Source: Chitinophaga filiformis (lineage in GTDB: Bacteria; Bacteroidota; Bacteroidia; Chitinophagales; Chitinophagaceae). Taken from it: DNA of 64,000 bases. Of this stretch, positions 1 through 64,000 are shown one piece after another; the first letter of the stretch is position 1; every line of letters begins with the position of its first letter. A program made the position numbers and the translations under genes. The stretch covers positions 123,581 to 187,580 of the forward strand of contig NZ_FNBN01000001.1 in assembly GCF_900102545.1 (NCBI RefSeq), given 5' to 3'. The notes beneath the pieces are model-generated. The model worked only from the letters and a program-made list of their open reading frames with translations, did no database searches and was not told the DNA's origin.

Positions 1-34
1 TAAAGAAAGACGAATAAAAAAAGTATAACACCCA

Positions 35-1162
35 ATGCAAACCAAAACCCGTAAAGTATTAAAACGAATCGGCACCGCCCTGATGTGGTTAGGGGTGCTG
101 GCGGGCTTTGTTGTCATCCTGGTAGCCGCAGTGAATGACAAGAATGATGGTAAATGCACAGGGATCGTTGTGAAATTGCAGGGAGACGAGGGCAACTTCT
201 TTATTGAGGAAAGAGATATCAAAGCACTGGTAGCAGACAAGGACATCAATCCTGTCGGCAAACGGATCAAGGATATTAATACAGCTAACCTGGAAAAGAT
301 CGTATCACGTGATCCCTGGGTAAAGAATGCAGAGATATTCCTTGACAATCAGCGCAAACTGAATATAAAAGTAACACAGCGTGAGCCGGTAGCGCGCATA
401 TTCACGGCGGCCGGCAACAGCTTTTACTTCGATACGGAAGGAGACCGGATTCCGGTATCTGCCCGTTACACCGCCCGGGTACCGGTGTTCACAGATTTCC
501 CCGCAGACTTTCCGGCAAATGCTGCAAAGTTGAAAGGAGCAGACAGCTCACTGGCGGCAGGAATTATGACCCTGGGCACCTATATCATGGAAGATCCCTT
601 CTGGTCTGCACAGGTAGAACAGGTAGTGATCACGCCGGCACGCGAATTTGAGATCATCCCGAAATTAGGCGATCATGTTATTGCCTTCGGCGAAGGAACC
701 GATGTAGAGAAAAAGTTCAGCAAACTGCTGGCGTTTTATAAAGAGGGACTGAATAAAGTGGGTTGGAATAATTACGCAAGGATTAATGTTGCTTATGAAA
801 ATGAGGTTGTATGTACAAGAAGGAACGGTGAGGAATTATCCAGGAAACTGGCAACTGCAGATAGTGCACGTAACGCCGGAGGGGATTCTGCCGCAAAGTT
901 CCTCATACACCACGATGAAATAACGCAAGCAGAAACAACATCGATGATGAAGAAGCAGGCAAAAGTGACGACACCTAAGCCGACGCAAGCTAAAGCCAAA
1001 GTGGCAACACCAAAGCAGGCGCAGGCCAAAGTAACATCTAAGCAGGCATCTTCAAAACCGAAAGTACAAAAGGTTACGGCAGCCGATAAAAAGGGGCCGA
1101 AAGCAGTGTATAAGCCGGTTAAAAAATCTGTCAACACAACAAAAAATAATAGAACGCCATGA
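35..1162 (+). CDS. ftsQ: Cell division protein FtsQ
   Basis: Bitopic inner-membrane divisome protein that links early and late division proteins. A short basic cytoplasmic N-terminus is followed by one membrane segment (about residues 14-34), a POTRA-like region (about 42-118, ending near the LNIKVTQREPVARI strand typical of FtsQ/DivIB) and a beta domain to about residue 280. The last ~75 residues are a low-complexity Lys/Ala/Thr/Pro/Gln tail rich in AKV and KQA motifs, unusual in length and basicity and predicted periplasmic. The stop overlaps the ftsA start by 4 bp (ATGA), so the two are translationally coupled. Position directly before ftsA-ftsZ supports the call. Only 34 bp of upstream sequence is in the window. 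Confidence 0.9.
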   Translation: MQTKTRKVLKRIGTALMWLGVLAGFVVILVAAVNDKNDGKCTGIVVKLQGDEGNFFIEERDIKALVADKDINPVGKRIKDINTANLEKIVSRDPWVKNAEIFLDNQRKLNIKVTQREPVARIFTAAGNSFYFDTEGDRIPVSARYTARVPVFTDFPADFPANAAKLKGADSSLAAGIMTLGTYIMEDPFWSAQVEQVVITPAREFEIIPKLGDHVIAFGEGTDVEKKFSKLLAFYKEGLNKVGWNNYARINVAYENEVVCTRRNGEELSRKLATADSARNAGGDSAAKFLIHHDEITQAETTSMMKKQAKVTTPKPTQAKAKVATPKQAQAKVTSKQASSKPKVQKVTAADKKGPKAVYKPVKKSVNTTKNNRTP

Positions 1163-2562
1163 ATCAGGAAGCTCCCATCATTGTAGGTCTCGATATTGGA
1201 ACTACAAAGATTGCTGCCATCGCAGGAAGAAAGAATGAATACGGGAAACTGGAAATCCTGGGATTTGGTAAAGCCCCATCTTTCGGTGTTCAGCACGGAA
1301 TGGTGCTGAATATTGATCAGACTATCAAGGCTATCCGCCAGGCCCTGGAAAACTGCTACGCTTCTAATCCGAATCTCGAGATCAATGAAGTATATGTTGG
1401 TATTGCCGGACACCACATCAAGAGTCTGCAGACTCGCGGTGACATCGTGCGCAGCGATACCGAAGCCGAAATTTCTCAGAAAGACATCGATCAGCTGATC
1501 AATGACCAATATAAAACTGTGATTCCCGCCAGTGATCAGATCATTGACGTGATACCACAACAGTATATCGTGGATAGCCTCCAGAACATCACCTACCCTA
1601 TCGGTATGTCAGGTGTAAAAGTGGGCGCCAACTTCCACATCATCACCGGCGACAAGAACGCTATCCGTAATATCAACCGTAGCGTGGAGAAATCCGGTCT
1701 GAAAATACATGACCTGGTACTGCAGCCACTGGCGTCTGCAGCAGCAGTAATGTGTGATATGGACTTCGAAGCAGGCGTTGCTATCGTAGACATTGGTGGT
1801 GGTACAACAGACCTCGCCGTGTTCTATGAAGGTATTCTGAAACACACAGCCGTGATCCCATACGGTGGTGAGAACATCACCAACGATATCAAAAACGGTC
1901 TGGGTGTACTGAAAACACAGGCAGAACAGATGAAAGTGCAGTTCGGTTATGCTTTGGCTGATGAAGCTAAGAATAACGCGTACATCACTATTCCTGGTCT
2001 GCGTGGACAAAGCCCGAAAGAGATTTCTGTAAAGAACCTGGCCCACATCATACAGGCACGTATGAGTGAGATCATGGACTTCGTGGTGTATCATCTGAAA
2101 CAGATCGGTATGGACAATAAGATGCTGAATGGCGGTATTATCCTGACCGGTGGAGGTTCCCAGCTGAAACATCTCATACAGTTAACTGAATATACAACCG
2201 GTGTAAGCGCACGTATCGGTTATCCGAACGAGCATCTGGCCAGCGGTCATATTGACGAACTGACCAAACCTATGTACGCTACCTGCGTTGGTCTCATCCT
2301 CAAAGGTTACAATGATTATGAGAATGACCGCAGAGCACTGGAAGAGAACTATGTAAAGATCAATACCAGCTACCTGGCAAAAGAACAGGCGGCAAAAGCG
2401 GCGCTGCAGGATGAAGACGCGTGGGAAGATGAAGAGCCGACCGTTGAGCAGATACAGGAAAGAAAAGCTAAAGAACGGAATGCTTCGCTGAAAACATTCC
2501 TGGACAGGATGAAGACAAAGATCATAGACATGTTCACGGAAGAGGAAGATGCGAAACTTTAA
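1159..2562 (+). CDS. ftsA: Cell division protein FtsA
   Basis: Actin-like ATPase that tethers FtsZ filaments to the membrane. The N-terminus has the phosphate-1 signature (VGLDIGTTKIAAI), the phosphate-2 motif VDIGGGTTDLAVF lies near residue 212, and an adenosine-type motif (GGIILTGGGSQLKHL) near residue 325. The extreme C-terminus (about 440-467: SLKTFLDRMKTKIIDMF) looks like the amphipathic membrane-targeting helix, preceded by an acidic linker. The length of 467 residues is somewhat longer than the E. coli protein, through this C-terminal linker. It is coupled to ftsQ by an ATGA overlap and followed after 144 bp by ftsZ. Confidence 0.95.
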   Translation: MNQEAPIIVGLDIGTTKIAAIAGRKNEYGKLEILGFGKAPSFGVQHGMVLNIDQTIKAIRQALENCYASNPNLEINEVYVGIAGHHIKSLQTRGDIVRSDTEAEISQKDIDQLINDQYKTVIPASDQIIDVIPQQYIVDSLQNITYPIGMSGVKVGANFHIITGDKNAIRNINRSVEKSGLKIHDLVLQPLASAAAVMCDMDFEAGVAIVDIGGGTTDLAVFYEGILKHTAVIPYGGENITNDIKNGLGVLKTQAEQMKVQFGYALADEAKNNAYITIPGLRGQSPKEISVKNLAHIIQARMSEIMDFVVYHLKQIGMDNKMLNGGIILTGGGSQLKHLIQLTEYTTGVSARIGYPNEHLASGHIDELTKPMYATCVGLILKGYNDYENDRRALEENYVKINTSYLAKEQAAKAALQDEDAWEDEEPTVEQIQERKAKERNASLKTFLDRMKTKIIDMFTEEEDAKL

Positions 2563-2706
2563 CAGGGTATTGTCGGTATATGGCGCAATTGTTGCAGCCA
2601 CAAACGATTTAAAAATCAAGTAATTAATAAAGGGATAATTAATAACGTAGAAAAGAATTGTGGGCATTATTAATTATACTAACTAACCCATAAAAGAGAT
2701 AGAGTC

Positions 2707-4398
2707 ATGATACATTTTGATCTTCCCAAAGAAAAATCTTCCATCATCAAGGTGATAGGCATTGGTGGTGGTGGGAGCAATGCGGTGAACCATATGTTCA
2801 ACCAACGCATTGAGGGTGTGAATTTTATCATCTGTAATACCGACGCACAGGCTATTGCAAACAGCCCCGTGCCTAACAAAATACAGTTAGGACCACACTT
2901 GACACAGGGACTGGGCGCAGGCGCCAATCCGCGCATCGGTGAACAGGCGACGGAAGAGTCCTTTGAAGAAATCAAAAAGATCTTGGAGGTGAATACCAAG
3001 ATGGCCTTCATTACTGCAGGAATGGGTGGTGGTACCGGTACCGGTGGCGCACCTATCATCGCACGTATATGTAAGGAGCTGGGTATTCTTACGGTGGGGA
3101 TTGTTACTACTCCTTTCTCTTATGAAGGGAAAAAAAGGATGGCGCAGGCAGATGAAGGTGTCAGCAGATTGAAAGATTATGTTGATACACTGCTCATCAT
3201 CTCTAATGACAAGCTTCGCCAGAAATACGGCGATCTGAAATTCAAAGCTGCCTTCGAAAAAGCAGATAACGTACTCGCTACCGCAGCAAAATGCATCACC
3301 GATGTGATCAACTCAACTGGTCAGATCAACGTGGATTTTGCGGACGTTTGTACTGTTATGCGTAATGGTGGTGTGGCCATCCTCGGTGCTGCTACTGCAG
3401 AAGGTGAAAACCGTGCACAGAAAGCAATCGAAGAGGCACTGACTTCTCCATTGCTGAATGATAACGACATCCGTGGTGCTAAATGGATCCTGATCAACAT
3501 TTCCTCTGCAGAAGGTGAGTTCGAACACACCCTGGATGAAATGGATACTATACAGGCATACGTTCAAAGCCAGGCAGGCGAGGATTGCGATGTGATCCTC
3601 GGTGTGGGCTATGACACTACCCTGGATCGTAAACTGGGCGTAACCATCATCGCGACTGGTTTTGAACAGAAACCGATCCAACAGGTAAAAATGACTCCAC
3701 AGGATCCTTCCCAGGAACAGCCTAAAATTGTAATGCAGCTGGGCCAAGATGGTGATGAAAAGAAAATGAATAATCAGCAACAGACATTATTCGTTGAACC
3801 AGCGGACCTGATGGCGCCCCGCCTGGTAGAACCTGTGGTTACCCAGCCTGCAACTACCTTCACTCCTCCTGCTCCTCAACAGCCGGAAAGGTTAAACTTT
3901 ACACTGAACGTTGAACCTTCTGCTGTGACTACCCAGCCAATGGCAGGATACGGTGCAGGTGTAAATGTTATACAACCTACTCCTGCAGCCGGTGGTTACC
4001 CTGCAGGTCCTGCATACATCTACATTGAGCCGGGAGGCAACACACCAACATCTCCGGATGTTCCGGAAATGAAAATGGTTTTCAGGGATGAAGATCAGGC
4101 ACCCGAAATACCTTCAGATATCCAACTGCAGGCTTTCGAAGAACAACTGGAAGAACAAAAACGCAAACAGGCTGAACGCGTGGCAAAACTGCGCAGCATC
4201 AGCTTCAACGTGAAAGGAATAGATAATAACACAGAAATGGAAAATGTTCCTGCCTACATCCGTCGTAATATCAACCTCGATAACGGCGCGGGATCAGCAG
4301 AAAACTTCTATTCTAACTATACTATTTCCGACGGTCAGAATAACCAGGCGGAAATTAATACGATTAATACCTTTTTAGATGGGAAAAAACCCGATTGA
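2707..4398 (+). CDS. ftsZ: Cell division protein FtsZ
   Basis: Tubulin-like GTPase that forms the Z ring. The GTP-binding signature GGGTGTG is at about residue 107, with the N-terminal glycine-rich GIGGGGSNAVNHM motif near residue 18 and the GTPase/T7 region (NVDFADVCTVM) near 205. The conserved core ends near residue 320. A long Pro/Gln/Thr-rich linker (about 330-500) leads to a C-terminal peptide VPAYIRRN at about residue 514, the expected FtsA-binding motif. About 40 further residues follow that peptide, which is unusual because it normally sits at the very end. At 563 residues it is much longer than the ~380 of E. coli. A strong hairpin terminator follows at 4438-4470. Confidence 0.96.
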   Translation: MIHFDLPKEKSSIIKVIGIGGGGSNAVNHMFNQRIEGVNFIICNTDAQAIANSPVPNKIQLGPHLTQGLGAGANPRIGEQATEESFEEIKKILEVNTKMAFITAGMGGGTGTGGAPIIARICKELGILTVGIVTTPFSYEGKKRMAQADEGVSRLKDYVDTLLIISNDKLRQKYGDLKFKAAFEKADNVLATAAKCITDVINSTGQINVDFADVCTVMRNGGVAILGAATAEGENRAQKAIEEALTSPLLNDNDIRGAKWILINISSAEGEFEHTLDEMDTIQAYVQSQAGEDCDVILGVGYDTTLDRKLGVTIIATGFEQKPIQQVKMTPQDPSQEQPKIVMQLGQDGDEKKMNNQQQTLFVEPADLMAPRLVEPVVTQPATTFTPPAPQQPERLNFTLNVEPSAVTTQPMAGYGAGVNVIQPTPAAGGYPAGPAYIYIEPGGNTPTSPDVPEMKMVFRDEDQAPEIPSDIQLQAFEEQLEEQKRKQAERVAKLRSISFNVKGIDNNTEMENVPAYIRRNINLDNGAGSAENFYSNYTISDGQNNQAEINTINTFLDGKKPD

Positions 4399-4437
4399 TC
4401 TATTCGGACGTTTGATTGTTTTTTAGTTGTGTTAAAG

Positions 4438-4470
4438 AAAAGTCCTCCGGTTCCCCGGGGGACTTTTTTT
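4438..4470 (+). terminator. Rho-independent terminator after ftsZ
   Basis: An 11-bp GC-rich stem (AAGTCCTCCGG pairing with CCGGGGGACTT, one G-T wobble) with a short TTCC loop is followed by seven T. It lies between the convergent ftsZ and DUF202 genes and may stop transcription from both sides. Confidence 0.85.
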
Positions 4471-4475
4471 ATCCG

Positions 4476-4856
4476 TTAAGCACTTTCTATAAGGTAAACT
4501 ATCAGGAATAAACTTACCAGGAATATAAATCCCGTCAGCAGGGTAATGAGCAGAGAAGAGTGACTATAAGTTCCGTCTGTCAGCTGTGCTTCCGTACGTT
4601 TGTAACGAATATAAGAGAACACTGTAGTAGCTGCCCCAACCGCCACCAATAATATACCTACGACAGCAGAATAGCCCCTGGAATGAACGGCATAATCCTT
4701 TCCAAGTACCAATGATATCTGCTTAACAAACAGCGAAAATTTGACCACTACAAAACCAAACGCCATGATCCCTATACTTGTTCTAGTCCATGCAAGTAAA
4801 GTACGCTCGTTTGCAAGATGGTCGCTCGGATTTCCTCTTTTTTGATCTTCTGCCAT
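4476..4856 (-). CDS. DUF202 family small inner-membrane protein
   Basis: A 126-residue protein of the YidH/DUF202 type. The N-terminal motif LANERTLLAWTRTSIGIMAFGFVVVKF is the family signature, and three hydrophobic segments (about 25-45, 63-83 and 100-122) suggest three membrane spans. Function of the family in bacteria is not established; a relation to stress or transport is only suggested. It is a single gene, convergent to ftsZ and divergent from the pirin gene, with about 100 bp between the two start codons. Confidence 0.8.
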   Translation of the reverse strand: MAEDQKRGNPSDHLANERTLLAWTRTSIGIMAFGFVVVKFSLFVKQISLVLGKDYAVHSRGYSAVVGILLVAVGAATTVFSYIRYKRTEAQLTDGTYSHSSLLITLLTGFIFLVSLFLIVYLIESA

Positions 4857-4949
4857 CAGGATTATTTTCTATAAAAGATAAACCAATTCCGCTTAAAATC
4901 ATCCACCACTTCCCCACATCTATCCATTCCCCACCCCCTCCCCTCTTCG

Positions 4950-4957
4950 TAAATTTG
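4950..4957 (+). promoter_or_regulatory. Candidate -7 box TAAATTTG of the pirin gene
   Basis: It exactly matches the Bacteroidetes -7 consensus TAnnTTTG and ends only 3 bp before the ATG at 4961. No TTTG -33 element is visible 19-20 bp upstream. If it is used, the transcript would start at or inside the start codon, so either the mRNA is leaderless or the match is chance. Confidence 0.35.
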
Positions 4958-4960
4958 CTT

Positions 4961-5824
4961 ATGCAAAAGACAGTAAACAAGGTTGTAAACAACCACCCGA
5001 TAAGCGGCTCTCTGAGCGATTATTACTTCTACAGTCCTTTGCCCTATCAGGACGGCAAAGCGACAGATCCATTCCTGTTATTACATCACCACGGACCAAT
5101 GACCTTACCACCTTTCAACAGTGGTATGCCTTTTGGCCCTCACCCGCATAGAGGCTTCGAAACAGTGACCTGGATTATCAGCGGACACGTAGTACATAAA
5201 GACTCTCACGGTTATCATAGCAGAATTGATGCAGGCGGCGTACAGTGGATGTCGGCAGCAAGGGGATTGATACATAATGAATATGTGGAGAAGTCCTTTA
5301 AGGAAGAAGGCGGAGACCTTGAGCTCTTACAGCTCTGGATCAATCTGCCAGCTAAATTGAAGATGAATCCGGCTAAATATACCGGCTTGCAGAAAAACGA
5401 TATTCCGGTAATAACTGCAGACAATGACAAGGTGCAAATAGCCGTCGCAGGAGGCAGCTGGAATGGTCATAAAGGCGCTATTAATTCCCTTACAGGGGTC
5501 AATGCAGCCCTGATCACCATGCAGCCTGATAGCAAGGCAGATATCAATGTGGCGGAGGGCAGGAATGTCTTATTTTATGTATTGCGGGGCAATGTAACTG
5601 TGAATGGCACAACAGCCGGAGACAGGTCGCTGGTGCTCTTTAATAACGACGGTGATACCATCAATATCACAACCAGCAGTGATGCCATTATCCTTTATTG
5701 TGATGGAGCGCCATTAAATGAGCCTGTTGCCTGGCATGGCCCTTATGTAATGAATACGCAAACCGAGATTATGGAAGCAATGAGAGATGAGCGTATGGGA
5801 AAATTTGGGTTCTATATAGACTAG
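4961..5824 (+). CDS. Pirin family protein
   Basis: A bicupin of the pirin family (287 residues from this start). The N-terminal cupin carries the metal ligands expected for pirins: His61 and His63 in FGPHPHRGFETVTW, and His105 and Glu107 in ARGLIHNEY. The C-terminal cupin spans about 180-287. Bacterial pirins include quercetin 2,3-dioxygenases and regulators of central metabolism; which applies here cannot be told. The reading frame is open further upstream to 4790, but that would overlap the divergent DUF202 gene, and residues after 4961 match the usual pirin N-terminus. It converges on kup with a shared terminator at 5831-5855. Confidence 0.88.
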   Translation: MQKTVNKVVNNHPISGSLSDYYFYSPLPYQDGKATDPFLLLHHHGPMTLPPFNSGMPFGPHPHRGFETVTWIISGHVVHKDSHGYHSRIDAGGVQWMSAARGLIHNEYVEKSFKEEGGDLELLQLWINLPAKLKMNPAKYTGLQKNDIPVITADNDKVQIAVAGGSWNGHKGAINSLTGVNAALITMQPDSKADINVAEGRNVLFYVLRGNVTVNGTTAGDRSLVLFNNDGDTINITTSSDAIILYCDGAPLNEPVAWHGPYVMNTQTEIMEAMRDERMGKFGFYID

Positions 5825-5830
5825 AAGTGA

Positions 5831-5855
5831 AAAGGCCAGCATAATGCTGGCCTTT
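5831..5855. terminator. Bidirectional terminator between pirin and kup
   Basis: Perfect 11-bp stem AAAGGCCAGCA / TGCTGGCCTTT with a 3-nt loop, between two convergent genes. The A and T flanks allow function on both strands. Confidence 0.8.
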
Positions 5856-5858
5856 CTA

Positions 5859-7814
5859 TTAAGAATGTATGATCCGTCGTAATTGCAGGTTCGTGACAGG
5901 CGACACAACCAGCGGATATTTTTCAATCGTTACGTAGCTGGAATCCAGTCCAAAACCACGCTCTTCCGATAAGCTGATCTTCTTCAGGAAGAAGTACATA
6001 CGCATTACCAAACGCTCGTAAAGCGGCAGGTCATTATCATGCGAAAGGAATTTCTCCATTACGATAAACTGGAAGTCCCCTACTACATTGTTCTTACTCA
6101 GAGATTCATAGCGGCTGGTGATGTTCACTTCCTTATTACGCACCATGTCTTCCACCACCATACGGAACATCAGGTTAATACGCTGCTCCACTTTAAAGCC
6201 CAGTCTGAATTCCACTCTGATCACCTCATTCGGAATGATCGTCTGTACGGAATATTCACTCAGGTAAGGCTCATCCACAACATCTACGTGTACAAACCAG
6301 TATATATCTGCCCTTTTAGGCTTCTTATTCAGGATAGAATAAATGATCTTATGTTCAATCTCCTTCGGATTGTCAGCACTACTCATATAAACCAGGTGAG
6401 TGGCATATTTAGGGATGGTGCTGTCATTACTCAGCTCCTGGATCACCGGAAGATGGTCTTCCAGCCTTACAAATTCCACGTAACGGTTCTTGATCTTCCT
6501 GGATTTGAACCATACCATCATGACCAGGAAGAGGATCCCAGCCACTATTACGGTCACATAACCGCCATGCATGAATTTCACCAGGTTGGCAAAGAGGAAA
6601 GAGAACTCAATAGTAAAATAGATAACCAGGTAGATCAGTATCAGGCCAAGCCGGACCCTCCGCGTATATAAATAAAAGGCAAACAGGCAGGACGTCATCA
6701 GCATACAGATGGTGATGGACAATCCATAGGCCGCTTCCATGGAGCTGGACTCCTTAAATATCAGTACAATAGCTACACAACCTACAAACAGCATGGTGTT
6801 GATACCAGGTATATATAGCTGTCCACGCTCTTCGGTAGGATAGTTGATCTTTAATTTAGGCCAGAGGTTCAGACGCATAGCTTCTGAAATGAGGGTAAAA
6901 GACCCGGATATCAGTGCCTGGCTGGCGATAATGGATGCCAGGGTGGCAATCAATACTCCGAAGATGACAAACCACTCAGGCATGATAGCGAAGAATGGGT
7001 TCTGGTCTTTAGGGATGATCTGTCCTTTCTGGGTGAGTAACCAGGCGCCCTGACCAAGATAGTTCAGGATCAGACAGGCCTTTACAAAGATCCAGGATAT
7101 CCGGATATTCCCTTTACCACAGTGCCCCAGGTCGGAATACAGGGCTTCTGCCCCGGTGGTACACAGGAATACCGCTCCTAATATCATAAACCCACGAGGG
7201 TAGGTAGTTAACAGTTCGATAGCATAATGAGGGCTGAATGCTTTGAAGATAGCAACATCGTCCACGATGTGCGACAGTCCCAGCACACCCAGCATAGAAA
7301 ACCAGATCACCATGATAGGGCCAAACAATTTACCGATAGATACGGTACCAAATTGCTGTACTACGAACATGGCGGTGATAATGGTCAGTACAATCTTTAC
7401 AATAGTAAACTGGCTGAGGTCTTTAAATACTTCCAGGGTTCGCAAACCTTCTATAGCAGAGGTAACAGTGATGGGTGGGGTAATGATCCCGTCGGCGAGG
7501 AGGGCAGCCCCTCCTATCATCCCGAAGATAACGGCCCATTTGGCATGCCGTCTGACCAATGCATATAATGAAAAAATCCCGCCTTCACCTTTGTTATCGG
7601 CCCGAAGTGTCAGGATCACATATTTAATAGTCGTTTGTAACGTTAGGGTCCAGATGATACAGGATATAGCACCGATAACCAGCAGGTCGCTTACAGGGTT
7701 ATTGCCTACAATTGCCTTGAAAACGTATAACGGAGAGGTTCCAATATCACCGTAGATAATACCCAAAGCTACTACTAAACCGGCCAGGCTTACCCTGTTA
7801 ATGTCTTTTCTCAC
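5859..7814 (-). CDS. kup: Kup-type potassium uptake protein
   Basis: Proton-coupled K+ uptake permease of the inner membrane (651 residues, usual length). The N-terminal family signature GIIYGDIGTSPLYVF is present, about twelve hydrophobic segments occupy residues 10-450, and a ~200-residue cytoplasmic domain follows. The start codon is GTG at 7814; no in-frame ATG is available nearby. A good promoter lies at 7843-7874, leaving a leader of about 20-28 nt. It is a single gene, convergent with the pirin gene. Confidence 0.94.
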   Translation of the reverse strand: MRKDINRVSLAGLVVALGIIYGDIGTSPLYVFKAIVGNNPVSDLLVIGAISCIIWTLTLQTTIKYVILTLRADNKGEGGIFSLYALVRRHAKWAVIFGMIGGAALLADGIITPPITVTSAIEGLRTLEVFKDLSQFTIVKIVLTIITAMFVVQQFGTVSIGKLFGPIMVIWFSMLGVLGLSHIVDDVAIFKAFSPHYAIELLTTYPRGFMILGAVFLCTTGAEALYSDLGHCGKGNIRISWIFVKACLILNYLGQGAWLLTQKGQIIPKDQNPFFAIMPEWFVIFGVLIATLASIIASQALISGSFTLISEAMRLNLWPKLKINYPTEERGQLYIPGINTMLFVGCVAIVLIFKESSSMEAAYGLSITICMLMTSCLFAFYLYTRRVRLGLILIYLVIYFTIEFSFLFANLVKFMHGGYVTVIVAGILFLVMMVWFKSRKIKNRYVEFVRLEDHLPVIQELSNDSTIPKYATHLVYMSSADNPKEIEHKIIYSILNKKPKRADIYWFVHVDVVDEPYLSEYSVQTIIPNEVIRVEFRLGFKVEQRINLMFRMVVEDMVRNKEVNITSRYESLSKNNVVGDFQFIVMEKFLSHDNDLPLYERLVMRMYFFLKKISLSEERGFGLDSSYVTIEKYPLVVSPVTNLQLRRIIHS

Positions 7815-7842
7815 GAAAATATGTATTTAATAAAAAAGCCAC

Positions 7843-7874
7843 CAAAGTTAGGTGGAATTGCGCAGATGTACAAA
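7843..7874 (-). promoter_or_regulatory. Bacteroidetes-type promoter of kup
   Basis: Read on the minus strand it is TTTG, 20 bp, TAACTTTG, matching the -33 TTTG and -7 TAnnTTTG consensus. It lies 28 bp upstream of the GTG start. Confidence 0.7.
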
Positions 7875-7893
7875 TATCAAAAAATACGCTTAT

Positions 7894-7927
7894 AAAAAAA
7901 CCCCGTCTCGTTTTACACGAGACGGGG
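7894..7927 (-). terminator. Terminator after the OmpA-like gene
   Basis: Perfect 10-bp stem CCCCGTCTCG / CGAGACGGGG with a 7-nt loop; on the minus strand it is followed by seven T. The same core CCCGTCTC/GAGACGGG recurs in terminators at 13406-13439 and 20941-20977. Confidence 0.9.
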
Positions 7928-7953
7928 CCTTATATCTTCTTAGTGAGACACTA

Positions 7954-9498
7954 TTAGTTAGCTGGAGCTAAATCAACAGTTGAAGACTCACCAGGAGTGT
8001 TTTGTTTGATGAAGCGACCGCGATCGATACCTTGTTTATCAGCCAGGTAGTCGATAACTGCATCTACTCTTCTGCTGCTCAGGTCAACACCACCTTTCTT
8101 ACCTTTAGCACCAGCGTGGCCGGTAACCAGGATGTTACAAGATGGGTTAGCTTTCAGTGTGCTTGCAACGCTTGCCAGAACAGCTTCGTTGTCAGTAGCA
8201 ACTTTAGTAGAGCTACCTTTGAAGCTTACGCTAGGCAGAACCAGTGTGTTACAAGCTGTTTGTTGTACCATATTTTTGCAGCACTCAGGATCTGGGCATT
8301 TACCAACACCATCAGCGTCAACTGGCTGGCAGTAAGTTGGAGTAACCAGTTGTTTATCCTTGAAGTCAGGAACACCGTCACCATCAGTATCTTTAGCTAC
8401 ACCGTGAACATCAACTGGAGCACCAGCTGGTGTGTTAGGCTCACGATCAAACTGGTCAGTAACACCATCACCATCAGCATCAGGCAGTACCGGAGTAGGC
8501 AGCTTCATGTGACGAGGAGCGCTCAGTTCGTTGTAAGCGTAGTTCAGCGGATTTACCCACCATAATGGCTCAACGCGTTTAGCGGAGTTACCCAGGTTGA
8601 AGTTCAGACGAATGCTGGTATAGCTGAACGCATCTTTGTGACTGGTGTATGGAGAGGAATAACCGTCCAGATAGTCATCAAAGTACAGAGTATATTTCTC
8701 TTCGATACCGATGTTGAAACGTTTAGAAATTCTGTAAGCGATACCGGTACCGAAATCAGCACCATGACGCCACATTTGGTTGTCGTTCTTACGACCGATG
8801 TTAGCTCTGTTACCCTGAGATGGAGCGTTCTGCTCGTAATCACCGTCTAACAGGTTTTTCAGCTGATCCTTGATGTCTTTACGAGGAGCAGAGAAGTTAA
8901 TGCTGCTGTAGTTGTAAGCTGCACTACCGTTCAACGCATCAACGTCAACGTCGATCAGACCAAGGCTGTAACCACCGAATACATACCAGTTGATCTTAGG
9001 CTGTGCCTTGTAGAACAGGATGTTGCTCAGAGAAGCCATCAGGTCAAAAGACAGCTGGTGGGTAGCAGTTTTATAGTTAGCTACGATCAGACCGTTGTTA
9101 GCTGCTGCGGTTGCTGCCCATGCATTGCTACCAGTGGTGATCGCTGGCCTTAATCTGTAATCCAGACCTTTATCGAAGGAACCGGTATACTCAGCTCTGA
9201 TCGAGATAGTATGACCCAGAGATTTTCTCAGGGAAACACCACCACCAAAACCAGGTCTAGCTGGAATAGTACCGTTGATCAGGTGCAGACCACCATGGAA
9301 ACCTAATTCCCACATATCGCGAGGTTTCGCAGGGAAATCATACTGATGGTTGGAAAAGTTGTTCTGTTGGGCCTGTCTTGACGCTGGTACTTTACTTGAA
9401 TCCAGGGCATCATAAACAGGGGTAACTTGTGCAAAACTGGAGGACGCCGCTAGGAGACTCATAGCGCCTGCCAGTAATAAGTACTTTTTGCTTGCCAT
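7954..9498 (-). CDS. OmpA family outer-membrane protein with calcium-binding repeats
   Basis: A 514-residue exported protein with a signal peptide (about 1-23, ending SSSFAQ), an N-terminal beta-barrel-like region (about 60-310), an Asp-rich stretch of thrombospondin type-3-like repeats (DADGDGVTDQFD, DTDGDGVPDFKD) and a C-terminal OmpA domain. A cysteine-rich segment (CQPVDADGVGKCPDPECC) links repeats and OmpA domain. In the OmpA domain the usual GHTD motif reads GHAG (Gly463 where the peptidoglycan-binding Asp is expected), while the following SSRR arginines remain. It probably anchors the outer membrane to the wall, but the Asp loss makes tight binding uncertain. It has its own promoter (9557-9587) and terminator. 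Confidence 0.88.
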   Translation of the reverse strand: MASKKYLLLAGAMSLLAASSSFAQVTPVYDALDSSKVPASRQAQQNNFSNHQYDFPAKPRDMWELGFHGGLHLINGTIPARPGFGGGVSLRKSLGHTISIRAEYTGSFDKGLDYRLRPAITTGSNAWAATAAANNGLIVANYKTATHQLSFDLMASLSNILFYKAQPKINWYVFGGYSLGLIDVDVDALNGSAAYNYSSINFSAPRKDIKDQLKNLLDGDYEQNAPSQGNRANIGRKNDNQMWRHGADFGTGIAYRISKRFNIGIEEKYTLYFDDYLDGYSSPYTSHKDAFSYTSIRLNFNLGNSAKRVEPLWWVNPLNYAYNELSAPRHMKLPTPVLPDADGDGVTDQFDREPNTPAGAPVDVHGVAKDTDGDGVPDFKDKQLVTPTYCQPVDADGVGKCPDPECCKNMVQQTACNTLVLPSVSFKGSSTKVATDNEAVLASVASTLKANPSCNILVTGHAGAKGKKGGVDLSSRRVDAVIDYLADKQGIDRGRFIKQNTPGESSTVDLAPAN

Positions 9499-9811
9499 AA
9501 TTGTTTTCTATTTAAAAACTGTTAAAAATTTACTAATAACCCGTTTTTTTACCCAGCAAAGGTAAAATTCTCAGATGAATATTCAAATTTTTGTTACAAT
9601 ATTATTTTCATTGATAACTAGTTAACTACTAGTGCTTAGGTAAAACAAATGTTATACCTTAATTTGAATCGGTATATAACGAATAAGCATATTTGTTATA
9701 ACTAAAACAAAGTAATGTTAAAGTTATGTTACACCCATATATACAAATTAGGGGCCAAATTGTTAAAATTTGACATTTTAAGCATAGCTTAGCAATCTTT
9801 TTAAAGCACCT
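9499..9811. other. AT-rich divergent intergenic region
   Basis: This 313-bp gap separates the OmpA-like gene from the polyprenyl synthase gene. It holds the OmpA promoter at 9557-9587. The rest is very AT-rich, with short repeats (two ACTAGT copies near 9616-9632, several GTTATA/TGTTA motifs), and no convincing promoter for the plus-strand gene could be assigned. A TTTG at about 9768 lacks a matching -7 box. Confidence 0.6.
9557..9587 (-). promoter_or_regulatory. Bacteroidetes-type promoter of the OmpA-like gene
   Basis: On the minus strand: TTTG, 19 bp, TACCTTTG, a full match to -33/-7 consensus, 58 bp upstream of the ATG at 9498. Confidence 0.75.
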
Positions 9812-10777
9812 ATGGACGAAATTAAACACCTGATCAGTAAGGAATTACAGGATTTTGAAAGCAAATTCGCAGACGCTGTAAAAAGTCATGTCCCCCTTTT
9901 GGACAGGATCATGCATTACATCGTTAAACGTAAAGGCAAGCAGATCAGACCCATGTTTGTGCTTTTATCTGCCAAACTCTTTAAAGCCGACATACAGGAA
10001 AGCACATATCACGCCGCCGCCTTCGTAGAATTGCTTCATACAGCTACACTCGTTCATGACGACGTGGTAGACGATGCCAACGAAAGACGGGGCTTCTTCT
10101 CTATCAATGCACTGTGGAAAAACAAAATAGCCGTGCTGGTAGGAGACTATCTCCTGTCCAAAGGATTACTACTTTCAGTAAATAATAATGAGTTCAAAGC
10201 CTTAAAGATCCTCTCAGAAGCCGTAAGGGAAATGAGTGAAGGTGAACTTCTGCAGATAGAAAAGACCCGCAAGCTCAATATTAAAGAAGACATCTACTTC
10301 GAGATCATCCGCCGGAAAACAGCCTCCCTCCTCGCCTCAGCCTGCGCGGCCGGCGCCTGGAGCACTACCAACGACGATGAAACGACAGAGAAAATGCGCC
10401 TTTTCGGCGAGAAAGTAGGTGTGGCATTCCAGATCAAAGATGATCTCTTCGACTATGGTTCAGAAAAAATAGGCAAACCTACAGGAATTGACATAAGGGA
10501 AAAGAAAATGACCCTCCCGCTCATTTATACACTGGAACATGCTACTCCGGAAGTCAGAAGGAATATTATCAATATCGTCAAAAATCACAACACCGATAAA
10601 GACCGCGTTGCCGAAGTAATAGACCTGGTCAAAAAATCTGGTGGTATAGAATATACCCAACAGAAAATGTTCGAGTACCGCGACGATGCACTGGCCATCC
10701 TTCACAGCTTTCCGGAAAACAATATCCGCACCGGCCTGGAAACATTAGTAAGATATACCACAGATCGTACTTTTTAA
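9812..10777 (+). CDS. Polyprenyl diphosphate synthase (octaprenyl/heptaprenyl type)
   Basis: Trans-isoprenyl diphosphate synthase that elongates farnesyl diphosphate for quinone side chains (321 residues, usual length). The first Asp-rich motif is HDDVVDDANERRG (Asp83 onward) and the second is KDDLFDYG (about residue 210); the substrate motif GKQIRPMFVLL is near residue 45. Product chain length cannot be read safely from sequence; menaquinone synthesis is the likely use in this phylum, and it would serve the complex I encoded further along. The gene is followed 69 bp later by recJ on the same strand. Confidence 0.92.
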   Translation: MDEIKHLISKELQDFESKFADAVKSHVPLLDRIMHYIVKRKGKQIRPMFVLLSAKLFKADIQESTYHAAAFVELLHTATLVHDDVVDDANERRGFFSINALWKNKIAVLVGDYLLSKGLLLSVNNNEFKALKILSEAVREMSEGELLQIEKTRKLNIKEDIYFEIIRRKTASLLASACAAGAWSTTNDDETTEKMRLFGEKVGVAFQIKDDLFDYGSEKIGKPTGIDIREKKMTLPLIYTLEHATPEVRRNIINIVKNHNTDKDRVAEVIDLVKKSGGIEYTQQKMFEYRDDALAILHSFPENNIRTGLETLVRYTTDRTF

Positions 10778-10846
10778 CCAATAAAAACTTATCTTCCGAG
10801 ACAGAACATTATTCAAAACAACTTTAGATACTAACTCAGGCACTAA

Positions 10847-12553
10847 ATGCAAAAACGCTGGACAGTCCGATCTTATCAACCGAAACAGGAAGCATTGCTC
10901 CAGTCGTCTTTGCGTATTCACCCGCTGCTATGCAGATTGCTCGTACAACGCGGTATGCATACTTACGATGAATCACGCCTCTTCTTCCGGCCAACACTCG
11001 CAGATCTGCACGATCCCTGGCTGATGAAAGATATGGATAAAGCGGTCTCCCGTATTGAACAGGCCTTTTTCAGAAATGAAAAGATCCTTGTTTTCGGCGA
11101 CTATGATGTAGATGGCACCACCGCCGTAGCTACTGTTTTTGACTTTCTGCATTCTCTATATAATAATATCGAATTTTATATTCCTCACCGCTATAAAGAA
11201 GGATATGGTATTTCCCAGCAAGGGATAGAATATGCAAGGGATAATGACTTTACCCTGGTTATTGCATTAGACTGTGGCATCAAAGCCATCGACCAGATCA
11301 CCTGGGCCGCCGGCAATGGCATAGACTTTATTATCTGTGACCACCACCTGCCGGATGCAATATTGCCTCCTGCTGTTGCCATCCTGAATCCGAAACAATA
11401 CGACTGCCCTTATCCATATAAAGAGCTGAGTGGTTGTGGCATCGGTTACAAACTGATCTCCGCTTTCGCACAGAAAAGAGGTGTGCCCGATGAAAAAGTG
11501 CATAATTACCTGGACCTGGTAGCTACCAGCATAGCTGCTGACATAGTACCAATGACCGGAGAAAATCGTGTACTGGCATTTCATGGATTAAAGAAAGTAA
11601 ACTCATCTCCACTTCCAGGCATACAGGCATTGATAGAACTCAGCGGATTAAAAGAACAACTGACCATCTCCAACCTTGTATTTGTGATCGCTCCACGCGT
11701 TAACGCTGCAGGCAGAATGGATGATGCAAGAAAAGCAGTGAATCTTTTCGTAGAGAGAGATAAGGATAAGGCAATGGAAATTGCCAAAGTGTTGCATGCC
11801 GACAATTTTGACAGAAAAGAAATAGACGGTAACATCACCAAAGAAGCAGTTGAACTGTTGCAGAACGATCTTACACTGCAGGATAAAAAATCTACCGTTC
11901 TTTATAAACCCGACTGGCACAAAGGTGTTGTAGGAATTGTTGCTTCCCGACTGATTGATAAATATTATTACCGGCCTACTATTATTCTTACACTAAGCAA
12001 TGATAAAGTGGCTGGTTCTGCACGTTCAGTTACCGGCTTCAATGTATATGAAGCCATTCACCAATGCAAGGAATTGCTTGAGAATTATGGAGGTCACTTC
12101 TATGCAGCAGGCATGACATTAAAGCCTGAAAATGTTGCTGCATTCCAAAAGAAATTTGAAGAAGTGGTAGCCACTACTATTGATCCGGATCTACTGGTAC
12201 CGGAAATAGTGATCGACACCGAAATACAACTGAAAGATATTACACCCGCTTTCTTCAATATACTGCGTCAATTCGAACCACTGGGACCGGAAAACCTACG
12301 TCCCGTTTTCCTCGTCAGAAATGTAACAGACAGCGGTTATTCAAGGCTTGTCAAAGATGAACATATTAAGTTCTCCGTAAAACAGGGCAAGTCTCCCAAT
12401 GCATTAACGGGCATAGGATTCTACATGTCCGAAAAATTCCACATTGTAAACAGCAAAGAACCCTTCGATATGGTCTTTACCATCGATGAAAACGAGTGGA
12501 ACGGTAAGATGAATCTGCAACTCAAAGTAATTGACATCAGGGCACATCACTAA
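10847..12553 (+). CDS. recJ: Single-stranded-DNA-specific exonuclease RecJ
   Basis: 5'-3' single-strand DNA exonuclease used in recombination and mismatch repair. The DHH phosphoesterase motifs are visible: DYDVDGTTA at about residue 85, DCGIK near 140, and DHHLPD at about 165. The DHHA1 motif GGHFYAAGMTL is at about 415, and a C-terminal OB-like domain follows. The length of 568 residues matches the family. No terminator is visible between this gene and the convergent esterase gene 33 bp downstream. Confidence 0.95.
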   Translation: MQKRWTVRSYQPKQEALLQSSLRIHPLLCRLLVQRGMHTYDESRLFFRPTLADLHDPWLMKDMDKAVSRIEQAFFRNEKILVFGDYDVDGTTAVATVFDFLHSLYNNIEFYIPHRYKEGYGISQQGIEYARDNDFTLVIALDCGIKAIDQITWAAGNGIDFIICDHHLPDAILPPAVAILNPKQYDCPYPYKELSGCGIGYKLISAFAQKRGVPDEKVHNYLDLVATSIAADIVPMTGENRVLAFHGLKKVNSSPLPGIQALIELSGLKEQLTISNLVFVIAPRVNAAGRMDDARKAVNLFVERDKDKAMEIAKVLHADNFDRKEIDGNITKEAVELLQNDLTLQDKKSTVLYKPDWHKGVVGIVASRLIDKYYYRPTIILTLSNDKVAGSARSVTGFNVYEAIHQCKELLENYGGHFYAAGMTLKPENVAAFQKKFEEVVATTIDPDLLVPEIVIDTEIQLKDITPAFFNILRQFEPLGPENLRPVFLVRNVTDSGYSRLVKDEHIKFSVKQGKSPNALTGIGFYMSEKFHIVNSKEPFDMVFTIDENEWNGKMNLQLKVIDIRAHH

Positions 12554-12586
12554 GTAATAATACTTATTACCGACTAACACTTGCTA

Positions 12587-13390
12587 TTACAACTTTACTT
12601 TTTTCTGTTGCAGCAGCCAGGTATATAATGCAGTATCTGCATATGCTCTTGTCCAGGCATCATGCCCTCCTGTAGGATTTTCCGTATACTTAACCAGGTT
12701 ACTTCCACATGCTTTTAAAGCATTCACCATATCCCGCGAGCCGGATACAGCTACCGTAGGATCATTGGCATTATGGAAGTCCCATATCGGCATATTCTTC
12801 AATACACAAGCCTGCGATGGCGTACCTGCACCGCTGATAGGCACAAGAGCCGCAAACTTCTCAGGACTTGTCTGTGCCCAGTTCCAGGTACCATATCCAC
12901 CCATACTTAATCCGGTTAAATAAACACGTGAACTATCCACATGATATTTCTTCAGCACTTCTTTATACAACTGTTGTAAAACATCAGTATTCCACCAGGA
13001 GGCAGTGCACTGTGGAGCAATCATTACAAACTGCTTTCCTGTTACCACTCTTGGTAAACCTATTTTTCTGATCACATTAATATCGTTTCCTATTTCCCCT
13101 ACACCGTGCAAAAAGATCACAATAGGCCATTTATAGGACTTTTTCTCATTGTAAGTGTCGGGAACATAAAGCAGGTAATCGTCAATATTTCCACCCTTGT
13201 AATCCATTGTTTTCACTGTAATACCTGGGGTTTGAGGATCAAACACGTCTTCTTTGGGAGGATCAGGAATTGTATCCGTTCCGTCGCCGCCGGGTGTTGC
13301 GGCATCATTCTTTTTGGAACATGCTACTATATTGCCTAATAGAACAATCAGTAGCACATAAAGAAATCTCTTAAATACTCTTCTTTTCAT
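12587..13390 (-). CDS. Exported alpha/beta-hydrolase lipoprotein (esterase, PHB-depolymerase-like)
   Basis: A 267-residue predicted lipoprotein: a basic N-terminus, a hydrophobic stretch and a lipobox IVAC at about residues 21-24. The alpha/beta-hydrolase core shows an oxyanion-side motif PIVIFLHGVGE, a nucleophile elbow GLSMGGYGTW, an Asp in HNANDPTV and a His in GGHDAW, the full catalytic triad in order. This matches the prolyl-oligopeptidase/phospholipase-like family often found in Bacteroidetes, acting at the cell surface or in the periplasm. The substrate is unknown; ester cleavage on plant polysaccharides is one possibility. It is convergent with recJ. Confidence 0.82.
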   Translation of the reverse strand: MKRRVFKRFLYVLLIVLLGNIVACSKKNDAATPGGDGTDTIPDPPKEDVFDPQTPGITVKTMDYKGGNIDDYLLYVPDTYNEKKSYKWPIVIFLHGVGEIGNDINVIRKIGLPRVVTGKQFVMIAPQCTASWWNTDVLQQLYKEVLKKYHVDSSRVYLTGLSMGGYGTWNWAQTSPEKFAALVPISGAGTPSQACVLKNMPIWDFHNANDPTVAVSGSRDMVNALKACGSNLVKYTENPTGGHDAWTRAYADTALYTWLLQQKKVKL

Positions 13391-13405
13391 ATGTGTGGCA
13401 TAAAT

Positions 13406-13439
13406 GAAAAATCCCGTCTCATGTGCTATGAGACGGGAT
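13406..13439 (-). terminator. Terminator downstream of htpG
   Basis: Perfect 12-bp stem ATCCCGTCTCAT / ATGAGACGGGAT with a 5-nt loop, followed on the minus strand by a run of T. It lies about 110 bp after the htpG stop. A second small hairpin, TGCATCC/GGATGCA, lies between at about 13513-13529. Confidence 0.8.
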
Positions 13440-13547
13440 CCGGGTTATTATTTCTTATTACAAACCTACTATATTTCTATCAAACTGCCACTGGAAACAC
13501 CCAGGTGCATCCTACGGATGCAGGCATTTATCTATCTAAATAGCGGA

Positions 13548-15383
13548 TTAATTTTTCTTTTCAGCACTCATTAATTCTACACTTCTGTTCACAAAGGCCG
13601 TAAGGTCAGCACCCGTCAGCAGGTTCTGAGATAATAACGCTAAATCTGCCAGATTTCGTACCTGCTTCTGCTGTTTATCGTTATCATTTTCTTCCAGGAT
13701 CTGGAGATAGATAGGATGGTTTGCATTGATGGTCATATTGATCTCATCAGGCATGTTGGCATACCAGCTCATACCACTACCTCCTACTGCTGCCATATCT
13801 TTCATACGACGCATAAATTCCGGACGGGTTACGATCACTGGCTGGGCATCTGCACTCAGACCTTTCAGTTCTACCTTCACATGCTCCTGCGGAATATGCT
13901 GGAAAAGTTCCTTCAGTTTGCTTTCCTGATCAGATGTTAATACACTTTCTGTCTTTTCATCTTTATCTACCAGGTTATCTGCAATATCAGCATCTACGCG
14001 GGTGAACATCATGCTATCCCACCTTGGCTCCATATTGTTGATGAACGCAGCATCGATAATAGTATCCAGCTTTACGATCTTATATCCTTTGTTCTTCGCA
14101 GCCTGTATGTAGCTATCCTGCTGTACTGCATTTGTTGCATACAATACAACCAGCTTTCCATCTTTGTTAGTCTGCAAAGCACTTGCTTCTTGCTTGTATT
14201 CTTCCAGTGTATAGAACTTGCCAGCCTCAGTAATATCTTCCATGAGCAGGAATTTGTTTCCTTTCTCCTGGAATTTATCATCGGTCATCATACCATACTT
14301 GGCAAACAAGCCGATGGATTCCCATTTCTCTTCGAAACTCTTACGGTCATTGCGGAAGATCTCATCCAGTTTATCAGCTACTTTCTTAGTGATATAAGAG
14401 CTGATCTTTTTCACGTTCGGATCTCCCTGCAGATAACTGCGGCTTACGTTCAGCGGAATATCCGGACTATCTATCACACCATGCAATAACATCAGGAATT
14501 CAGGAACGATATCCTTCACTTCATCTGTCACGAATACCTGGTTGGAATACAGGCTGATCTTGTCTTTCTGTACCTCGAAGCTCTTGCTGATCTTAGGGAA
14601 ATACAGGATACCTGTCAGGTTGAACGGATAATCCACATTCAGATGGATCCAGAACAATGGCGCCTCTGCATACGGATATAATTCTTTATAGAAATTGTGA
14701 TAATCTTCTTCTGTCAGCTCAGTTGGTTTCTTCGTCCATGCCGGGTTGGTATTATTCAACTGCTTGTCTGCAAATTTTACAGGCACAGGCAGGAATTTAC
14801 AGAACTTCTCCAGTATGTTCTGGATACGATGTTCATCCAGGAATTCTTCACTTTCTTCATTAATGTGCAGCACAATGTCAGTACCACGGTTTTCCTTCGT
14901 AGTCTCTTCCAGCATATACTCAGGACTGCCATCACATTCCCAGCGTACAGCAGGCGCTTCCTGCTTGTGTGATTTGGAGAAGATCTCTACCTGGTTACTC
15001 ACCATGAAGGAGGAATAGAAACCCAGACCAAAGTGGCCGATGATATTGGCGCCATCTGTCTGACCCTTGTATTTTTTCAGGAATTCTTCTGCACCGGAGA
15101 AAGCTACCTGGTTGATGTATTTATCCACTTCTTCAGCAGTCATACCCACTCCCATATCGGAAATGGTCAGTGTCTTCTTTTCTTTATCCAGCTTCACAGT
15201 AATTTCAGGGGTGCCCAGCTCACCTTTAAACTCTCCGACACTGGCTAATGTTTTTAATTTTTGGGTAGCATCAACCGCATTACTCACCAGTTCGCGGATG
15301 AAGATCTCATGGTCTGAATAGAGGAATTTCTTAATAATGGGGAAAATGTTCTCTGTCTGAACACGTATTGCTCCTTTCTGCAT
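13548..15383 (-). CDS. htpG: Molecular chaperone HtpG (Hsp90)
   Basis: ATP-dependent cytosolic chaperone (611 residues from this start). The GHKL ATPase motifs are in order: EIFIRELVSNAVDATQKL (Asn and Glu for Mg-ATP), DMGVGMT, and GHFGLGFYSSFMV; middle and C-terminal domains follow to full length. I chose the ATG at 15383 because the protein then begins MQKGAIRVQTENIFPIIKKF, as HtpG proteins usually begin; the frame is open 11 codons further to a TTG. No clear housekeeping promoter was found upstream, which would fit a heat-shock-type promoter, but none was recognised by sequence. Confidence 0.96.
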   Translation of the reverse strand: MQKGAIRVQTENIFPIIKKFLYSDHEIFIRELVSNAVDATQKLKTLASVGEFKGELGTPEITVKLDKEKKTLTISDMGVGMTAEEVDKYINQVAFSGAEEFLKKYKGQTDGANIIGHFGLGFYSSFMVSNQVEIFSKSHKQEAPAVRWECDGSPEYMLEETTKENRGTDIVLHINEESEEFLDEHRIQNILEKFCKFLPVPVKFADKQLNNTNPAWTKKPTELTEEDYHNFYKELYPYAEAPLFWIHLNVDYPFNLTGILYFPKISKSFEVQKDKISLYSNQVFVTDEVKDIVPEFLMLLHGVIDSPDIPLNVSRSYLQGDPNVKKISSYITKKVADKLDEIFRNDRKSFEEKWESIGLFAKYGMMTDDKFQEKGNKFLLMEDITEAGKFYTLEEYKQEASALQTNKDGKLVVLYATNAVQQDSYIQAAKNKGYKIVKLDTIIDAAFINNMEPRWDSMMFTRVDADIADNLVDKDEKTESVLTSDQESKLKELFQHIPQEHVKVELKGLSADAQPVIVTRPEFMRRMKDMAAVGGSGMSWYANMPDEINMTINANHPIYLQILEENDNDKQQKQVRNLADLALLSQNLLTGADLTAFVNRSVELMSAEKKN

Positions 15384-15705
15384 GGGTGTCAAATTTTTTA
15401 AAAGTTTTCCTGACAAAGGATATGCCAGCAGACATTAAGCTGACAAACTGTCCGGCGAGGGCCTCAAAACAGACCTTTTTCATACCGTCGCTTGTTCGAC
15501 GCTTATTCGACGCTTATTCGTCCTTTGTTCGACCAAGCAGGCTTACATGCAGAAATGGCACTTTTTCACCCACAGCTTAACAAATAAATCATATGAACAC
15601 CGCCCGGATTTTAACGCAAAAAATGTAGTTTTAACATCCTGACCCCGATGAACTGTTGAGATGTAAGTTTTTACCCAAACCCTCTTTATAAAAACCTCTA
15701 TTTAC
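15384..15705. other. Divergent intergenic region between htpG and the T9SS nuclease gene
   Basis: A 322-bp gap containing a four-copy 11-bp direct repeat at 15486-15534 (listed separately). A weak -7-like TAAGTTTT lies near 15665, but no full promoter was recognised for either divergent gene. Confidence 0.5.
15486..15534. repeat. Four-copy 11-bp direct repeat (array A)
   Basis: Four consecutive 11-mers, CGTCGCTTGTT, CGACGCTTATT, CGACGCTTATT and CGTCCTTTGTT, then a partial CGACC. The period equals about one DNA helical turn. It is placed between the divergent htpG and T9SS genes. Related arrays are at 19210-19253 and 55531-55579. Confidence 0.75.
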
Positions 15706-18700
15706 ATGAAAAGACCTTTACTCCTTTTCTTTGCTGCAGTTTGTTTTGCCAATGCCAACGCGCAGACGCAACCCGCTGCCCAGTCGCTGCCTTACCAGCA
15801 GCCATTCAGTACCTTACCACCCTCATCCACGACCTATCCGGACGGATGGCAGGGATGGACACTTTCCGGATCGCCTTCAGGCAACTTTAATGTGCTGCCG
15901 CCAGCATCCGACAAGGCCCTTGTAACCGGCAGCGCCTCCAGCACTGCCAACGGCGTATATAATTATTCCGGAAAACTGGGCTTCCTCAATAGCGGCAGTG
16001 TAGATAACTCACTGGTACTTGCATTGAACACTACAGGCCAGATCAACATTGCTCTCCAGTACGACGTAATGACGCTGCGTAACCCTTACGACGGTACCAG
16101 CAACACCCGTATCAATGAAGTAACCCTGCAGTACCGTATCGGGAACACAGGCAATTTTACCAATATCACCGGTGTTGAGTACCAGAATGGTACCACTCAG
16201 CAAACCGGTTCCGGTGTGACTACACCGCTCGATTCTGCCCACAGGTCATTGACACTGCCAGCTGCCTGCGAAAATCAGCCACTGGTACAGCTGCGCTGGG
16301 TAAACCGTCAGATCAGTGGCGCCGGCTCCCGTCCTTCGTTTGCCATCGACAATATCGTAGCCGGCAGCTCCGGTGCAGATGTAACGCCACCCGCTATCGA
16401 CAGCCTCTTCCCGGCCAACAACGGCACCGGCGTATCGCCAGCCGCTCAGCCTACTATCTTCTTTACAGAAAATATCAAGGCGGGCAGTGGTCAGCTGATA
16501 CTGCACAACGTTACAGCCGGCACACAGCAGGTATTCCCTGTAGATAGTGCCGCAGTAATTATCAGTAACAATAGCCTGACACTGGCCGTGACGCTGCAAC
16601 CGCAGCACAGCTACTATATCACCTTGGATGATGGTGCCATACTTGACCTCAGCGACAATGTATTTGCAGGCATCACCGACAACAGCACCTGGGCATTCTC
16701 CACGGGTACGCAGCAGTTGTCATTCGACTTCAACGCCTGCATTACAGGCAGCATCACCGGAGGGTTCAAACAATACAGCGTAAGCGGTGCTCAGAAATGG
16801 GATTGTACCACCTTCGGACAGAACGGCAACGGCGTACAGATCAACGGATACAGTGGCGGTCCGATAGAAAATGAAGACTGGCTCATCTCCCCCGCCTTCG
16901 ATCTTTCTTCCGGTTTTGACTATCCGCTGCTGGATTTTGCCAGCCGTACAGCATTCTCCGGTCCTACCCTGCAATTGATGGTATCCTCCAACTATGATGG
17001 TATCAGCAATCCGCACACTGCTACCTGGACACCAGTGAACGGACGTTTCCCTGCCCTGCTGTCAGATACCTGGACTGTTTCAGACAGTATCAACCTGGCA
17101 GCGTTCAAACAGCCGAATGTATATATCGCTTTTGTATATACCTCCTCTCCGTCTATTGGTGCAGCCCGCTGGACATTGGACGACTTCCATATCACCAATA
17201 GTCCTGTGGCGCCTAAGCCTTCCCTGGATCTGAATACCAGCAGCATCGACTTTGATTATGTGCCTGCAGGACAGCAATCAGCTCCGCTGCCATTTACCTT
17301 CCAGGCCAACGACTTCATTGACAGCCTGGTCCTGGTGTCATCTTCCGGATTCTCTATTGCGAAAGACAGCAATGGCGTATATAGCCAATCGCTGACCTAT
17401 CTGCAGGATTCACTCAACGGTCCACGGACAGTATGGGTGAAATTCCATCCTACAGCAGCAGATCAGAACTATACCGGCACCATCACCTTCGACAGCGACA
17501 GCATCCATGTGCCAGCTATCAGGCTTTCCGGTACTTCTCTGCGCTCACTGAAAGTGGTAAACTGGAATATCGAATGGTTCGGTAGTCCCGCCCAGAATCC
17601 GGCTAATGACAGCCTGCAACAGGCCAATGTGACCACCATTCTCAAGAAACTAGATGCAGACATCTTTGCACTGGCAGAGGTGGTAGATACAGCCCGCTTC
17701 AGAGCAGTGGCTAACCAGATGCCTGGATACAGCTATATTATCTCTGATTTCGGTTCTTATGCAGATAGCATCAAGGATGTGGATTACGCTTCCGCCCAGA
17801 AACTGGCCTTCCTGTATAAAACATCCGTTATCAAGGGAATAAGCTCTTATGGCGTATTACGTCGTGGTGGCAGCAGCGATGCTTATTACAACTGGTCATC
17901 CGGCAGATTCCCGTTCCTCCTGGAAGCCAGGGCTAAGCTGAACAACGACAGCGCCCTGATCCGCTTTGTATTGCTGCATGCAAAAGCCAATACTGGTACT
18001 GCCGCAGATAAGATCGAGTCCTGGCACAGGCGTAAAAACGGCAACCTGGAACTGAAAGATAGCCTGGATGCCCAGTATCCGACAGCCAACTTTGTGATAC
18101 TTGGCGACTTCAACGACGCACTTAATAAGACTATCACGACAGAACTGGCGCCAGATACAACCACTTCTTACATAGATTTCATCAACGACAGTACACATTA
18201 TAAACCGCTGACCCTGCCGCTCAGTTTGCAGGGCCAGAAGTCAACCGCTTCTTTTAACACCGTGATTGACAATGTACTGGCTTCTGATGAAATGGCACTG
18301 AGCTACATCCCCGGATCTGCCCGTGTAAGGATAGAGGTGGAAAAACTGGTGAACAGTTACAGCAGCACCACTACTGACCACTACCCAGTGCAGACAAACT
18401 ATAACCTGCACGTATTGGCCCATCCGGCGCCGCTGGAAGACTTCTCTGCCACCGTTGACACCGGAGATGTGAAATTGACCTGGAGCACGCCTTATGAGCT
18501 GAATACCGCTTATTTTGTGATACAGCGCTCCCGCAATCAGCAACAGTTCGAAAACGTAGATACAGTGTCGGCGCATGGCACTACTTCCCTGCCAAACAGT
18601 TATGTAACTTATGATACCCGTCCATGGCTGGGATCGTCTTACTACAGGCTGAAAACAGTAGGATTGGACGGCACAGTCAGCTATAGCAGCAATGAAAGAG

Positions 18701-18972
18701 TGATTATTACCCTTAAAGACCTGATACAGAAACTTTTCTGGTGTATCTTTGGCCATCAGTTACAGGTGTATCTGGATATCGAAAGACCAGGACAGGCCAT
18801 TCTGCAGCTGGTTGATATGCAGGGGCATGTGAGACAGACGACCATGACGACTGTAAACAAAGGAAGAAATATCAAGACATTGGATATCAGTAATTTGTCT
18901 AATGGTGTGTATATTCTGCGCGTACAAAGCAAGGAAGGCATCCAGACAAGCAAGATACTTGTTAACCACTGA
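15706..18972 (+). CDS. T9SS-exported multidomain protein with endonuclease/exonuclease/phosphatase domain
   Basis: A 1088-residue secreted protein. Order: signal peptide (1-20); choice-of-anchor-like region (about 25-220); SbsA/Big_5 Ig-like domain (about 227-330); a second adhesin-like jelly roll (about 340-500) with NEDWLISPAFDLSSG; a linker; an EEP domain (about 615-900); an FN3-like module; and a C-terminal type IX sorting domain (about 1015-1088) ending in SNGVYILRVQSKEGIQTSKI. The EEP motifs are intact: NWNIEW at 618, LAEV, LGDFND at about 800 and TTDHYPV at about 890, supporting metal-dependent phosphodiester hydrolysis. An extracellular nuclease anchored by T9SS is the likeliest role. 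It is a single gene with its own terminator. Confidence 0.87.
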   Translation: MKRPLLLFFAAVCFANANAQTQPAAQSLPYQQPFSTLPPSSTTYPDGWQGWTLSGSPSGNFNVLPPASDKALVTGSASSTANGVYNYSGKLGFLNSGSVDNSLVLALNTTGQINIALQYDVMTLRNPYDGTSNTRINEVTLQYRIGNTGNFTNITGVEYQNGTTQQTGSGVTTPLDSAHRSLTLPAACENQPLVQLRWVNRQISGAGSRPSFAIDNIVAGSSGADVTPPAIDSLFPANNGTGVSPAAQPTIFFTENIKAGSGQLILHNVTAGTQQVFPVDSAAVIISNNSLTLAVTLQPQHSYYITLDDGAILDLSDNVFAGITDNSTWAFSTGTQQLSFDFNACITGSITGGFKQYSVSGAQKWDCTTFGQNGNGVQINGYSGGPIENEDWLISPAFDLSSGFDYPLLDFASRTAFSGPTLQLMVSSNYDGISNPHTATWTPVNGRFPALLSDTWTVSDSINLAAFKQPNVYIAFVYTSSPSIGAARWTLDDFHITNSPVAPKPSLDLNTSSIDFDYVPAGQQSAPLPFTFQANDFIDSLVLVSSSGFSIAKDSNGVYSQSLTYLQDSLNGPRTVWVKFHPTAADQNYTGTITFDSDSIHVPAIRLSGTSLRSLKVVNWNIEWFGSPAQNPANDSLQQANVTTILKKLDADIFALAEVVDTARFRAVANQMPGYSYIISDFGSYADSIKDVDYASAQKLAFLYKTSVIKGISSYGVLRRGGSSDAYYNWSSGRFPFLLEARAKLNNDSALIRFVLLHAKANTGTAADKIESWHRRKNGNLELKDSLDAQYPTANFVILGDFNDALNKTITTELAPDTTTSYIDFINDSTHYKPLTLPLSLQGQKSTASFNTVIDNVLASDEMALSYIPGSARVRIEVEKLVNSYSSTTTDHYPVQTNYNLHVLAHPAPLEDFSATVDTGDVKLTWSTPYELNTAYFVIQRSRNQQQFENVDTVSAHGTTSLPNSYVTYDTRPWLGSSYYRLKTVGLDGTVSYSSNERVIITLKDLIQKLFWCIFGHQLQVYLDIERPGQAILQLVDMQGHVRQTTMTTVNKGRNIKTLDISNLSNGVYILRVQSKEGIQTSKILVNH

Positions 18973-18998
18973 TCTTTTTGAAAAAGCCATTAATTCAG

Positions 18999-19031
18999 CC
19001 GGCCTGTATTACAATACGGGCCGGTTTTTTT
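18999..19031 (+). terminator. Terminator after the T9SS nuclease gene
   Basis: A 12-bp stem CCGGCCTGTATT / AATACGGGCCGG with one wobble pair, a very short loop and seven T following. Confidence 0.88.
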
Positions 19032-19209
19032 GCTGCCACATATTCCGAATATCCTATTTAGCTCTAAATAAGAACATCTAACCAGGAAATTTTATATTCC
19101 CCTGCCCTCGCATCGCATGCCTGAACCGAATGGTTTGATAATCAGGAACTACCAGGCACATCAAAGTAATAGACTTACAGGAGTTGATTAATCTTTCTGC
19201 AGCGTTCGG

Positions 19210-19253
19210 ATAGCTTACTGTCGGCTTAGCATCGGCTTGGAGTCGGCTTACCA
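19210..19253. repeat. Four-copy 11-bp direct repeat (array B)
   Basis: Consecutive 11-mers ATAGCTTACTG (diverged), TCGGCTTAGCA, TCGGCTTGGAG and TCGGCTTACCA. The period matches arrays A (15486) and C (55531), and GCTTA sits at the same place in the unit as in array A. Confidence 0.65.
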
Positions 19254-19449
19254 TTAGAGTACTAAAATGGCATCAAGAGGTTATTTAAAGGGTATCTATA
19301 TATCGATGGGATATTGAAGTGACCTATAAATACTATTTTGATGACGATTTGTATTGTTATTGGTAGCTTAGTCGGGTAAGACAAGTAAGCTATTTATAAC
19401 CTCAAAAAACCTTTTTATCGCCATTGTTAAAGACAATATTCTCATGCAG

Positions 19450-19620
19450 CTTGTACGGGGTACTCCCGGGTATCCCCGGGGTGTAGTGTGCCGGGGGTGA
19501 TACCCCTGGGATCGTGTGTACGGGTGATAACCGCGGGTTCCGCGTAGCGGTGAAATCCCCGGAAACCGAAGATCCCCGGGGGGACAGAACGGATACCGCG
19601 CAGATGCAACCGGGGACAAA
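19450..19620. repeat. GC-rich cluster of small palindromes
   Basis: Several short hairpin-forming motifs occur close together: ACTCCCGGGTATCCCCGGGG, GGGGTGATACCCC, CCGCGTAGCGG and GGTGAAATCCCCGG. The recurring GGKTGAWACC-type core is shared with the tandem array at 54701-55508. It looks like degenerate REP-like DNA, not coding sequence. Confidence 0.5.
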
Positions 19621-19658
19621 TGACAATCATCCACGGCAATCAGCTCCGTAAATGCTGT

Positions 19659-19705
19659 ATTTTTGTACCGCGGGGCGATAATCCCCCGCCCCGCGGTACA
19701 AAAAT
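19659..19705. repeat. 19-bp perfect inverted repeat upstream of the rpsF promoter
   Basis: The left arm ATTTTTGTACCGCGGGGCG (19659-19677) pairs exactly with 19687-19705 across a 9-nt loop (ATAATCCCC). T leads and A trails, the reverse of a terminator. It ends 15 bp upstream of the rpsF -33 element. Confidence 0.85.
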
Positions 19706-19720
19706 CAATCCCCGCATTTA

Positions 19721-19751
19721 TTTGCTGGTGTCAGCAATTTCAGTATCTTTG
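19721..19751 (+). promoter_or_regulatory. Promoter of the rpsF-rpsR-rplI operon
   Basis: TTTG, 19 bp, TATCTTTG, a full match to the Bacteroidetes housekeeping consensus, 42 bp upstream of the rpsF ATG. Confidence 0.8.
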
Positions 19752-19793
19752 CACTCCTAATTTTTTTTAACAAATTCAAAAACAGGGAAATTT

Positions 19794-20144
19794 ATGAACT
19801 ACGAATTGATGGTGATTTTTACCCCTGTGCTGTCTGAGGAAGACTACAAAGCTGCTCAGAAAAAATTCGCTGACCTCATTAAAGAGAACGGCGGAGATGT
19901 AACGCACGAAAATCCCTGGGGATTAAAATCACTGGCGTACCCAATCCAGAAAAAGACCACGGGCATGTACCTGGTACTGGAGTACAGCGCGCCATCCGAC
20001 CTCAATGAGAAGCTGAAGATCCAGCTGAACCGTGACGAAAATGTACTGCGTCACATGATCACAGCATTAGACAAGTATGCTGTACAGTACAACGGCCGCA
20101 AAAGACATGGCGTGAACGCTGATTCTAAAACCGTAGAAGCTTAA
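19794..20144 (+). CDS. rpsF: 30S ribosomal protein S6
   Basis: A 116-residue small-subunit protein that partners S18 on the platform of the 30S subunit. The N-terminus [19 protein letters not shown] and the central [20 protein letters not shown] strand are characteristic. It is the first gene of the usual rpsF-rpsR-rplI operon, 4 bp before rpsR. The S6/S18 genes are autoregulated by leader RNA in several phyla; here the leader from the promoter is only about 35 nt, leaving little room for a large leader element. Confidence 0.97.
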
Positions 20145-20148
20145 AATT

Positions 20149-20415
20149 ATGGCAGTAAAACAAGAAATTAAGTACTTAACCGCCGTAAAACAAGAGAAAC
20201 GCGCGAAGAAATATTGCCGTTTCAAAAAGTTAGGCATCCGGTATGTGGATTACAAAGACGCTGAGTTCCTGAAGAAATTCCTGAACGATCAGGGTAAAAT
20301 GTTACCTCGTCGTATCACTGGTAACTCTCTGAAATTCCAGCGTAAAGTAGCGCAGGCTATTAAAAAAGCCCGTCAAATGGCTTTGTTACCTTACGTTACT
20401 GACCTTTTAAAGTAA
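20149..20415 (+). CDS. rpsR: 30S ribosomal protein S18
   Basis: An 88-residue, highly basic S18 protein that forms a heterodimer with S6. The typical [18 protein letters not shown] and [31 protein letters not shown] segments are present. A single N-terminal-side cysteine (YCRF) remains, so it is partly of the zinc-free type. It sits 4 bp after rpsF and 61 bp before rplI. Confidence 0.97.
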
Positions 20416-20476
20416 ACAAACCTACTGGCTTCCTGGTCTATGCCAGGGAATTAAAGGTCCTTAAAACTAATTAACA

Positions 20477-20923
20477 ATGCAAGTAATCTTAATACAAGAC
20501 GTAGATAACCTGGGCCAGAAAAATGAGCTGGCTACCGTGAGAAACGGTTATGCCAGGAATTTCCTGATCCCGCAGAAATTTGCGGTAGAAGCTAGCCCTT
20601 CTAACCTGAAGCAACTCCAGGAGCGCCTGAAAGTGCAGAAAGTGAAAGAAGAGAAAATGCTGGCTGAAATTGCCAAAGTGGTGGAAGTGCTGAAAGCAGG
20701 TCCCGTTAAAATTGGCGCTAAAACCGGTACTTCCGGTAAGATCTTCGGTAGCGTAACTGGTGTGCAGATCGCACGTGCTATTAAAGAGCAGAAAGGTTAC
20801 GAAATCGATCGTCGCCGCATCCACATCCTGGATGACGTAAAAGAGTTAGGTACTTACAAAGCAAGACTCGATTTCGGTAAAGGCAACGAAGCTGAACTGG
20901 AATTCGAAGTAGTAGCTGAATAA
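20477..20923 (+). CDS. rplI: 50S ribosomal protein L9
   Basis: A 148-residue large-subunit protein that binds 23S rRNA and supports reading-frame fidelity. The N-terminal domain begins MQVILIQDVDNLGQKNELATVRNGYARNFLIPQKFA, the family signature; a long connecting helix (about 45-75) and the C-terminal domain follow. It is the last gene of the operon, with a strong terminator 18 bp downstream. Confidence 0.97.
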   Translation: MQVILIQDVDNLGQKNELATVRNGYARNFLIPQKFAVEASPSNLKQLQERLKVQKVKEEKMLAEIAKVVEVLKAGPVKIGAKTGTSGKIFGSVTGVQIARAIKEQKGYEIDRRRIHILDDVKELGTYKARLDFGKGNEAELEFEVVAE

Positions 20924-20940
20924 GACTACATATTCTTCCA

Positions 20941-20977
20941 AAAAATCCCGTCTCGTTCTAAATGAGACGGGATTTTT
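20941..20977 (+). terminator. Terminator after rplI
   Basis: A 14-bp stem (AAAAATCCCGTCTC with its exact complement) and a 9-nt loop, ending in seven T. It shares its core with terminators at 7894 and 13406. Confidence 0.92.
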
Positions 20978-20990
20978 TTATGTGGTTATT

Positions 20991-20998
20991 TATCTTTG
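20991..20998 (+). promoter_or_regulatory. Candidate -7 box TATCTTTG before the 21008 lipoprotein gene
   Basis: It matches TAnnTTTG exactly and ends 9 bp before the ATG; no TTTG lies at the -33 position, only a T run from the rplI terminator. It implies a leader of only a few nucleotides. Confidence 0.4.
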
Positions 20999-21007
20999 CG
21001 CCATCAT

Positions 21008-21739
21008 ATGAAAAAGTATTTACCTCTATTTTTTATTGCAGGCATGATGGCCGCCTGCAATGATCAGGAAACCAGTAACAGCACTTCAGATACTTCACAT
21101 ATAGAGGAAGCCCCCTCAATTGGAAAAGTTCCCGCCGACACAGATACCTTCTCTGTCGGCAGCAGGTTTTTTACTATTTATCCGCTGGAACACTCTTCCT
21201 TTCCAGTAGTAGTATCTACTCCTCATACTGATAGTCTGGAATCCAACCTCCAGCAAGACAGCACCCATGTAAAACGCCTGGGGGATACGCTGATATTTAC
21301 ACTGAACAATGGCGAAATACGAACCCTTGTCAATAATAAAAAGGACGACCCTGATGTATACTGTGACTACGTATATGCAGGTTACATACCCGAGATTCAT
21401 CATTATCTTGTTTTCGGCAGTTACTATGAATCCGACGACCGTGTACTGGTCAATGCCGATAATGGAGACACTACTCATATATGGGGCAGGCCAATCATCT
21501 CTCCTGATCACAAACATGTGATATGCCCCTCATTAGATCTGATTGCAGGATTCTACAACAATGGGTTCCAGCTCTTCTCCTATCGCGATAATAAGCTGAT
21601 ACTTGAGGGAGATGTGCAGTTTGACAAGTGGGGTCCCGGACAAACGAAATGGCTGGATAATAATACTATTGAGACCGAATATGTGGTGATGGACTCTGAA
21701 AAGGAGATACCCAAAACAGTGAAACTGATAATGAAATAA
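21008..21739 (+). CDS. Hypothetical lipoprotein
   Basis: A 243-residue protein with a short lipoprotein signal (MKKYLPLFFIAGMMAACN, lipobox Cys near residue 17). The rest contains no domain I recognise. It looks rich in beta strands, with several Tyr/Gly/Asp stretches (YCDYVYAGYIPEIHHYLVFG, a DHKHVICPS segment and WLDNN) reminiscent of propeller-like blades. The ATG at 21008 is preferred over a TTG at 20996 that lies inside the -7 box. It is a single gene ending in a clear terminator. Confidence 0.7.
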   Translation: MKKYLPLFFIAGMMAACNDQETSNSTSDTSHIEEAPSIGKVPADTDTFSVGSRFFTIYPLEHSSFPVVVSTPHTDSLESNLQQDSTHVKRLGDTLIFTLNNGEIRTLVNNKKDDPDVYCDYVYAGYIPEIHHYLVFGSYYESDDRVLVNADNGDTTHIWGRPIISPDHKHVICPSLDLIAGFYNNGFQLFSYRDNKLILEGDVQFDKWGPGQTKWLDNNTIETEYVVMDSEKEIPKTVKLIMK

Positions 21740-21760
21740 ACGGATCTGTTTATCCGGAAG

Positions 21761-21791
21761 AAAAGGAACATCTGGCGGTGTTCCTTTTTTT
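21761..21791 (+). terminator. Terminator after the lipoprotein gene
   Basis: Perfect 10-bp stem AAAAGGAACA / TGTTCCTTTT with an 8-nt loop and a following T run. Confidence 0.85.
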
Positions 21792-21863
21792 ATTTGGCTT
21801 GTAAGGGAATTCCCCCTTTCAGGGATGCGACAAATGCATTAACTTCCTTATAAATCCCCCCAG

Positions 21864-22256
21864 ATGAAAAAGACCTTAAGGATATCATTGTTGCTGCTGA
21901 CAGTCCTGACTTTTGTCTTCTCTGTCAGTCAGGCACAGGTCAAACAGGAGCCGCTTTCCAATATTGAAGGCAATGCCCAGTCTATCACCAATAAACTGAA
22001 AGCTGCATTGACCTTAACAGAAGCCCAGCAACCAAAAATATTGAGCGCTGTTACCAACTTTCTGCAACAGCGGGCTACCATCCTTTCACTGAACAATAGT
22101 AACCCAAAAGCATACGATACCAAGCTAAAAAGCTTTCATAACGGCTTCCAGCGGAAACTGAAAACAATCCTGACGCCGGAACAATTCACTGGTTTCCAGG
22201 AGCTGAAACCAGTGAATAATGACATGACCAATGTCCTGGCACAGTTATTTTATTAG
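21864..22256 (+). CDS. Small exported protein, helical, unknown function
   Basis: A 130-residue protein with a signal peptide (about 1-24, ending SVSQAQ). The mature part is predicted mostly helical, with LKAALTLTEAQQPKILSAV and LKTILTPEQFTGFQEL; this paired L-T-x-x-Q pattern resembles periplasmic Spy/CpxP-like helical proteins seen in Bacteroidetes, but the resemblance is weak. Its stop codon is only 3 bp from the end of the convergent M19 dipeptidase gene, with no terminator hairpin between them. Confidence 0.65.
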   Translation: MKKTLRISLLLLTVLTFVFSVSQAQVKQEPLSNIEGNAQSITNKLKAALTLTEAQQPKILSAVTNFLQQRATILSLNNSNPKAYDTKLKSFHNGFQRKLKTILTPEQFTGFQELKPVNNDMTNVLAQLFY

Positions 22257-22259
22257 TGG

Positions 22260-23330
22260 TTAGCTCCAGGCTTTACGCAGGAATCTCAGCCAGTTGCCAT
22301 GCATAATGTTATCAATATCCGCTGCGGAATATCCTCTCTGTGCAAATAAAGCAGGGATCTTCTGGAGATCGGCGATCGTCTCCAGGTCATAAGGGCTCTG
22401 CTCTTTCCCGAAAGCACCGTCCAGGTCTGATCCTATTCCCACATGCAATGCATTACCTGCCAGCTGGCAGATGTGGTCCATATGATCGACCAGTACATCC
22501 AGGGAGGCTCCCATTTCCTTAGGCTGAGATACCCCTCTTACCCATCCCGGCACCATCATCCAGGCATCCATGGCGCCTCCTATTACAGCTCCGCGGCTGA
22601 TCAGTTCCTTGAGCTGCTCATCAGAGAATTGCCGGTTATGATTGACCAATGCACGTACGTTGTTATGGCTGGCCCATACATGTCCATGGAAATGCTCCAT
22701 TGCTTCCCAGAAACTGTCGTCACACAAATGCGTGGCATCCAGGATGATGTTCAGCCTTTCCATTTCCTTCAGCAGGGCATGCCCTTTAGGTCCCATAAAG
22801 CCGGTAGCATCTGTACCCTGGGCATAACGGCCGGGGCCATAATGCGCAGGACCTACCGCCCGTAAGCCGTTGTCATAAGCACGCTGCAGGTAACTAACAT
22901 CCACAATTGAGTCCGCCCCTTCCAGGCTGAGGATATAACCAATAGGTTTGCTGGTATTTGGCGTGCCATCATTCCATAATGCCAGGTGTTTCTCCAGAGC
23001 TGCCAGATTGGTGATCTGAACCATTTCCCCTGCATCCTCCATCGCTTTATACCAGGCCAGCTGTCCCTGTGTCTGGGCCCATGCCTGCTCAGGCGAGAAC
23101 CAGCCGGGTAGCGGATTGTCAGGTGCTACAAACCGTGCTATCTGTGTAGCTACTACCAGCCCGATATTTCCCTTACGCAATTCAGGGAATGACACCACTC
23201 CTTTCGCACGATCCGGTTTATCAGTCATTCCAACCTCGCGCTTCCTGATGTCTTCTACCGGCAGTCGCAGGTTACGGTTCCATTCCATCGCATTCATGCT
23301 TAGATCGAGATGCGCGTCTATTATAAACAT
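22260..23330 (-). CDS. Membrane dipeptidase (peptidase family M19)
   Basis: Zinc dipeptidase of the renal dipeptidase family, here 356 residues and without signal peptide, so probably cytosolic. The N-terminal metal motif DAHLDL (His7, Asp9) is present; LSLEGADSI carries the bridging Glu, and DATHLCDDSFWEAMEHF and WASHNNVRALVNHNR carry the later His ligands. Members cleave dipeptides, including those with a C-terminal D-residue. As last gene of the gntP-ridA-DSD cluster (21 bp from its neighbour) it could release D-amino acids from imported dipeptides. Confidence 0.9.
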   Translation of the reverse strand: MFIIDAHLDLSMNAMEWNRNLRLPVEDIRKREVGMTDKPDRAKGVVSFPELRKGNIGLVVATQIARFVAPDNPLPGWFSPEQAWAQTQGQLAWYKAMEDAGEMVQITNLAALEKHLALWNDGTPNTSKPIGYILSLEGADSIVDVSYLQRAYDNGLRAVGPAHYGPGRYAQGTDATGFMGPKGHALLKEMERLNIILDATHLCDDSFWEAMEHFHGHVWASHNNVRALVNHNRQFSDEQLKELISRGAVIGGAMDAWMMVPGWVRGVSQPKEMGASLDVLVDHMDHICQLAGNALHVGIGSDLDGAFGKEQSPYDLETIADLQKIPALFAQRGYSAADIDNIMHGNWLRFLRKAWS

Positions 23331-23351
23331 GTCAGTATTCTTTTTGATAAA

Positions 23352-24455
23352 TTAGATCATGATCTTTCTGTCCCGCGCTATTACTTTCCAATAGGCAACA
23401 CAATTGTTGTCTTCCACTACTCCTACACGATCCTGCAGGGCTACTGTCGGACAGATATGCACCGGAACGCCATAGAACACCGTCCCCACAGGATATAAGG
23501 AAGTATCCGGCACTTCAACAACCATATGCTCTTCACTATGTCCCTTTGGTGTTGCACCGGGTATATCAAGGAAAAGCACTCTCGGCTGCGGCATCTCAGA
23601 TGCGATGGATTTATGTCCCAGGTCTACACACAGGTGTTTGTCATCAATGATAGAGATTACCCTTGTTACCACGACAGCCGCGTATGCAAAGTCCTGCTCA
23701 GGAAGCTCCCGCCGGTATCCCCAGTCCCAGAAGATGAAGGTACCGGGGCTGCATTCAACGCCGGGACGTTCTGCATGAAATGCATAGGTAGGCGTACCAC
23801 CTGCTATGATCTGCGGAGCAACGGCTCCAGTCGCAGTAATAGCAGCTGCCAGTGTTGCTGCCGGCGCAAAACCTGCATTACATTTCTCTCTGCGCACTGC
23901 TACATCTGTATCATGCAGCTGACCATCATAAGCATGTAAACCAACAGGTGTGATGCCTGGCATATGCTGCAGCTCCTGGTAAAGTTCTAGCGCTGCATCG
24001 CCGGCAGGAATGCCTGTTCTGTTCATGCCTATATTCAGATCAAGATAGACCGGAATAGTACGTTTTGCAGCATGGAATACAGCAGCAATAGCCATTGCGG
24101 CAATGCGGTTGTCGACCAGGCAGGAGTACTTTGTATCAGGATATTGTTCCACTACCTGCAGCAGCCGGCTGATCTTCGGCCCCATAGGCTGATAAGCCAG
24201 CAATACATCCGCAGCACCAGCCAATCCCAGCATTTCTGCTTCTGCGATAGTGGCACACTTGAATTTATTGATCCCTTCTTCCTTCAACAACTGCACGGCT
24301 TCTACCATTTTACTCGTCTTGATATGGGGACGCAGCCGCTGTACATCACTTACTGTCTTTTTCAACAGCAGGATGTTCTCACGCATACGCTCCGGATAAA
24401 CGAGTACCGCAGGCGTATCAACAGTATTGATATTATGTAATTCGTACCAATGCAT
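23352..24455 (-). CDS. D-serine dehydratase / D-threonine aldolase family PLP enzyme
   Basis: Fold-type III PLP enzyme (367 residues) with an alanine-racemase-like N-terminal barrel and a C-terminal metal-binding domain. The PLP lysine motif is RPHIKTSK (Lys46), as in DSD and D-threonine aldolase. The C-terminal metal site reads H-I-C (His333, Cys335); a His/Cys pair binds zinc in eukaryotic-type D-serine dehydratase, whereas the characterised D-threonine aldolase uses His/Asp. This favours D-serine dehydration to pyruvate and ammonia, but is not proof. The neighbouring RidA, which clears 2-aminoacrylate, fits that reaction. Confidence 0.85.
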   Translation of the reverse strand: MHWYELHNINTVDTPAVLVYPERMRENILLLKKTVSDVQRLRPHIKTSKMVEAVQLLKEEGINKFKCATIAEAEMLGLAGAADVLLAYQPMGPKISRLLQVVEQYPDTKYSCLVDNRIAAMAIAAVFHAAKRTIPVYLDLNIGMNRTGIPAGDAALELYQELQHMPGITPVGLHAYDGQLHDTDVAVRREKCNAGFAPAATLAAAITATGAVAPQIIAGGTPTYAFHAERPGVECSPGTFIFWDWGYRRELPEQDFAYAAVVVTRVISIIDDKHLCVDLGHKSIASEMPQPRVLFLDIPGATPKGHSEEHMVVEVPDTSLYPVGTVFYGVPVHICPTVALQDRVGVVEDNNCVAYWKVIARDRKIMI

Positions 24456-24473
24456 GATTATGAATTAAGACCC

Positions 24474-24579
24474 GGTGGTGCTGACTAAAAAGGGTCCCCC
24501 TTCTCGGGTAGGTGATAGAGACGAAACAGCTTCTACGCAATTCTGAACGCCTTCGTTTTACTTTTTAGTCAGCCCCACC
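24474..24579. repeat. Long inverted repeat between ridA and the D-serine dehydratase gene
   Basis: Two 19-nt arms, GGTGGTGCTGACTAAAAAG (24474-24492) and its complement with one mismatch (24561-24579), enclose a 68-nt loop. The inner 13 bp are perfect. It fills most of the 132-bp gap between the genes. Confidence 0.7.
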
Positions 24580-24587
24580 CGATCGAT

Positions 24588-25049
24588 TTAGTGCAATTCA
24601 AACAGTGCTTCGATCTCTACCGGAATGTTATCTGGCAATGAACCGAAACCTACTGCGCTACGTACACCAATACCATTTTCTTCACCCCATACTTTTGCAA
24701 ACAGTTCGCTGCAACCATTGATCACATAAGGATGACGACCAAAATCGGGTGAACAGTTCACCATACCTAATACTTTAATTACACGTTTTACCTTGTCCAG
24801 GCTACCCAGGTTAGCTACAATGGTAGACAGCATAGTGAGACCTACCTGTCTTGCAGCCAGTTTACCCTGTTCCATATCGAAGTCAACACCAATACGGCCA
24901 ATGATCAGGTTCTTATCATCCTGTACAGGACCATGACCAGACAGATACAGGTATTTGCCATCTACGAGGCATGGCTTGTATACACCCAATGGCGTTGGCG
25001 CTGGAGGCATTGATAATCCTAATGCGTTAAAATTTTCTGTTGGTGTCAT
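24588..25049 (-). CDS. RidA family enamine/imine deaminase
   Basis: A 153-residue member of the YjgF/YER057c/UK114 family (the longer sub-type with MSMPPAPTPLGVYKP at the start). RidA enzymes hydrolyse 2-aminoacrylate and related enamines released by PLP dehydratases. The conserved arginine is seen in GVRSAVGFGSLP, followed by VEIEALFEL. The ATG at 25049 is chosen since an upstream in-frame codon at 25100 would overlap the permease gene. Position next to a PLP dehydratase suggests it removes the toxic intermediate of that enzyme. Confidence 0.9.
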   Translation of the reverse strand: MTPTENFNALGLSMPPAPTPLGVYKPCLVDGKYLYLSGHGPVQDDKNLIIGRIGVDFDMEQGKLAARQVGLTMLSTIVANLGSLDKVKRVIKVLGMVNCSPDFGRHPYVINGCSELFAKVWGEENGIGVRSAVGFGSLPDNIPVEIEALFELH

Positions 25050-25072
25050 ACGATCACTGTTTTGCTTATAAG

Positions 25073-26413
25073 TTAGATAAAGAGGTTTAAGATCAAACAC
25101 CCGACCAGTCCTACAACAGAAACGATGGTTTCCATAATTGACCAGGTTTTGAAAGTATCTTTCACAGACAAATTAAAATATTCCTTGAACATCCAGAAGC
25201 CGCCGTCATTCACGTGAGAGAACATAAGACTGCCGGCTCCGGTAGCCAGTACCATCAGACTTGGATGTACTGTTGTGCCTACTACCAATGGCGCCACAAT
25301 ACCCGCGGCTGTCAGTCCCGCTACGGTAGCAGAACCCACGCTTACGCGGATCAATGCTGCAATGCTCCATGCTAATATCAGTGGGTTCATGTGCATGCTA
25401 CCTAATCCATCCTTTATCACATCACTTACTTTACTATCCAGCAACATCTGCGTCAGTGCGCCGGAACCACCGATGATCAGGATGATAACAGATACATCAC
25501 GGATAGCATCTTCCATCACACCCATCACTTTTTTAATAGGCCATCCTCTGCGGAGGCCCAGTACATATGCACCATTGAGCACTGCGAGCAACATCACGAT
25601 CACTGGGTCTCCCAGCCAGCTGGCGATGTTGAAGAGCGCACTGTCAGGCGCTGCTTTGAGCTTCAGCAGTGAGGTGGTGGCCAGTAGCAAAACAGGCAAC
25701 AAGGCTGCCAGTATGCTGGTAGCCATACCTGGCAACTGGTTATCCGGCAGGGCTGCGGCGGTGAACAGCTGTGCAGGCTCCTGTGTATATTTTTTTAGGA
25801 AACGACTGAAAACAGGACCTGCCAGTACAATAGCCGGAATAGCTACCAGGAGGCCATATATCAGCGTTAATCCCATATTGGCATGGAAGGCTCCAACCAA
25901 AGCCGTAGGCGAAGGATGCGGCGGTAAATAGCCATGCGTGACCGACAATGAGGCCAGCATCGGAATACCCAGGTATACGGCAGGCAATTTGGTACGTGCT
26001 GCTACTGTAAAGATCAGCGGTACCATCAGTACGAAACCGATATTATAGAACAAGGGAATGCCGACAATAAAACCTGTCAGCATCAGCGACCACTGCACAT
26101 ATTTACGTCCGAACACCTGCATCAATCCATTGGCAATGCGTTGCGCAGCGCCACTTTCAGCTACCAGTTTACCCAGCATACTGCCAAATACGATAATGAT
26201 AACGAGTGAGCCCAGGGTTTTGCCAATCCCCGTCTGAATGGATTGGGTAATATCCGCAATAGACATTCTCTCTGCCGGTTCCCTGACAAGGTTCAGCGCC
26301 ATGCCCATAAAGAGGCATACAATGAGGAATGCAATGAATGTATTTAAGCGGAAATACGCTACCAGTAATACCAGCAGCAGGATGGAAGCAAATACTACAC
26401 CTATTAAAGCCAT
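25073..26413 (-). CDS. GntP family permease (gluconate / D-serine type symporter)
   Basis: A 446-residue inner-membrane transporter with about 12-14 hydrophobic segments. Family features include VIIIVFGSMLGKLVAESGAAQRIA and LPPHPSPTALVGAFHANMG, the latter shared by gluconate, D-serine (DsdX) and related GntP permeases. Substrate cannot be read directly, but the following ridA, D-serine dehydratase-like and M19 dipeptidase genes point to D-serine or another D-hydroxyamino acid instead of gluconate; no gluconate kinase is nearby. It begins 33 bp after the permease-like gene at 26446 and may be co-transcribed with it. Confidence 0.88.
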   Translation of the reverse strand: MALIGVVFASILLLVLLVAYFRLNTFIAFLIVCLFMGMALNLVREPAERMSIADITQSIQTGIGKTLGSLVIIIVFGSMLGKLVAESGAAQRIANGLMQVFGRKYVQWSLMLTGFIVGIPLFYNIGFVLMVPLIFTVAARTKLPAVYLGIPMLASLSVTHGYLPPHPSPTALVGAFHANMGLTLIYGLLVAIPAIVLAGPVFSRFLKKYTQEPAQLFTAAALPDNQLPGMATSILAALLPVLLLATTSLLKLKAAPDSALFNIASWLGDPVIVMLLAVLNGAYVLGLRRGWPIKKVMGVMEDAIRDVSVIILIIGGSGALTQMLLDSKVSDVIKDGLGSMHMNPLILAWSIAALIRVSVGSATVAGLTAAGIVAPLVVGTTVHPSLMVLATGAGSLMFSHVNDGGFWMFKEYFNLSVKDTFKTWSIMETIVSVVGLVGCLILNLFI

Positions 26414-26445
26414 GAATTAGTTGGATGTTGGCAATAGCCTGTTAA

Positions 26446-27717
26446 TTATTCGTAACGTAATGCAACTATCGGATCCAGACGTGAAGCCTTAATGGCAGGA
26501 TAAATACCTGATGCCAGCCCTACAGCGGCACAGATGACTATCCCTGTCGTTATCCATAACCACGGAATGATAAAATCGGTTTTCAATAATAATGATACGA
26601 TGTTTCCTACCAGCATTCCCAGAATCACACCCAGCAAGCCACCCAACAGACTGATGATAACAGCTTCGTACAGGAACTGTTGCCATATCACCTTCCTGGT
26701 GGCACCCAATGCCTTGATAACACCTATTTCGCGGGTACGCTCTGCTACCGATACCAGCATGATATTCGTTAATCCGATAGCAGAACCAAACAATGTGATC
26801 GCACCAATCAGGATGGCGGCAAATACGACCACACCTAAGAGGTTAAACAGCATCTCTGCAACACTGTCACTTTTATTGATATAGAAATTTTCTTCTTCTT
26901 TAAGCGTGAGATGGCGGATGATCCTGAACAGGCCAGTAGCTTCGCCTATCGCAGATTCCATTTTGGTGATATCTTTTACAGAAACACCCAGGTTGTATGT
27001 TATATTCGGATTGTTAAATATTCTGCGTGTATTATTCACCGTTGTAATAACCACATTGTCGGCGCTCATAAAGCCACTGTTTCCTTTTGGCTGCAATACA
27101 CCCACAACGCGGTAACGCACATTACCCACACGGATACTGCTGTTAACTACATTCCGCAGGTTATCACCGAACAGTTTCTTTGCTACATCCATACCAAGCA
27201 AGGCTACATTCCTGCCTGACTCCACATCCAGCAGGTTCAGGTTACGACCATCACGCAGTGTATAGTTTGATAAACGCAGGTAGTTCTCATCCCCTCCTAT
27301 CACGCGTACGTTGGGATTCGTCTTCTTGTCATCCTTGTACACAGTGGCATTACCGGTGGCATTGGTTGACACACTTACCACCGCCGGGAAGGTATATTGT
27401 TGCTTAAAGTCCATAGCTTCCTTGTAAGTAATGGGAATATTACTATTGGACGTTTTTACTTTGGATTTTTTGTCGCCTTTTGTTGCTCCTCCTCCACCAC
27501 CAATACGTATCCTCAGTGCCCGGCTCTGGATATTGAAGCTGTTGGCTCCCATATTGGCAAAGCTGCTATAGATACTGTTTTTCATACTGTCAATGGCGGT
27601 AAAAATGCCCACCAGGGCCATAATACCAAAACCAATGATGGCTACAGTGAGCCCTGCGCGCAAACGGTTGCCGCTAACAGAGCGAAAGGCGAGGGAAAAT
27701 GTGTCACGGAACTGCAT
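26446..27717 (-). CDS. MacB/FtsX-type ABC transporter permease
   Basis: A 423-residue permease with one N-terminal membrane segment (about 20-42, [21 protein letters not shown]), a ~230-residue periplasmic MacB-like core domain, and three C-terminal segments in the FtsX domain (about 295-415) with the usual [20 protein letters not shown] loop. Such permeases work with a LolD/MacB-type ATPase, which is not encoded next to it, so a partner elsewhere is needed. The periplasmic part begins with a glycine-rich [10 protein letters not shown] stretch. It is divergent from the lacI-type gene, 55 bp between starts. Confidence 0.9.
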
Positions 27718-27772
27718 GATTTAAAGTTAATAAAAAGTTTTTTTCCGCTACTTTTATTATACAAATGGCCTG

Positions 27773-28786
27773 ATGCCGAATCCTCCAACCATAAAAGAAA
27801 TTGCCAAAAGGCTGAATCTGGCTGCTTCGACCGTTTCCAGGGCGCTGCACAATCATCCGCGTATCGGGCTGAGAACCAGGATGAAAGTACAGGAGCTGGC
27901 CCGGGAACTCCAATATGAACCCAATCAGACCGCTATTTTCTTTCAGCAGAAAAAAACTTTTACCCTGGGGATTGTATTGCCGGAATTATCGGAGGCTTTC
28001 TTCTCAGCCGCCATCAGTGGCATAGAAGATACCGCCAATAAGAGCAATTACATGGTACTGCTGGGGCAATCTCACGATGATACCACCAGGGAGCAGAAGA
28101 TCGTGGAAATAATGAAGAACCACCGGGTGGACGGGCTACTGGTTTCCCTGGCCAAGAATACCGTGAATTACGCACATTTTGAAATGCTGCGGAAGTATAA
28201 TATCCCTGTCGTATTCTTTGACCGTATTCCCAATATGCCCAACATTCATTATGTGGCTTCGAATATGGAATCGGGTACTATACAGGCTGTTTCCTTCCTG
28301 CTGCAACGCGGTCACCGTGTGATCGGGATGATCAATGGGCCCGAAAAACTGATTGCCAGTCAGCAACGTACTGCAGGCTATCAGAAAGCCATGCAGTTGC
28401 AGCGCTTAAAATACGACGCCAGTCTCAATATAAACGCTGATCTCACAAAAGAAGGCACCCGCAACGCTATGCGGCAACTACTGGCACATAAAAGAAAGAT
28501 CACTGCTATCGTGGCCTTCAATGACTATGTATCCCAGGATGCCGTGCAATATGCGCTTGAACAGGGCCTGGAGATCAATAAGGATATTACTTTCGTTAGT
28601 TACGCCAATCTGCCGCTGAGCAGTTATATGGCATTCCCTCCCCTGGCCTCTGTAGAGCAGTATCCATACCTCCAGGGACAAAAAGCCACTGAGATCCTGC
28701 TGGAGCTCCTGTCGGGTAAACTCTCCCCGGATCAATATCAACAGATTGTGATCGATTCCCGCCTGGTGATTGCACCTGCCAGGTAA
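27773..28786 (+). CDS. LacI family transcriptional regulator
   Basis: A 337-residue DNA-binding repressor. The N-terminal helix-turn-helix is clear (TIKEIAKRLNLAASTVSRALHNHP, residues 6-29), followed by the hinge helix region and a periplasmic-binding-protein-like effector domain (about 62-337; e.g. HRVDGLLVSLAK, RGHRVIGMING). Effector unknown, probably a sugar. It is divergent from the MacB-type permease gene and 45 bp upstream of a kinase-like gene that it may control. Confidence 0.93.
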   Translation: MPNPPTIKEIAKRLNLAASTVSRALHNHPRIGLRTRMKVQELARELQYEPNQTAIFFQQKKTFTLGIVLPELSEAFFSAAISGIEDTANKSNYMVLLGQSHDDTTREQKIVEIMKNHRVDGLLVSLAKNTVNYAHFEMLRKYNIPVVFFDRIPNMPNIHYVASNMESGTIQAVSFLLQRGHRVIGMINGPEKLIASQQRTAGYQKAMQLQRLKYDASLNINADLTKEGTRNAMRQLLAHKRKITAIVAFNDYVSQDAVQYALEQGLEINKDITFVSYANLPLSSYMAFPPLASVEQYPYLQGQKATEILLELLSGKLSPDQYQQIVIDSRLVIAPAR

Positions 28787-28831
28787 ATTTGCGCAACCGT
28801 TTGTCCAATCATTCTCTCAATTCTTATCGTT

Positions 28832-29911
28832 ATGTTTGAAGCATCGCAATCTTATCAACCAGCAATGCAAGGAATATTAACAGCTTATGGATTAGTGATG
28901 GATGAATGTAGCATCCAGCCATTCGGCAGTGGGCTTATTAACGCCACCTGGAAAGTATCTCATGCTGATAAAAATTATATCCTGCAGCGCATCAATCACC
29001 AGGTGTTTAAAAAGCCTGCGCTGATTGCACAGAACATCAGTGCTATCGGACAGTACCTGGATAAATATCATCCTGATTATTTCTTTGTGCAGCCCGTACA
29101 GACCATAGACAAACAGGATATGGTCATTACACCGGAGGGAGAATATTTCCGCCTGCAGCCATTTGTGGCCAACTCGCGCAGTTATGATGTGGTGAACAAC
29201 GAACAGCTGGCATATGAAGCAGCCAGACAGTTTGGGCGTTTTACAAGATTGTTGTCGGGCATGAATATCGATGAGATACAGGTTACGCTACCCGACTTTC
29301 ATAACCTTACTTTGCGTTACGCCCAGTTTGAGCAGGCTGTTAAACAAGGTAACGCTGCACGTATTGCCGAAGCGCGTGAAGACATCAATACTATCCGCAG
29401 ATATAACCATCTGACAGATATATTCACAGCTATCCGGCATAGCCCTTATTTTAAAGTAAGAGTGATGCATCATGATACGAAGATCAGCAATGTGCTGTTT
29501 GATGCTGACAACAAAGGTATCTGTGTGATAGACCTGGATACCGTCATGCCGGGATATTTCATCAGTGATTTCGGAGATATGATGCGTACCTATCTCTCTC
29601 CTGTCAGTGAGGAAGAAACGGATCTCAGTAAAGTGCAGGTGAGAAAAGAATACTATACAGCGATCATGAATGGATACCTCAGTGAGATGAAAGATGAACT
29701 GAGTGTTACGGAACGCGCGCACCTTGTGTATGCTGGACAGTTTATGGTCTATATGCAGGCCATCCGTTTTCTGACGGATTACTTCAACAATGATATTTAC
29801 TACGGAGCAAGATATGAGCAACATAACCTGTTGCGGGCGAGGAACCAGCTTACATTGCTTGAAAGCATTACTCAACAGGAGCAAACTCTTTCTTCTGTGG
29901 CGACACACTAA
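28832..29911 (+). CDS. Phosphotransferase of the APH/N-acetylhexosamine kinase type
   Basis: A 359-residue protein kinase-like-fold phosphotransferase. The catalytic loop MHHDTKISNVLFD (about residues 212-224, HxDxxxxN) and the metal motif VIDLDTVMPG (about 231) are intact; the N-terminal lobe has FGSGLINATWKV. Aminoglycoside-phosphotransferase-domain proteins of this kind in gut and soil bacteria include N-acetylhexosamine 1-kinases. With a LacI regulator directly upstream, phosphorylation of an amino sugar or similar small molecule is likelier than antibiotic resistance. Confidence 0.8.
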   Translation: MFEASQSYQPAMQGILTAYGLVMDECSIQPFGSGLINATWKVSHADKNYILQRINHQVFKKPALIAQNISAIGQYLDKYHPDYFFVQPVQTIDKQDMVITPEGEYFRLQPFVANSRSYDVVNNEQLAYEAARQFGRFTRLLSGMNIDEIQVTLPDFHNLTLRYAQFEQAVKQGNAARIAEAREDINTIRRYNHLTDIFTAIRHSPYFKVRVMHHDTKISNVLFDADNKGICVIDLDTVMPGYFISDFGDMMRTYLSPVSEEETDLSKVQVRKEYYTAIMNGYLSEMKDELSVTERAHLVYAGQFMVYMQAIRFLTDYFNNDIYYGARYEQHNLLRARNQLTLLESITQQEQTLSSVATH

Positions 29912-29941
29912 CGCCACTTCGTTTGAAAAGCAGCACCAACA

Positions 29942-29967
29942 AAAAACCGGCCGAGTGGCCGGTTTTT
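29942..29967. terminator. Bidirectional terminator between the kinase gene and nuoN
   Basis: Perfect stem AAAAACCGGCC / GGCCGGTTTTT with a GAGT loop, symmetric A and T flanks, serving the kinase gene and the end of the nuo operon. Confidence 0.92.
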
Positions 29968-29983
29968 CTATTTCTATTTTATC

Positions 29984-31357
29984 TTAAATAAGCTCTAGTA
30001 ATAGTCCGGGGAAGATACCCAGCAGTATCACAATCGCTGCAGTGATGATGAGCATCACTTTGAAACCGCTGGTGATAGGTGCTGTTTCAGCTTCGCCCTG
30101 TTTGAAGTACATCGCAATGATGACACGGAAGTAATAGTAAGCACTGATAGCGGCACAGATAACAGCCACAATTACCAGCCATAGGAGGTTACCCTGCTCT
30201 ATAGCGGCTGTCAGTACAAAGTATTTAGCAAAGAAACCTGCTGTGGCCGGGATACCTGCCAGTGAACATACAAAGATAGTAGTTGTGATAGCCAGTACAG
30301 GTTGTGTACGCGCCAGGCCATTGAAACCATCGAAAGTATAATCTTTCAGTTTGATCATCACAGCGAAGATACCGATGGTAGCTACACTGTAAGCTGCTGC
30401 ATACAACACAATACCCTGTGTAGCATGTGTGTTAATTGATACTACCGCCAGCAGCATAAAACCTGCCTGGGCGATACTGGAGTAGGCCAGCATACGTTTT
30501 ACGCTCTGCTGGAATACTGCTGTAAAGTTACCGATGATCAGGGTTGCGGCTGTGATGATAGCCAGCAGCAGCTGCCAGTCTGCGGTAATACGCTCACCTA
30601 TAAAGGCGCCATGGAAGATCCTGATGAAAGCGATGAAACCACCGGCTTTTACCACGGTTGCCATGAAAGAAGTGAATACGGTAGGTGAACCATCATATAC
30701 GTCAGGCGTCCAGAAGTGGAATGGCGCTGCAGATACTTTGAAAGATAATGCGAAAGCCACCAGGATGATACCGCACAATGCCAGTGTATTCACTTTGCCG
30801 GCGCCCAGTCCGAGGTCGGCTACATTGAAAGTACCGGTAGCTCCGTAGATCAGGGTGATACCCATCAGCAGGATACCGGTAGAGAAGGAACCCATCAGGA
30901 AGTATTTCAGGGAAGCCTCGCTGCTTTTAGGCGTCTTTTTATCGCTGCCTGCCAGTATATACTGTGGAATAGAAATGATCTCTATTGCCAGGAAAAGCAT
31001 TAATAAACTGCTGAAAGTAGATGCCAGTGTGATACCTGAAAGGATGAAAAAGATCAGTGCGAAATAATCCGACACATGCTCTCCTACATTCTCAAACGCA
31101 CTGCCCGAGAGCAGGAAGAAAATCAGTGTAGCGCCCAATGCAATGGCATTGAACAGAATGCTGAAACGGCTGATAGTGATCATGCCGTACAAGGTACGGT
31201 CACCTGCTTCAATGGTGGATAACTCAGCCAGGTTGGCTACCAGACAAGCCAGCAGAACAACTATGGCTATAAACTTAATGCGCTGCTTATTACTTACAAA
31301 TAAACCCGCAAACATCATTACAACGCCCGATAAAGCAGTAGATATTAATGCATTCAT
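29984..31357 (-). CDS. nuoN: NADH-quinone oxidoreductase subunit N
   Basis: Antiporter-like membrane subunit of complex I (457 residues, about 14 membrane segments), one of three proton-pumping subunits. The conserved core SLKYFLMGSFSTGILLMGITLIYG and KVSAAPFHFWTPDVYDGSP loop are present with the lysines and Pro needed for the discontinuous helices. It is the last gene of the nuoA-N operon, closed by the terminator at 29942. Confidence 0.96.
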   Translation of the reverse strand: MNALISTALSGVVMMFAGLFVSNKQRIKFIAIVVLLACLVANLAELSTIEAGDRTLYGMITISRFSILFNAIALGATLIFFLLSGSAFENVGEHVSDYFALIFFILSGITLASTFSSLLMLFLAIEIISIPQYILAGSDKKTPKSSEASLKYFLMGSFSTGILLMGITLIYGATGTFNVADLGLGAGKVNTLALCGIILVAFALSFKVSAAPFHFWTPDVYDGSPTVFTSFMATVVKAGGFIAFIRIFHGAFIGERITADWQLLLAIITAATLIIGNFTAVFQQSVKRMLAYSSIAQAGFMLLAVVSINTHATQGIVLYAAAYSVATIGIFAVMIKLKDYTFDGFNGLARTQPVLAITTTIFVCSLAGIPATAGFFAKYFVLTAAIEQGNLLWLVIVAVICAAISAYYYFRVIIAMYFKQGEAETAPITSGFKVMLIITAAIVILLGIFPGLLLELI

Positions 31358-31384
31358 ATTCCTGTGTTACGAAAGAACAACTTT

Positions 31385-32821
31385 TTAATAAACCTTGTTA
31401 ACCAATTCAGTAGTGCTGCTTACCAGTTCCAGCATAGGCTTTGGATATACACCTAATACCAGAATGATCACTACGATAATACTCAGTACCAGCAACTCAT
31501 TTCCTTTCAGGTCGGTAGTGGTCTCTGTCAAAGCATTGCTCTGACCGAAGATCACCTTCTGCACCATATTCAGCGTATAAACCGCTCCCAGGATAACACC
31601 CAGACCGGCAACCGCCATAAACCATACATTATATTGGTACAGACCGCTCAGCATCAGGAACTCCCCGATAAAACCGTTGGTCAGTGGTAATGCGATATTG
31701 GCGAAGCTGATGGTTACGAGGAAGATAGCGATACCCGGCGCATACTGCGCGATACCACCCATCTCGTTCAGGTTCTTGATCTTCAGACGCTGCTGGATGA
31801 TCTCTACGATGATCCAGAGACCGATGATATTGATACCGTGGTTGAACAGCTGCACCATCATACCCTGTAAGCTCTGCTCATTGTTGGTGAAGATTGCTGC
31901 ACTCATCAGGCCGATGTGGGCAATGGAAGAGTAAGCGATCAGGCGTTTGATGTCTGACTGTACGATAGCGATGCAGGATGCGTATATGATACCGATGATA
32001 GACAGCACGATGGCCACATCAGACCACATATAAGCGCCTTTCGGCAGTACAGGCAGTAACCAGCGGATCACACCAAATAAACCCATCTTCACCATGATAC
32101 CGGAAAGCACCATTGTCACAGGTGTCGGAGACTGTTCGTAGGTATCCGGCTGCCAGGTATGGAAAGGGAAGATCGGCATCTTGATAGCAAATGCCACGAA
32201 GAACAGCCAGAACAACCATGACTGGTCCTGCGGCGCTACTCCGCTATTAATAAAGCTGGCGTAGCTGAAGGAGTGCTCAGGTGATTGCAGGTAGATATAG
32301 ATCAGGCCTATCAGCATGAGCAGTGAACCTGCAAAAGTGTATACGAAGAATTTGAATGTAACAGGAATACGTTTTTCGCCACCCCAGAGTGAGCAGAGGA
32401 AGTACACCGGAATCAGTGCCAGTTCCCAGAAAACGTAGAACAACAAAGCATCATAAGCGGTGAAAACACCTACCAGTCCTGCCTGAGAAAGCAGCATCAG
32501 ACCGTAAAAGCTGTTTGCACGCTCATATTCCCTGTTGAAAATAACAATAAAGATCAGCAGGAAAGAAATGGCTGTCAGTAAACAAAGCATCAGGCCCATG
32601 CCATCCAGTCCTACGCTAAACTGTGCACCCAGCTGAGGTATCCAGTTTGCAGTGAACTGCAGACTGGCGGGGGCAGTCCGGAACTGGAACAAGGCACCAA
32701 GCGTTACTGCCAGCGAAGCCAGGGATGCTATCAAACCCAGCGCTTTCGGTCCAGACCCCTTCAGACCAAACGTAATCAGGCCCGCAACTAAAGGAATCAA
32801 TATGAGTAATACTGTCAACAT
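31385..32821 (-). CDS. nuoM: NADH-quinone oxidoreductase subunit M
   Basis: Antiporter-like proton-pumping subunit of complex I (478 residues, about 14 membrane segments). Characteristic stretches are FYVFWELALIPVYFL (conserved Glu), KMPIFPFHTWQPDTYEQSP and KRLIAYSSIAHIG. It lies 46 bp downstream of nuoL and 27 bp before nuoN. Confidence 0.97.
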   Translation of the reverse strand: MLTVLLILIPLVAGLITFGLKGSGPKALGLIASLASLAVTLGALFQFRTAPASLQFTANWIPQLGAQFSVGLDGMGLMLCLLTAISFLLIFIVIFNREYERANSFYGLMLLSQAGLVGVFTAYDALLFYVFWELALIPVYFLCSLWGGEKRIPVTFKFFVYTFAGSLLMLIGLIYIYLQSPEHSFSYASFINSGVAPQDQSWLFWLFFVAFAIKMPIFPFHTWQPDTYEQSPTPVTMVLSGIMVKMGLFGVIRWLLPVLPKGAYMWSDVAIVLSIIGIIYASCIAIVQSDIKRLIAYSSIAHIGLMSAAIFTNNEQSLQGMMVQLFNHGINIIGLWIIVEIIQQRLKIKNLNEMGGIAQYAPGIAIFLVTISFANIALPLTNGFIGEFLMLSGLYQYNVWFMAVAGLGVILGAVYTLNMVQKVIFGQSNALTETTTDLKGNELLVLSIIVVIILVLGVYPKPMLELVSSTTELVNKVY

Positions 32822-32867
32822 AATTATATCTAAACTTGTCCTTTTTTAATGATGGTGCTGGTTTCTC

Positions 32868-34772
32868 CTATTTCAGCAGAAAGCCTATCACAAATAAAAC
32901 TACCATTCCGATTACCATGGCGAAGATGTAGAAGCCTACCTGTCCGCTCTGCAGCAGTCTTGCCTGCTGGCTGCCCCAGTGTACGCCACGACCTACGCCA
33001 TTTACCAACCTGTCAATACCTGATTTCTCAATCGCTTCTTCAAAGAAACGGCTCAACATCATCAGGGGTTTCACTATGATTGCATCGTATAACTCATCCA
33101 CATACCATTTGTTTTCCAGTACTTTGGCAATACCGGTACGTGGTTCTCCATTGTCTTCATAATTGCGGTACCAGCTGCGTGCAAAGAAGATGGTGATGAT
33201 CACCAGCACAGAGCTTAATCCCATCAGCAGCCATTCTGTGTTGTGGGACAAATGCTCATGTTCATGTACGAATGGCACTGAACCTGCAAATACAGGCGCC
33301 AGGTATTCTTTCAGGAGGCTGTGTGTACCGAATACTTCCGGCAGACCAACATAACCGCCTATTACTGAAAGAATAGCCAGTACGATCAGCGGAATAGTGA
33401 TAGCCACCGGACTTTCGTGCAGGTGATGTTCCTGTTCGTGTGTACCACGGAACTTGCCGCAGAAAGTGATGTAGTATAAACGGAACATGTAGAAGGCAGT
33501 CATCAGCGCTGTGATCAGGGCTACTGCATACATGATCTTATTGAAGGCGAAAGTTTCAGCGAGGATCTCATCTTTAGAGAAGAAACCTGACAGACCAGGA
33601 ATACCGGCGATAGCCAGACAGCCGATCAGGAATGTGATGTGCGTAACCGGCATGTATTTTTTCAGTCCGCCCATTTTATTGATATTCTGTTCACCGCCCA
33701 TTGCGTGGATCACAGAACCGGAACCAAGGAACAAGAGGGCTTTGAAGAATGCGTGTGTCATTACGTGAAACACCGCAGTGGTATAAGCGCCTACGCCCAG
33801 TGCGAGGAACATATATCCCAGCTGACTCACGGTAGAGTAAGCCAGTACTTTCTTGATATCATCCTGTTTCAGGGCGATGGTAGCTGCCAGCACCGCTGTA
33901 GCCAAACCTATTATTGCAACAACGGTCTGAATACATGGAGACAGGGTGTATAACACATTGCTACGTGCGATCATATAGATACCTGCTGTTACCATCGTAG
34001 CTGCGTGGATCAGGGCAGATACAGGAGTAGGACCCGCCATCGCATCCGGTAACCAGGTATATAAAGGCAGCTGGGCAGATTTACCGGCAGCACCTACAAA
34101 CAGCAGGATGGCGATAACAGGGATCATCTTATCACCCTGGCCAATGGCTGCTGCTTTTTCAAATACTTCAGGGAAAGTAACACTGCCAAACTTCACGATC
34201 AGTCCGAATATACCCAGCAGGAAGCCGAGGTCACCGATACGGTTCATGATGAAGGCTTTCTTGGCAGCATTGTTATAAGCGGTATTCTTGAACCAGAACC
34301 CGATGAGCAGGTAAGAGCAGAGCCCTACGCCTTCCCATCCGATGAACATCATCACATAGTTGGCGCCCAGTACAAGTATCAGCATGGAGAAAACGAACAG
34401 GTTCAGGTAAGCGAAATAACGTGCAAACCCTTCGCTGGTTTCATCATGCATGTAAGAAGTAGAGTAAATATGGATCAGTGAACCAACACCGGTAATGATC
34501 AGCAAAAATAAAGCGCTCAGCTGGTCTACCTGGAATGCGAATGGAATGTGCAGGCTACCTACAGAAATAAAATCAAACAACTGCACTGTCTGTGCCTGAA
34601 ACCCGGGGGCTTTTACTTCCAGGAAGATCAGCAAGCTAATTACAAAGCCAGCTAATACAGCTCCGCTTCCTACTATACCCGCCAGTGATTTGGAGAGGTA
34701 TCTTCTTCCCAATCCATTCACCAGGAAACCTAATAATGGTAAAAATGGTACCAGCCAAACTAGATGTATCAT
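32868..34772 (-). CDS. nuoL: NADH-quinone oxidoreductase subunit L
   Basis: The largest antiporter-like subunit of complex I (634 residues, about 16 membrane segments), which also supplies the long lateral helix. Seen are FMFIGWEGVGLCSYLLIGFW, SAQLPLYTWLPDAMAGPTPVSALIHAATMVTAGIY, and KKVLAYSTVSQLGYMFLALG. A His/Glu-rich stretch near residue 505 (HEHEHLSHN) lies in a loop and is not part of the conserved core. Situated 43 bp after nuoK. Confidence 0.97.
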   Translation of the reverse strand: MIHLVWLVPFLPLLGFLVNGLGRRYLSKSLAGIVGSGAVLAGFVISLLIFLEVKAPGFQAQTVQLFDFISVGSLHIPFAFQVDQLSALFLLIITGVGSLIHIYSTSYMHDETSEGFARYFAYLNLFVFSMLILVLGANYVMMFIGWEGVGLCSYLLIGFWFKNTAYNNAAKKAFIMNRIGDLGFLLGIFGLIVKFGSVTFPEVFEKAAAIGQGDKMIPVIAILLFVGAAGKSAQLPLYTWLPDAMAGPTPVSALIHAATMVTAGIYMIARSNVLYTLSPCIQTVVAIIGLATAVLAATIALKQDDIKKVLAYSTVSQLGYMFLALGVGAYTTAVFHVMTHAFFKALLFLGSGSVIHAMGGEQNINKMGGLKKYMPVTHITFLIGCLAIAGIPGLSGFFSKDEILAETFAFNKIMYAVALITALMTAFYMFRLYYITFCGKFRGTHEQEHHLHESPVAITIPLIVLAILSVIGGYVGLPEVFGTHSLLKEYLAPVFAGSVPFVHEHEHLSHNTEWLLMGLSSVLVIITIFFARSWYRNYEDNGEPRTGIAKVLENKWYVDELYDAIIVKPLMMLSRFFEEAIEKSGIDRLVNGVGRGVHWGSQQARLLQSGQVGFYIFAMVIGMVVLFVIGFLLK

Positions 34773-34815
34773 CTATTCAAATACTAATTACGATTTACAA
34801 TTACGATTCAAGCTG

Positions 34816-35133
34816 TTAGTTCTTCAGCCTGTTCATGATATTAATATCCACCGACTGTGAATTCCTGTATACCATTACGATAATGGCCAGTCCTACGGCA
34901 ACTTCCGCGGCAGCTACCACCATGATAAAGAATACAAAGATCTGCGCGCCGCTGGCATCTACACGACCAGCGTCTGCCCACATTTTAGAGAAGGCTACCA
35001 GCAGCAGGTTTACTGCATTCAGCATCAGCTCTACGCACATGAAAATAATAATGGCATTTCTGCGCATCAGCACACCGGTCACCCCAATGCAAAAGAGTGC
35101 TATGCTTAAGAAAATGTAATATTGAACAGGCAT
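34816..35133 (-). CDS. nuoK: NADH-quinone oxidoreductase subunit K
   Basis: A 105-residue membrane subunit with three spans. The conserved glutamates in the proton path are visible in FMCVELMLNAVNLLLVAF and AAAEVAVGLAIIV. Between the second and third spans is a short loop (WADAGRVDASGAQ). It is 47 bp downstream of nuoJ. Confidence 0.96.
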   Translation of the reverse strand: MPVQYYIFLSIALFCIGVTGVLMRRNAIIIFMCVELMLNAVNLLLVAFSKMWADAGRVDASGAQIFVFFIMVVAAAEVAVGLAIIVMVYRNSQSVDINIMNRLKN

Positions 35134-35180
35134 CTTTAAAGAATTACAAATTGATCAATGACGATTTACAGATGTTGTGG

Positions 35181-35684
35181 TTATGCTTCCCTTTTCCCGA
35201 TGATCACCGCACCTACCATGGCACTCAGGAACAGGATGCTGCTGACTTCAAAAGGAACTACGTATTGATTGAATAAAGTTTTACCAAGGTTGGAGATCAG
35301 CCCTATTTCTGCTGCTCCGGGTTGAATAGGTGTTACATCGGCTTCACGGAGTGCACCCAGTAATACGAGCAACAGGGCACCACCACTGATAGCGCCGGCA
35401 TATTTCAGCCAGTTGCGCTTCTGCGGTTCTATTTCTGCATTCAGGTTCATTAACATGATCACAAACAGGAACAATACCATGATCGCTCCCGCATATACGA
35501 TGATATGCACCACAGCCAGGAACTGTGCGTTGAGCATAATATAGTGCCCCGCTATGGTGAAAAAGGTTACTATCAGGCAAAGGACACTGGTAACGGGATT
35601 CTTACTCAATATCACGCCCAGGGCGGATATAATAGAGATGATTGAAAGTACCCCGAAAACGATTTGTTGTAAACTCATTCCCAT
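35181..35684 (-). CDS. nuoJ: NADH-quinone oxidoreductase subunit J
   Basis: A 167-residue membrane subunit with five predicted spans. The conserved region LNAQFLAVVHIIVYAGAIMVLFLFVIMLMNL matches the third helix with its pi-bulge and the conserved Tyr. Two starts (ATG at 35684 or 35678) are possible. It follows nuoI by 43 bp. Confidence 0.95.
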   Translation of the reverse strand: MGMSLQQIVFGVLSIISIISALGVILSKNPVTSVLCLIVTFFTIAGHYIMLNAQFLAVVHIIVYAGAIMVLFLFVIMLMNLNAEIEPQKRNWLKYAGAISGGALLLVLLGALREADVTPIQPGAAEIGLISNLGKTLFNQYVVPFEVSSILFLSAMVGAVIIGKREA

Positions 35685-35727
35685 TGCTATAATGACTATT
35701 ATGTGTTTTAGCTAAGACTGTCTTTTA

Positions 35728-36237
35728 TTATGCTTTATTCTTTTCACCAGGCGCTGGAATCAGCAGGTCCTGTTTTCCATAAATGAAACCTTCGCGTTTG
35801 TAGTTAGCAGGTGCAAATGTTTCTGTCAGATAGATAGCATCTTTCGGACAAGCCTCTTCACAAAAACCACAGAAAATGCAACGCAGCATATTGATCTCAT
35901 AACGGGCAGCGTATTTCTCTTCACGGTACAGGTGTTCTTCACCTGGTTTTCTTTCTGCTGCTTCCATTGTGATCGCTTCTGCCGGACACGCTACTGCACA
36001 TAAACCACATGCAGTACAGTTCTCACGGCCTTCAGCATCACGGTTCAATATATGCAGACCACGGAATACAGGGCTGAACGGACGCTTCTGCTCCGGATAA
36101 CGCACTGTTTCCTTCCTCTTCCAGATATGCTTAAAGGTGATGATCATCCCCTTTATAATATTCCACAAATAGATCTTCTCGATGAAGGTCATCGGCTTAC
36201 GGTCTACCTGTCTTGCCCTACTTGTTAAAGCTTGCAT
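35728..36237 (-). CDS. nuoI: NADH-quinone oxidoreductase subunit I
   Basis: Peripheral-arm subunit carrying two 4Fe-4S clusters (N6a and N6b), 169 residues. The two ferredoxin motifs are CTACGLCAVAC (Cys74, 77, 80, 84) and CIFCGFCEEAC (Cys120, 123, 126, 130), each followed by Pro. An N-terminal helix (about 17-40) makes contact with the membrane arm. The start could also be Met16. It follows nuoH after 26 bp. Confidence 0.96.
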   Translation of the reverse strand: MQALTSRARQVDRKPMTFIEKIYLWNIIKGMIITFKHIWKRKETVRYPEQKRPFSPVFRGLHILNRDAEGRENCTACGLCAVACPAEAITMEAAERKPGEEHLYREEKYAARYEINMLRCIFCGFCEEACPKDAIYLTETFAPANYKREGFIYGKQDLLIPAPGEKNKA

Positions 36238-36263
36238 ATTATGCTATTAAAATAAGTCGTTAA

Positions 36264-37301
36264 TTAATGTGTGCTGCGATACAGTACAATCGCTCCTGTT
36301 ATCAACATATTAGCCAGTGCCAGCGGGATCATGTAGTTCCAGCCAAGACGCATCAGCTGATCGTAGCGGAACCTCGGGATCGTCCAGCGTACCCACATAA
36401 AGAAGAACAGGAAGCAGATGATCTTGATGAACAACGCTACTGTTCCCAGGATGGTCACCAGGTTAGGCGCCAGTCCCAGGCTGTCCATATACGGGAAGGA
36501 ATAACCACCGAAGTACAGGCTTGCCATCAGTGCAGAGCTGATGAACATATTGATGTACTCTGCGAACAGGTAGAAGCCCAGTTTCATGGAAGAGTACTCC
36601 AGGTGGTAACCACCATTCAGCTCACTCTCTGCTTCTGACAGGTCAAACGGTGTACGGTTACACTCTGCAAAGGAACATACCAGGAATATCACGAAGCCCA
36701 ATGGCTGGTATAATACGTTCCAGCCGCCATGACGCTGCTGTTCTACAATCTCTTTAATGCTTAAGGTCCCTGTCATCATCAGCAGTGCGATAAGTGACAA
36801 ACCCATTGCCAGCTCGTAAGAGATGATCTGGGAAGCCGCACGTACAGACGCCAGCAGGGAGTATTTATTGTTGGAGGCCCAGCCACCCAGCATAATACCG
36901 TATACGCCCAGGCTCACTACTCCGAAAATGTATAAGATACCGATGTTAATATCTGCGATCTGCAGGGATATCGTATGACCTGCAATGGTCAGTGTATCTC
37001 CCCAGGGAATTACCGCGCTTGTCATACAAGCTACGACCATCGCGAGGGAAGGACCGAGAATGAAGAGGAAACGGTTGGAATTGCCGGGGATAATCTCTTC
37101 TTTGAAAAAGAGTTTACCACCATCGGCCAGCGGCTGCAGTAATCCCATAAAACCAGCCCTGTTAGGACCAATCCTGTCCTGGATAATACTTGCTACCTTT
37201 CTTTCACCCCATGTAGAATACATAGCGACTACCAGTGATATCACCAGTACGCCTGATATCAGCACGATCTTTTCGAGGATAAAGAACCAGTCTATGTTCA
37301 T
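36264..37301 (-). CDS. nuoH: NADH-quinone oxidoreductase subunit H
   Basis: Membrane subunit forming the quinone site with NuoB and NuoD (345 residues, eight spans). Characteristic are GERKVASIIQDRIGPNRAGFMGLLQPLADGGKLFFKE and the Glu-rich loop CNRTPFDLSEAESELNGGYHLEYSSMKLGFYLFAEY. Start is ATG at 37301; a TTG lies one codon upstream. It is 37 bp after nuoG. Confidence 0.97.
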   Translation of the reverse strand: MNIDWFFILEKIVLISGVLVISLVVAMYSTWGERKVASIIQDRIGPNRAGFMGLLQPLADGGKLFFKEEIIPGNSNRFLFILGPSLAMVVACMTSAVIPWGDTLTIAGHTISLQIADINIGILYIFGVVSLGVYGIMLGGWASNNKYSLLASVRAASQIISYELAMGLSLIALLMMTGTLSIKEIVEQQRHGGWNVLYQPLGFVIFLVCSFAECNRTPFDLSEAESELNGGYHLEYSSMKLGFYLFAEYINMFISSALMASLYFGGYSFPYMDSLGLAPNLVTILGTVALFIKIICFLFFFMWVRWTIPRFRYDQLMRLGWNYMIPLALANMLITGAIVLYRSTH

Positions 37302-37338
37302 CAAATACGAATTATATCAATTACGAATAAAGAGTGAA

Positions 37339-38430
37339 TTACTTTTTGTTAAAGTCATCTGAGTGTGCCGGACCATCTATCTTAGACAGATCGATCTCTG
37401 GTCTGTTCACCTCACTGATGTTGTGAATATCAAGCAGCAGTTTAGGCTGACGTCCATCCAGTACTTCTACCAGCGTATCTTTCGGTTTGTGAACGCCTAC
37501 GTAGTGACCCTGAGAAATAACGCTATGGCGATCTATCTTACGAGGTCCTTCTATCACCCAGTCTTTCACATCTTTCTTATCGAAGCGGCAGGTATCACAG
37601 ATCCATTCTTCTACTTCACCGTATTGATCTTTGCGGGCAGTTACGCGGAATATTTCATCACCACGCATCCAGAGCACTGTCTTGCCACAGCATTTCGGAT
37701 CTTCACACTGGCGGTGTGCATCTACCGGTTTCAGGAACCATACACGGTTCTTGAAGCGGAAGGTTTTATCTGTCAGCGCACCTACAGGACAAACATCAAT
37801 CACGTTACCGATGAAGTTATTGTCCAGGGACTGCTGGATATAAGTACCAATTTCTGCTGCTTCTCCACGTCCGAGTACACCATGTTCACGCTTTTCAGTC
37901 AGCTGATCGGCGGTGAACACACAACGGTAGCAGAGGATGCAACGGGTCATGTGTAACTGTATCTTATCGCCGATATCGATCCTGTCGAAGGTACGGCGTT
38001 TGAATTCGTAGCGGGTGGTATCTGCACCGTGTTCATAGCTGAGGTCCTGCAGATGACATTCACCTGCCTGGTCGCACACAGGGCAATCCAGCGGATGGTT
38101 CAACAGCAGGAATTCCACTACTCCTTTACGTGCTTCCTGCACTTCAGGAGAGGTGATATTAGCCACTTCCATACCATCCATTACGGTAGTACGGCAGCTG
38201 GCTACCAGTTTCGGCATAGGACGGGGATCAGCTTCTGATCCTTTGGTTACTTTCACCAGGCAGGTACGGCATTTACCACCGCTACCCTGCAGTTTGGAGT
38301 AGTAACACATTGCGGGCGGCACGATATCTCCACCAATTCTACGGGCAGCATTCAGGATGGTAGTGCCCGGCTCCACTTCCACGGAGATATTATCGATCTT
38401 AACCTTAAAGAGTTTCTTTTCTTCAGCCAT
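37339..38430 (-). CDS. nuoG: NADH-quinone oxidoreductase subunit G, short form
   Basis: Iron-sulphur subunit of complex I, here only 363 residues; typical NuoG is about 700-900. The N-terminal 2Fe-2S ferredoxin domain (cysteines in MCYYSKLQGSGGKCRTC and SCRT), the His/Cys3 4Fe-4S motif (HPLDCPVCDQAGECHLQD) and the N4 motif (CILCYRC then CPVGALT) are complete. A further Cys-rich segment (CEDPKCC then WICDTCRF) looks like the start of the molybdopterin-type Fe4S4 domain with altered spacing. The large molybdopterin-like domain is missing. No frameshift is visible; nuoH follows directly, so this seems a genuine short form. Confidence 0.93.
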   Translation of the reverse strand: MAEEKKLFKVKIDNISVEVEPGTTILNAARRIGGDIVPPAMCYYSKLQGSGGKCRTCLVKVTKGSEADPRPMPKLVASCRTTVMDGMEVANITSPEVQEARKGVVEFLLLNHPLDCPVCDQAGECHLQDLSYEHGADTTRYEFKRRTFDRIDIGDKIQLHMTRCILCYRCVFTADQLTEKREHGVLGRGEAAEIGTYIQQSLDNNFIGNVIDVCPVGALTDKTFRFKNRVWFLKPVDAHRQCEDPKCCGKTVLWMRGDEIFRVTARKDQYGEVEEWICDTCRFDKKDVKDWVIEGPRKIDRHSVISQGHYVGVHKPKDTLVEVLDGRQPKLLLDIHNISEVNRPEIDLSKIDGPAHSDDFNKK

Positions 38431-38452
38431 TTTGCATCGCTTAAATTGATTC

Positions 38453-39817
38453 TTATACAGCAGCAGGAGCAGCTATTTGCAATGGATCTGCGTAATGTGC
38501 CAGTCCGTAGTTACGTTTGGTCGCTTCTTCAGGATGCAGCACATGCCATTCAAACTCGTCACGGAAGTGACGGATAGCAGCAGCCACCGGCCAGGCAGCA
38601 GCATCGCCCAATGGGCAGATAGTGTTACCTTCTATTTTACGCTGGATATCCCACAGCAGATCTATATCACTCATTTTGCCCTTACCATTCTCGATATTCT
38701 GCAGTACACGCTTCATCCAGCCGGTACCTTCACGACATGGGCTACACTGTCCGCAGCTCTCATGGTGATAGAAACGGGCGAATGTCAGGGTGTTCTTCAC
38801 AATACACTGGTCTTCGTCCAGTACGATGAAACCACCGGAACCCAGCATGGTACCGGTAGCAAAGCCACCGTCAGCCAGACTTTCGTACGTCATCATACGT
38901 GGTTCACCTTTTGCAGTTTTCAGCAGCAGGTTGGCCGGCAGGATAGGTACGGAAGAACCACCGGGGATACATGCTTTCAGGCGTTTGCCATTAGCGATAC
39001 CACCACAGTATTCGTCGGAGTAGATAAACTCTTCTACTGAAATATTCATCTCGATCTCATATACCCCTGGTTTGTTGATATTACCACAGGCAGAGATCAG
39101 TTTAGTACCGGTAGATTTACCAATACCGTATTTTGAATATTCTTCACCACCGATACGCAGGATAGGCACCACAGCAGCGAGTGTTTCCACGTTGTTCACC
39201 ACAGTCGGGCAATCCCACAGACCTTTTACAGCCGGGAATGGCGGTTTAATGCGCGGGTTACCACGTTTACCTTCCAGGGATTCTATCAGGGCAGTTTCCT
39301 CACCACAGATATAAGCTCCGGCGCCACGTTGTACATATATTTCGAGATCAAAGCCAGTACCCTGGATATTCTTACCCAGCCAGCCATTTTTCTTTGCTTC
39401 TGCGATTGCCTGTTCCAGGATGTCGGGGATCCAGGCGTACTCACCACGAATGTAGATATAGCAGCTGTTGCAACCCAGTGTATAGCTGGAAATGAGCAGG
39501 CCTTCTATAAGCAGGTGAGGGATAAATTCCATCAGGTAACGGTCTTTGAATGTACCGGGCTCTGATTCGTCTGCATTACATACCAGGTAGCGGGGTACGC
39601 CTTCTGGTTTTGCAATGAAGCTCCATTTCATACCGGTAGGGAAACCGGCGCCACCACGACCTCTCAGACCGCTCTTTTTCACTTCATCCAGCACCTGGTC
39701 AGGTGTCATGCTTCTGAGCGCTTTTTCTGCTGATCCATAACCTCCGTTGGCCCGGTATACATCATAGTACCGGATGCCTTCTATGTGCGCTTTGTCAAAA
39801 AGTAGTTTGCGTCCCAT
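38453..39817 (-). CDS. nuoF: NADH-quinone oxidoreductase subunit F
   Basis: NADH-oxidising subunit with FMN and 4Fe-4S cluster N3 (454 residues from this start). Motifs: GLRGRGGAGFPTGMKW (NADH/FMN), YLVCNADESEPGTFKDR, GAGAYICGEETALIESLEG (FMN), and ESCGQCSPCREGTGW with a later Cys in NTICPLGD (cluster N3). I chose ATG at 39817 (MGRKLLFDKAHIEGIR), the usual family start; another ATG exists 12 codons upstream at 39853. It follows nuoE. Confidence 0.95.
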   Translation of the reverse strand: MGRKLLFDKAHIEGIRYYDVYRANGGYGSAEKALRSMTPDQVLDEVKKSGLRGRGGAGFPTGMKWSFIAKPEGVPRYLVCNADESEPGTFKDRYLMEFIPHLLIEGLLISSYTLGCNSCYIYIRGEYAWIPDILEQAIAEAKKNGWLGKNIQGTGFDLEIYVQRGAGAYICGEETALIESLEGKRGNPRIKPPFPAVKGLWDCPTVVNNVETLAAVVPILRIGGEEYSKYGIGKSTGTKLISACGNINKPGVYEIEMNISVEEFIYSDEYCGGIANGKRLKACIPGGSSVPILPANLLLKTAKGEPRMMTYESLADGGFATGTMLGSGGFIVLDEDQCIVKNTLTFARFYHHESCGQCSPCREGTGWMKRVLQNIENGKGKMSDIDLLWDIQRKIEGNTICPLGDAAAWPVAAAIRHFRDEFEWHVLHPEEATKRNYGLAHYADPLQIAAPAAV

Positions 39818-39861
39818 CTTACTTTTTATGATTGTAGACCGTATTCCGGTCATTCCAAGTT

Positions 39862-40347
39862 TTAGTTTGCTTTAACCCTGCATTCCTCAATAATAGCATC
39901 TACCTTTTCAGGGGTGAGGTGCTCACGGAAGTGTTTACCCAGCTGCATCATCGGAGCGTATCCGCATGCGCCGAGGCATTCTACCGTTTTGAGGGTGAAC
40001 AGGCCATCTTTGGTGGTTTCACCCACGCCGATGTCCAGTTTCTTTTTGATATAGTCTATGATGTTGTCTGAGCCACGCAGCATGCAGGGGCCTGTCTGGC
40101 ATACTTCAAATACGTATTTACCTACAGGCTTCAGGTTAAACATCGAGTAAAAGGTAGCCACCTCGTACACTTCGATCGGTTTGATCTGTAACAGGGAAGC
40201 CACGTAATCCATGGTTTCCGCGCTCAGCCATCCGCCAAACTCTTCCTGTGCCAGATGCAGCACGGGAATCAGGGCGCTCTTCTGTTTCCCTGCCGGGTAA
40301 CGGGCGATGATCTCTTTTACCTTATTCAGTTTCTCTTCAGAAAACAT
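39862..40347 (-). CDS. nuoE: NADH-quinone oxidoreductase subunit E
   Basis: Thioredoxin-fold subunit with a 2Fe-2S cluster (N1a), 161 residues. The ligands Cys83 and Cys88 (CQTGPC) and Cys124 and Cys128 (CLGAC) have the expected spacing. It works with NuoF in the NADH dehydrogenase module. It lies 24 bp after nuoD. Confidence 0.96.
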   Translation of the reverse strand: MFSEEKLNKVKEIIARYPAGKQKSALIPVLHLAQEEFGGWLSAETMDYVASLLQIKPIEVYEVATFYSMFNLKPVGKYVFEVCQTGPCMLRGSDNIIDYIKKKLDIGVGETTKDGLFTLKTVECLGACGYAPMMQLGKHFREHLTPEKVDAIIEECRVKAN

Positions 40348-40371
40348 AACTATGAAAGAAAAAATTATTAA

Positions 40372-41589
40372 TTAAGCATCCAGTTCACCTGCTATCAGAT
40401 TCAGGCTACTCATACAGATAACGGCATCGCTCAGCATTGCGCCTTTGATCAGTTCTGCATAAGCCTGGTAATATATGAAACATGGGCGGCGGAAGTGCAG
40501 CCTGTAAGGGCTACGGCCACCATCACTGATGAGATAGAATCCCAGTTCCCCGTTGGCGCCTTCTACAGGATTGTACAATTCGCCTGGCAGGATATCAGAT
40601 TCACCCATGATGATTTTGAAGTGGTAGATCAGCGCTTCCATTTTGGTGTATACCGCGCTCTTTTCTGGCAGGTAGTAAGCAGGTACATCTGCGTGGTATA
40701 CATCTGAAGGCAGGTCTTTCAGCTTATCCATTGCCTGACGGATAATGCTCAGGCTCTCCCACATTTCGGCATTACGCACCAGGAAACGGTCGTAGCAGTC
40801 GCCGGTGGTACCTACGGGTATATTAAATTCGAAATCTTCGTAAGAGGAATATGGCTGTGCCACGCGCACGTCGTAATCCACACCCGCAGCGCGCAGGTTA
40901 GGACCGGTAAAGCCATAGTTGATGGCTCTTTCCGCGCTGATAGGGCCTACGCCCTGGGTTCTTTCCATGAAGATACGGTTACGGTTCATCAGGGTTTCGA
41001 ACTCCTTCAGCGCTACCGGATATTCTTTCAGGAAACGTTCTATTTTCTCAAATGCCGCAGGGGTAAAGTTTCTTTCAAAACCACCTACACGGCCAATATT
41101 TGTTGTTAAACGGGAACCGCATATCTCCTCGTAAATTTCGTATGCCAGCTCACGGTATTTCATGAGATAGAGGAAGCCGGAGAAGGCGCCGCTATCCACA
41201 CCTACCACACCGTTACAGATCAGGTGGTCGGTAATACGTGCCAGTTCCATGATGATCACACGGAGGTAGTCAACGCGCTTGGGGGTTTGAATACCCAGCA
41301 GTTTTTCTACGGTCATGTGCCATCCCATATTATTGATAGGAGATGAACAATAGTTCAGACGGTCTGTTAAAGGAGTGATCTGGTAGTAAGGACGGCGTTC
41401 TGCTATTTTCTCAAATGCACGGTGGATATACCCTACAGTAGATTCTGAACTCACGATACGCTCACCATCAATTTCCAGGATATTCTGGAATACCCCGTGC
41501 GTAGCGGGGTGGGTAGGGCCCAGGTTAAGGGTTTGTGTTTGCCTCTCTATGGAGCCTTCCGGCAGTGTGATATGTTGCTGCTCTGACAT
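40372..41589 (-). CDS. nuoD: NADH-quinone oxidoreductase subunit D
   Basis: 49-kDa-type subunit at the quinone site (405 residues). The family start TLNLGPTHPATHGVFQNILEIDGE with the quinone-loop histidines is intact, as is FLYLMKYRELAYEIYEEICGSRLTTNIGRVGGF. It is not fused to NuoC, unlike E. coli. ATG at 41589 is used; the frame is open two codons further. It follows nuoC after 18 bp. Confidence 0.97.
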   Translation of the reverse strand: MSEQQHITLPEGSIERQTQTLNLGPTHPATHGVFQNILEIDGERIVSSESTVGYIHRAFEKIAERRPYYQITPLTDRLNYCSSPINNMGWHMTVEKLLGIQTPKRVDYLRVIIMELARITDHLICNGVVGVDSGAFSGFLYLMKYRELAYEIYEEICGSRLTTNIGRVGGFERNFTPAAFEKIERFLKEYPVALKEFETLMNRNRIFMERTQGVGPISAERAINYGFTGPNLRAAGVDYDVRVAQPYSSYEDFEFNIPVGTTGDCYDRFLVRNAEMWESLSIIRQAMDKLKDLPSDVYHADVPAYYLPEKSAVYTKMEALIYHFKIIMGESDILPGELYNPVEGANGELGFYLISDGGRSPYRLHFRRPCFIYYQAYAELIKGAMLSDAVICMSSLNLIAGELDA

Positions 41590-41607
41590 GTTCAAACGAA
41601 TAATTTA

Positions 41608-42129
41608 TTAAATGCCAATATGCCCGCCGCGGCCGAACATTTCATCATCTTTATCGGTACGGGTCTGATCTTCCAGCGGAAATTCCTTACGCATGGGGAA
41701 ATAGGTCATTTCATCCACGTTCAGGATACGTTTCAGGTTCGGGTGCCCTACGAAGTTCACGCCGAAGAAGTCGTATGTTTCCCTTTCCATCCAGTTGGCT
41801 GATTCAAACAGCCGGGTAGCTGTGAATACGCGTGTATCCTCAATGCTGGTGTATACTTTGAAACGCAGTCTCACCCTTTCACGGAAGTTGTACAGGTGAT
41901 ATACTACTGCGAGCTCCTCCCCTGTTCTGTTGGGGTAGTGTACGGCAGTGAGGTCCGTTAAAAAACGAAATTGCAGTTCCTCATCATCGTACAGGAACTG
42001 CATTACTTTTAGGTTCAGGTCTTTAGGTGCTGCAAATGATAGCATCCCAAAGGATTCTTCCACCTGGCTGATTGATTCCCCAAACTTTTCTGCTAACCTT
42101 TGCTTTATATAGTCGTTTGTCAAAGACAT
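41608..42129 (-). CDS. nuoC: NADH-quinone oxidoreductase subunit C
   Basis: 30-kDa-type subunit of the peripheral arm (173 residues). The signature ERETYDFFGVNFVGHPNLKRIL followed by MRKEFPLEDQTRTD is present. No cofactor is bound; it braces NuoD and NuoB. It lies 62 bp after nuoB. Confidence 0.95.
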   Translation of the reverse strand: MSLTNDYIKQRLAEKFGESISQVEESFGMLSFAAPKDLNLKVMQFLYDDEELQFRFLTDLTAVHYPNRTGEELAVVYHLYNFRERVRLRFKVYTSIEDTRVFTATRLFESANWMERETYDFFGVNFVGHPNLKRILNVDEMTYFPMRKEFPLEDQTRTDKDDEMFGRGGHIGI

Positions 42130-42191
42130 TACGATTTCAATTTTCTATTTCAGATTGACTTTTCGGATATGATCTTCTTCTTTCGTGTAGA

Positions 42192-42755
42192 TTACTCGAT
42201 ACCGTAAGAGTTCAATAATTCCTTATATTTCTCGCTATGACGGCGGCGCAGACTTTCCTGTCCTACCAGTTCCTGCACACGCATGAAGCCGTCAATAATC
42301 GCTTCAGGACGTGGAGGGCAACCGGGAACATACACATCCACCGGAATCACCTGATCTATACCTTGTAATACGGAGTAAGTATCGAATACACCGCCGCTGC
42401 ATGCGCAGGCGCCTACGGCTACTACCCAGCGGGGTTCAGCCATTTGCAGGTATACCTGGCGTAATACGGGACCCATTTTCTTGGAAATTGTGCCCATTAC
42501 CATCAATAAGTCACACTGGCGGGGGGTGAAGGCCATTCTTTCAGAACCGAAGCGGGCCATATCATAGGTAGAGGCCATGGTTGCCATAAATTCGATACCA
42601 CAGCAGGAAGTAGCAAAAGGCAGCGGCCAGATGGAGTTCTTACGCGCCAGACCAATTACCTGGTCGAATGTTGTTGCAAAAAACCCTTCCCCTGCATACC
42701 CTTCGGGTACTTCTACACTCTTCACTTTTTCATTATACTGAACCGGACGTGCCAT
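42192..42755 (-). CDS. nuoB: NADH-quinone oxidoreductase subunit B
   Basis: 20-kDa-type subunit carrying terminal cluster N2 (187 residues). Ligands are the adjacent Cys51 and Cys52 (TSCCGIEFM), Cys117 (VGACACSGG) and Cys146 (PGCPPRPEA). The core is complete and no amphipathic extension is seen. About 100 bp separate it from nuoA, with no terminator recognised in that gap. Confidence 0.97.
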
Positions 42756-42855
42756 ACCATGTCAGATTTAAAAAATTTCACAATCAGATTTGACCTAAAC
42801 GCACACGGGATTGCCAGCCACCGGCAACCCTTCTGCTAAATATTCTATATAAGTA

Positions 42856-43248
42856 TCAGTCTTCCCATTTCAGCGCTCCCTTCTTCAGTATGTAGAAGAA
42901 GCCGCCCATAAAGAACGCCACAAACAGTAACATGGCCATGAAGCCATCCCAGCCAAGTTCTCTGAAATTCACCGCATAAGGATAAAAGAAGATCACTTCT
43001 ACGTCAAAAAGCACGAACAGTATGGCGGTTAGGAAGTACTTAATGGCTACTGGCTGACGTGCATTACCTTTTTGTTCAATACCACTTTCAAAGGTAGCAA
43101 GTTTGTCGCTGGTTTTACGTTTTGGCCCCAAAAAATGCGTGGCGAGCATTGTAATTCCAACAAAGCCCAGTGCAGCTATAAGCTGCAAAACAATGGGAAA
43201 ATAGCTAAAAGGAGTAGTTGCTGACAATAATTCTGTGTCTGTAAACAT
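42856..43248 (-). CDS. nuoA: NADH-quinone oxidoreductase subunit A
   Basis: Three-span membrane subunit at the junction of the two arms (130 residues from this start). The conserved loop KLATFESGIEQKGNARQPVAIKYFLTAILFVLFDVEVIFFYPYAV carries the expected Glu/Gly and FDVE motifs. ATG at 43248 is chosen, with GGGAAG just upstream; the longer frame to 43311 would begin inside the promoter at 43282-43312. First gene of the 14-gene operon. Confidence 0.95.
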   Translation of the reverse strand: MFTDTELLSATTPFSYFPIVLQLIAALGFVGITMLATHFLGPKRKTSDKLATFESGIEQKGNARQPVAIKYFLTAILFVLFDVEVIFFYPYAVNFRELGWDGFMAMLLFVAFFMGGFFYILKKGALKWED

Positions 43249-43281
43249 AAGCTTCCCTGTATAAATCGTTCTCCGAATGAG

Positions 43282-43312
43282 CAAAAATAGGCTAACTAAT
43301 GCAAAAATCAAA
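43282..43312 (-). promoter_or_regulatory. Promoter of the nuoA-N operon
   Basis: On the minus strand: TTTG, 19 bp, TATTTTTG, a full match to the Bacteroidetes consensus, 33 bp upstream of the nuoA ATG. It fixes the nuoA start. Confidence 0.8.
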
Positions 43313-43354
43313 TCTTATGAAGGATTAAAATATTATCTTTTTTCACCAACCGGC

Positions 43355-43390
43355 AATAAAAAAGCCTCCTGTCGCCCGACAGGAGGCTTT
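43355..43390 (-). terminator. Terminator after the TPR protein gene
   Basis: Perfect 14-bp stem AAAGCCTCCTGTCG / CGACAGGAGGCTTT, effectively closed by a small loop, with six T on the minus strand. It insulates the nuo operon promoter from the upstream cluster. Confidence 0.9.
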
Positions 43391-43408
43391 CATATAACTT
43401 TTAATCCC

Positions 43409-45127
43409 TTATTTTTTGTTACCCTGAGCTGGTTTAACAGCTGCCGCTTTGGTCTTGTTTTCCTGGTTTTCCTGGATCGCTTTTACCGTGGCGTTGTTAG
43501 GATCGATAGCTAATACTTTATCCATCCAGATCTTCATATTTGCCTGATCGTCCTTATTGTAGTAGTAGATCATCATATACTGATAAGGGAACATCAGCTG
43601 GGAAGGCTTGTTCATCTTCTCGTCACCTTTGATCTCAAAGAATTTCTGGAAGTAAGGAACTGCCACGCCTGATTTTGCTTCAGGATCTTTTGCCATGTTG
43701 GCACGACCTCTCCAGTAAATACCCAAAGCTTCGTTGTTTGGATATTTAGCTGCGAAAGCGCCCCAGGTTGAATCTGCTGCATCGTATTCACGTGCGTAGA
43801 TTTCCATGGTACCTTTGAAGAACATATCCTGTACTTTACCGCTGTTCTGCTCATCGGTAAATTCATTTACCAGTTTGCCATACCACTGTGCTGAACGTTT
43901 AAAGTCGTGCATTGCTTTGAAGTTGTCTGCAACGGCTCTGTATTTTTCAACATCTTTTGCGGTATCTGCCAGGGCATATTTCTCCAGGTACATACCTGCC
44001 AGTGAATCGTTCACAGCTTCCTGTGCAGAGTCAGTTACATGCTGCTGATAGATTGCGCTCAGCAGTTTGTAGTCGTTAGCCTGCAATTTAGCGTCACCAA
44101 CGGATTTAGCGTATTCTTCGATCACCTGTTTACCGGTAGTGGTATCACCTTTCTGCAGATAAGCATCTGTCAGCAGGCGTACGAATTTACCTTTATTACC
44201 TTCGGTTGTCTGTGGTAATACGGCTTTGGTTTTATTGATAGCAGCATCGTAGTCTTTACGGTAGAATGCGATAGCAGCCAGGTTGTATTCGTTTTCCAGT
44301 TTACCAGCGCCTGTACCTACTACTTCCATATATTTCTCCAGGTATTTCGCTGCATTTTCGAGTGACAGCTGAGCTTTGGTTGGAGTGATATAGAACTGAT
44401 ACAGTTCATAGTAAGCAGGTGCGTAGTTAGGATCCATGTTGGTAGCCTTTGTCCAGTCGTTCACGGCATCCTGCAACAGTTTAGCGTTGTAGTTTACCAG
44501 ACCTTGTTTCAATACGGCTTCAGCGTTGTTTGGATCCAATTCCAGTGCTTTATCGTAGGCAGTGATTGCTTTACCACCGTTTTCACCACCGAGGTAGCGG
44601 TAAGCGTCACCTAATTCGATGTAATCAGCAGGTTTTGCAGTATATACTTCTTTCTTTTTACGGCCTTCGTTGTTCAGCAGTTTTTCCATTACTGACAGTG
44701 CGTAACCGCGGTCACCACCTTTTATTTCGGTGTTTGCATCTGCAATAGCACGTGCTACGTCGCCATTGCGTCCTTCAGAAGCTGTGTTAGCTGCTTCAAA
44801 TTTCTGTTTTGCTGCTGCAGCATCACCTTTCAGCAGGTCGATACGGCCAAGGCCTACCTGCAATAAAGGTGAAGTAGGTACAGCCTGCAATCCTTTCTGA
44901 AAAGTTGCGGCGGCACCGGCGTCATCGTGCAGGCCCAGCTGCGCGATACCGAGGTAGTAATAACCTCTGTCGTCAGTTGGCTTTGCAGCTATTGCTTTTT
45001 CCAGGTTTCCTTTGGCTGTCTCATACTTGCCATAATACAGGTCTTTCAATCCATCTTCTACAGATTGGGCCATGGCGCCGTTCGCGACGCACAGCAATGC
45101 AACAATTAAACTTTTCCGTCTGTTCAT
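43409..45127 (-). CDS. Exported tetratricopeptide repeat protein
   Basis: A 572-residue protein with a signal peptide (MNRRKSLIVALLCVANGAMAQ) and many TPR-like helical pairs through the whole length (e.g. GYYYLGIAQLGLHDDAGAAATFQKGL at about 55, AITAYDKALELDPNNAEAVLKQGL at about 195, APAYYELYQFYI near 245). A Lys/Ala-rich end follows. It probably acts as a periplasmic protein scaffold. ATG at 45127 is used over a TTG two codons upstream. It follows the PstS-like lipoprotein gene by 37 bp, likely as an operon with it. Confidence 0.85.
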   Translation of the reverse strand: MNRRKSLIVALLCVANGAMAQSVEDGLKDLYYGKYETAKGNLEKAIAAKPTDDRGYYYLGIAQLGLHDDAGAAATFQKGLQAVPTSPLLQVGLGRIDLLKGDAAAAKQKFEAANTASEGRNGDVARAIADANTEIKGGDRGYALSVMEKLLNNEGRKKKEVYTAKPADYIELGDAYRYLGGENGGKAITAYDKALELDPNNAEAVLKQGLVNYNAKLLQDAVNDWTKATNMDPNYAPAYYELYQFYITPTKAQLSLENAAKYLEKYMEVVGTGAGKLENEYNLAAIAFYRKDYDAAINKTKAVLPQTTEGNKGKFVRLLTDAYLQKGDTTTGKQVIEEYAKSVGDAKLQANDYKLLSAIYQQHVTDSAQEAVNDSLAGMYLEKYALADTAKDVEKYRAVADNFKAMHDFKRSAQWYGKLVNEFTDEQNSGKVQDMFFKGTMEIYAREYDAADSTWGAFAAKYPNNEALGIYWRGRANMAKDPEAKSGVAVPYFQKFFEIKGDEKMNKPSQLMFPYQYMMIYYYNKDDQANMKIWMDKVLAIDPNNATVKAIQENQENKTKAAAVKPAQGNKK

Positions 45128-45164
45128 GAGCAATCCGGTTTTTAATTTTAGTTGTGTTAGTTTT

Positions 45165-46085
45165 TTACTTAATGTTCGCTTCCCTGAATACTACATTCAA
45201 TCTCGCAGGGAACAGTCTGAATTTCGCAATGATCATCTGTCCTTCATAACTCCCCAGGAAAGTGGCGAACCCTGATCCCAATCCTGAATATGGTTCTTTC
45301 AAGCAATAGAACAAACCACGTTTAAGCTGGTAGGAACCAAGAGCGATGTATGCCTGATATGGTTTTACAAATTCTGAACCATAATCTGCCCTCACCTTGA
45401 CCACTTGCACTTTATTTGTAAATTCTATAGAAGCTGAGTCGTTCGGATCTGAGATCCAGCTCACTCCTATTACACCAATCGCATCTTTCATTTTAGCCAC
45501 ATAATCAACCACTTCGGGATTCGTTTTAGCAGCCATTACATTAGGCGGCAACGGTTTTCCCTTGTTGATTGAATCGCGGACATATCTTACCGTACTTGAA
45601 TTCTGATTATCAAAAACTATCTGGTGTTTCGTGGAATCAGACCCGTCCATAATTTTCCGCACCTGGTCCATTGTGAGGATGCTGTCGGGATTACTACGGT
45701 TAGTAATCAGCGCTACTCCATCCCAGGCTAACAGCAGGCTTTGCGGCGATATCTTCAACTCCTTGAAATATGCTTTTTCTGCTTCGCTGAAATCTCTTGT
45801 TACGAAAATCAGTCTTGAACTGTCTGCTAACAGATCTTTAAAGCATTCTGCTTCGGGCTTATATTCAGCAATGATATGCGCGTTCTTATAAAGGGATTCG
45901 AAAACCTTGATTTCGGCTTCCATCAGCGGGCGATAGGTTTCATCCACACTGATTCTGATGGTCCCTGCAGTTGGCGTATCCTGCTGCACCCCGGACTTGT
46001 TGGCTCGTCCGCAAGATGTCAGTAAAGCTGCTACAGCTAACGAAATAACAGCGATCTGGCTTCGCCTGATTATTCTGGTCATCAT
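45165..46085 (-). CDS. PstS-like substrate-binding lipoprotein
   Basis: A 306-residue predicted lipoprotein (signal to LLTSCG, lipobox Cys near residue 25) with a PBP-like (type 2 periplasmic binding) domain resembling phosphate-binding PstS: AGTIRISVDETYRPLMEAEIKVFE near the start, VALITNRSNPDSILTMDQVRKIMDG in the centre and SSTVRYVRDSI after it. No PstCAB permease genes are adjacent, so ordinary ABC phosphate import from this locus is not supported. In Bacteroidetes such proteins occur with TPR proteins; here too a TPR gene follows. Confidence 0.8.
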   Translation of the reverse strand: MMTRIIRRSQIAVISLAVAALLTSCGRANKSGVQQDTPTAGTIRISVDETYRPLMEAEIKVFESLYKNAHIIAEYKPEAECFKDLLADSSRLIFVTRDFSEAEKAYFKELKISPQSLLLAWDGVALITNRSNPDSILTMDQVRKIMDGSDSTKHQIVFDNQNSSTVRYVRDSINKGKPLPPNVMAAKTNPEVVDYVAKMKDAIGVIGVSWISDPNDSASIEFTNKVQVVKVRADYGSEFVKPYQAYIALGSYQLKRGLFYCLKEPYSGLGSGFATFLGSYEGQMIIAKFRLFPARLNVVFREANIK

Positions 46086-46100
46086 ATGTTCGTCTCTTAT

Positions 46101-46346
46101 TTAATCCTTTTGATGAAATAGGTTCTTCGTTCCTCTATATACACGGAAAAGACCATACGCAATTAGTATGACGCCAAAAATTGTCAGTATAGTCTGTGAC
46201 ACCTGAAACTGTCCCAGGTTATATTTCTGCGCAAAGATTGCATATAGGCCCAAGAGCAGAAAAAATACACCCCTGATTAATTCCCCGAGCGAACGATAAT
46301 TTACCTTAGTCCGCGTGTTTCCAGATCTTTCTTGTTGCATTAGCAT
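46101..46346 (-). CDS. Small two-span membrane protein
   Basis: An 81-residue protein (ATG 46346; a second ATG at 46340 is possible). Two hydrophobic segments (GELIRGVFFLLLGLYAIFA and TILTIFGVILIAYGLFRVY) flank a short polar loop, and the C-terminus is basic. No family recognised. It lies 15 bp before the PstS-like gene and is probably its operon leader gene. Confidence 0.7.
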   Translation of the reverse strand: MLMQQERSGNTRTKVNYRSLGELIRGVFFLLLGLYAIFAQKYNLGQFQVSQTILTIFGVILIAYGLFRVYRGTKNLFHQKD

Positions 46347-46774
46347 TGTTAGCGAATTACAAGTATACAAAAAAATATTTCCAAATAAATACCTGTTCTT
46401 TTAGAGGATTGTTAAAAAAAAGCGGTTCCGACCCTATCTCCTTCACCCTAAACCAGCCACTACAGCAGGTTTCAATAATCGTCCGGCATACACACATTTT
46501 TTCATATTCAATCTACATCTAATTAAATAAGAACTTGTTAAAACCATGTTAAATACTGGTACTTCCAGCGCTATGTTGTACACAATCATGAAGATATATA
46601 CTCATTAAAAAGAAAGTATAGTATTAATCATTGTTATCATATAGATGCGGAGAAATTCAGATTCCATAACACGTGGCTGTCTTAATTTACGGCCCATCCA
46701 GCCTAATATACAGCAGTTCAGGATTTTACCGGGCGCATAAAATAATGTTAAAATCTTGTAGGTTTGCGGAAATT
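46347..46774. other. 428-bp divergent intergenic region
   Basis: AT-rich gap between the small membrane protein gene and the phosphatase gene. Apart from a -7 box at 46759-46766 I see no gene, strong hairpin or repeat. A plus-strand frame is open from 46673 but its first 34 codons do not resemble the phosphatase family. Confidence 0.6.
46759..46766 (+). promoter_or_regulatory. Candidate -7 box TAGGTTTG of the phosphatase-hisS pair
   Basis: Exact TAnnTTTG match ending 8 bp before the ATG at 46775; no -33 TTTG is visible. It would give a leader of a few nucleotides. Confidence 0.4.
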
Positions 46775-47212
46775 ATGAAAATACTGATGGTATGCCTGGG
46801 GAATATTTGCCGTTCCCCCCTGGCAGAAGGAATATTAAGGCACCTTGCCCTTCAGCAGGGACTGGATTGGGAAATAGATTCTGCCGGTACGGGTAACTGG
46901 CATGTAGGCGATCCTCCTGACCGCCGGTCGGTGAAAGTAGCACAGCGTCATGGAATAGACATTTCCGGACTGCGGGGCAGGCAATTCCAGTCAGCGGATT
47001 TTGACCGGTTTGACCGCATTTTTGCTATGGACCTGGACAACTACAGGGATATACTGCTTAAAGCAAGAACTGAGGAAGATAAGGCTAAATTACAGCTGTT
47101 GCTGGACGATCAGCAACCCGTGCCCGATCCGTGGTACGACGATGCCTTATTCGAACCGGTGTATAAAATGATCTATGAGGCATGTGAAAAGATCGTAGCT
47201 GGCAAAAAATAA
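46775..47212 (+). CDS. Low-molecular-weight protein-tyrosine phosphatase
   Basis: A 145-residue cytosolic phosphatase. The P-loop VCLGNICRSPLAEG lies at the N-terminus with the nucleophile Cys7 and Arg13 (C-X5-R), and the general acid region DPWYDD is near residue 115. The start at 46775 puts the P-loop at its usual place; the longer frame does not. It lies 27 bp upstream of hisS and is probably co-transcribed. Substrate unknown; members act on tyrosine kinases of capsule synthesis or on small molecules. Confidence 0.93.
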   Translation: MKILMVCLGNICRSPLAEGILRHLALQQGLDWEIDSAGTGNWHVGDPPDRRSVKVAQRHGIDISGLRGRQFQSADFDRFDRIFAMDLDNYRDILLKARTEEDKAKLQLLLDDQQPVPDPWYDDALFEPVYKMIYEACEKIVAGKK

Positions 47213-47239
47213 ATTACTTTAAAGCATAATTGAACAATA

Positions 47240-48589
47240 ATGATAAAACCCAGTATACCAAAAGGTACCCGCGATTTCGGGCCGGTAGTGCTCAGAAAGC
47301 GGCAATACATTTTCCAGACCATCCGTGAAACATTTGAACTGTTTGGGTTCCAGCCTCTGGAAACCCCTACCATGGAGAACCTGGACACACTTACTGGTAA
47401 ATACGGTGAAGAAGGTGATAAGCTGATATTTAAGATCCTGGACAATGGTGATATCCTGGGACGCGCCCAACAGGCGAAGGATAGCCGGGAACTGGGTATC
47501 TTATTATGTGAAAAGGCCCTGCGTTATGACCTCACTATTCCTTTTGCAAGATATGTGGTGATGAACCAGAATGAACTGGCACTGCCTTTTAAGCGGTATC
47601 AGATGCAGCCGGTATGGCGCGGAGATCGTCCAGCGAAAGGCCGTTACCGCGAATTCTATCAATGTGATGCGGATGTAGTAGGTAGTAATTCATTGCTGAA
47701 TGAAATAGAATTGCTCTTAATCTACGATACTGTGTTTACCAAACTTGGTATGGAAGGATATGAGGTAAGGATCAACAATCGTAAGATCCTTGGCGCATTG
47801 GCTGAACTGGTAGGACAACCCGAGCTTCTAACTGACATTACCATCTCAATCGATAAGCTGGATAAGATAGGTCTTGACGGCGTTAAAGAAGAGTTACAGC
47901 AAAGAGGACTTTCTTCCGATGAAATTGCCATCATTGAAAACTTCCTCAGCATTGAGGGCAACAATGAGGAAAAACTGCAACAGTTAAGTACTCTCTTCAA
48001 AAACTCCCCTACCGGTCTGAAAGGCGTAGAAGAATTATCTTATGTGCTGCATACACAGCCGGATGCCTTCAAAACCACGCCGATCCTGGATGTAACGCTG
48101 GCGCGCGGTCTGAACTACTATACAGGTATGATCGTAGAAGTAAAAGCGCCTTCGTCCGTAAAAATGGGCAGCATCGGTGGCGGTGGCCGCTATGATGATC
48201 TTACCGGCCTGTTTGGTCTTCCAGGCATTTCCGGTGTAGGTATCTCCTTCGGTGTAGATCGTATCTATGATGTACTAGAAGAACTGCAGTTATTCCCTGC
48301 TGATGCACAACAGGGTACACAAGTGCTCTTTTTCAATCTCGACCGCCAAACGGAAGGTATTGCCTTCAAACTGGTGATGCAACTGCGTGGTAAGGGCATT
48401 GCTTCTGAATTGTTCCATGAGCCGTCAAAGATGGATAAGCAGATGAAGTATGCGAATAAACGGAATATCCCTTATGTGATCATTATGGGTGAGAGTGAGG
48501 TGCAGGAACAAGTGGTGAGTGTTAAGAATATGGTGAGTGGGACGCAGGAGAAAGTGAAGATGGTTGATTTAGTGAATTATAATTTCTAA
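47240..48589 (+). CDS. hisS: Histidyl-tRNA synthetase
   Basis: Class II aminoacyl-tRNA synthetase (449 residues). Motif 2 is seen in ALPFKRYQMQPVWRGDRPAKGRYREFYQCDADVVG, the histidine-specific motif in LARGLNYYTGMIVEV, and motif 3 in GVGISFGVDRIYDVL; the C-terminal anticodon-binding domain spans about 350-449. A complete, ordinary enzyme. It ends in a convergent arrangement with the small charged gene at 48635 and a shared terminator. Confidence 0.96.
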   Translation: MIKPSIPKGTRDFGPVVLRKRQYIFQTIRETFELFGFQPLETPTMENLDTLTGKYGEEGDKLIFKILDNGDILGRAQQAKDSRELGILLCEKALRYDLTIPFARYVVMNQNELALPFKRYQMQPVWRGDRPAKGRYREFYQCDADVVGSNSLLNEIELLLIYDTVFTKLGMEGYEVRINNRKILGALAELVGQPELLTDITISIDKLDKIGLDGVKEELQQRGLSSDEIAIIENFLSIEGNNEEKLQQLSTLFKNSPTGLKGVEELSYVLHTQPDAFKTTPILDVTLARGLNYYTGMIVEVKAPSSVKMGSIGGGGRYDDLTGLFGLPGISGVGISFGVDRIYDVLEELQLFPADAQQGTQVLFFNLDRQTEGIAFKLVMQLRGKGIASELFHEPSKMDKQMKYANKRNIPYVIIMGESEVQEQVVSVKNMVSGTQEKVKMVDLVNYNF

Positions 48590-48608
48590 GGAAAATAATA
48601 ATACAGGT

Positions 48609-48633
48609 AAAGGCCCGCGTGATGCGGGCCTTT
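48609..48633. terminator. Bidirectional terminator between hisS and the 48635 gene
   Basis: Perfect 10-bp stem AAAGGCCCGC / GCGGGCCTTT with a 5-nt loop, between convergent genes. Confidence 0.85.
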
Positions 48634-48634
48634 G

Positions 48635-48883
48635 TTATTTAATACTTTCAAGGAATTTCCGAACTCTTCGCTCTTCACCGTAGAAGAACTGGTCTTCCAC
48701 TCCCAGGCTATTGTAATAATCCTCTTCGATACGTTCCTCTAAGGTTTTGTGAATACCTCTTTTTCTGTCATCAAGTATTTGCTGCCAAATCTTCGCAACC
48801 CTATCTGCCCTTTCCTTTCTCAACTCTTCTCTAATTTGCTCTTCTTTCCTTTTCTCTTCCTCCTCATCTACAAAAATGATCAT
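48635..48883 (-). CDS. Small highly charged helical protein
   Basis: An 82-residue protein with a very acidic start (VDEEEEKRKEEQIREELRKE) and dense Glu/Lys/Arg throughout, predicted as one or two long helices with coiled-coil character; the only less charged part is YYNSLGVEDQFFYGEE near residue 58. No family recognised. It begins 21 bp after the proteasome-like gene on the same strand, so the two are probably one operon and may act together. Base composition is lower in GC than hisS next door. Confidence 0.65.
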   Translation of the reverse strand: MIIFVDEEEEKRKEEQIREELRKERADRVAKIWQQILDDRKRGIHKTLEERIEEDYYNSLGVEDQFFYGEERRVRKFLESIK

Positions 48884-48904
48884 AATTATAAATTTTGACG
48901 TTAA

Positions 48905-49876
48905 CTAATCTGGTTTTAAAATATTGTGCCCGGTTACATACCTGAATCCCTGTTTATCTATCACCGCTATTTTTATCACCCCACCTACAGTCGGAATTTT
49001 CTCTATAAATGTCTGAAAGGTCATTTCTAGTTTCAAAAAGAGATAAGCCATATTAACGGCCTGCTGCAGACTTAATTTTGATAAAGTCTGTTGTATTTCC
49101 GAATCTCCTTTCTTATATCCCAGTTTCAAATCGATCTTGTTAGCGAGTTGCCCCACGTAAACAGGGGTGATAGATTCCAGCGGCAAATTGAAATCCTCCA
49201 TCATTTCTTCTAATATGCATGGGATAAAGTCCAAAGATGAATGACTCTTTTCTTCTAAAATTTTTCTACTTATATTATCCTGACCTTCGATCACTACATA
49301 ACTCTTCTCAGATATTCTTTCATAACTCACATATTTCCACTCACGCTCCTCAATACCTTGCACAACTGCCTTGTCTATAACTATTCTATATATAATCGTC
49401 TTTTCAGTAATTGACTCGTAGTGAGTAAACAGCAATATACTTCTTCCTATATAACCTCTTACTGCAATACATGCTCTTACCTTTTCTTCCATAAACCTGC
49501 AAAAATCCATTACCCTGGTTGCAACCGTTTTGCTATAATAATTTTCGTCTTCCTCATTAATGGCAACCAATTCCTGTATCAGATGTTCAATCGTCTTACG
49601 TCCTATCTGTGAAGCTCCTGCTAATGTTATTGCAGTAAACTTATCGAACTGGAAAAGCTTTTCTGCGTAGTCTGTAGTATGAGATGGCTTCTTCTCAAAC
49701 AAGCCGATTAGCTCATTCCTGTTAATGCTGATCTCATTGCTGTTCGCATTCCCCTGTTTACGCTTTAAATAGTCCATGAACTGATCGTAAGTCACTACGT
49801 TCTTACTAAATGTGGCTAAAGAATCGGCGATCACCGCTACGCCTTTCTTTGCAATTACAGATGCAATAAAAGTCAT
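48905..49876 (-). CDS. Divergent proteasome-fold (Ntn-hydrolase) protein
   Basis: A 323-residue protein that I read as a divergent proteasome beta-subunit homologue. From ATG 49876 it begins MTFIASVIAKKGVAVIADS; Met removal would expose Thr1 and put Asp at position 17, as in proteasome subunits. After an insertion of about 39 residues, AEKLFQFDKFTAITLAGAS aligns with the strand bearing Lys33 (here Lys72). Later, LSLQQAVNMAYLFLK and TVGGVIKIAVIDKQG match the C-terminal helix and strand of the fold. The Asp166 and Ser169 equivalents seem to be missing, so activity is uncertain. The frame continues to a GTG at 49924, but that would bury Thr1. Lower GC suggests transfer. Confidence 0.65.
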   Translation of the reverse strand: MTFIASVIAKKGVAVIADSLATFSKNVVTYDQFMDYLKRKQGNANSNEISINRNELIGLFEKKPSHTTDYAEKLFQFDKFTAITLAGASQIGRKTIEHLIQELVAINEEDENYYSKTVATRVMDFCRFMEEKVRACIAVRGYIGRSILLFTHYESITEKTIIYRIVIDKAVVQGIEEREWKYVSYERISEKSYVVIEGQDNISRKILEEKSHSSLDFIPCILEEMMEDFNLPLESITPVYVGQLANKIDLKLGYKKGDSEIQQTLSKLSLQQAVNMAYLFLKLEMTFQTFIEKIPTVGGVIKIAVIDKQGFRYVTGHNILKPD

Positions 49877-50051
49877 TGGTTTTTGATTGGGTAAAACAAT
49901 GGTTTCGACAAAAGCACTAATCACGAATTTATATACACATCACAAACCAGCCAAATTATTTTTCACACAACAAACTGATAGGCAAATGGTTAACACAATA
50001 ACGTAAATATTATATAATAAAAAGCTCTACAACTATAATTCTATCGAATGC

Positions 50052-50087
50052 AAAAACGGCTGTCCGCATAAGCGAACAGCCGTTTCT
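50052..50087 (-). terminator. Terminator after dsbD
   Basis: A 14-bp stem (AAACGGCTGTCCGC with GCGAACAGCCGTTT, one mismatch), ATAA loop, and T run on the minus strand. Confidence 0.85.
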
Positions 50088-50105
50088 TTCAATAGTATAT
50101 GTTTA

Positions 50106-52085
50106 TTACTTTCCTTTCTTAAACGCTTCCAACCCACACTTCAACCAGCTGGCATATTCACTCGCACGGGGAGTATATCCTACAGGCTTTGTTAACAACT
50201 TCTCATCAGGGCTGATCAGCACATAATAAGGCTGCGAGTTGTTCACAAAATTCTCGGTTTGCATCGTAGCATATTTATCACCGATAGTTTTAATTTCCTT
50301 CTTACGACCTGTATTGGTAGTAAAGAGGAACTGCTGATCTTCCGGTAACAATTTCCTGTCATCCACATACAATGATACCAGGATATAATCTTCTTCTATT
50401 AATGTTCTCACTGCCTGATCAGGCCATACATTCTCTTCCATTTTACGACAGTTCACACATGCCCATCCTGTAAAGTCTATCAGGATCGGTTTGTGCTGCT
50501 CTTTTGCCAGTTTCAGCGCTGCTTCATAGTCATTCACCACATTTGCCTCAACGCCTTTAGCTGCGTCCTTATAAAGGCTATAACTCAATGGCGGAGGAAA
50601 ACCGCTGATCAATCTGCGGTTAGCATATTTGGTATTTGTTACACCTGGCAGCAGGTACAAAGTCATTGCAAGGAAGATCAGGGCCAGCACCCAACGGGTA
50701 GGACTGATCTTCTTCAATGGTGCATCGTGCGGGAAACGGATCTTACCCAACAGATACAACACAATGAGGAAACCACAGATAATCCACACGGCAAAGAATA
50801 CCTCACGTTTTACCAGTCCCCAATGTGTTACCAGGTCGGCATTGGAGAGGAATTTAATTGCCATTGCTACTTCAATGAAACCCAATACTACTTTCACTGA
50901 CGTGAGCCAGCCACCGGACTTCGGCAGTGATTTCAACAGGTTCGGGAACATGGCAAACAATGCAAAAGGCAATGCCAGGGCAAATCCGAAACCAGCCATA
51001 CCAACTGTCAGCTGCATAGCGCCGCCGTCGGTTGAGAGGGAACCTGCCAGCAATGAACCCAGAATAGGACCGGTACAAGAGAATGATACCAGTGCCAGTG
51101 TCAATGCCATGAAGAAAATACCGATAATACCACCTACGCTTGTTTTCGCATCCACTTTGCTGGCGAGACCGCTTGGCAAGGTGATTTCAAAGTAACCAAA
51201 GAACGAAATGGCAAACACGATAAAGATCACGAAGAAGATCAGGTTTAGCCATACGTTGGTAGAGATATTGTTCAGGATCTCAGGATCCAGTGAATCGAGG
51301 AAATGGAAAGGCAGGCTTAATAACACATAGATCAGGAAAATGAAGAAGCCATAAAGGCTGGCATTCAGTACTCCTGTCTTTTTATCCTGCGACTTTTTAG
51401 TGAAGAATGATACAGTGAGCGGTATCATCGGGAACACGCAAGGTGTCAGCAATGCAATAAAACCACCGATCACACCCAGGATGAACAATCCCCAGAGGCT
51501 TTTCTTAGCGGTTCCTTCTTCCCCACCACAGTTATTCACCGGATGGTCTTTGTCGATGGAAGCACGTTTCAGTGTTTGTCCGCCGGCGGTAGATTCCTGT
51601 AAGCCCGCTGCCACATTCACCAGGTTACCGCTTGCATCTACATTAAAACGGAACTTCACTTCTTCAGGACCTACCACTTCGTCGCCTTTCAGCGCCATGT
51701 AATTAACAGCGCCTTCCAGTTTTGTAACAGGACCATTCAGTTTTACGGTCACCAGCAGAGATACCTGGTTTTCGAAGTATTTGATCTCGGTATTATCGAA
51801 TAAAGGCTCCGGCGCCTTTTTCAGTTCTCCTTCTTCTGTGATACCGGTAATCGCAGCTGCGCTGTCGACCGTTACACGGGTATTAGGTTCATCATCTTTC
51901 ATGGTAGTGGAAAACAGCTTCCAATCTTTCTGTACAGTACCTTTCAGATGTAATATATATTCATGTTCACCCTTTTTCTCTGCTGTATACTCCCATTTGG
52001 CGACAGCTGCGGGAGCAGGATTCTCCTGTGCCCTGACAGCAAATACAGCGGTGATAAGGATAATGAACGTAAGCAACTGCTTCAT
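50106..52085 (-). CDS. dsbD: Thiol:disulfide interchange protein DsbD
   Basis: Inner-membrane electron carrier that passes reducing power from cytosolic thioredoxin to periplasmic proteins (659 residues). Signal peptide (1-19); N-terminal DsbD-alpha-like domain (about 25-150); eight-span CcdA-like core with paired cysteines in LLTPCVFPMIPLTV and SCTGPILGSLLAG; C-terminal thioredoxin domain with CVNC in GWACVNCRKMEENVW. In the N-domain, the place of the usual redox cysteines reads VNYMALKGDEVVGPEEVKF, with no Cys, so that step has probably moved to another protein, perhaps the paralogue at 52202. Confidence 0.93.
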   Translation of the reverse strand: MKQLLTFIILITAVFAVRAQENPAPAAVAKWEYTAEKKGEHEYILHLKGTVQKDWKLFSTTMKDDEPNTRVTVDSAAAITGITEEGELKKAPEPLFDNTEIKYFENQVSLLVTVKLNGPVTKLEGAVNYMALKGDEVVGPEEVKFRFNVDASGNLVNVAAGLQESTAGGQTLKRASIDKDHPVNNCGGEEGTAKKSLWGLFILGVIGGFIALLTPCVFPMIPLTVSFFTKKSQDKKTGVLNASLYGFFIFLIYVLLSLPFHFLDSLDPEILNNISTNVWLNLIFFVIFIVFAISFFGYFEITLPSGLASKVDAKTSVGGIIGIFFMALTLALVSFSCTGPILGSLLAGSLSTDGGAMQLTVGMAGFGFALALPFALFAMFPNLLKSLPKSGGWLTSVKVVLGFIEVAMAIKFLSNADLVTHWGLVKREVFFAVWIICGFLIVLYLLGKIRFPHDAPLKKISPTRWVLALIFLAMTLYLLPGVTNTKYANRRLISGFPPPLSYSLYKDAAKGVEANVVNDYEAALKLAKEQHKPILIDFTGWACVNCRKMEENVWPDQAVRTLIEEDYILVSLYVDDRKLLPEDQQFLFTTNTGRKKEIKTIGDKYATMQTENFVNNSQPYYVLISPDEKLLTKPVGYTPRASEYASWLKCGLEAFKKGK

Positions 52086-52124
52086 ATAAATAATAGGCTT
52101 TAAAGACTTATTACCATTCCAAAT

Positions 52125-52156
52125 AATAAACGAGTTCCTCTGGGAACTCGTTTATT
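52125..52156 (-). terminator. Hairpin terminator between the DsbD-N-like gene and dsbD
   Basis: Perfect 14-bp stem (AATAAACGAGTTCC and complement) with a TCTG loop. On the minus strand it lies after the 52202 gene and before dsbD, so the two may be separately transcribed or partly attenuated. Confidence 0.75.
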
Positions 52157-52201
52157 AAATTCTGTTTACCTCGCGGAAGATTGCTCATCCGTCGTTATAA
52201 C

Positions 52202-52657
52202 TTATTTTCCTCCTACGCTGATAGCGAATTCCACTTCTTTCGGCGGCAGGCACTGGTGATCATCACACACCATAAATTCTACACTACCTTTCACTTTAGT
52301 AGCAGCCTTTCCTTTCACGGTTACTTTCTGCACGAAATTCACCTGGTTTTCGTAGTATTTCAGCTCAGAATCGAAGTTCTTATCGAATGCTTTATGCAGC
52401 TTACCCACTTCACGGATCTTACCTACAGGTGTTACCAACGGATTCTTCGTTAGTTTGAAGGTGGTAGGTACCGGACCTTCACCTGCTTCCTGTGCATACA
52501 GGTGCCATTTGCTATCTATGGTAGCTGTCATGTGCAGTTCATAGGTAGTAGCATCAATCTTCTTGGCGGTAAAATCCCATTTCACCGGGTTTTCTATCTG
52601 CGCACTTGCCAGTATCGGCAAGGCAAATAAGAAAACTGCTGTTAATAATTTTCTCAT
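52202..52657 (-). CDS. Stand-alone DsbD N-terminal-domain protein
   Basis: A 151-residue exported protein (signal peptide MRKLLTAVFLFALPILASAQ) homologous over its whole mature length to the N-domain of the neighbouring DsbD: NPVKWDFTAKK against AVAKWEYTAEKK, and LKYYENQVNFVQKVTV against IKYFENQVSLLVTVKL. It keeps the redox pair (MVCDDHQCLPPKEVEF, C-x4-C then LPP), which DsbD next door lacks. It likely takes electrons from the DsbD membrane core and gives them to periplasmic partners. It is 116 bp upstream of dsbD with a hairpin between. Confidence 0.85.
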   Translation of the reverse strand: MRKLLTAVFLFALPILASAQIENPVKWDFTAKKIDATTYELHMTATIDSKWHLYAQEAGEGPVPTTFKLTKNPLVTPVGKIREVGKLHKAFDKNFDSELKYYENQVNFVQKVTVKGKAATKVKGSVEFMVCDDHQCLPPKEVEFAISVGGK

Positions 52658-52721
52658 ACTGGATTTTTTAACTGGTTGGTTGGCTTGATTTTAAATATTG
52701 GGTGGTTCTTCCACCTCAGCA

Positions 52722-53414
52722 TCAATTGTTATTGATAAGGCTTTGAAAAATGAGCTGCCCATCTGTATTACCCAATACTGAGCTGGTAGCTCTTTCTGGG
52801 TGAGGCATCATGCCAAATACATTACGCTCTTTGTTACAGATGCCGGCGATGTTACGCAACGCTCCATTTGGATTGGCGCCATCTACTACATTACCAAATT
52901 CGTCGCAGTAACGGAAAAGTACCTGGTTGTTCGCAAACAGGCCTTCGAGTGTAGCATCATCTGCATAGTAGCGGCCTTCGCCATGTGCTACCGGAATCTT
53001 CAATGCACGTCCGGTTACATCTTTGGTCAGGGATGCGGATGTATTTTCACTTTTCAGGTATACATTCTTACATACAAACTGCTGATGACTGTTCTGCAGT
53101 AAAGCCCCCGGTAACAGACCCGCTTCACAGAGGATCTGGAAACCATTACATACCCCGATCACACGGCCACCTTTGTTGGCAAACTCTATCACACTCTGCA
53201 TCATGGGACTAAAGCGGGCAATAGCACCGCAACGCAGGTAATCTCCATAAGAAAAGCCGCCTGGCAGTACAATACAGTCTTCTTTAGTGAACTTGCTCAG
53301 GTCAGAGTCTTTATGCCACAGCTCTATTACCTCCTGTCCAAGATCGTTGCGTAATGAATCGATCATGTCATGATCACAATTAGAGCCCGGAAAGGTGACA
53401 ACGCCAAATTTCAT
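52722..53414 (-). CDS. purQ: Phosphoribosylformylglycinamidine synthase subunit PurQ
   Basis: Glutamine amidotransferase (class I) subunit for purine synthesis, 230 residues, the small form that works with separate PurL and PurS. The nucleophile is Cys89 in [17 protein letters not shown], and the His/Glu pair is in MMPHPERA near residue 205; [15 protein letters not shown] is also characteristic. purL and purS are not in the window. A lone -7-like box (TAATTTTG, minus strand, 53513-53520) lies about 100 bp upstream. Confidence 0.96.
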
Positions 53415-53582
53415 GTTTAATTTGTTGAATGTTACGGTCTAAAATATTATTCAAGCTTTTATCCGGCAGATAGCAGGCTGGTGACCATTTATCGAAATTA
53501 CCGGAAAAGGCACAAAATTACTACGCCGTCCGCACATTTCCATAGCCGTTCGTCCGGTTTTAACAATTACCCGCGAAGTCGG

Positions 53583-54566
53583 TTAGTTTTTGCTGAAATA
53601 CTGCATTATAATGACATAGGCTAATGTCAGGATGTGAATGATATTGGCTACCGTATTGTTGACAATAGACCAATAGGCATTGGCTACAAACAGGGAAAGC
53701 GGCAAAATAGCGAGTACCCAATAGGCTGGAGAGAAATGTACATTGAAAAAAGGCACTATCATGGCTACAAACACGTATACTACCAATACACTCCAGATCT
53801 TACGGCCCTGGATCAGCATCTTCTTGAGGGTACGCTGCAGTAATAACCAGCCCAGTATGAAGAAGAACAGGCTTATCGCCATAGCTCCCCATACCTTGTA
53901 ATGCTGAATAAAAGGTATTTCAAGCCCCATTCTTGGGATTTTTGCAAACAAGGCCCACTGGTCTGTCAGGAAAAGGTAGGTTCCCAGCAGGTATATCGGA
54001 CAGATCAGGCCCAGCAAAGCAATAATCCATTCCGCCAGACGGAAGGGACGCATGATGAGCAGGCTTAACCATAACAAAAGGCAGAATATAGTAGCCGGGA
54101 AGTAAAACAGGCCACATATACCCAGGGCAAAACCGATATTAAATACCACATCCCTGGCTGAGGTACGGGTATACAAGAGGGTAATATTGGAAAATACCCA
54201 CAACATCACCAGGTTAACCAGTAAAGCCGGGGAAAATACGTTCCAGCCCTCATACAGCGAGGTAAAGAGCATATAGCTCATAGCGGGCAGGTAAGTAGCC
54301 TTGGCAAATAAGCGCTGGTGGTTCACGATCTTTGTTACCAGCAGGGCCTGCAATAACAGCAGTATGACCGCCAGCGAGGTAAACAGGAAAGGACTCTTTC
54401 CAAACGCCATTTCCATCCATTTCACAAACAGGCCGTATAACAAACCTTCGTTGCCGTCTACCAGGAAGGAAGACGGATGGATCAGGTAATAGAACTTTAC
54501 CAGGAGTGTATATATCAACAGCAACAGTACCGTTAGCGGGTTGCCTGAGCGGAAAAACTTTACCAC
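53583..54566 (-). CDS. Multi-pass membrane protein, DUF6427-like
   Basis: A 327-residue integral membrane protein with about nine to ten hydrophobic segments and short loops. The N-terminal FFRSGNPLTVLLLLIYTLLVKF and the HPSSFLVDGNEGLLY segment resemble the DUF6427 family found in Bacteroidetes; function unknown. The start is GTG at 54566; no in-frame ATG is near. A full promoter lies at 54602-54632 with a leader of about 30 nt, which supports the start. Confidence 0.75.
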   Translation of the reverse strand: MVKFFRSGNPLTVLLLLIYTLLVKFYYLIHPSSFLVDGNEGLLYGLFVKWMEMAFGKSPFLFTSLAVILLLLQALLVTKIVNHQRLFAKATYLPAMSYMLFTSLYEGWNVFSPALLVNLVMLWVFSNITLLYTRTSARDVVFNIGFALGICGLFYFPATIFCLLLWLSLLIMRPFRLAEWIIALLGLICPIYLLGTYLFLTDQWALFAKIPRMGLEIPFIQHYKVWGAMAISLFFFILGWLLLQRTLKKMLIQGRKIWSVLVVYVFVAMIVPFFNVHFSPAYWVLAILPLSLFVANAYWSIVNNTVANIIHILTLAYVIIMQYFSKN

Positions 54567-54601
54567 AATATGAATTCTCTTTTCAACTTTTGAAAGCGTT
54601 C

Positions 54602-54632
54602 CAAAGGTATTTTAAAGCGGGAGAAAATCAAA
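54602..54632 (-). promoter_or_regulatory. Promoter of the DUF6427-like gene
   Basis: On the minus strand: TTTG, 19 bp, TACCTTTG, a full Bacteroidetes consensus match, about 36 bp before the GTG start. Confidence 0.75.
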
Positions 54633-54700
54633 ATATTATGAAAACCATGAATAATTAATGTGTTTTGGGGGTATTGGGTTTGGGGAACCGTTTCGTTTTC

Positions 54701-55508
54701 CCGGGGTTGCACCCCGCGCTACAAACACAAAGACCCCTACCGGGGTCTATTGCCGCGAATGATTTCGTTAGGTTTTCCGGGGGGTGAAACCCAATTTCGT
54801 CCACGGGGTTGAATCCTACCGTTTTCCCGGGGTTGCACCCCGCGCTACAAACACAAAGACCCCTACCGGGGTCTATTGCCGCGAATGATTTCGTTAGGTT
54901 TTCCGGGGGGTGAAACCCAATTTCGTCCACGGGGTTGAATCCTACCGTTTTCCCGGGGTTGCACCCCGCGCTACAAACACAAAGACCCCTACCGGGGTCT
55001 ATTGCCGCAATTGATTTCGTTATGTTTTCCGGGGGTGGTGAAACCCAATTTCGTCCACGAGGTTGAATCCTACCGTTTCCCCGGGGGTTGCACCCCGCGC
55101 TACAAACACTAAGACCCCTACCGGGGTCTATTGCCGCGAATGATTTCGTTATGTTTCCCGGGGGTGGTGAAACCCAATTTCGTCCACGGGGTTGAATTCT
55201 ACCGTTTCCCCGGGGTTGCACCCCGCGCTACAAACACTAAGACCCCTACCGGGGTCTATTGCCGCGAATGATTTCGTTAGGTTTCCAGAGGTGGTGAAAC
55301 CCCCATTTCGTCCACGGGGTTGAATCCTACCGTTTCCCAGGGTTGCACCCGCGCTACAAACACTAAGCCCCCTACCGGGTCTATTGCCGCGATTGATTTC
55401 GTTATGTTTCCAAGGGTGGTGATACCCCCATTTCATCCACGGGGGTGAAACCCCATTTCGTCCCCGGGGTTGAAACGCATTTCGTTTTCCCGAGGTTGCA
55501 CTCCGGGG
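54701..55508. repeat. Tandem array of palindromic REP-like repeats, 126-129 bp period
   Basis: Six units begin at about 54701, 54827, 54953, 55081, 55210 and 55338, with a degenerate end near 55490. Each holds two hairpins, CGGGGTTGCACCCCG (6-bp stem) and AGACCCCTACCGGGGTCT (7-bp stem), joined by CGCTACAAACAC, plus GGGTGAAACCC and GGGGTTGAATCC-type motifs. Units 1 and 2 are identical by eye over 126 bp; units 5 and 6 are diverged. Confidence 0.9.
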
Positions 55509-55530
55509 TACCGTTATATAGTACGCGTTA

Positions 55531-55579
55531 TACCCGACGCACACCCGACGTATACCAGACGCATACCCGACGCATAGTT
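55531..55579. repeat. Four-copy 11-bp direct repeat (array C)
   Basis: Consecutive 11-mers TACCCGACGCA, CACCCGACGTA, TACCAGACGCA and TACCCGACGCA, then a partial unit. In the phase CGACGCATACC it resembles array A (CGACGCTTATT). It lies between the palindromic array and the end of the 55603 gene. Confidence 0.75.
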
Positions 55580-55602
55580 GGACTTGAACTCCCGAACCCC
55601 TT

Positions 55603-56232
55603 TTATGTTCCCTCCTCCGTCTGCCCTTCCGGTGTTACCACGTCAATCTTATCTATCAGCAACCGGTCCCCCTGGATCACAAAATCGATCCGCAGGGTAT
55701 AGACAATAGTTACATCTATAGATGCCCCATTCTCAGTTTCGGTATAATTTCCAAAGGTAGCCTGGCTGAAATTGGAGATGTCCTCCTCATATTCCTGGCT
55801 CAGCAGGATAAGATCGGCATCAAATCCGTAGGGCGTAGGCGTTCGTACACTGTCCTGGCTAATCCTGCCGGCACAAAGCTGGAAATAAGCGTTCTTATCG
55901 GCTATGTAATCCTGGGTAAATATGCCCGAATGGGATAAAATGCGGAGATAGGCGGCCGTGCTGTCAAAATTGACGGCATACCGGCCGGTGTCTTCCACTC
56001 CGGAGTTATCCACCAGCTGGATATCCACCAGAGAGTCTACCCGGGTGCTGTACCAGTCAAAGAAGTCACGCACCCTTTCTTCCAGTACCTGCTGGCTGAT
56101 CTCAGGACTGACCGTGCCCTTGAAGTATGCCCTGGCTGAAGGGGTTTCCCGATCCTTATGAAAACCGAAAAGACCACATGCGCTGATGGTCATGGTAATC
56201 CCAAGCAGGAAGAGGTTTCGTTCTCTTTTCAT
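55603..56232 (-). CDS. Hypothetical lipoprotein
   Basis: A 209-residue predicted lipoprotein (lipobox TISAC near residue 19). The mature protein has VRDFFDWYSTRVDSLVD near residue 50, which weakly resembles DUF3828-type proteins, and ends in an acidic segment (TPEGQTEEGT). Function unknown. It follows the TPR gene at 56322 on the same strand after 89 bp with no terminator recognised, so the two may be co-transcribed. Confidence 0.7.
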   Translation of the reverse strand: MKRERNLFLLGITMTISACGLFGFHKDRETPSARAYFKGTVSPEISQQVLEERVRDFFDWYSTRVDSLVDIQLVDNSGVEDTGRYAVNFDSTAAYLRILSHSGIFTQDYIADKNAYFQLCAGRISQDSVRTPTPYGFDADLILLSQEYEEDISNFSQATFGNYTETENGASIDVTIVYTLRIDFVIQGDRLLIDKIDVVTPEGQTEEGT

Positions 56233-56321
56233 TATCAGATATGGTATAAATAGCTGTTACTTACCCCAGGATCCGCTTCCGGATACAGCTTAATGAGAAC
56301 AGCTGAATACCTTCGATGTTG

Positions 56322-57491
56322 TCATTTCGCTGCTTTCTTTATAGCATCCGCCAGGATAATCTGTGTTCGTATGAAAGTATTTTCTTCTGTAATCTTTATC
56401 CTGTTCTCCTTAAACCATTTCATAAAGTCGTTCCATTGCTGTTCATGTTCGCTCCTCCATTCTCCGAATACCTTTTCATCTCCCAGTCCCAGTATCCAGT
56501 AGTTATAGGCCTCCAGGTGTCCCGCCTCTTTCACTTTCCGCTGGAAATCGAAAAGCACAACGGGATAAGTTGTATCCCGCCCCTCCTGTGTATAGATGTC
56601 CAGAAATTTTGTCCTTATACGGTTCAAAGATGCCAGATTGATCATCTTCTCCCCTATTATTGATTTCACCAGGGTCATTTCGTAGGCTCCATTTGCAAAA
56701 GATTTTCCCATCGACGCCATCACCTGCTCGGCCAGGGCACTGGCCAGAGAACTAACCTGTGCTTTTTTACTCTGGCTGGCATCCAGCACGATCGTATTGT
56801 TCTGCTTCGCAAAACTTACGGACACGGTAGTATCAGACTCAAATTTAATCTCTCCTTTGTAAGTATAATATAAAAGTTTGCTGATCTCTTCTGTGCGTTT
56901 GGATCCACGTTCGATGTTCATAAAGATCTCTCCGTAGATCATTCCCCATATCTCCTGATCGGAATCAAGGAAAATCTTTGCGGCCCTGTAGTAGTTGGAC
57001 GGATACATAGGCGCTGCCTTTATTCCTTTTTCAAAGAATCCGAGAGCAGCGTTGTACTCACTTCTCCTCAGTTCCATTACGCCACGCTCCAGGTACAGAT
57101 TACCTTCTCCCGGGAATTTTTTAATGCCTTCATCATAAGCATCAATGGCTTTCTCCGGTTTTCCCATTTCATCAAGCGCATTGCCCATCATAGCATACAC
57201 CCTGCCTGTTGCCTGTTTCTTCTTCACCAGTTCTTTTAACAGCTTCATGGCTTCGTCAAAGCTCTTTTGCTGATATTTGGCTAAGGCCATTTCATAAACT
57301 ATTTCCGGTTCGGCCGGGTCAAGTTTACGGGCTTCTTCGAGTAAGGTAATGGACTCTGCCAGTTTACCGTTATCCATCAGTTCAATGGCTTCATTCTTTT
57401 TGGCGAGGGCCTTTTCTTTGTCAGTCGTCTGGGCTTGCGCTACAGATACAGCAAAACAACTGATCACCAGCAGGGTTCGTGGTATTCGCAT
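56322..57491 (-). CDS. Exported TPR protein
   Basis: A 389-residue protein with a signal peptide (ending SVAQAQ at about residue 21) and at least four TPR units between about 28 and 185 (KNEAIELMDNGKLAESITLLEEARKLDP; PEIVYEMALAKYQQKSFDEAMKLL; KAIDAYDEGIKKFPGEGNLYLERGV; EYNAALGFFEKGIKAAP). The C-terminal half (about 200-389) is not TPR-like and is of unknown type. It probably works at the envelope as a protein-binding scaffold. No partner is clear from the neighbours. Confidence 0.82.
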   Translation of the reverse strand: MRIPRTLLVISCFAVSVAQAQTTDKEKALAKKNEAIELMDNGKLAESITLLEEARKLDPAEPEIVYEMALAKYQQKSFDEAMKLLKELVKKKQATGRVYAMMGNALDEMGKPEKAIDAYDEGIKKFPGEGNLYLERGVMELRRSEYNAALGFFEKGIKAAPMYPSNYYRAAKIFLDSDQEIWGMIYGEIFMNIERGSKRTEEISKLLYYTYKGEIKFESDTTVSVSFAKQNNTIVLDASQSKKAQVSSLASALAEQVMASMGKSFANGAYEMTLVKSIIGEKMINLASLNRIRTKFLDIYTQEGRDTTYPVVLFDFQRKVKEAGHLEAYNYWILGLGDEKVFGEWRSEHEQQWNDFMKWFKENRIKITEENTFIRTQIILADAIKKAAK

Positions 57492-57592
57492 AAATAGGTA
57501 TTGAGATTGTCCCTTAAAATGTAATAAAGATAAATATTTATTATCTGAAGAGTTCTGGTCCGGCGAAATGATTAGGAATACTTTAACGAAGG

Positions 57593-58249
57593 TTATTTTT
57601 TGACTGGCTTTCCGCTTACATACTTATTGTTACGGATAATGAAGCGGTAAGGCAGCAAGGCATCTGCCCCTGCATAGTCCACCCCTATACGGGGAGTTGT
57701 AAGGATATCTTCTTTCGCGGGCACAAAGCCATCTGAGGCAAGATAAAATGCATCTTCCAGCAGTGATTCACCCGTATGCCCGACAGTGATCCCAAGTGCT
57801 TTTGATACATTTCCCGGTCCCCTGGTTAACGTGAAATCTGCCACTTTCTTTCCGGTACGTCGCAGCATAACGGGTACGCCTGTTATTGGTTCTGCCCCCC
57901 TGATGAGTATTGCATGTGGAACATCCACTTTATTGGTCACAATATTGAATAACTGATGGATACCATAACATAGATATACATACGCCCGGCCGGCTTCATG
58001 GTACATGACTTCCGTACGGGCAGTACGCCGGCCGCCATAAGCATGGGAAGCTTTGTCGGTAACCCCGGCATAGGCTTCCGTTTCTACTATACGCGCAGCC
58101 GTTAGCTCACCGTCGAATTTCGTGACGATGATCTTTCCCAGCAATTCACGGGCTATAGTTAAAACATCTGGACGGTTGTAAAAACCGGATGACAATTTCT
58201 GATAAGCGGTGGTCGGCAAAATATTAGTATAACGGCTTCCGTTAAACAA
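57593..58249 (-). CDS. DNA-3-methyladenine glycosylase (AAG/MPG family)
   Basis: Base-excision repair enzyme that removes alkylated purines (218 residues). The active-site region ARIVETEAYAG has the catalytic Glu58 and the base-stacking Tyr60, with His69 at the expected spacing (KASHAYGG); RGPGNVSKALG and the C-terminal PRIGVDYAGADALLPYRF are also family features. The start is TTG at 58249, since a stop lies two codons upstream; it overlaps the end of the 58242 gene by 8 bp, implying coupled translation. Confidence 0.92.
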   Translation of the reverse strand: MFNGSRYTNILPTTAYQKLSSGFYNRPDVLTIARELLGKIIVTKFDGELTAARIVETEAYAGVTDKASHAYGGRRTARTEVMYHEAGRAYVYLCYGIHQLFNIVTNKVDVPHAILIRGAEPITGVPVMLRRTGKKVADFTLTRGPGNVSKALGITVGHTGESLLEDAFYLASDGFVPAKEDILTTPRIGVDYAGADALLPYRFIIRNNKYVSGKPVKK

Positions 58250-58808
58250 TCTTTAAATGGGGCTCCAGCAATGCATAGATCTTATTCAGCACAGGCACAA
58301 GACTTTCAAAATCAAAGTCTTCTCTAAAGGAATCTGTATCTGATGACCACAGGAAAAGATCGGCACAGATCTCCATATATTCCTCTACAATGTCGCTGTT
58401 CAGAAGAGACAACAGTTCTGTCACGTTTTCCTGCAGCGCATAGTCCTTCACCACTCCCAGGGCACCGTAGATCTCGTACAATAGCGGATCATCGTCTGCC
58501 TCCAGGATTTCTGCCTTCAGGGAAGAAAAATCGAAGCCTGTATAAGCAGTATCGGTTTCATTGATCTCCTTACCCCATGCCTGTAAATTGGGGGTATCGA
58601 AAGTAATAATGCCTTCTTCAATGCCTTTCCTTAACGCAGGAAGGTCGGCATATAAACAGATCTTACCGTCCTTATCTGTCAGCAATCTGTCAGTATCATT
58701 ATCTGACATATCGGTGCCAGAAACAGTATAATAAGTCTCGTCTTTGTAAATTACCTGCAATAAATACTTCTTGTATTTTTCGGAGGCTGCATCATAAAAT
58801 TCTTCCAT
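58242..58808 (-). CDS. Hypothetical acidic protein
   Basis: A 188-residue, strongly acidic, cytosolic protein without signal or membrane segment. The beginning (SEKYKKYLLQVIYKDETYYTVSG) suggests beta strands; the rest is mostly helical with Asp/Glu/Leu-rich stretches. I do not recognise a family; it slightly recalls small immunity- or SUKH-like proteins but no motif proves that. Its end overlaps the glycosylase gene, so the pair is one operon. Confidence 0.65.
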   Translation of the reverse strand: MEEFYDAASEKYKKYLLQVIYKDETYYTVSGTDMSDNDTDRLLTDKDGKICLYADLPALRKGIEEGIITFDTPNLQAWGKEINETDTAYTGFDFSSLKAEILEADDDPLLYEIYGALGVVKDYALQENVTELLSLLNSDIVEEYMEICADLFLWSSDTDSFREDFDFESLVPVLNKIYALLEPHLKIV

Positions 58809-58841
58809 ATTAACATTGGTTATTCTTCTAAGGTACTAAAA

Positions 58842-58877
58842 TAAAAAAACCGCCGCATATAACATGAGGCGGTCTTT
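58842..58877 (-). terminator. Terminator of the M14-M20-M14 operon
   Basis: A 10-bp stem ACCGCCGCAT / ATGAGGCGGT with one mismatch, and seven T on the minus strand, about 20 bp after the M14 stop codon. Confidence 0.82.
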
Positions 58878-58897
58878 TTGATCGTATCGTTTATCAC

Positions 58898-61678
58898 CTA
58901 TTTAATTCCATATAAACCATTGAACAATAGCTTAAAAGTGCCGTGCGACTGTGCCCTGAAGGTTATTTCCGGACCGAAGGCATATAACCTGCCTTTGCCA
59001 ACCGTAGCCTCGAATGCGGCCACTCCATCTTTAAGATAAGATTGTCCCCATGCCCAGCCGCTGCGTAAGGGCTTGTCTGTGGCAAACCAGGCAACCGGAC
59101 GTACACCTTTCGCTTCAGCATCGCTGTCCAGTTTAAAGACAGGGCTGTTATCGAAATTAACATCCCCGTAGGAAGGCATTCCCCAGGCGGCCGTCCGGGT
59201 GCTGTCAAAGGCCACCTGCAGGATGCTGCCGGGCACAAAATATTTAGTACCGGGTAATGATTGCTCCTTGCCGTCTTTTCCCTTTTCCACCAGGGCATTG
59301 TGTACCGGGAGGCCCAGGTGATAAGCGAGGTTGGTACTCGTACCGATAGTGATAATGGTACCGCCCGCTTCCAGGAATTCCTTCAGTTTAGGAACGGAAG
59401 TATCTTTTGTGATCCTTCCCAATGTATGACGATACTGTTCAGGAATCTCGTCAGGGCTTGGTGGCGTCTGCCTGGAACCATACCGGTTAGGCTCTTCGCC
59501 AGAAACAGGAGGAATAGCCCTGGTCACGAACACGATCACATCGTATTGTTTCTTCAGGTCGCCGGCATCAATATCCTGCGGGTATACCAGTTTGAAAGGG
59601 AAGTGATATTGCTCCATCATCCAGCGGATCCAGCCGGAAGGCATAGAACCGCCATAATTATCCCACAGGGCAATACGCAACGGCGTTGTTTCCACCGCCC
59701 CTTTAGGACGCTTACCTACAGGTTTGCTTACTACACCTAATTGAGTGGCTGCCGCTTTTAAGATACTGTTGGCCTGTACTCCTGCAGGTATAAAAAAAGT
59801 ACCTGGAGCTTCGCTTCCTACGCTTTCCGGCAACCGGTATACCTTTACTCCTGCTTTCATCAGGTCATTCACCGCAATGAACGCATTATTCACATAGGGG
59901 CTCAAGAGGTAACCGCCGCTCGCTGCAGGTGTAAATGGCCCGGCCATCGGGGACTGCAGTTCGCCGTAAGGGATTTGCTGAAAAGGCCCGCTGAAATCAT
60001 CCAGTACGCGGTCAAACTTTACACCCATCTGGAAAGCCAGCGTCCATCCTGCCGCATCATAAGGACGGACAGGAGGACCACCGGGATATTGGAAGTCATT
60101 AGGATGATCCTGTGGTTCAAACATGTCCAGCACATGCGGACGGAAGGCTTGATTCGTGCGTACTATATAAGAGTTGGCCGGATACTGTTTTCCTCCTACT
60201 GTGAATGGCGCTGTTGCCTTCTGTACAGCAATACCTGCCTTGATCAGCGCGTTGATAAATTTTACTGCCGTAGCGAAATCCGGCTGGTTGGCCGGTAGGA
60301 TATATCCACGAGGATCTCTTTCTGCGGGATTCTTATATATGGCGTCGTAATACGACATAGAGATGTTACTCCCCCTTTTCATCCATCCGTAAGGATCGCT
60401 GCCATCGTCTTTGGTAGTGTCATTCTTATCTTTCTTATAGGCTGCTGTAATGGCTTCTGCACGTTTTGGAGATAAGGTCCAGGAATCTGTATTGCCTTTG
60501 TCTATTGCATTCTTACCCATCTTATAAATGTTGTACAGGACCTCATCCCGCTGACGGGCAGCATAATCGAGTACGGCATAGTTCAATGATACTGAGTAAT
60601 CAATAGATGTCCTGAAACGCCAGTCACCTGTTGGCTTTACAGGATTGGGCGTGGCCCCGTTCGGAATCAGGCGTTGCGGTACTACAGGTATCTTTTCAGG
60701 GGTAGGATTACCAATAATCTCTGTCAGCAATCCAATCATGTTATGATACTGGGTTGTTGTACGCAGGCCACCGTTGTACCAGGTAGAAAAACTGGAACCG
60801 TTCAGACGTGTATAACCGGGTTTATCTTCTGCATTCAGTCTATTGTACATTGCTGCACCCAGTGCATCAATACCGGTGATCATTAGTGGATCGAAGAAGT
60901 AATTGAATGGGTCGCGGTACGGAGGTCCCGCCAATACAGAACCTTCCGGACCACGTTGGTGATGATTGTACATGATCTGCGGCATCCATTCTAGGAACAA
61001 CTGTTTTCCCATATTGACGCTTTCCTTCATGTTCATGATATAGAAGTCACGATTATTGTCGTGTCCTATATATTTCTGGTACAGCACCGGCAATTGTTCT
61101 GTTGAACGTTTCAGGGTGTCTGCATTGCGCATGTACCAGTTACTGGTGAGTTCCTGTCCATCGGGGTTAGCATGTGTCATCAATACGATCACGTTATCCA
61201 GTATCCGACTTGTTTCTGCGTCATTGCGACTGGTGAGCTGCCAGGCTGTTTCTATCAGCTGATGTGCCCCCACTACTTCGGTGGCATGCAATCCGCCGTC
61301 TATCCATACCACTGCTTTTCCTTTATCAGCCATATCGCGTGCCTGCTGTAGCGTAATGCCTTCGGCCCTTGCCAGCTGCCGGGAGATCTGCTTGTAATAA
61401 TCCAGTTGTTTAAGGTTGGCAGGTGAGGAGATGATCAGCATATACTGATGACGCCCTTCTTCTGTCAGGCCGATATCTGTGAGTTTCACTCTATCGGAAG
61501 TGGCGGCCAGCTTTTCAAAATAGGCAGCTGTCTGTGTATAGGTTGCCAGCCTATAGTCGTCTCCGATATTAAATCCGAAGTGTTCTTTAGGTGATGGCAC
61601 AGTCTGGGCCTGTAACTGTGATGTGCAGCAAATACCTGCCATCAGCAGCCAGCCCGATAAGGTGTGTTTCATAAGCAT
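58898..61678 (-). CDS. Exported M14 family zinc carboxypeptidase
   Basis: A 926-residue secreted peptidase. Signal peptide (to about 25, LQAQ); M14 catalytic domain at about 40-350 with zinc ligands His131 and Glu134 (GGLHATE), substrate residues in HDNNRDF (about 206-212) and a later His in MYNHHQRGP (about 239); then a long C-terminal half with a class I glutamine amidotransferase-like fold (LRIALWDNYGGSMPSGWIRWMMEQ). Probably trims exported peptides or peptidoglycan-linked peptides. It starts directly at the end of the M20 gene (TAA-ATG), and is a paralogue of the partial gene at 63118. Confidence 0.9.
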   Translation of the reverse strand: MLMKHTLSGWLLMAGICCTSQLQAQTVPSPKEHFGFNIGDDYRLATYTQTAAYFEKLAATSDRVKLTDIGLTEEGRHQYMLIISSPANLKQLDYYKQISRQLARAEGITLQQARDMADKGKAVVWIDGGLHATEVVGAHQLIETAWQLTSRNDAETSRILDNVIVLMTHANPDGQELTSNWYMRNADTLKRSTEQLPVLYQKYIGHDNNRDFYIMNMKESVNMGKQLFLEWMPQIMYNHHQRGPEGSVLAGPPYRDPFNYFFDPLMITGIDALGAAMYNRLNAEDKPGYTRLNGSSFSTWYNGGLRTTTQYHNMIGLLTEIIGNPTPEKIPVVPQRLIPNGATPNPVKPTGDWRFRTSIDYSVSLNYAVLDYAARQRDEVLYNIYKMGKNAIDKGNTDSWTLSPKRAEAITAAYKKDKNDTTKDDGSDPYGWMKRGSNISMSYYDAIYKNPAERDPRGYILPANQPDFATAVKFINALIKAGIAVQKATAPFTVGGKQYPANSYIVRTNQAFRPHVLDMFEPQDHPNDFQYPGGPPVRPYDAAGWTLAFQMGVKFDRVLDDFSGPFQQIPYGELQSPMAGPFTPAASGGYLLSPYVNNAFIAVNDLMKAGVKVYRLPESVGSEAPGTFFIPAGVQANSILKAAATQLGVVSKPVGKRPKGAVETTPLRIALWDNYGGSMPSGWIRWMMEQYHFPFKLVYPQDIDAGDLKKQYDVIVFVTRAIPPVSGEEPNRYGSRQTPPSPDEIPEQYRHTLGRITKDTSVPKLKEFLEAGGTIITIGTSTNLAYHLGLPVHNALVEKGKDGKEQSLPGTKYFVPGSILQVAFDSTRTAAWGMPSYGDVNFDNSPVFKLDSDAEAKGVRPVAWFATDKPLRSGWAWGQSYLKDGVAAFEATVGKGRLYAFGPEITFRAQSHGTFKLLFNGLYGIK

Positions 61679-63121
61679 TTATTTTTTACGGTAGTCCAAT
61701 GCCGGGGCGCGGTTGCCCAGCATCGCCTCATATTTGAAAGAGGGGCCCTGACGTTTTTTGAGTTCAGCTTTTGCGGTTTCTAAAGCAAGCGGATTATTAA
61801 ACAGGTCATAGGCAGTGAATGCCATTGTTTTTGCAGCCACCATCATTCCTTTCGCGCCAATGCTGCTACCTGCAGCAGCCACATTCTGCCAGCTATGACC
61901 CGAAGAACCAGGTACAAAAGTAGCGGTGGTAATGCCGGCGGTAGGCGTTACCCAGCTTACATCTGCCACATCAGAAGAGCCGATGGCATCGTGTTTATCT
62001 GATATGAAAGGCTGTATGGTGGCAGTCGCTGTATCTAGGTTGGGCAGCTTCGATGTGTCGATCAGTGTGGACTGGATCTTTTTGGCGAACTCTCTTTCTG
62101 CAGATGTATAGGTAAATCCTCCTACCTGGCGCAGATTGCTATCCATTATCTTTGACAATGTTTCATTAGGCAACATATTGTACACACCCCCTATCACTTC
62201 ATAATTCATTCTTGTACCTGTACCCAGGGCTGCGCCTTCTGCAGCTTTTACCAGTCTTGCCCATACATCTTTTACCACCTGCATATCCGGGTGACGCACG
62301 TAATAATACACTTCTGCAAAAGCAGGCACCACATTGGGTGCATCGCCTCCTTTTGTGATCACATAATGAATACGCGTTTCCTGCGGAATATGCTCACGCA
62401 TCATGTTCACCATATAATCCATGGCTTCCACACCATCCAGTGCAGAACGTCCTTTGTCAGGCGAGCCTGCGGCATGTGCTGCCACACCATAAAAGCGGAA
62501 CTTCGCATTCTTGTTGGACAACCAGGGATAGATCGTCGCAGCGTTATCATTACCCGGATGCCAGTGTAACACAGCGCTTACATCATCAAACATCCCTTCT
62601 CTTACCATATATACTTTGCCGGAGCCGCCTTCTTCTGCCGGACATCCGTACACGCGGATAGTACCTTTCCCGTTATGATCTTTCAACCAGTTCTTCACAC
62701 TGATGGCTGCAGCAACTGAAGCTGTACCAAACAGGTTATGACCACAACCATGACCTGCGCCCCCTTCCTGTATTGCCTTTTGTTGCGGTTCTGCTACCTG
62801 CGACAACCCCGGTAATGCGTCATACTCCGCCAGGATACCGATAACAGGTTGCCCGCTGCCATAACTGGCAACGAAAGCTGTAGGAATACCAGCGATACCT
62901 GCTTTCACCGTAAATCCCTCCTGCTGCAATGTAGATTGTAACAGCGCGGAACTCTTTTCTTCCTGGTACCCCACTTCTGCATATCCCCAGATCTTCTTTG
63001 CAATGTTTGTATATGCAGGCGTCTGTTGATCTAAGTATGCTGCAATTGCTTTCTTGTCCTTATTCTGCGCCCCAGCTAATGCCGGCAGGAAACAAAGGAA
63101 TGATATAATCAGTCTTCTCAT
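61679..63121 (-). CDS. Exported M20 family amidohydrolase, AbgB-like
   Basis: A 480-residue metal-dependent amidohydrolase with a signal peptide (ending ALAGAQ at about 19). Ligand motifs: AEYDALPG (Asp101), GHGCGHNLFG (Cys126, His128), CPAEEGGSGKV (Glu163/164) and a His in LHWHPGN. The sequence is closest by eye to the p-aminobenzoyl-glutamate hydrolase subunit B type of M20D. Exported location and M14 neighbours suggest it removes an acyl or amino-acid cap from peptides. It overlaps the upstream M14 gene by 4 bp (ATGA). Confidence 0.9.
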   Translation of the reverse strand: MRRLIISFLCFLPALAGAQNKDKKAIAAYLDQQTPAYTNIAKKIWGYAEVGYQEEKSSALLQSTLQQEGFTVKAGIAGIPTAFVASYGSGQPVIGILAEYDALPGLSQVAEPQQKAIQEGGAGHGCGHNLFGTASVAAAISVKNWLKDHNGKGTIRVYGCPAEEGGSGKVYMVREGMFDDVSAVLHWHPGNDNAATIYPWLSNKNAKFRFYGVAAHAAGSPDKGRSALDGVEAMDYMVNMMREHIPQETRIHYVITKGGDAPNVVPAFAEVYYYVRHPDMQVVKDVWARLVKAAEGAALGTGTRMNYEVIGGVYNMLPNETLSKIMDSNLRQVGGFTYTSAEREFAKKIQSTLIDTSKLPNLDTATATIQPFISDKHDAIGSSDVADVSWVTPTAGITTATFVPGSSGHSWQNVAAAGSSIGAKGMMVAAKTMAFTAYDLFNNPLALETAKAELKKRQGPSFKYEAMLGNRAPALDYRKK

Positions 63122-64000
63122 TTGTACAATTGATTGAATAATAGTTTAAAAGTGCTGTGTGACTGACCACGGAATGTGATCTCTGGTCCGAAGGCATATA
63201 ATTTACCCGCACCTACCGGTGCCACGAATGCTGCTACACCATCTTTCAGGTATTTCTGTCCCCAGGCCCAGCCACTATGTAATGGCGTTGCTGTAGAGAA
63301 CCAGATCAGCTTCTTTAGACCGGCACTTTCTGCGCCTGCCGTAAATTTAAATACCGGGCTTCTATCGAAATATACGTCATTCTTCGCCGGCATTCCCCGG
63401 TTTTCCTCTGCTGTAGTATCCAGGTCAGCGGTCAGTAAACTACCGGGGATATAATATTTCGTACCTGGTATTGGTTTCCATTCACCTTTTGCATTCTTTT
63501 CTACCAACGCATTTTCCACCGGTAAATGCAGGTGGTATGCCAGGTTTGTACTTGTACCAATAGTAACAATTTTACCACCTGCTTCCAGGAACTTCCTCAG
63601 CTGCGGAACAGAAGTATCTTTAGTGATGCGTCCCAGCCAGGGCTTAAACTCGTCAGACAATTCTTCCGGCTTAGGCGGTTTATTATAACTGTTGTCATTC
63701 TTTTTAGGCTTACCTGTATCAGGGATAGCGCCTGATACAAAGATGAGCATATCGTATTTCTTACGCAGATCGCCTGCATCTACTTCCTGTGAATAGAGCA
63801 TCTTATAATCATAATGATATTGTTCCATCAACCAGCTTATCCATCCGGCGGGAATAGAACCGCCGTAGGTGTTCCAGATGCCTATGCGTAAGGGTGCGAC
63901 CGGCTTCAGCCCTGCGGGTGTAATATCTGCTGCGGTAACACGAATGCCCAGTTCCGCCGTTGCTTTCGTGAGTATGTTCTGTGCCTTTACTCCTATAGGA
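63118..64000 (-). CDS. M14 family zinc carboxypeptidase, C-terminal part (gene runs off the window)
   Basis: The last 294 codons of a gene whose start is beyond 64000. They match the C-terminal part of the peptidase at 58898, for example LRIGIWNTYGGSIPAGWISWLMEQ, ITKDTSVPQLRKFLEAGGKIVTIGTSTNLAYHL and GRLYAFGPEITFRAQSH-type ending. The catalytic zinc domain is not in the window and is assumed from the paralogue. It is coupled to the M20 gene by an ATGA overlap. First known gene of this operon. Confidence 0.85.
   Translation of the reverse strand, partial: PIGVKAQNILTKATAELGIRVTAADITPAGLKPVAPLRIGIWNTYGGSIPAGWISWLMEQYHYDYKMLYSQEVDAGDLRKKYDMLIFVSGAIPDTGKPKKNDNSYNKPPKPEELSDEFKPWLGRITKDTSVPQLRKFLEAGGKIVTIGTSTNLAYHLHLPVENALVEKNAKGEWKPIPGTKYYIPGSLLTADLDTTAEENRGMPAKNDVYFDRSPVFKFTAGAESAGLKKLIWFSTATPLHSGWAWGQKYLKDGVAAFVAPVGAGKLYAFGPEITFRGQSHSTFKLLFNQLYK

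Follow-up and report, generated by a model that had tools for sequence, protein, structure and literature searches.

Here, we describe two adjacent genes of Chitinophaga filiformis which we take, with a probability of about 0.6, to form a mobile accessory module of a putative Thr1 amidohydrolase or transpeptidase with proteasome fold and a dedicated small partner, which would serve the enzyme as regulator or as substrate. Both genes lie in a stretch of 64,000 nt (assembly GCF_900102545.1, contig NZ_FNBN01000001.1, positions 123,581-187,580 of the forward strand), in the following called the window. The arrangement with the partner gene is the new part, as nothing in print was found on a recurring two-gene pair of this kind. 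The features of the locus are listed in Table 1.

Table 1. Features of the two-gene locus and its flanks; positions are those of the window, names of flanking genes were assigned by eye
Feature	Position	Strand	Remarks
hisS	47240..48589	+	strand opposite to the two genes
Small partner ORF, highly charged	48635..48883	-	82 aa, 21 nt downstream of the proteasome-like gene
Proteasome-like gene (PMI-6-like), predicted Thr1 Ntn-hydrolase	48905..49876	-	323 aa, ATG start giving Met-Thr
Lys73 codon (Lys33 equivalent), strand AEKLFQFDKFTAITLAG	49658..49660	-	invariant 16/16
Two predicted insertion helices (residues 30-43, 53-60), between the Asp17 and Lys33 strands	49697..49789	-	AlphaFold2, pLDDT about 61-68
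Asp18 codon (Asp17 equivalent)	49823..49825	-	invariant 16/16
Thr2 codon, predicted N-terminal nucleophile (Thr1 once Met is removed)	49871..49873	-	16/16; coordinate from the ORF start
Terminator-like hairpin with T run, behind the upstream dsbD-like gene	50043..50095	-	RNA fold -29.1 kcal/mol, z -7.86
dsbD-like gene	50106..52085	-	same strand as the proteasome-like gene

The proteasome-like gene and its product

The open reading frame consists of 323 codons plus stop, and its product begins with M-T-F-I-A-S-V. We chose the ATG at 49876 over an alternative GTG located 16 codons upstream because the start-codon pattern of the relatives favours it. In 11 of 16 full-length sequences, the window protein counted, the Met-Thr ATG is the sole possible in-frame start, and the upstream in-frame starts of the remaining five are GTG or TTG only. 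The initial annotation, which had let the protein begin with Met-Thr at this ATG, is thus borne out, and the same pattern makes a propeptide unlikely. A chance ORF is excluded by the conservation across homologues. The strong hairpin after the dsbD-like gene suggests that the enzyme gene and the small ORF probably form a transcription unit separate from that gene; the list given by a consensus terminator scan does not contain this hairpin.

The AlphaFold2 model of the proteasome-like protein, built from 14 sequences, is of moderate quality (pLDDT 68.6, pTM 0.63). Its elements follow the order strand-strand, two inserted helices, strand-strand, two helices, four strands, helices, strand-strand, which is the order of a proteasome subunit to which a pair of helices is added between the Asp17 strand and the Lys33 strand, along with further helical segments ahead of the final two strands. 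Helices H1 and H2 are present in the model (residues 96-109 and 118-140), and four helices (201-207, 214-229, 238-266 and 270-292) are predicted where two are expected, with low pLDDT in parts. A Foldseek search against the PDB gave 460 matches at E<=0.001 (best E 1.4e-6), and 50 out of 50 among the matches listed are proteasome structures. Their rmsd is high (about 8-16 A), and therefore the topology is supported rather than the detail. The top match among the viral structures of BFVD is annotated as proteasome beta (E 3.7e-7), and no confident match to a non-Ntn fold occurred.

Direct sequence evidence for membership in the proteasome family is weak. Matches to PF00227 at E<=1 were obtained for three of 14 members (best E 0.0088), one match at E 0.13 corresponding to 12.4 bits, where the cut-off is 22.4. 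Among PDB sequences the family profile has three weak matches, of which the best, at E 0.28, is to a proteasome beta subunit, with AEKLFQFDKFTAITLAG placed on its Lys33 strand AKKLYKIDDYIAMTIAG. Single-sequence searches of the window protein against Pfam, NCBIfam and PADLOC yielded nothing significant, its best PHROG match has an E-value of 0.016, and an hhalign profile comparison with 12 HslV-like sequences was unsuccessful. With neither a significant PF00227 match nor success in hhalign, an identity as HslV or 20S subunit was rejected.

The conserved residues give a clearer picture. We used a 16-row alignment without the broken copies L017, L028, L030, L031 and L032; L001-L004 were dropped as duplicates of the window, L015, L016 and L023. 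Invariant in 16/16 are Met1, Thr2, Asp18, Ser19, Lys73, Gly87, Gly198, Gln199, Pro295, Val297, Gly298 and Gly299, which in Thr1 numbering includes Thr1, Asp17, Lys72 and Gly86. The spacing from Lys to Gly amounts to 14 residues in all 16 sequences, equal to the interval from Lys33 to Gly47, and the distance from Asp to Lys is 50-55 residues versus 16 between Asp17 and Lys33, indicating an insertion of 34-39 residues. This set is conserved beyond chance, since it is kept in relatives from Bacteroidota and from one Ignavibacteriota MAG whose identity to the window protein is 29-87%. Thr1, Asp17, Lys33 and Gly47 are named as key residues in the respective passages of Fuchs, Alva & Lupas 2021 (PMC8665760).

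Together, the model, the proteasome matches of Foldseek and the residue set confirm, as far as sequence and predicted structure reach, the divergent proteasome fold proposed in the initial annotation. The details given there, i.e., an Asp17 equivalent and a Lys33 strand behind an insertion of about 39 residues, also hold in the homologues, with 39 as the correct value for the window protein. The equivalents of Asp166 and Ser169, which we take to be residues 294 and 297 from a gapless alignment at the GG, made by eye on a 20S sequence, had been described as replaced by hydrophobic residues. This is so in 16/16, with Ile, Val or Leu at residue 294 (14/1/1) and Val throughout at residue 297. The Ser129 equivalent is presumably Gln199, according to the same by-eye alignment.

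The expectation that the host lacks a 20S proteasome agrees with our data as well, as neither HslV nor 20S subunits were found by PF00227 over cut-off in the own genome. Such matches occur in 45 of 61 sampled genomes of the phylum versus 1 of 15 of the own class (own genome included). One match of the own genome at E 0.002 was rejected; it is below the cut-off and lies inside a 407-aa ORF, glycosidase-type by eye.

Comparison with described proteasome-like families

The survey by Fuchs, Alva & Lupas 2021 (PMC8665760) describes 22 proteasome-like families. One of these is PMI-6 (Proteasome homolog with Multiple Insertions 6), with 17 sequences at 90% identity, a two-helix insertion between S3 and S4 and a further insertion between H3 and H4; it is rare and found in Bacteroidetes, some Proteobacteria and other bacteria. 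The window protein very probably belongs to this branch, since size, two-helix insertion at S3/S4, enlarged helix region and taxonomy fit, the comparison being one with the published description of PMI-6. Both have the proteasome-like fold with Thr1, Asp17, Lys33 and Gly47, the insertion helices are predicted at the corresponding place (residues 30-43 and 53-60), and the extra helical material lies roughly where the H3/H4 insertion is described. The relatives found here are likewise rare: the 18 loci fall in Bacteroidota, except for one in an Ignavibacteriota MAG and one in a MAG with the label Beijerinckiaceae. The family is thus probably not new, as had initially been considered. One relative (L029) comes from Solitalea longa, which is presumably also the source of the PMI-6 representative WP_103790100.1.

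In the passages on genomic context, the 2021 paper reports none that hints at a function of proteasome-like families (PMC8665760), unlike the situation here with its recurring downstream partner gene. In full-text literature the name PMI-6 was found solely in Fuchs et al. 2021. This paper appears in the reference list of a 2026 review (PMC13022661), and titles and abstract openings among the citing works and the proteasome-like defence papers listed revealed no follow-up of PMI-6.

Connectase is a further point of comparison. According to the passages on its structure (PMC8665760), it shares with the window protein the proteasome fold without propeptide, and the two-helix insertion of PMI-6 sits where connectase has its specificity insertion; by analogy, this would slightly favour a high specificity. 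Unlike the window protein, which is bacterial and has both helices in its model, connectase is archaeal and lacks H1/H2. With 20S beta subunits and HslV the family has in common the core fold and the equivalents of Thr1, Asp17, Lys33 and Gly47. It differs from them by the insertion of 34-39 residues and the larger helix region, and the window protein has no Asp166/Ser169 equivalents (by eye), a PF00227 score below the cut-off and probably no propeptide. No AAA+ gene was seen among the immediate neighbours of the proteasome-like genes.

The small downstream ORF

A stand-alone family, which the initial annotation had thought possible, is not what we find: all 19 loci whose 3' end is complete carry a small charged ORF of 54-86 aa directly 3' of the enzyme gene. 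Since L017, L030 and L031 retain their 3' ends, they were counted; left out were L028 (split gene), L032 (contig end), L040 (fragment) and L041 (distant homologue). A rule that was set after the loci had been inspected (ATG 0-115 nt past the stop, 50-95 codons) holds for 18 of the 19 loci, versus 0.88 expected from dinucleotide shuffles, these loci not being independent: the window and L015-L018 all have their copy at a single site, and L025, L026 and L031 are closely related. In the nineteenth locus, L030, the small ORF overlaps the enzyme stop by four bases. L038 and L039 were found after the idea of a partner had arisen, and both carry the small ORF. A twentieth partner came to light unplanned: in L028 it lies 44 nt past the C-terminal part of an enzyme copy split by an IS element. 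Behind the fragment L040, an unrelated-looking ORF of 83 codons starts 105 nt downstream, and the partner profile has no match in this genome.

The partner ORF is under purifying selection, with dN 0.06-0.11 and dS 0.24-0.36 in three Chitinophaga comparisons and dN 0.03 and dS 0.28 between two Pedobacter species. Homology between the partner type of the window (Chitinophaga group, 5 loci) and the common type was not detected, and a common origin of the two was discarded as a candidate. Family-wide, the identity of the partner therefore rests on position, size and charge. In a leave-one-out test within the common type, the profile placed 11 of 13 partners first among 942 ORFs and failed for L023 and L039; this set is without L026, L028 and the five partners of the window's type. 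Across 30 genomes, strong matches of the partner profile (E<=1e-10) occur solely beside the enzyme gene, one in each of 14 genomes, four of which show weak extra matches (E 0.07-0.3). As the profile was built from the strong matches, only the absence elsewhere is informative: the other sixteen genomes (14 without the gene, one truncated contig, one fragment) contain nothing better than E 0.003. Among 60 genomes of the genus, three have the Chitinophaga-type partner, and these are exactly the enzyme carriers; one further match is weak (E 0.02).

The partner of L017 (8984-9244) has a C-terminal part nearly identical to that of the window's partner and a diverged N-terminal part, which suggests recombination or different constraints on the two halves.

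For the L020 partner, a single helix (residues 2-55) followed by an extended tail is predicted (pLDDT 88.1). Small, charged and mostly helical proteins encoded beside a proteasome gene are known from actinobacteria in the form of Pup, whose defining motif is a C-terminal Gly-Gly-Glu/Gln. The partners resemble Pup in these general features and in their position beside a proteasome-like gene, and differ in that the motif is found in none of 20 aligned partners (15 of the common type, 5 of the window's type). No Pup-ligase gene was recognised by eye among the neighbours read.

One might suppose that the enzyme has in the small protein a substrate or ligation partner of its own, so that an acyl intermediate of Thr1 with a specific segment of that protein would be resolved by hydrolysis or, as in connectase, by transfer. 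One small ORF stands beside each enzyme, ten of the 15 aligned common-type partners share a G/N-K/R-x-hydrophobic tail (counted by eye), and the two-helix insertion, which the passages on PMI-6 place at the position of connectase's specificity insertion (PMC8665760), is part of our model, all of which fits a substrate. However, Met1 is the only invariant residue of the 15 partners, and the missing common motif slightly disfavours a fixed cleavage site as far as the alignment goes. Moreover, the tail is missing in L025, L026, L027, L031 and the window's own type, and H1/H2, described as missing from connectase in the same paper, are present in our model. We consider an exclusive role as substrate unlikely and keep to the broader reading of a module with a dedicated partner, be it regulator or substrate.

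Distribution of the pair and proposed mechanism

The presence of the window protein is patchy. It was found in 3 of 99 genomes of relatives, the own included, and, across the phylum, in 4 of 395 genomes; apart from the own genome, one of these matches is full-length and two are partial. A scan of a species-level genome collection yielded 18 loci from Chitinophaga, Pedobacter, Mucilaginibacter, Solitalea, Flavobacterium, other Bacteroidota, the Ignavibacteriota MAG and the MAG labelled Beijerinckiaceae, which may be misbinned, because its neighbour genes look Bacteroidota-like by eye. Among 351 genomes of the Pedobacter family, eight matched: six with full-length copies (four of them already among the 18 loci), one with the C-terminal fragment L040 and one with the distant homologue L041.

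The window and L015-L018 have their copies in the same place, flanked by hisS and the dsbD-like gene (L017 and L018 by eye). At the 30 loci with the closest hisS, out of 60 in the genus, the pair is held by three. In G010, G024, G027 and G050, where the end of the dsbD-like gene is well conserved (at least 79.7% identity), it is absent and about 58-108 bp separate hisS from that gene. A gain of the pair is the simpler reading than a loss. By eye, the interval between hisS and the dsbD-like gene (48590-50105 in the window; L079-L089) is variable within the genus: some genomes have almost nothing there, others the two-gene module, a member of a family of small VYDV-containing proteins or a gene that resembles a transporter gene.

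Away from this site, the genomic context varies between loci, as judged by eye. Transposases are found near L024, L026 and L042 and an integrase near L043, and in L028 the parts of the gene lie several kilobases apart with an IS1595 transposase in between. Transposase genes of IS1595 (ISXO2-type) adjoin or interrupt three copies, namely L026, L028 and L042. Broken copies (L017, L028, L030, L031, L032 and the fragment L040) suggest that the two-gene module is dispensable, unless some of them are assembly errors, which is possible. Little can be drawn from the tree, as 8 of its 14 inner branches are open and the outgroup branch is very long. A phage or plasmid origin was rejected after phage records, plasmid records and two viral-contig scans had given no match, with the reservation that records near the window's genome may be missing from these collections.

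Some further proteasome-like genes and gene neighbourhoods were noted. L005, L008, L010, L011, L012 and L013 encode Bacteroidota proteins of 233 to about 430 aa that start with Met-Ser or Met-Thr and represent at least two other architectures. L005 matches phrog_5990 (5.3e-7), and among the ATG ORFs of 45-100 aa at these loci the partner profile never fell below E 0.8. The contig with the broken PMI-6-like copy L030 carries a second proteasome-like ORF (12015-12851) with an apparent signal peptide, FIVEAICRNGIVVTSDSRAS, as judged by eye; a Pfam match was not found for it. In Pedobacter boryungensis (L022, 4562-7673), a ubiquitin-like conjugation cassette lies upstream of the proteasome-like gene, consisting of genes for a Multi_ubiq protein, a small protein with a weak DUF7665 match, a JAB/BilC-like and a ThiF/BilD-like protein. 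In L044 (6879-11077), a distant Met-Thr protein of 290 aa is encoded between an Mrr-nSTAND3 gene and a small membrane-protein-like ORF; this locus is possibly a defence operon with a proteasome-fold component.

Such neighbours raise the question of a defence or toxin-antitoxin-like module, in which a protease kept silent by a small helical antagonist would become active under phage infection or other stress. A type I restriction-modification operon ends 42 nt upstream in L029, the Multi_ubiq/JAB/E1 cassette of L022 with its BilC and BilD matches is located 327 nt upstream, and the Mrr-nSTAND3 gene adjoining the distant homologue L041/L044 scores as candidate defence protein PDC-S73 (PADLOC, 1.1e-154). 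The mobile-element genes named above, the occurrence in 3 of 60 genus genomes and the same site being empty in close relatives point in the same direction. Yet these defence-gene neighbours are single cases without a background rate, PADLOC has no match for either gene of the pair, the window's copy resides between hisS and a dsbD-like gene, and no phage, plasmid or viral contig matched. A primary role in defence thus appears rather improbable to us.

A catalytically dead or structural relative, whose conserved residues would reflect fold instead of chemistry, is suggested by the loss of the Ser129, Asp166 and Ser169 equivalents (Gln199, Ile/Val/Leu294 and Val297, by eye), but the invariance of Thr2, Asp18, Lys73 and Gly87 despite identities down to 29%, the constant Lys-Gly spacing and Ser or Thr at position 2 even in the distant L005, L010, L011, L012 and L041 make this highly unlikely.

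For the two-gene accessory module, we propose the following mechanism. Gene 1 would encode a proteasome-like N-terminal-nucleophile amidohydrolase without propeptide. Methionine aminopeptidase cleaves off Met when Thr comes next, and removal of Met1 would leave Thr1 free as the nucleophile. The Asp17 and Lys33 equivalents would complete the triad, and the Gly47 equivalent would provide the oxyanion hole. Because of the inserted helices and the enlarged helix 3/4 region, we would expect a selective peptidase or transpeptidase rather than a plain double ring of 20S type. Gene 2 would supply a dedicated helical partner of 54-86 aa, probably on the enzyme's transcript, which most likely binds the enzyme and restrains or activates it, or is its specific substrate. 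In those common-type partners that have it, the extended tail is a candidate contact; partners of the window's type would have to do without.

More tentatively, and with a less than even chance in our view, the partner could take over in trans the role of a propeptide, of an activator or of a Pup-like tag, its tail pairing with the active-site strands, in a mobile system where release of the enzyme serves a stress or phage response. If this is true, none of the families named in 2021 would have had a partner proposed for it before, as far as our literature searches show. The partner gene gives a little-studied branch of proteasome-like proteins a first handle on function, and enzyme and partner make up a small two-protein system that is open to direct expression and assay. 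The pair could tell us whether small protein partners govern those proteasome-fold enzymes that lack an AAA+ unfoldase, and whether a connectase-like insertion marks another protein ligase.
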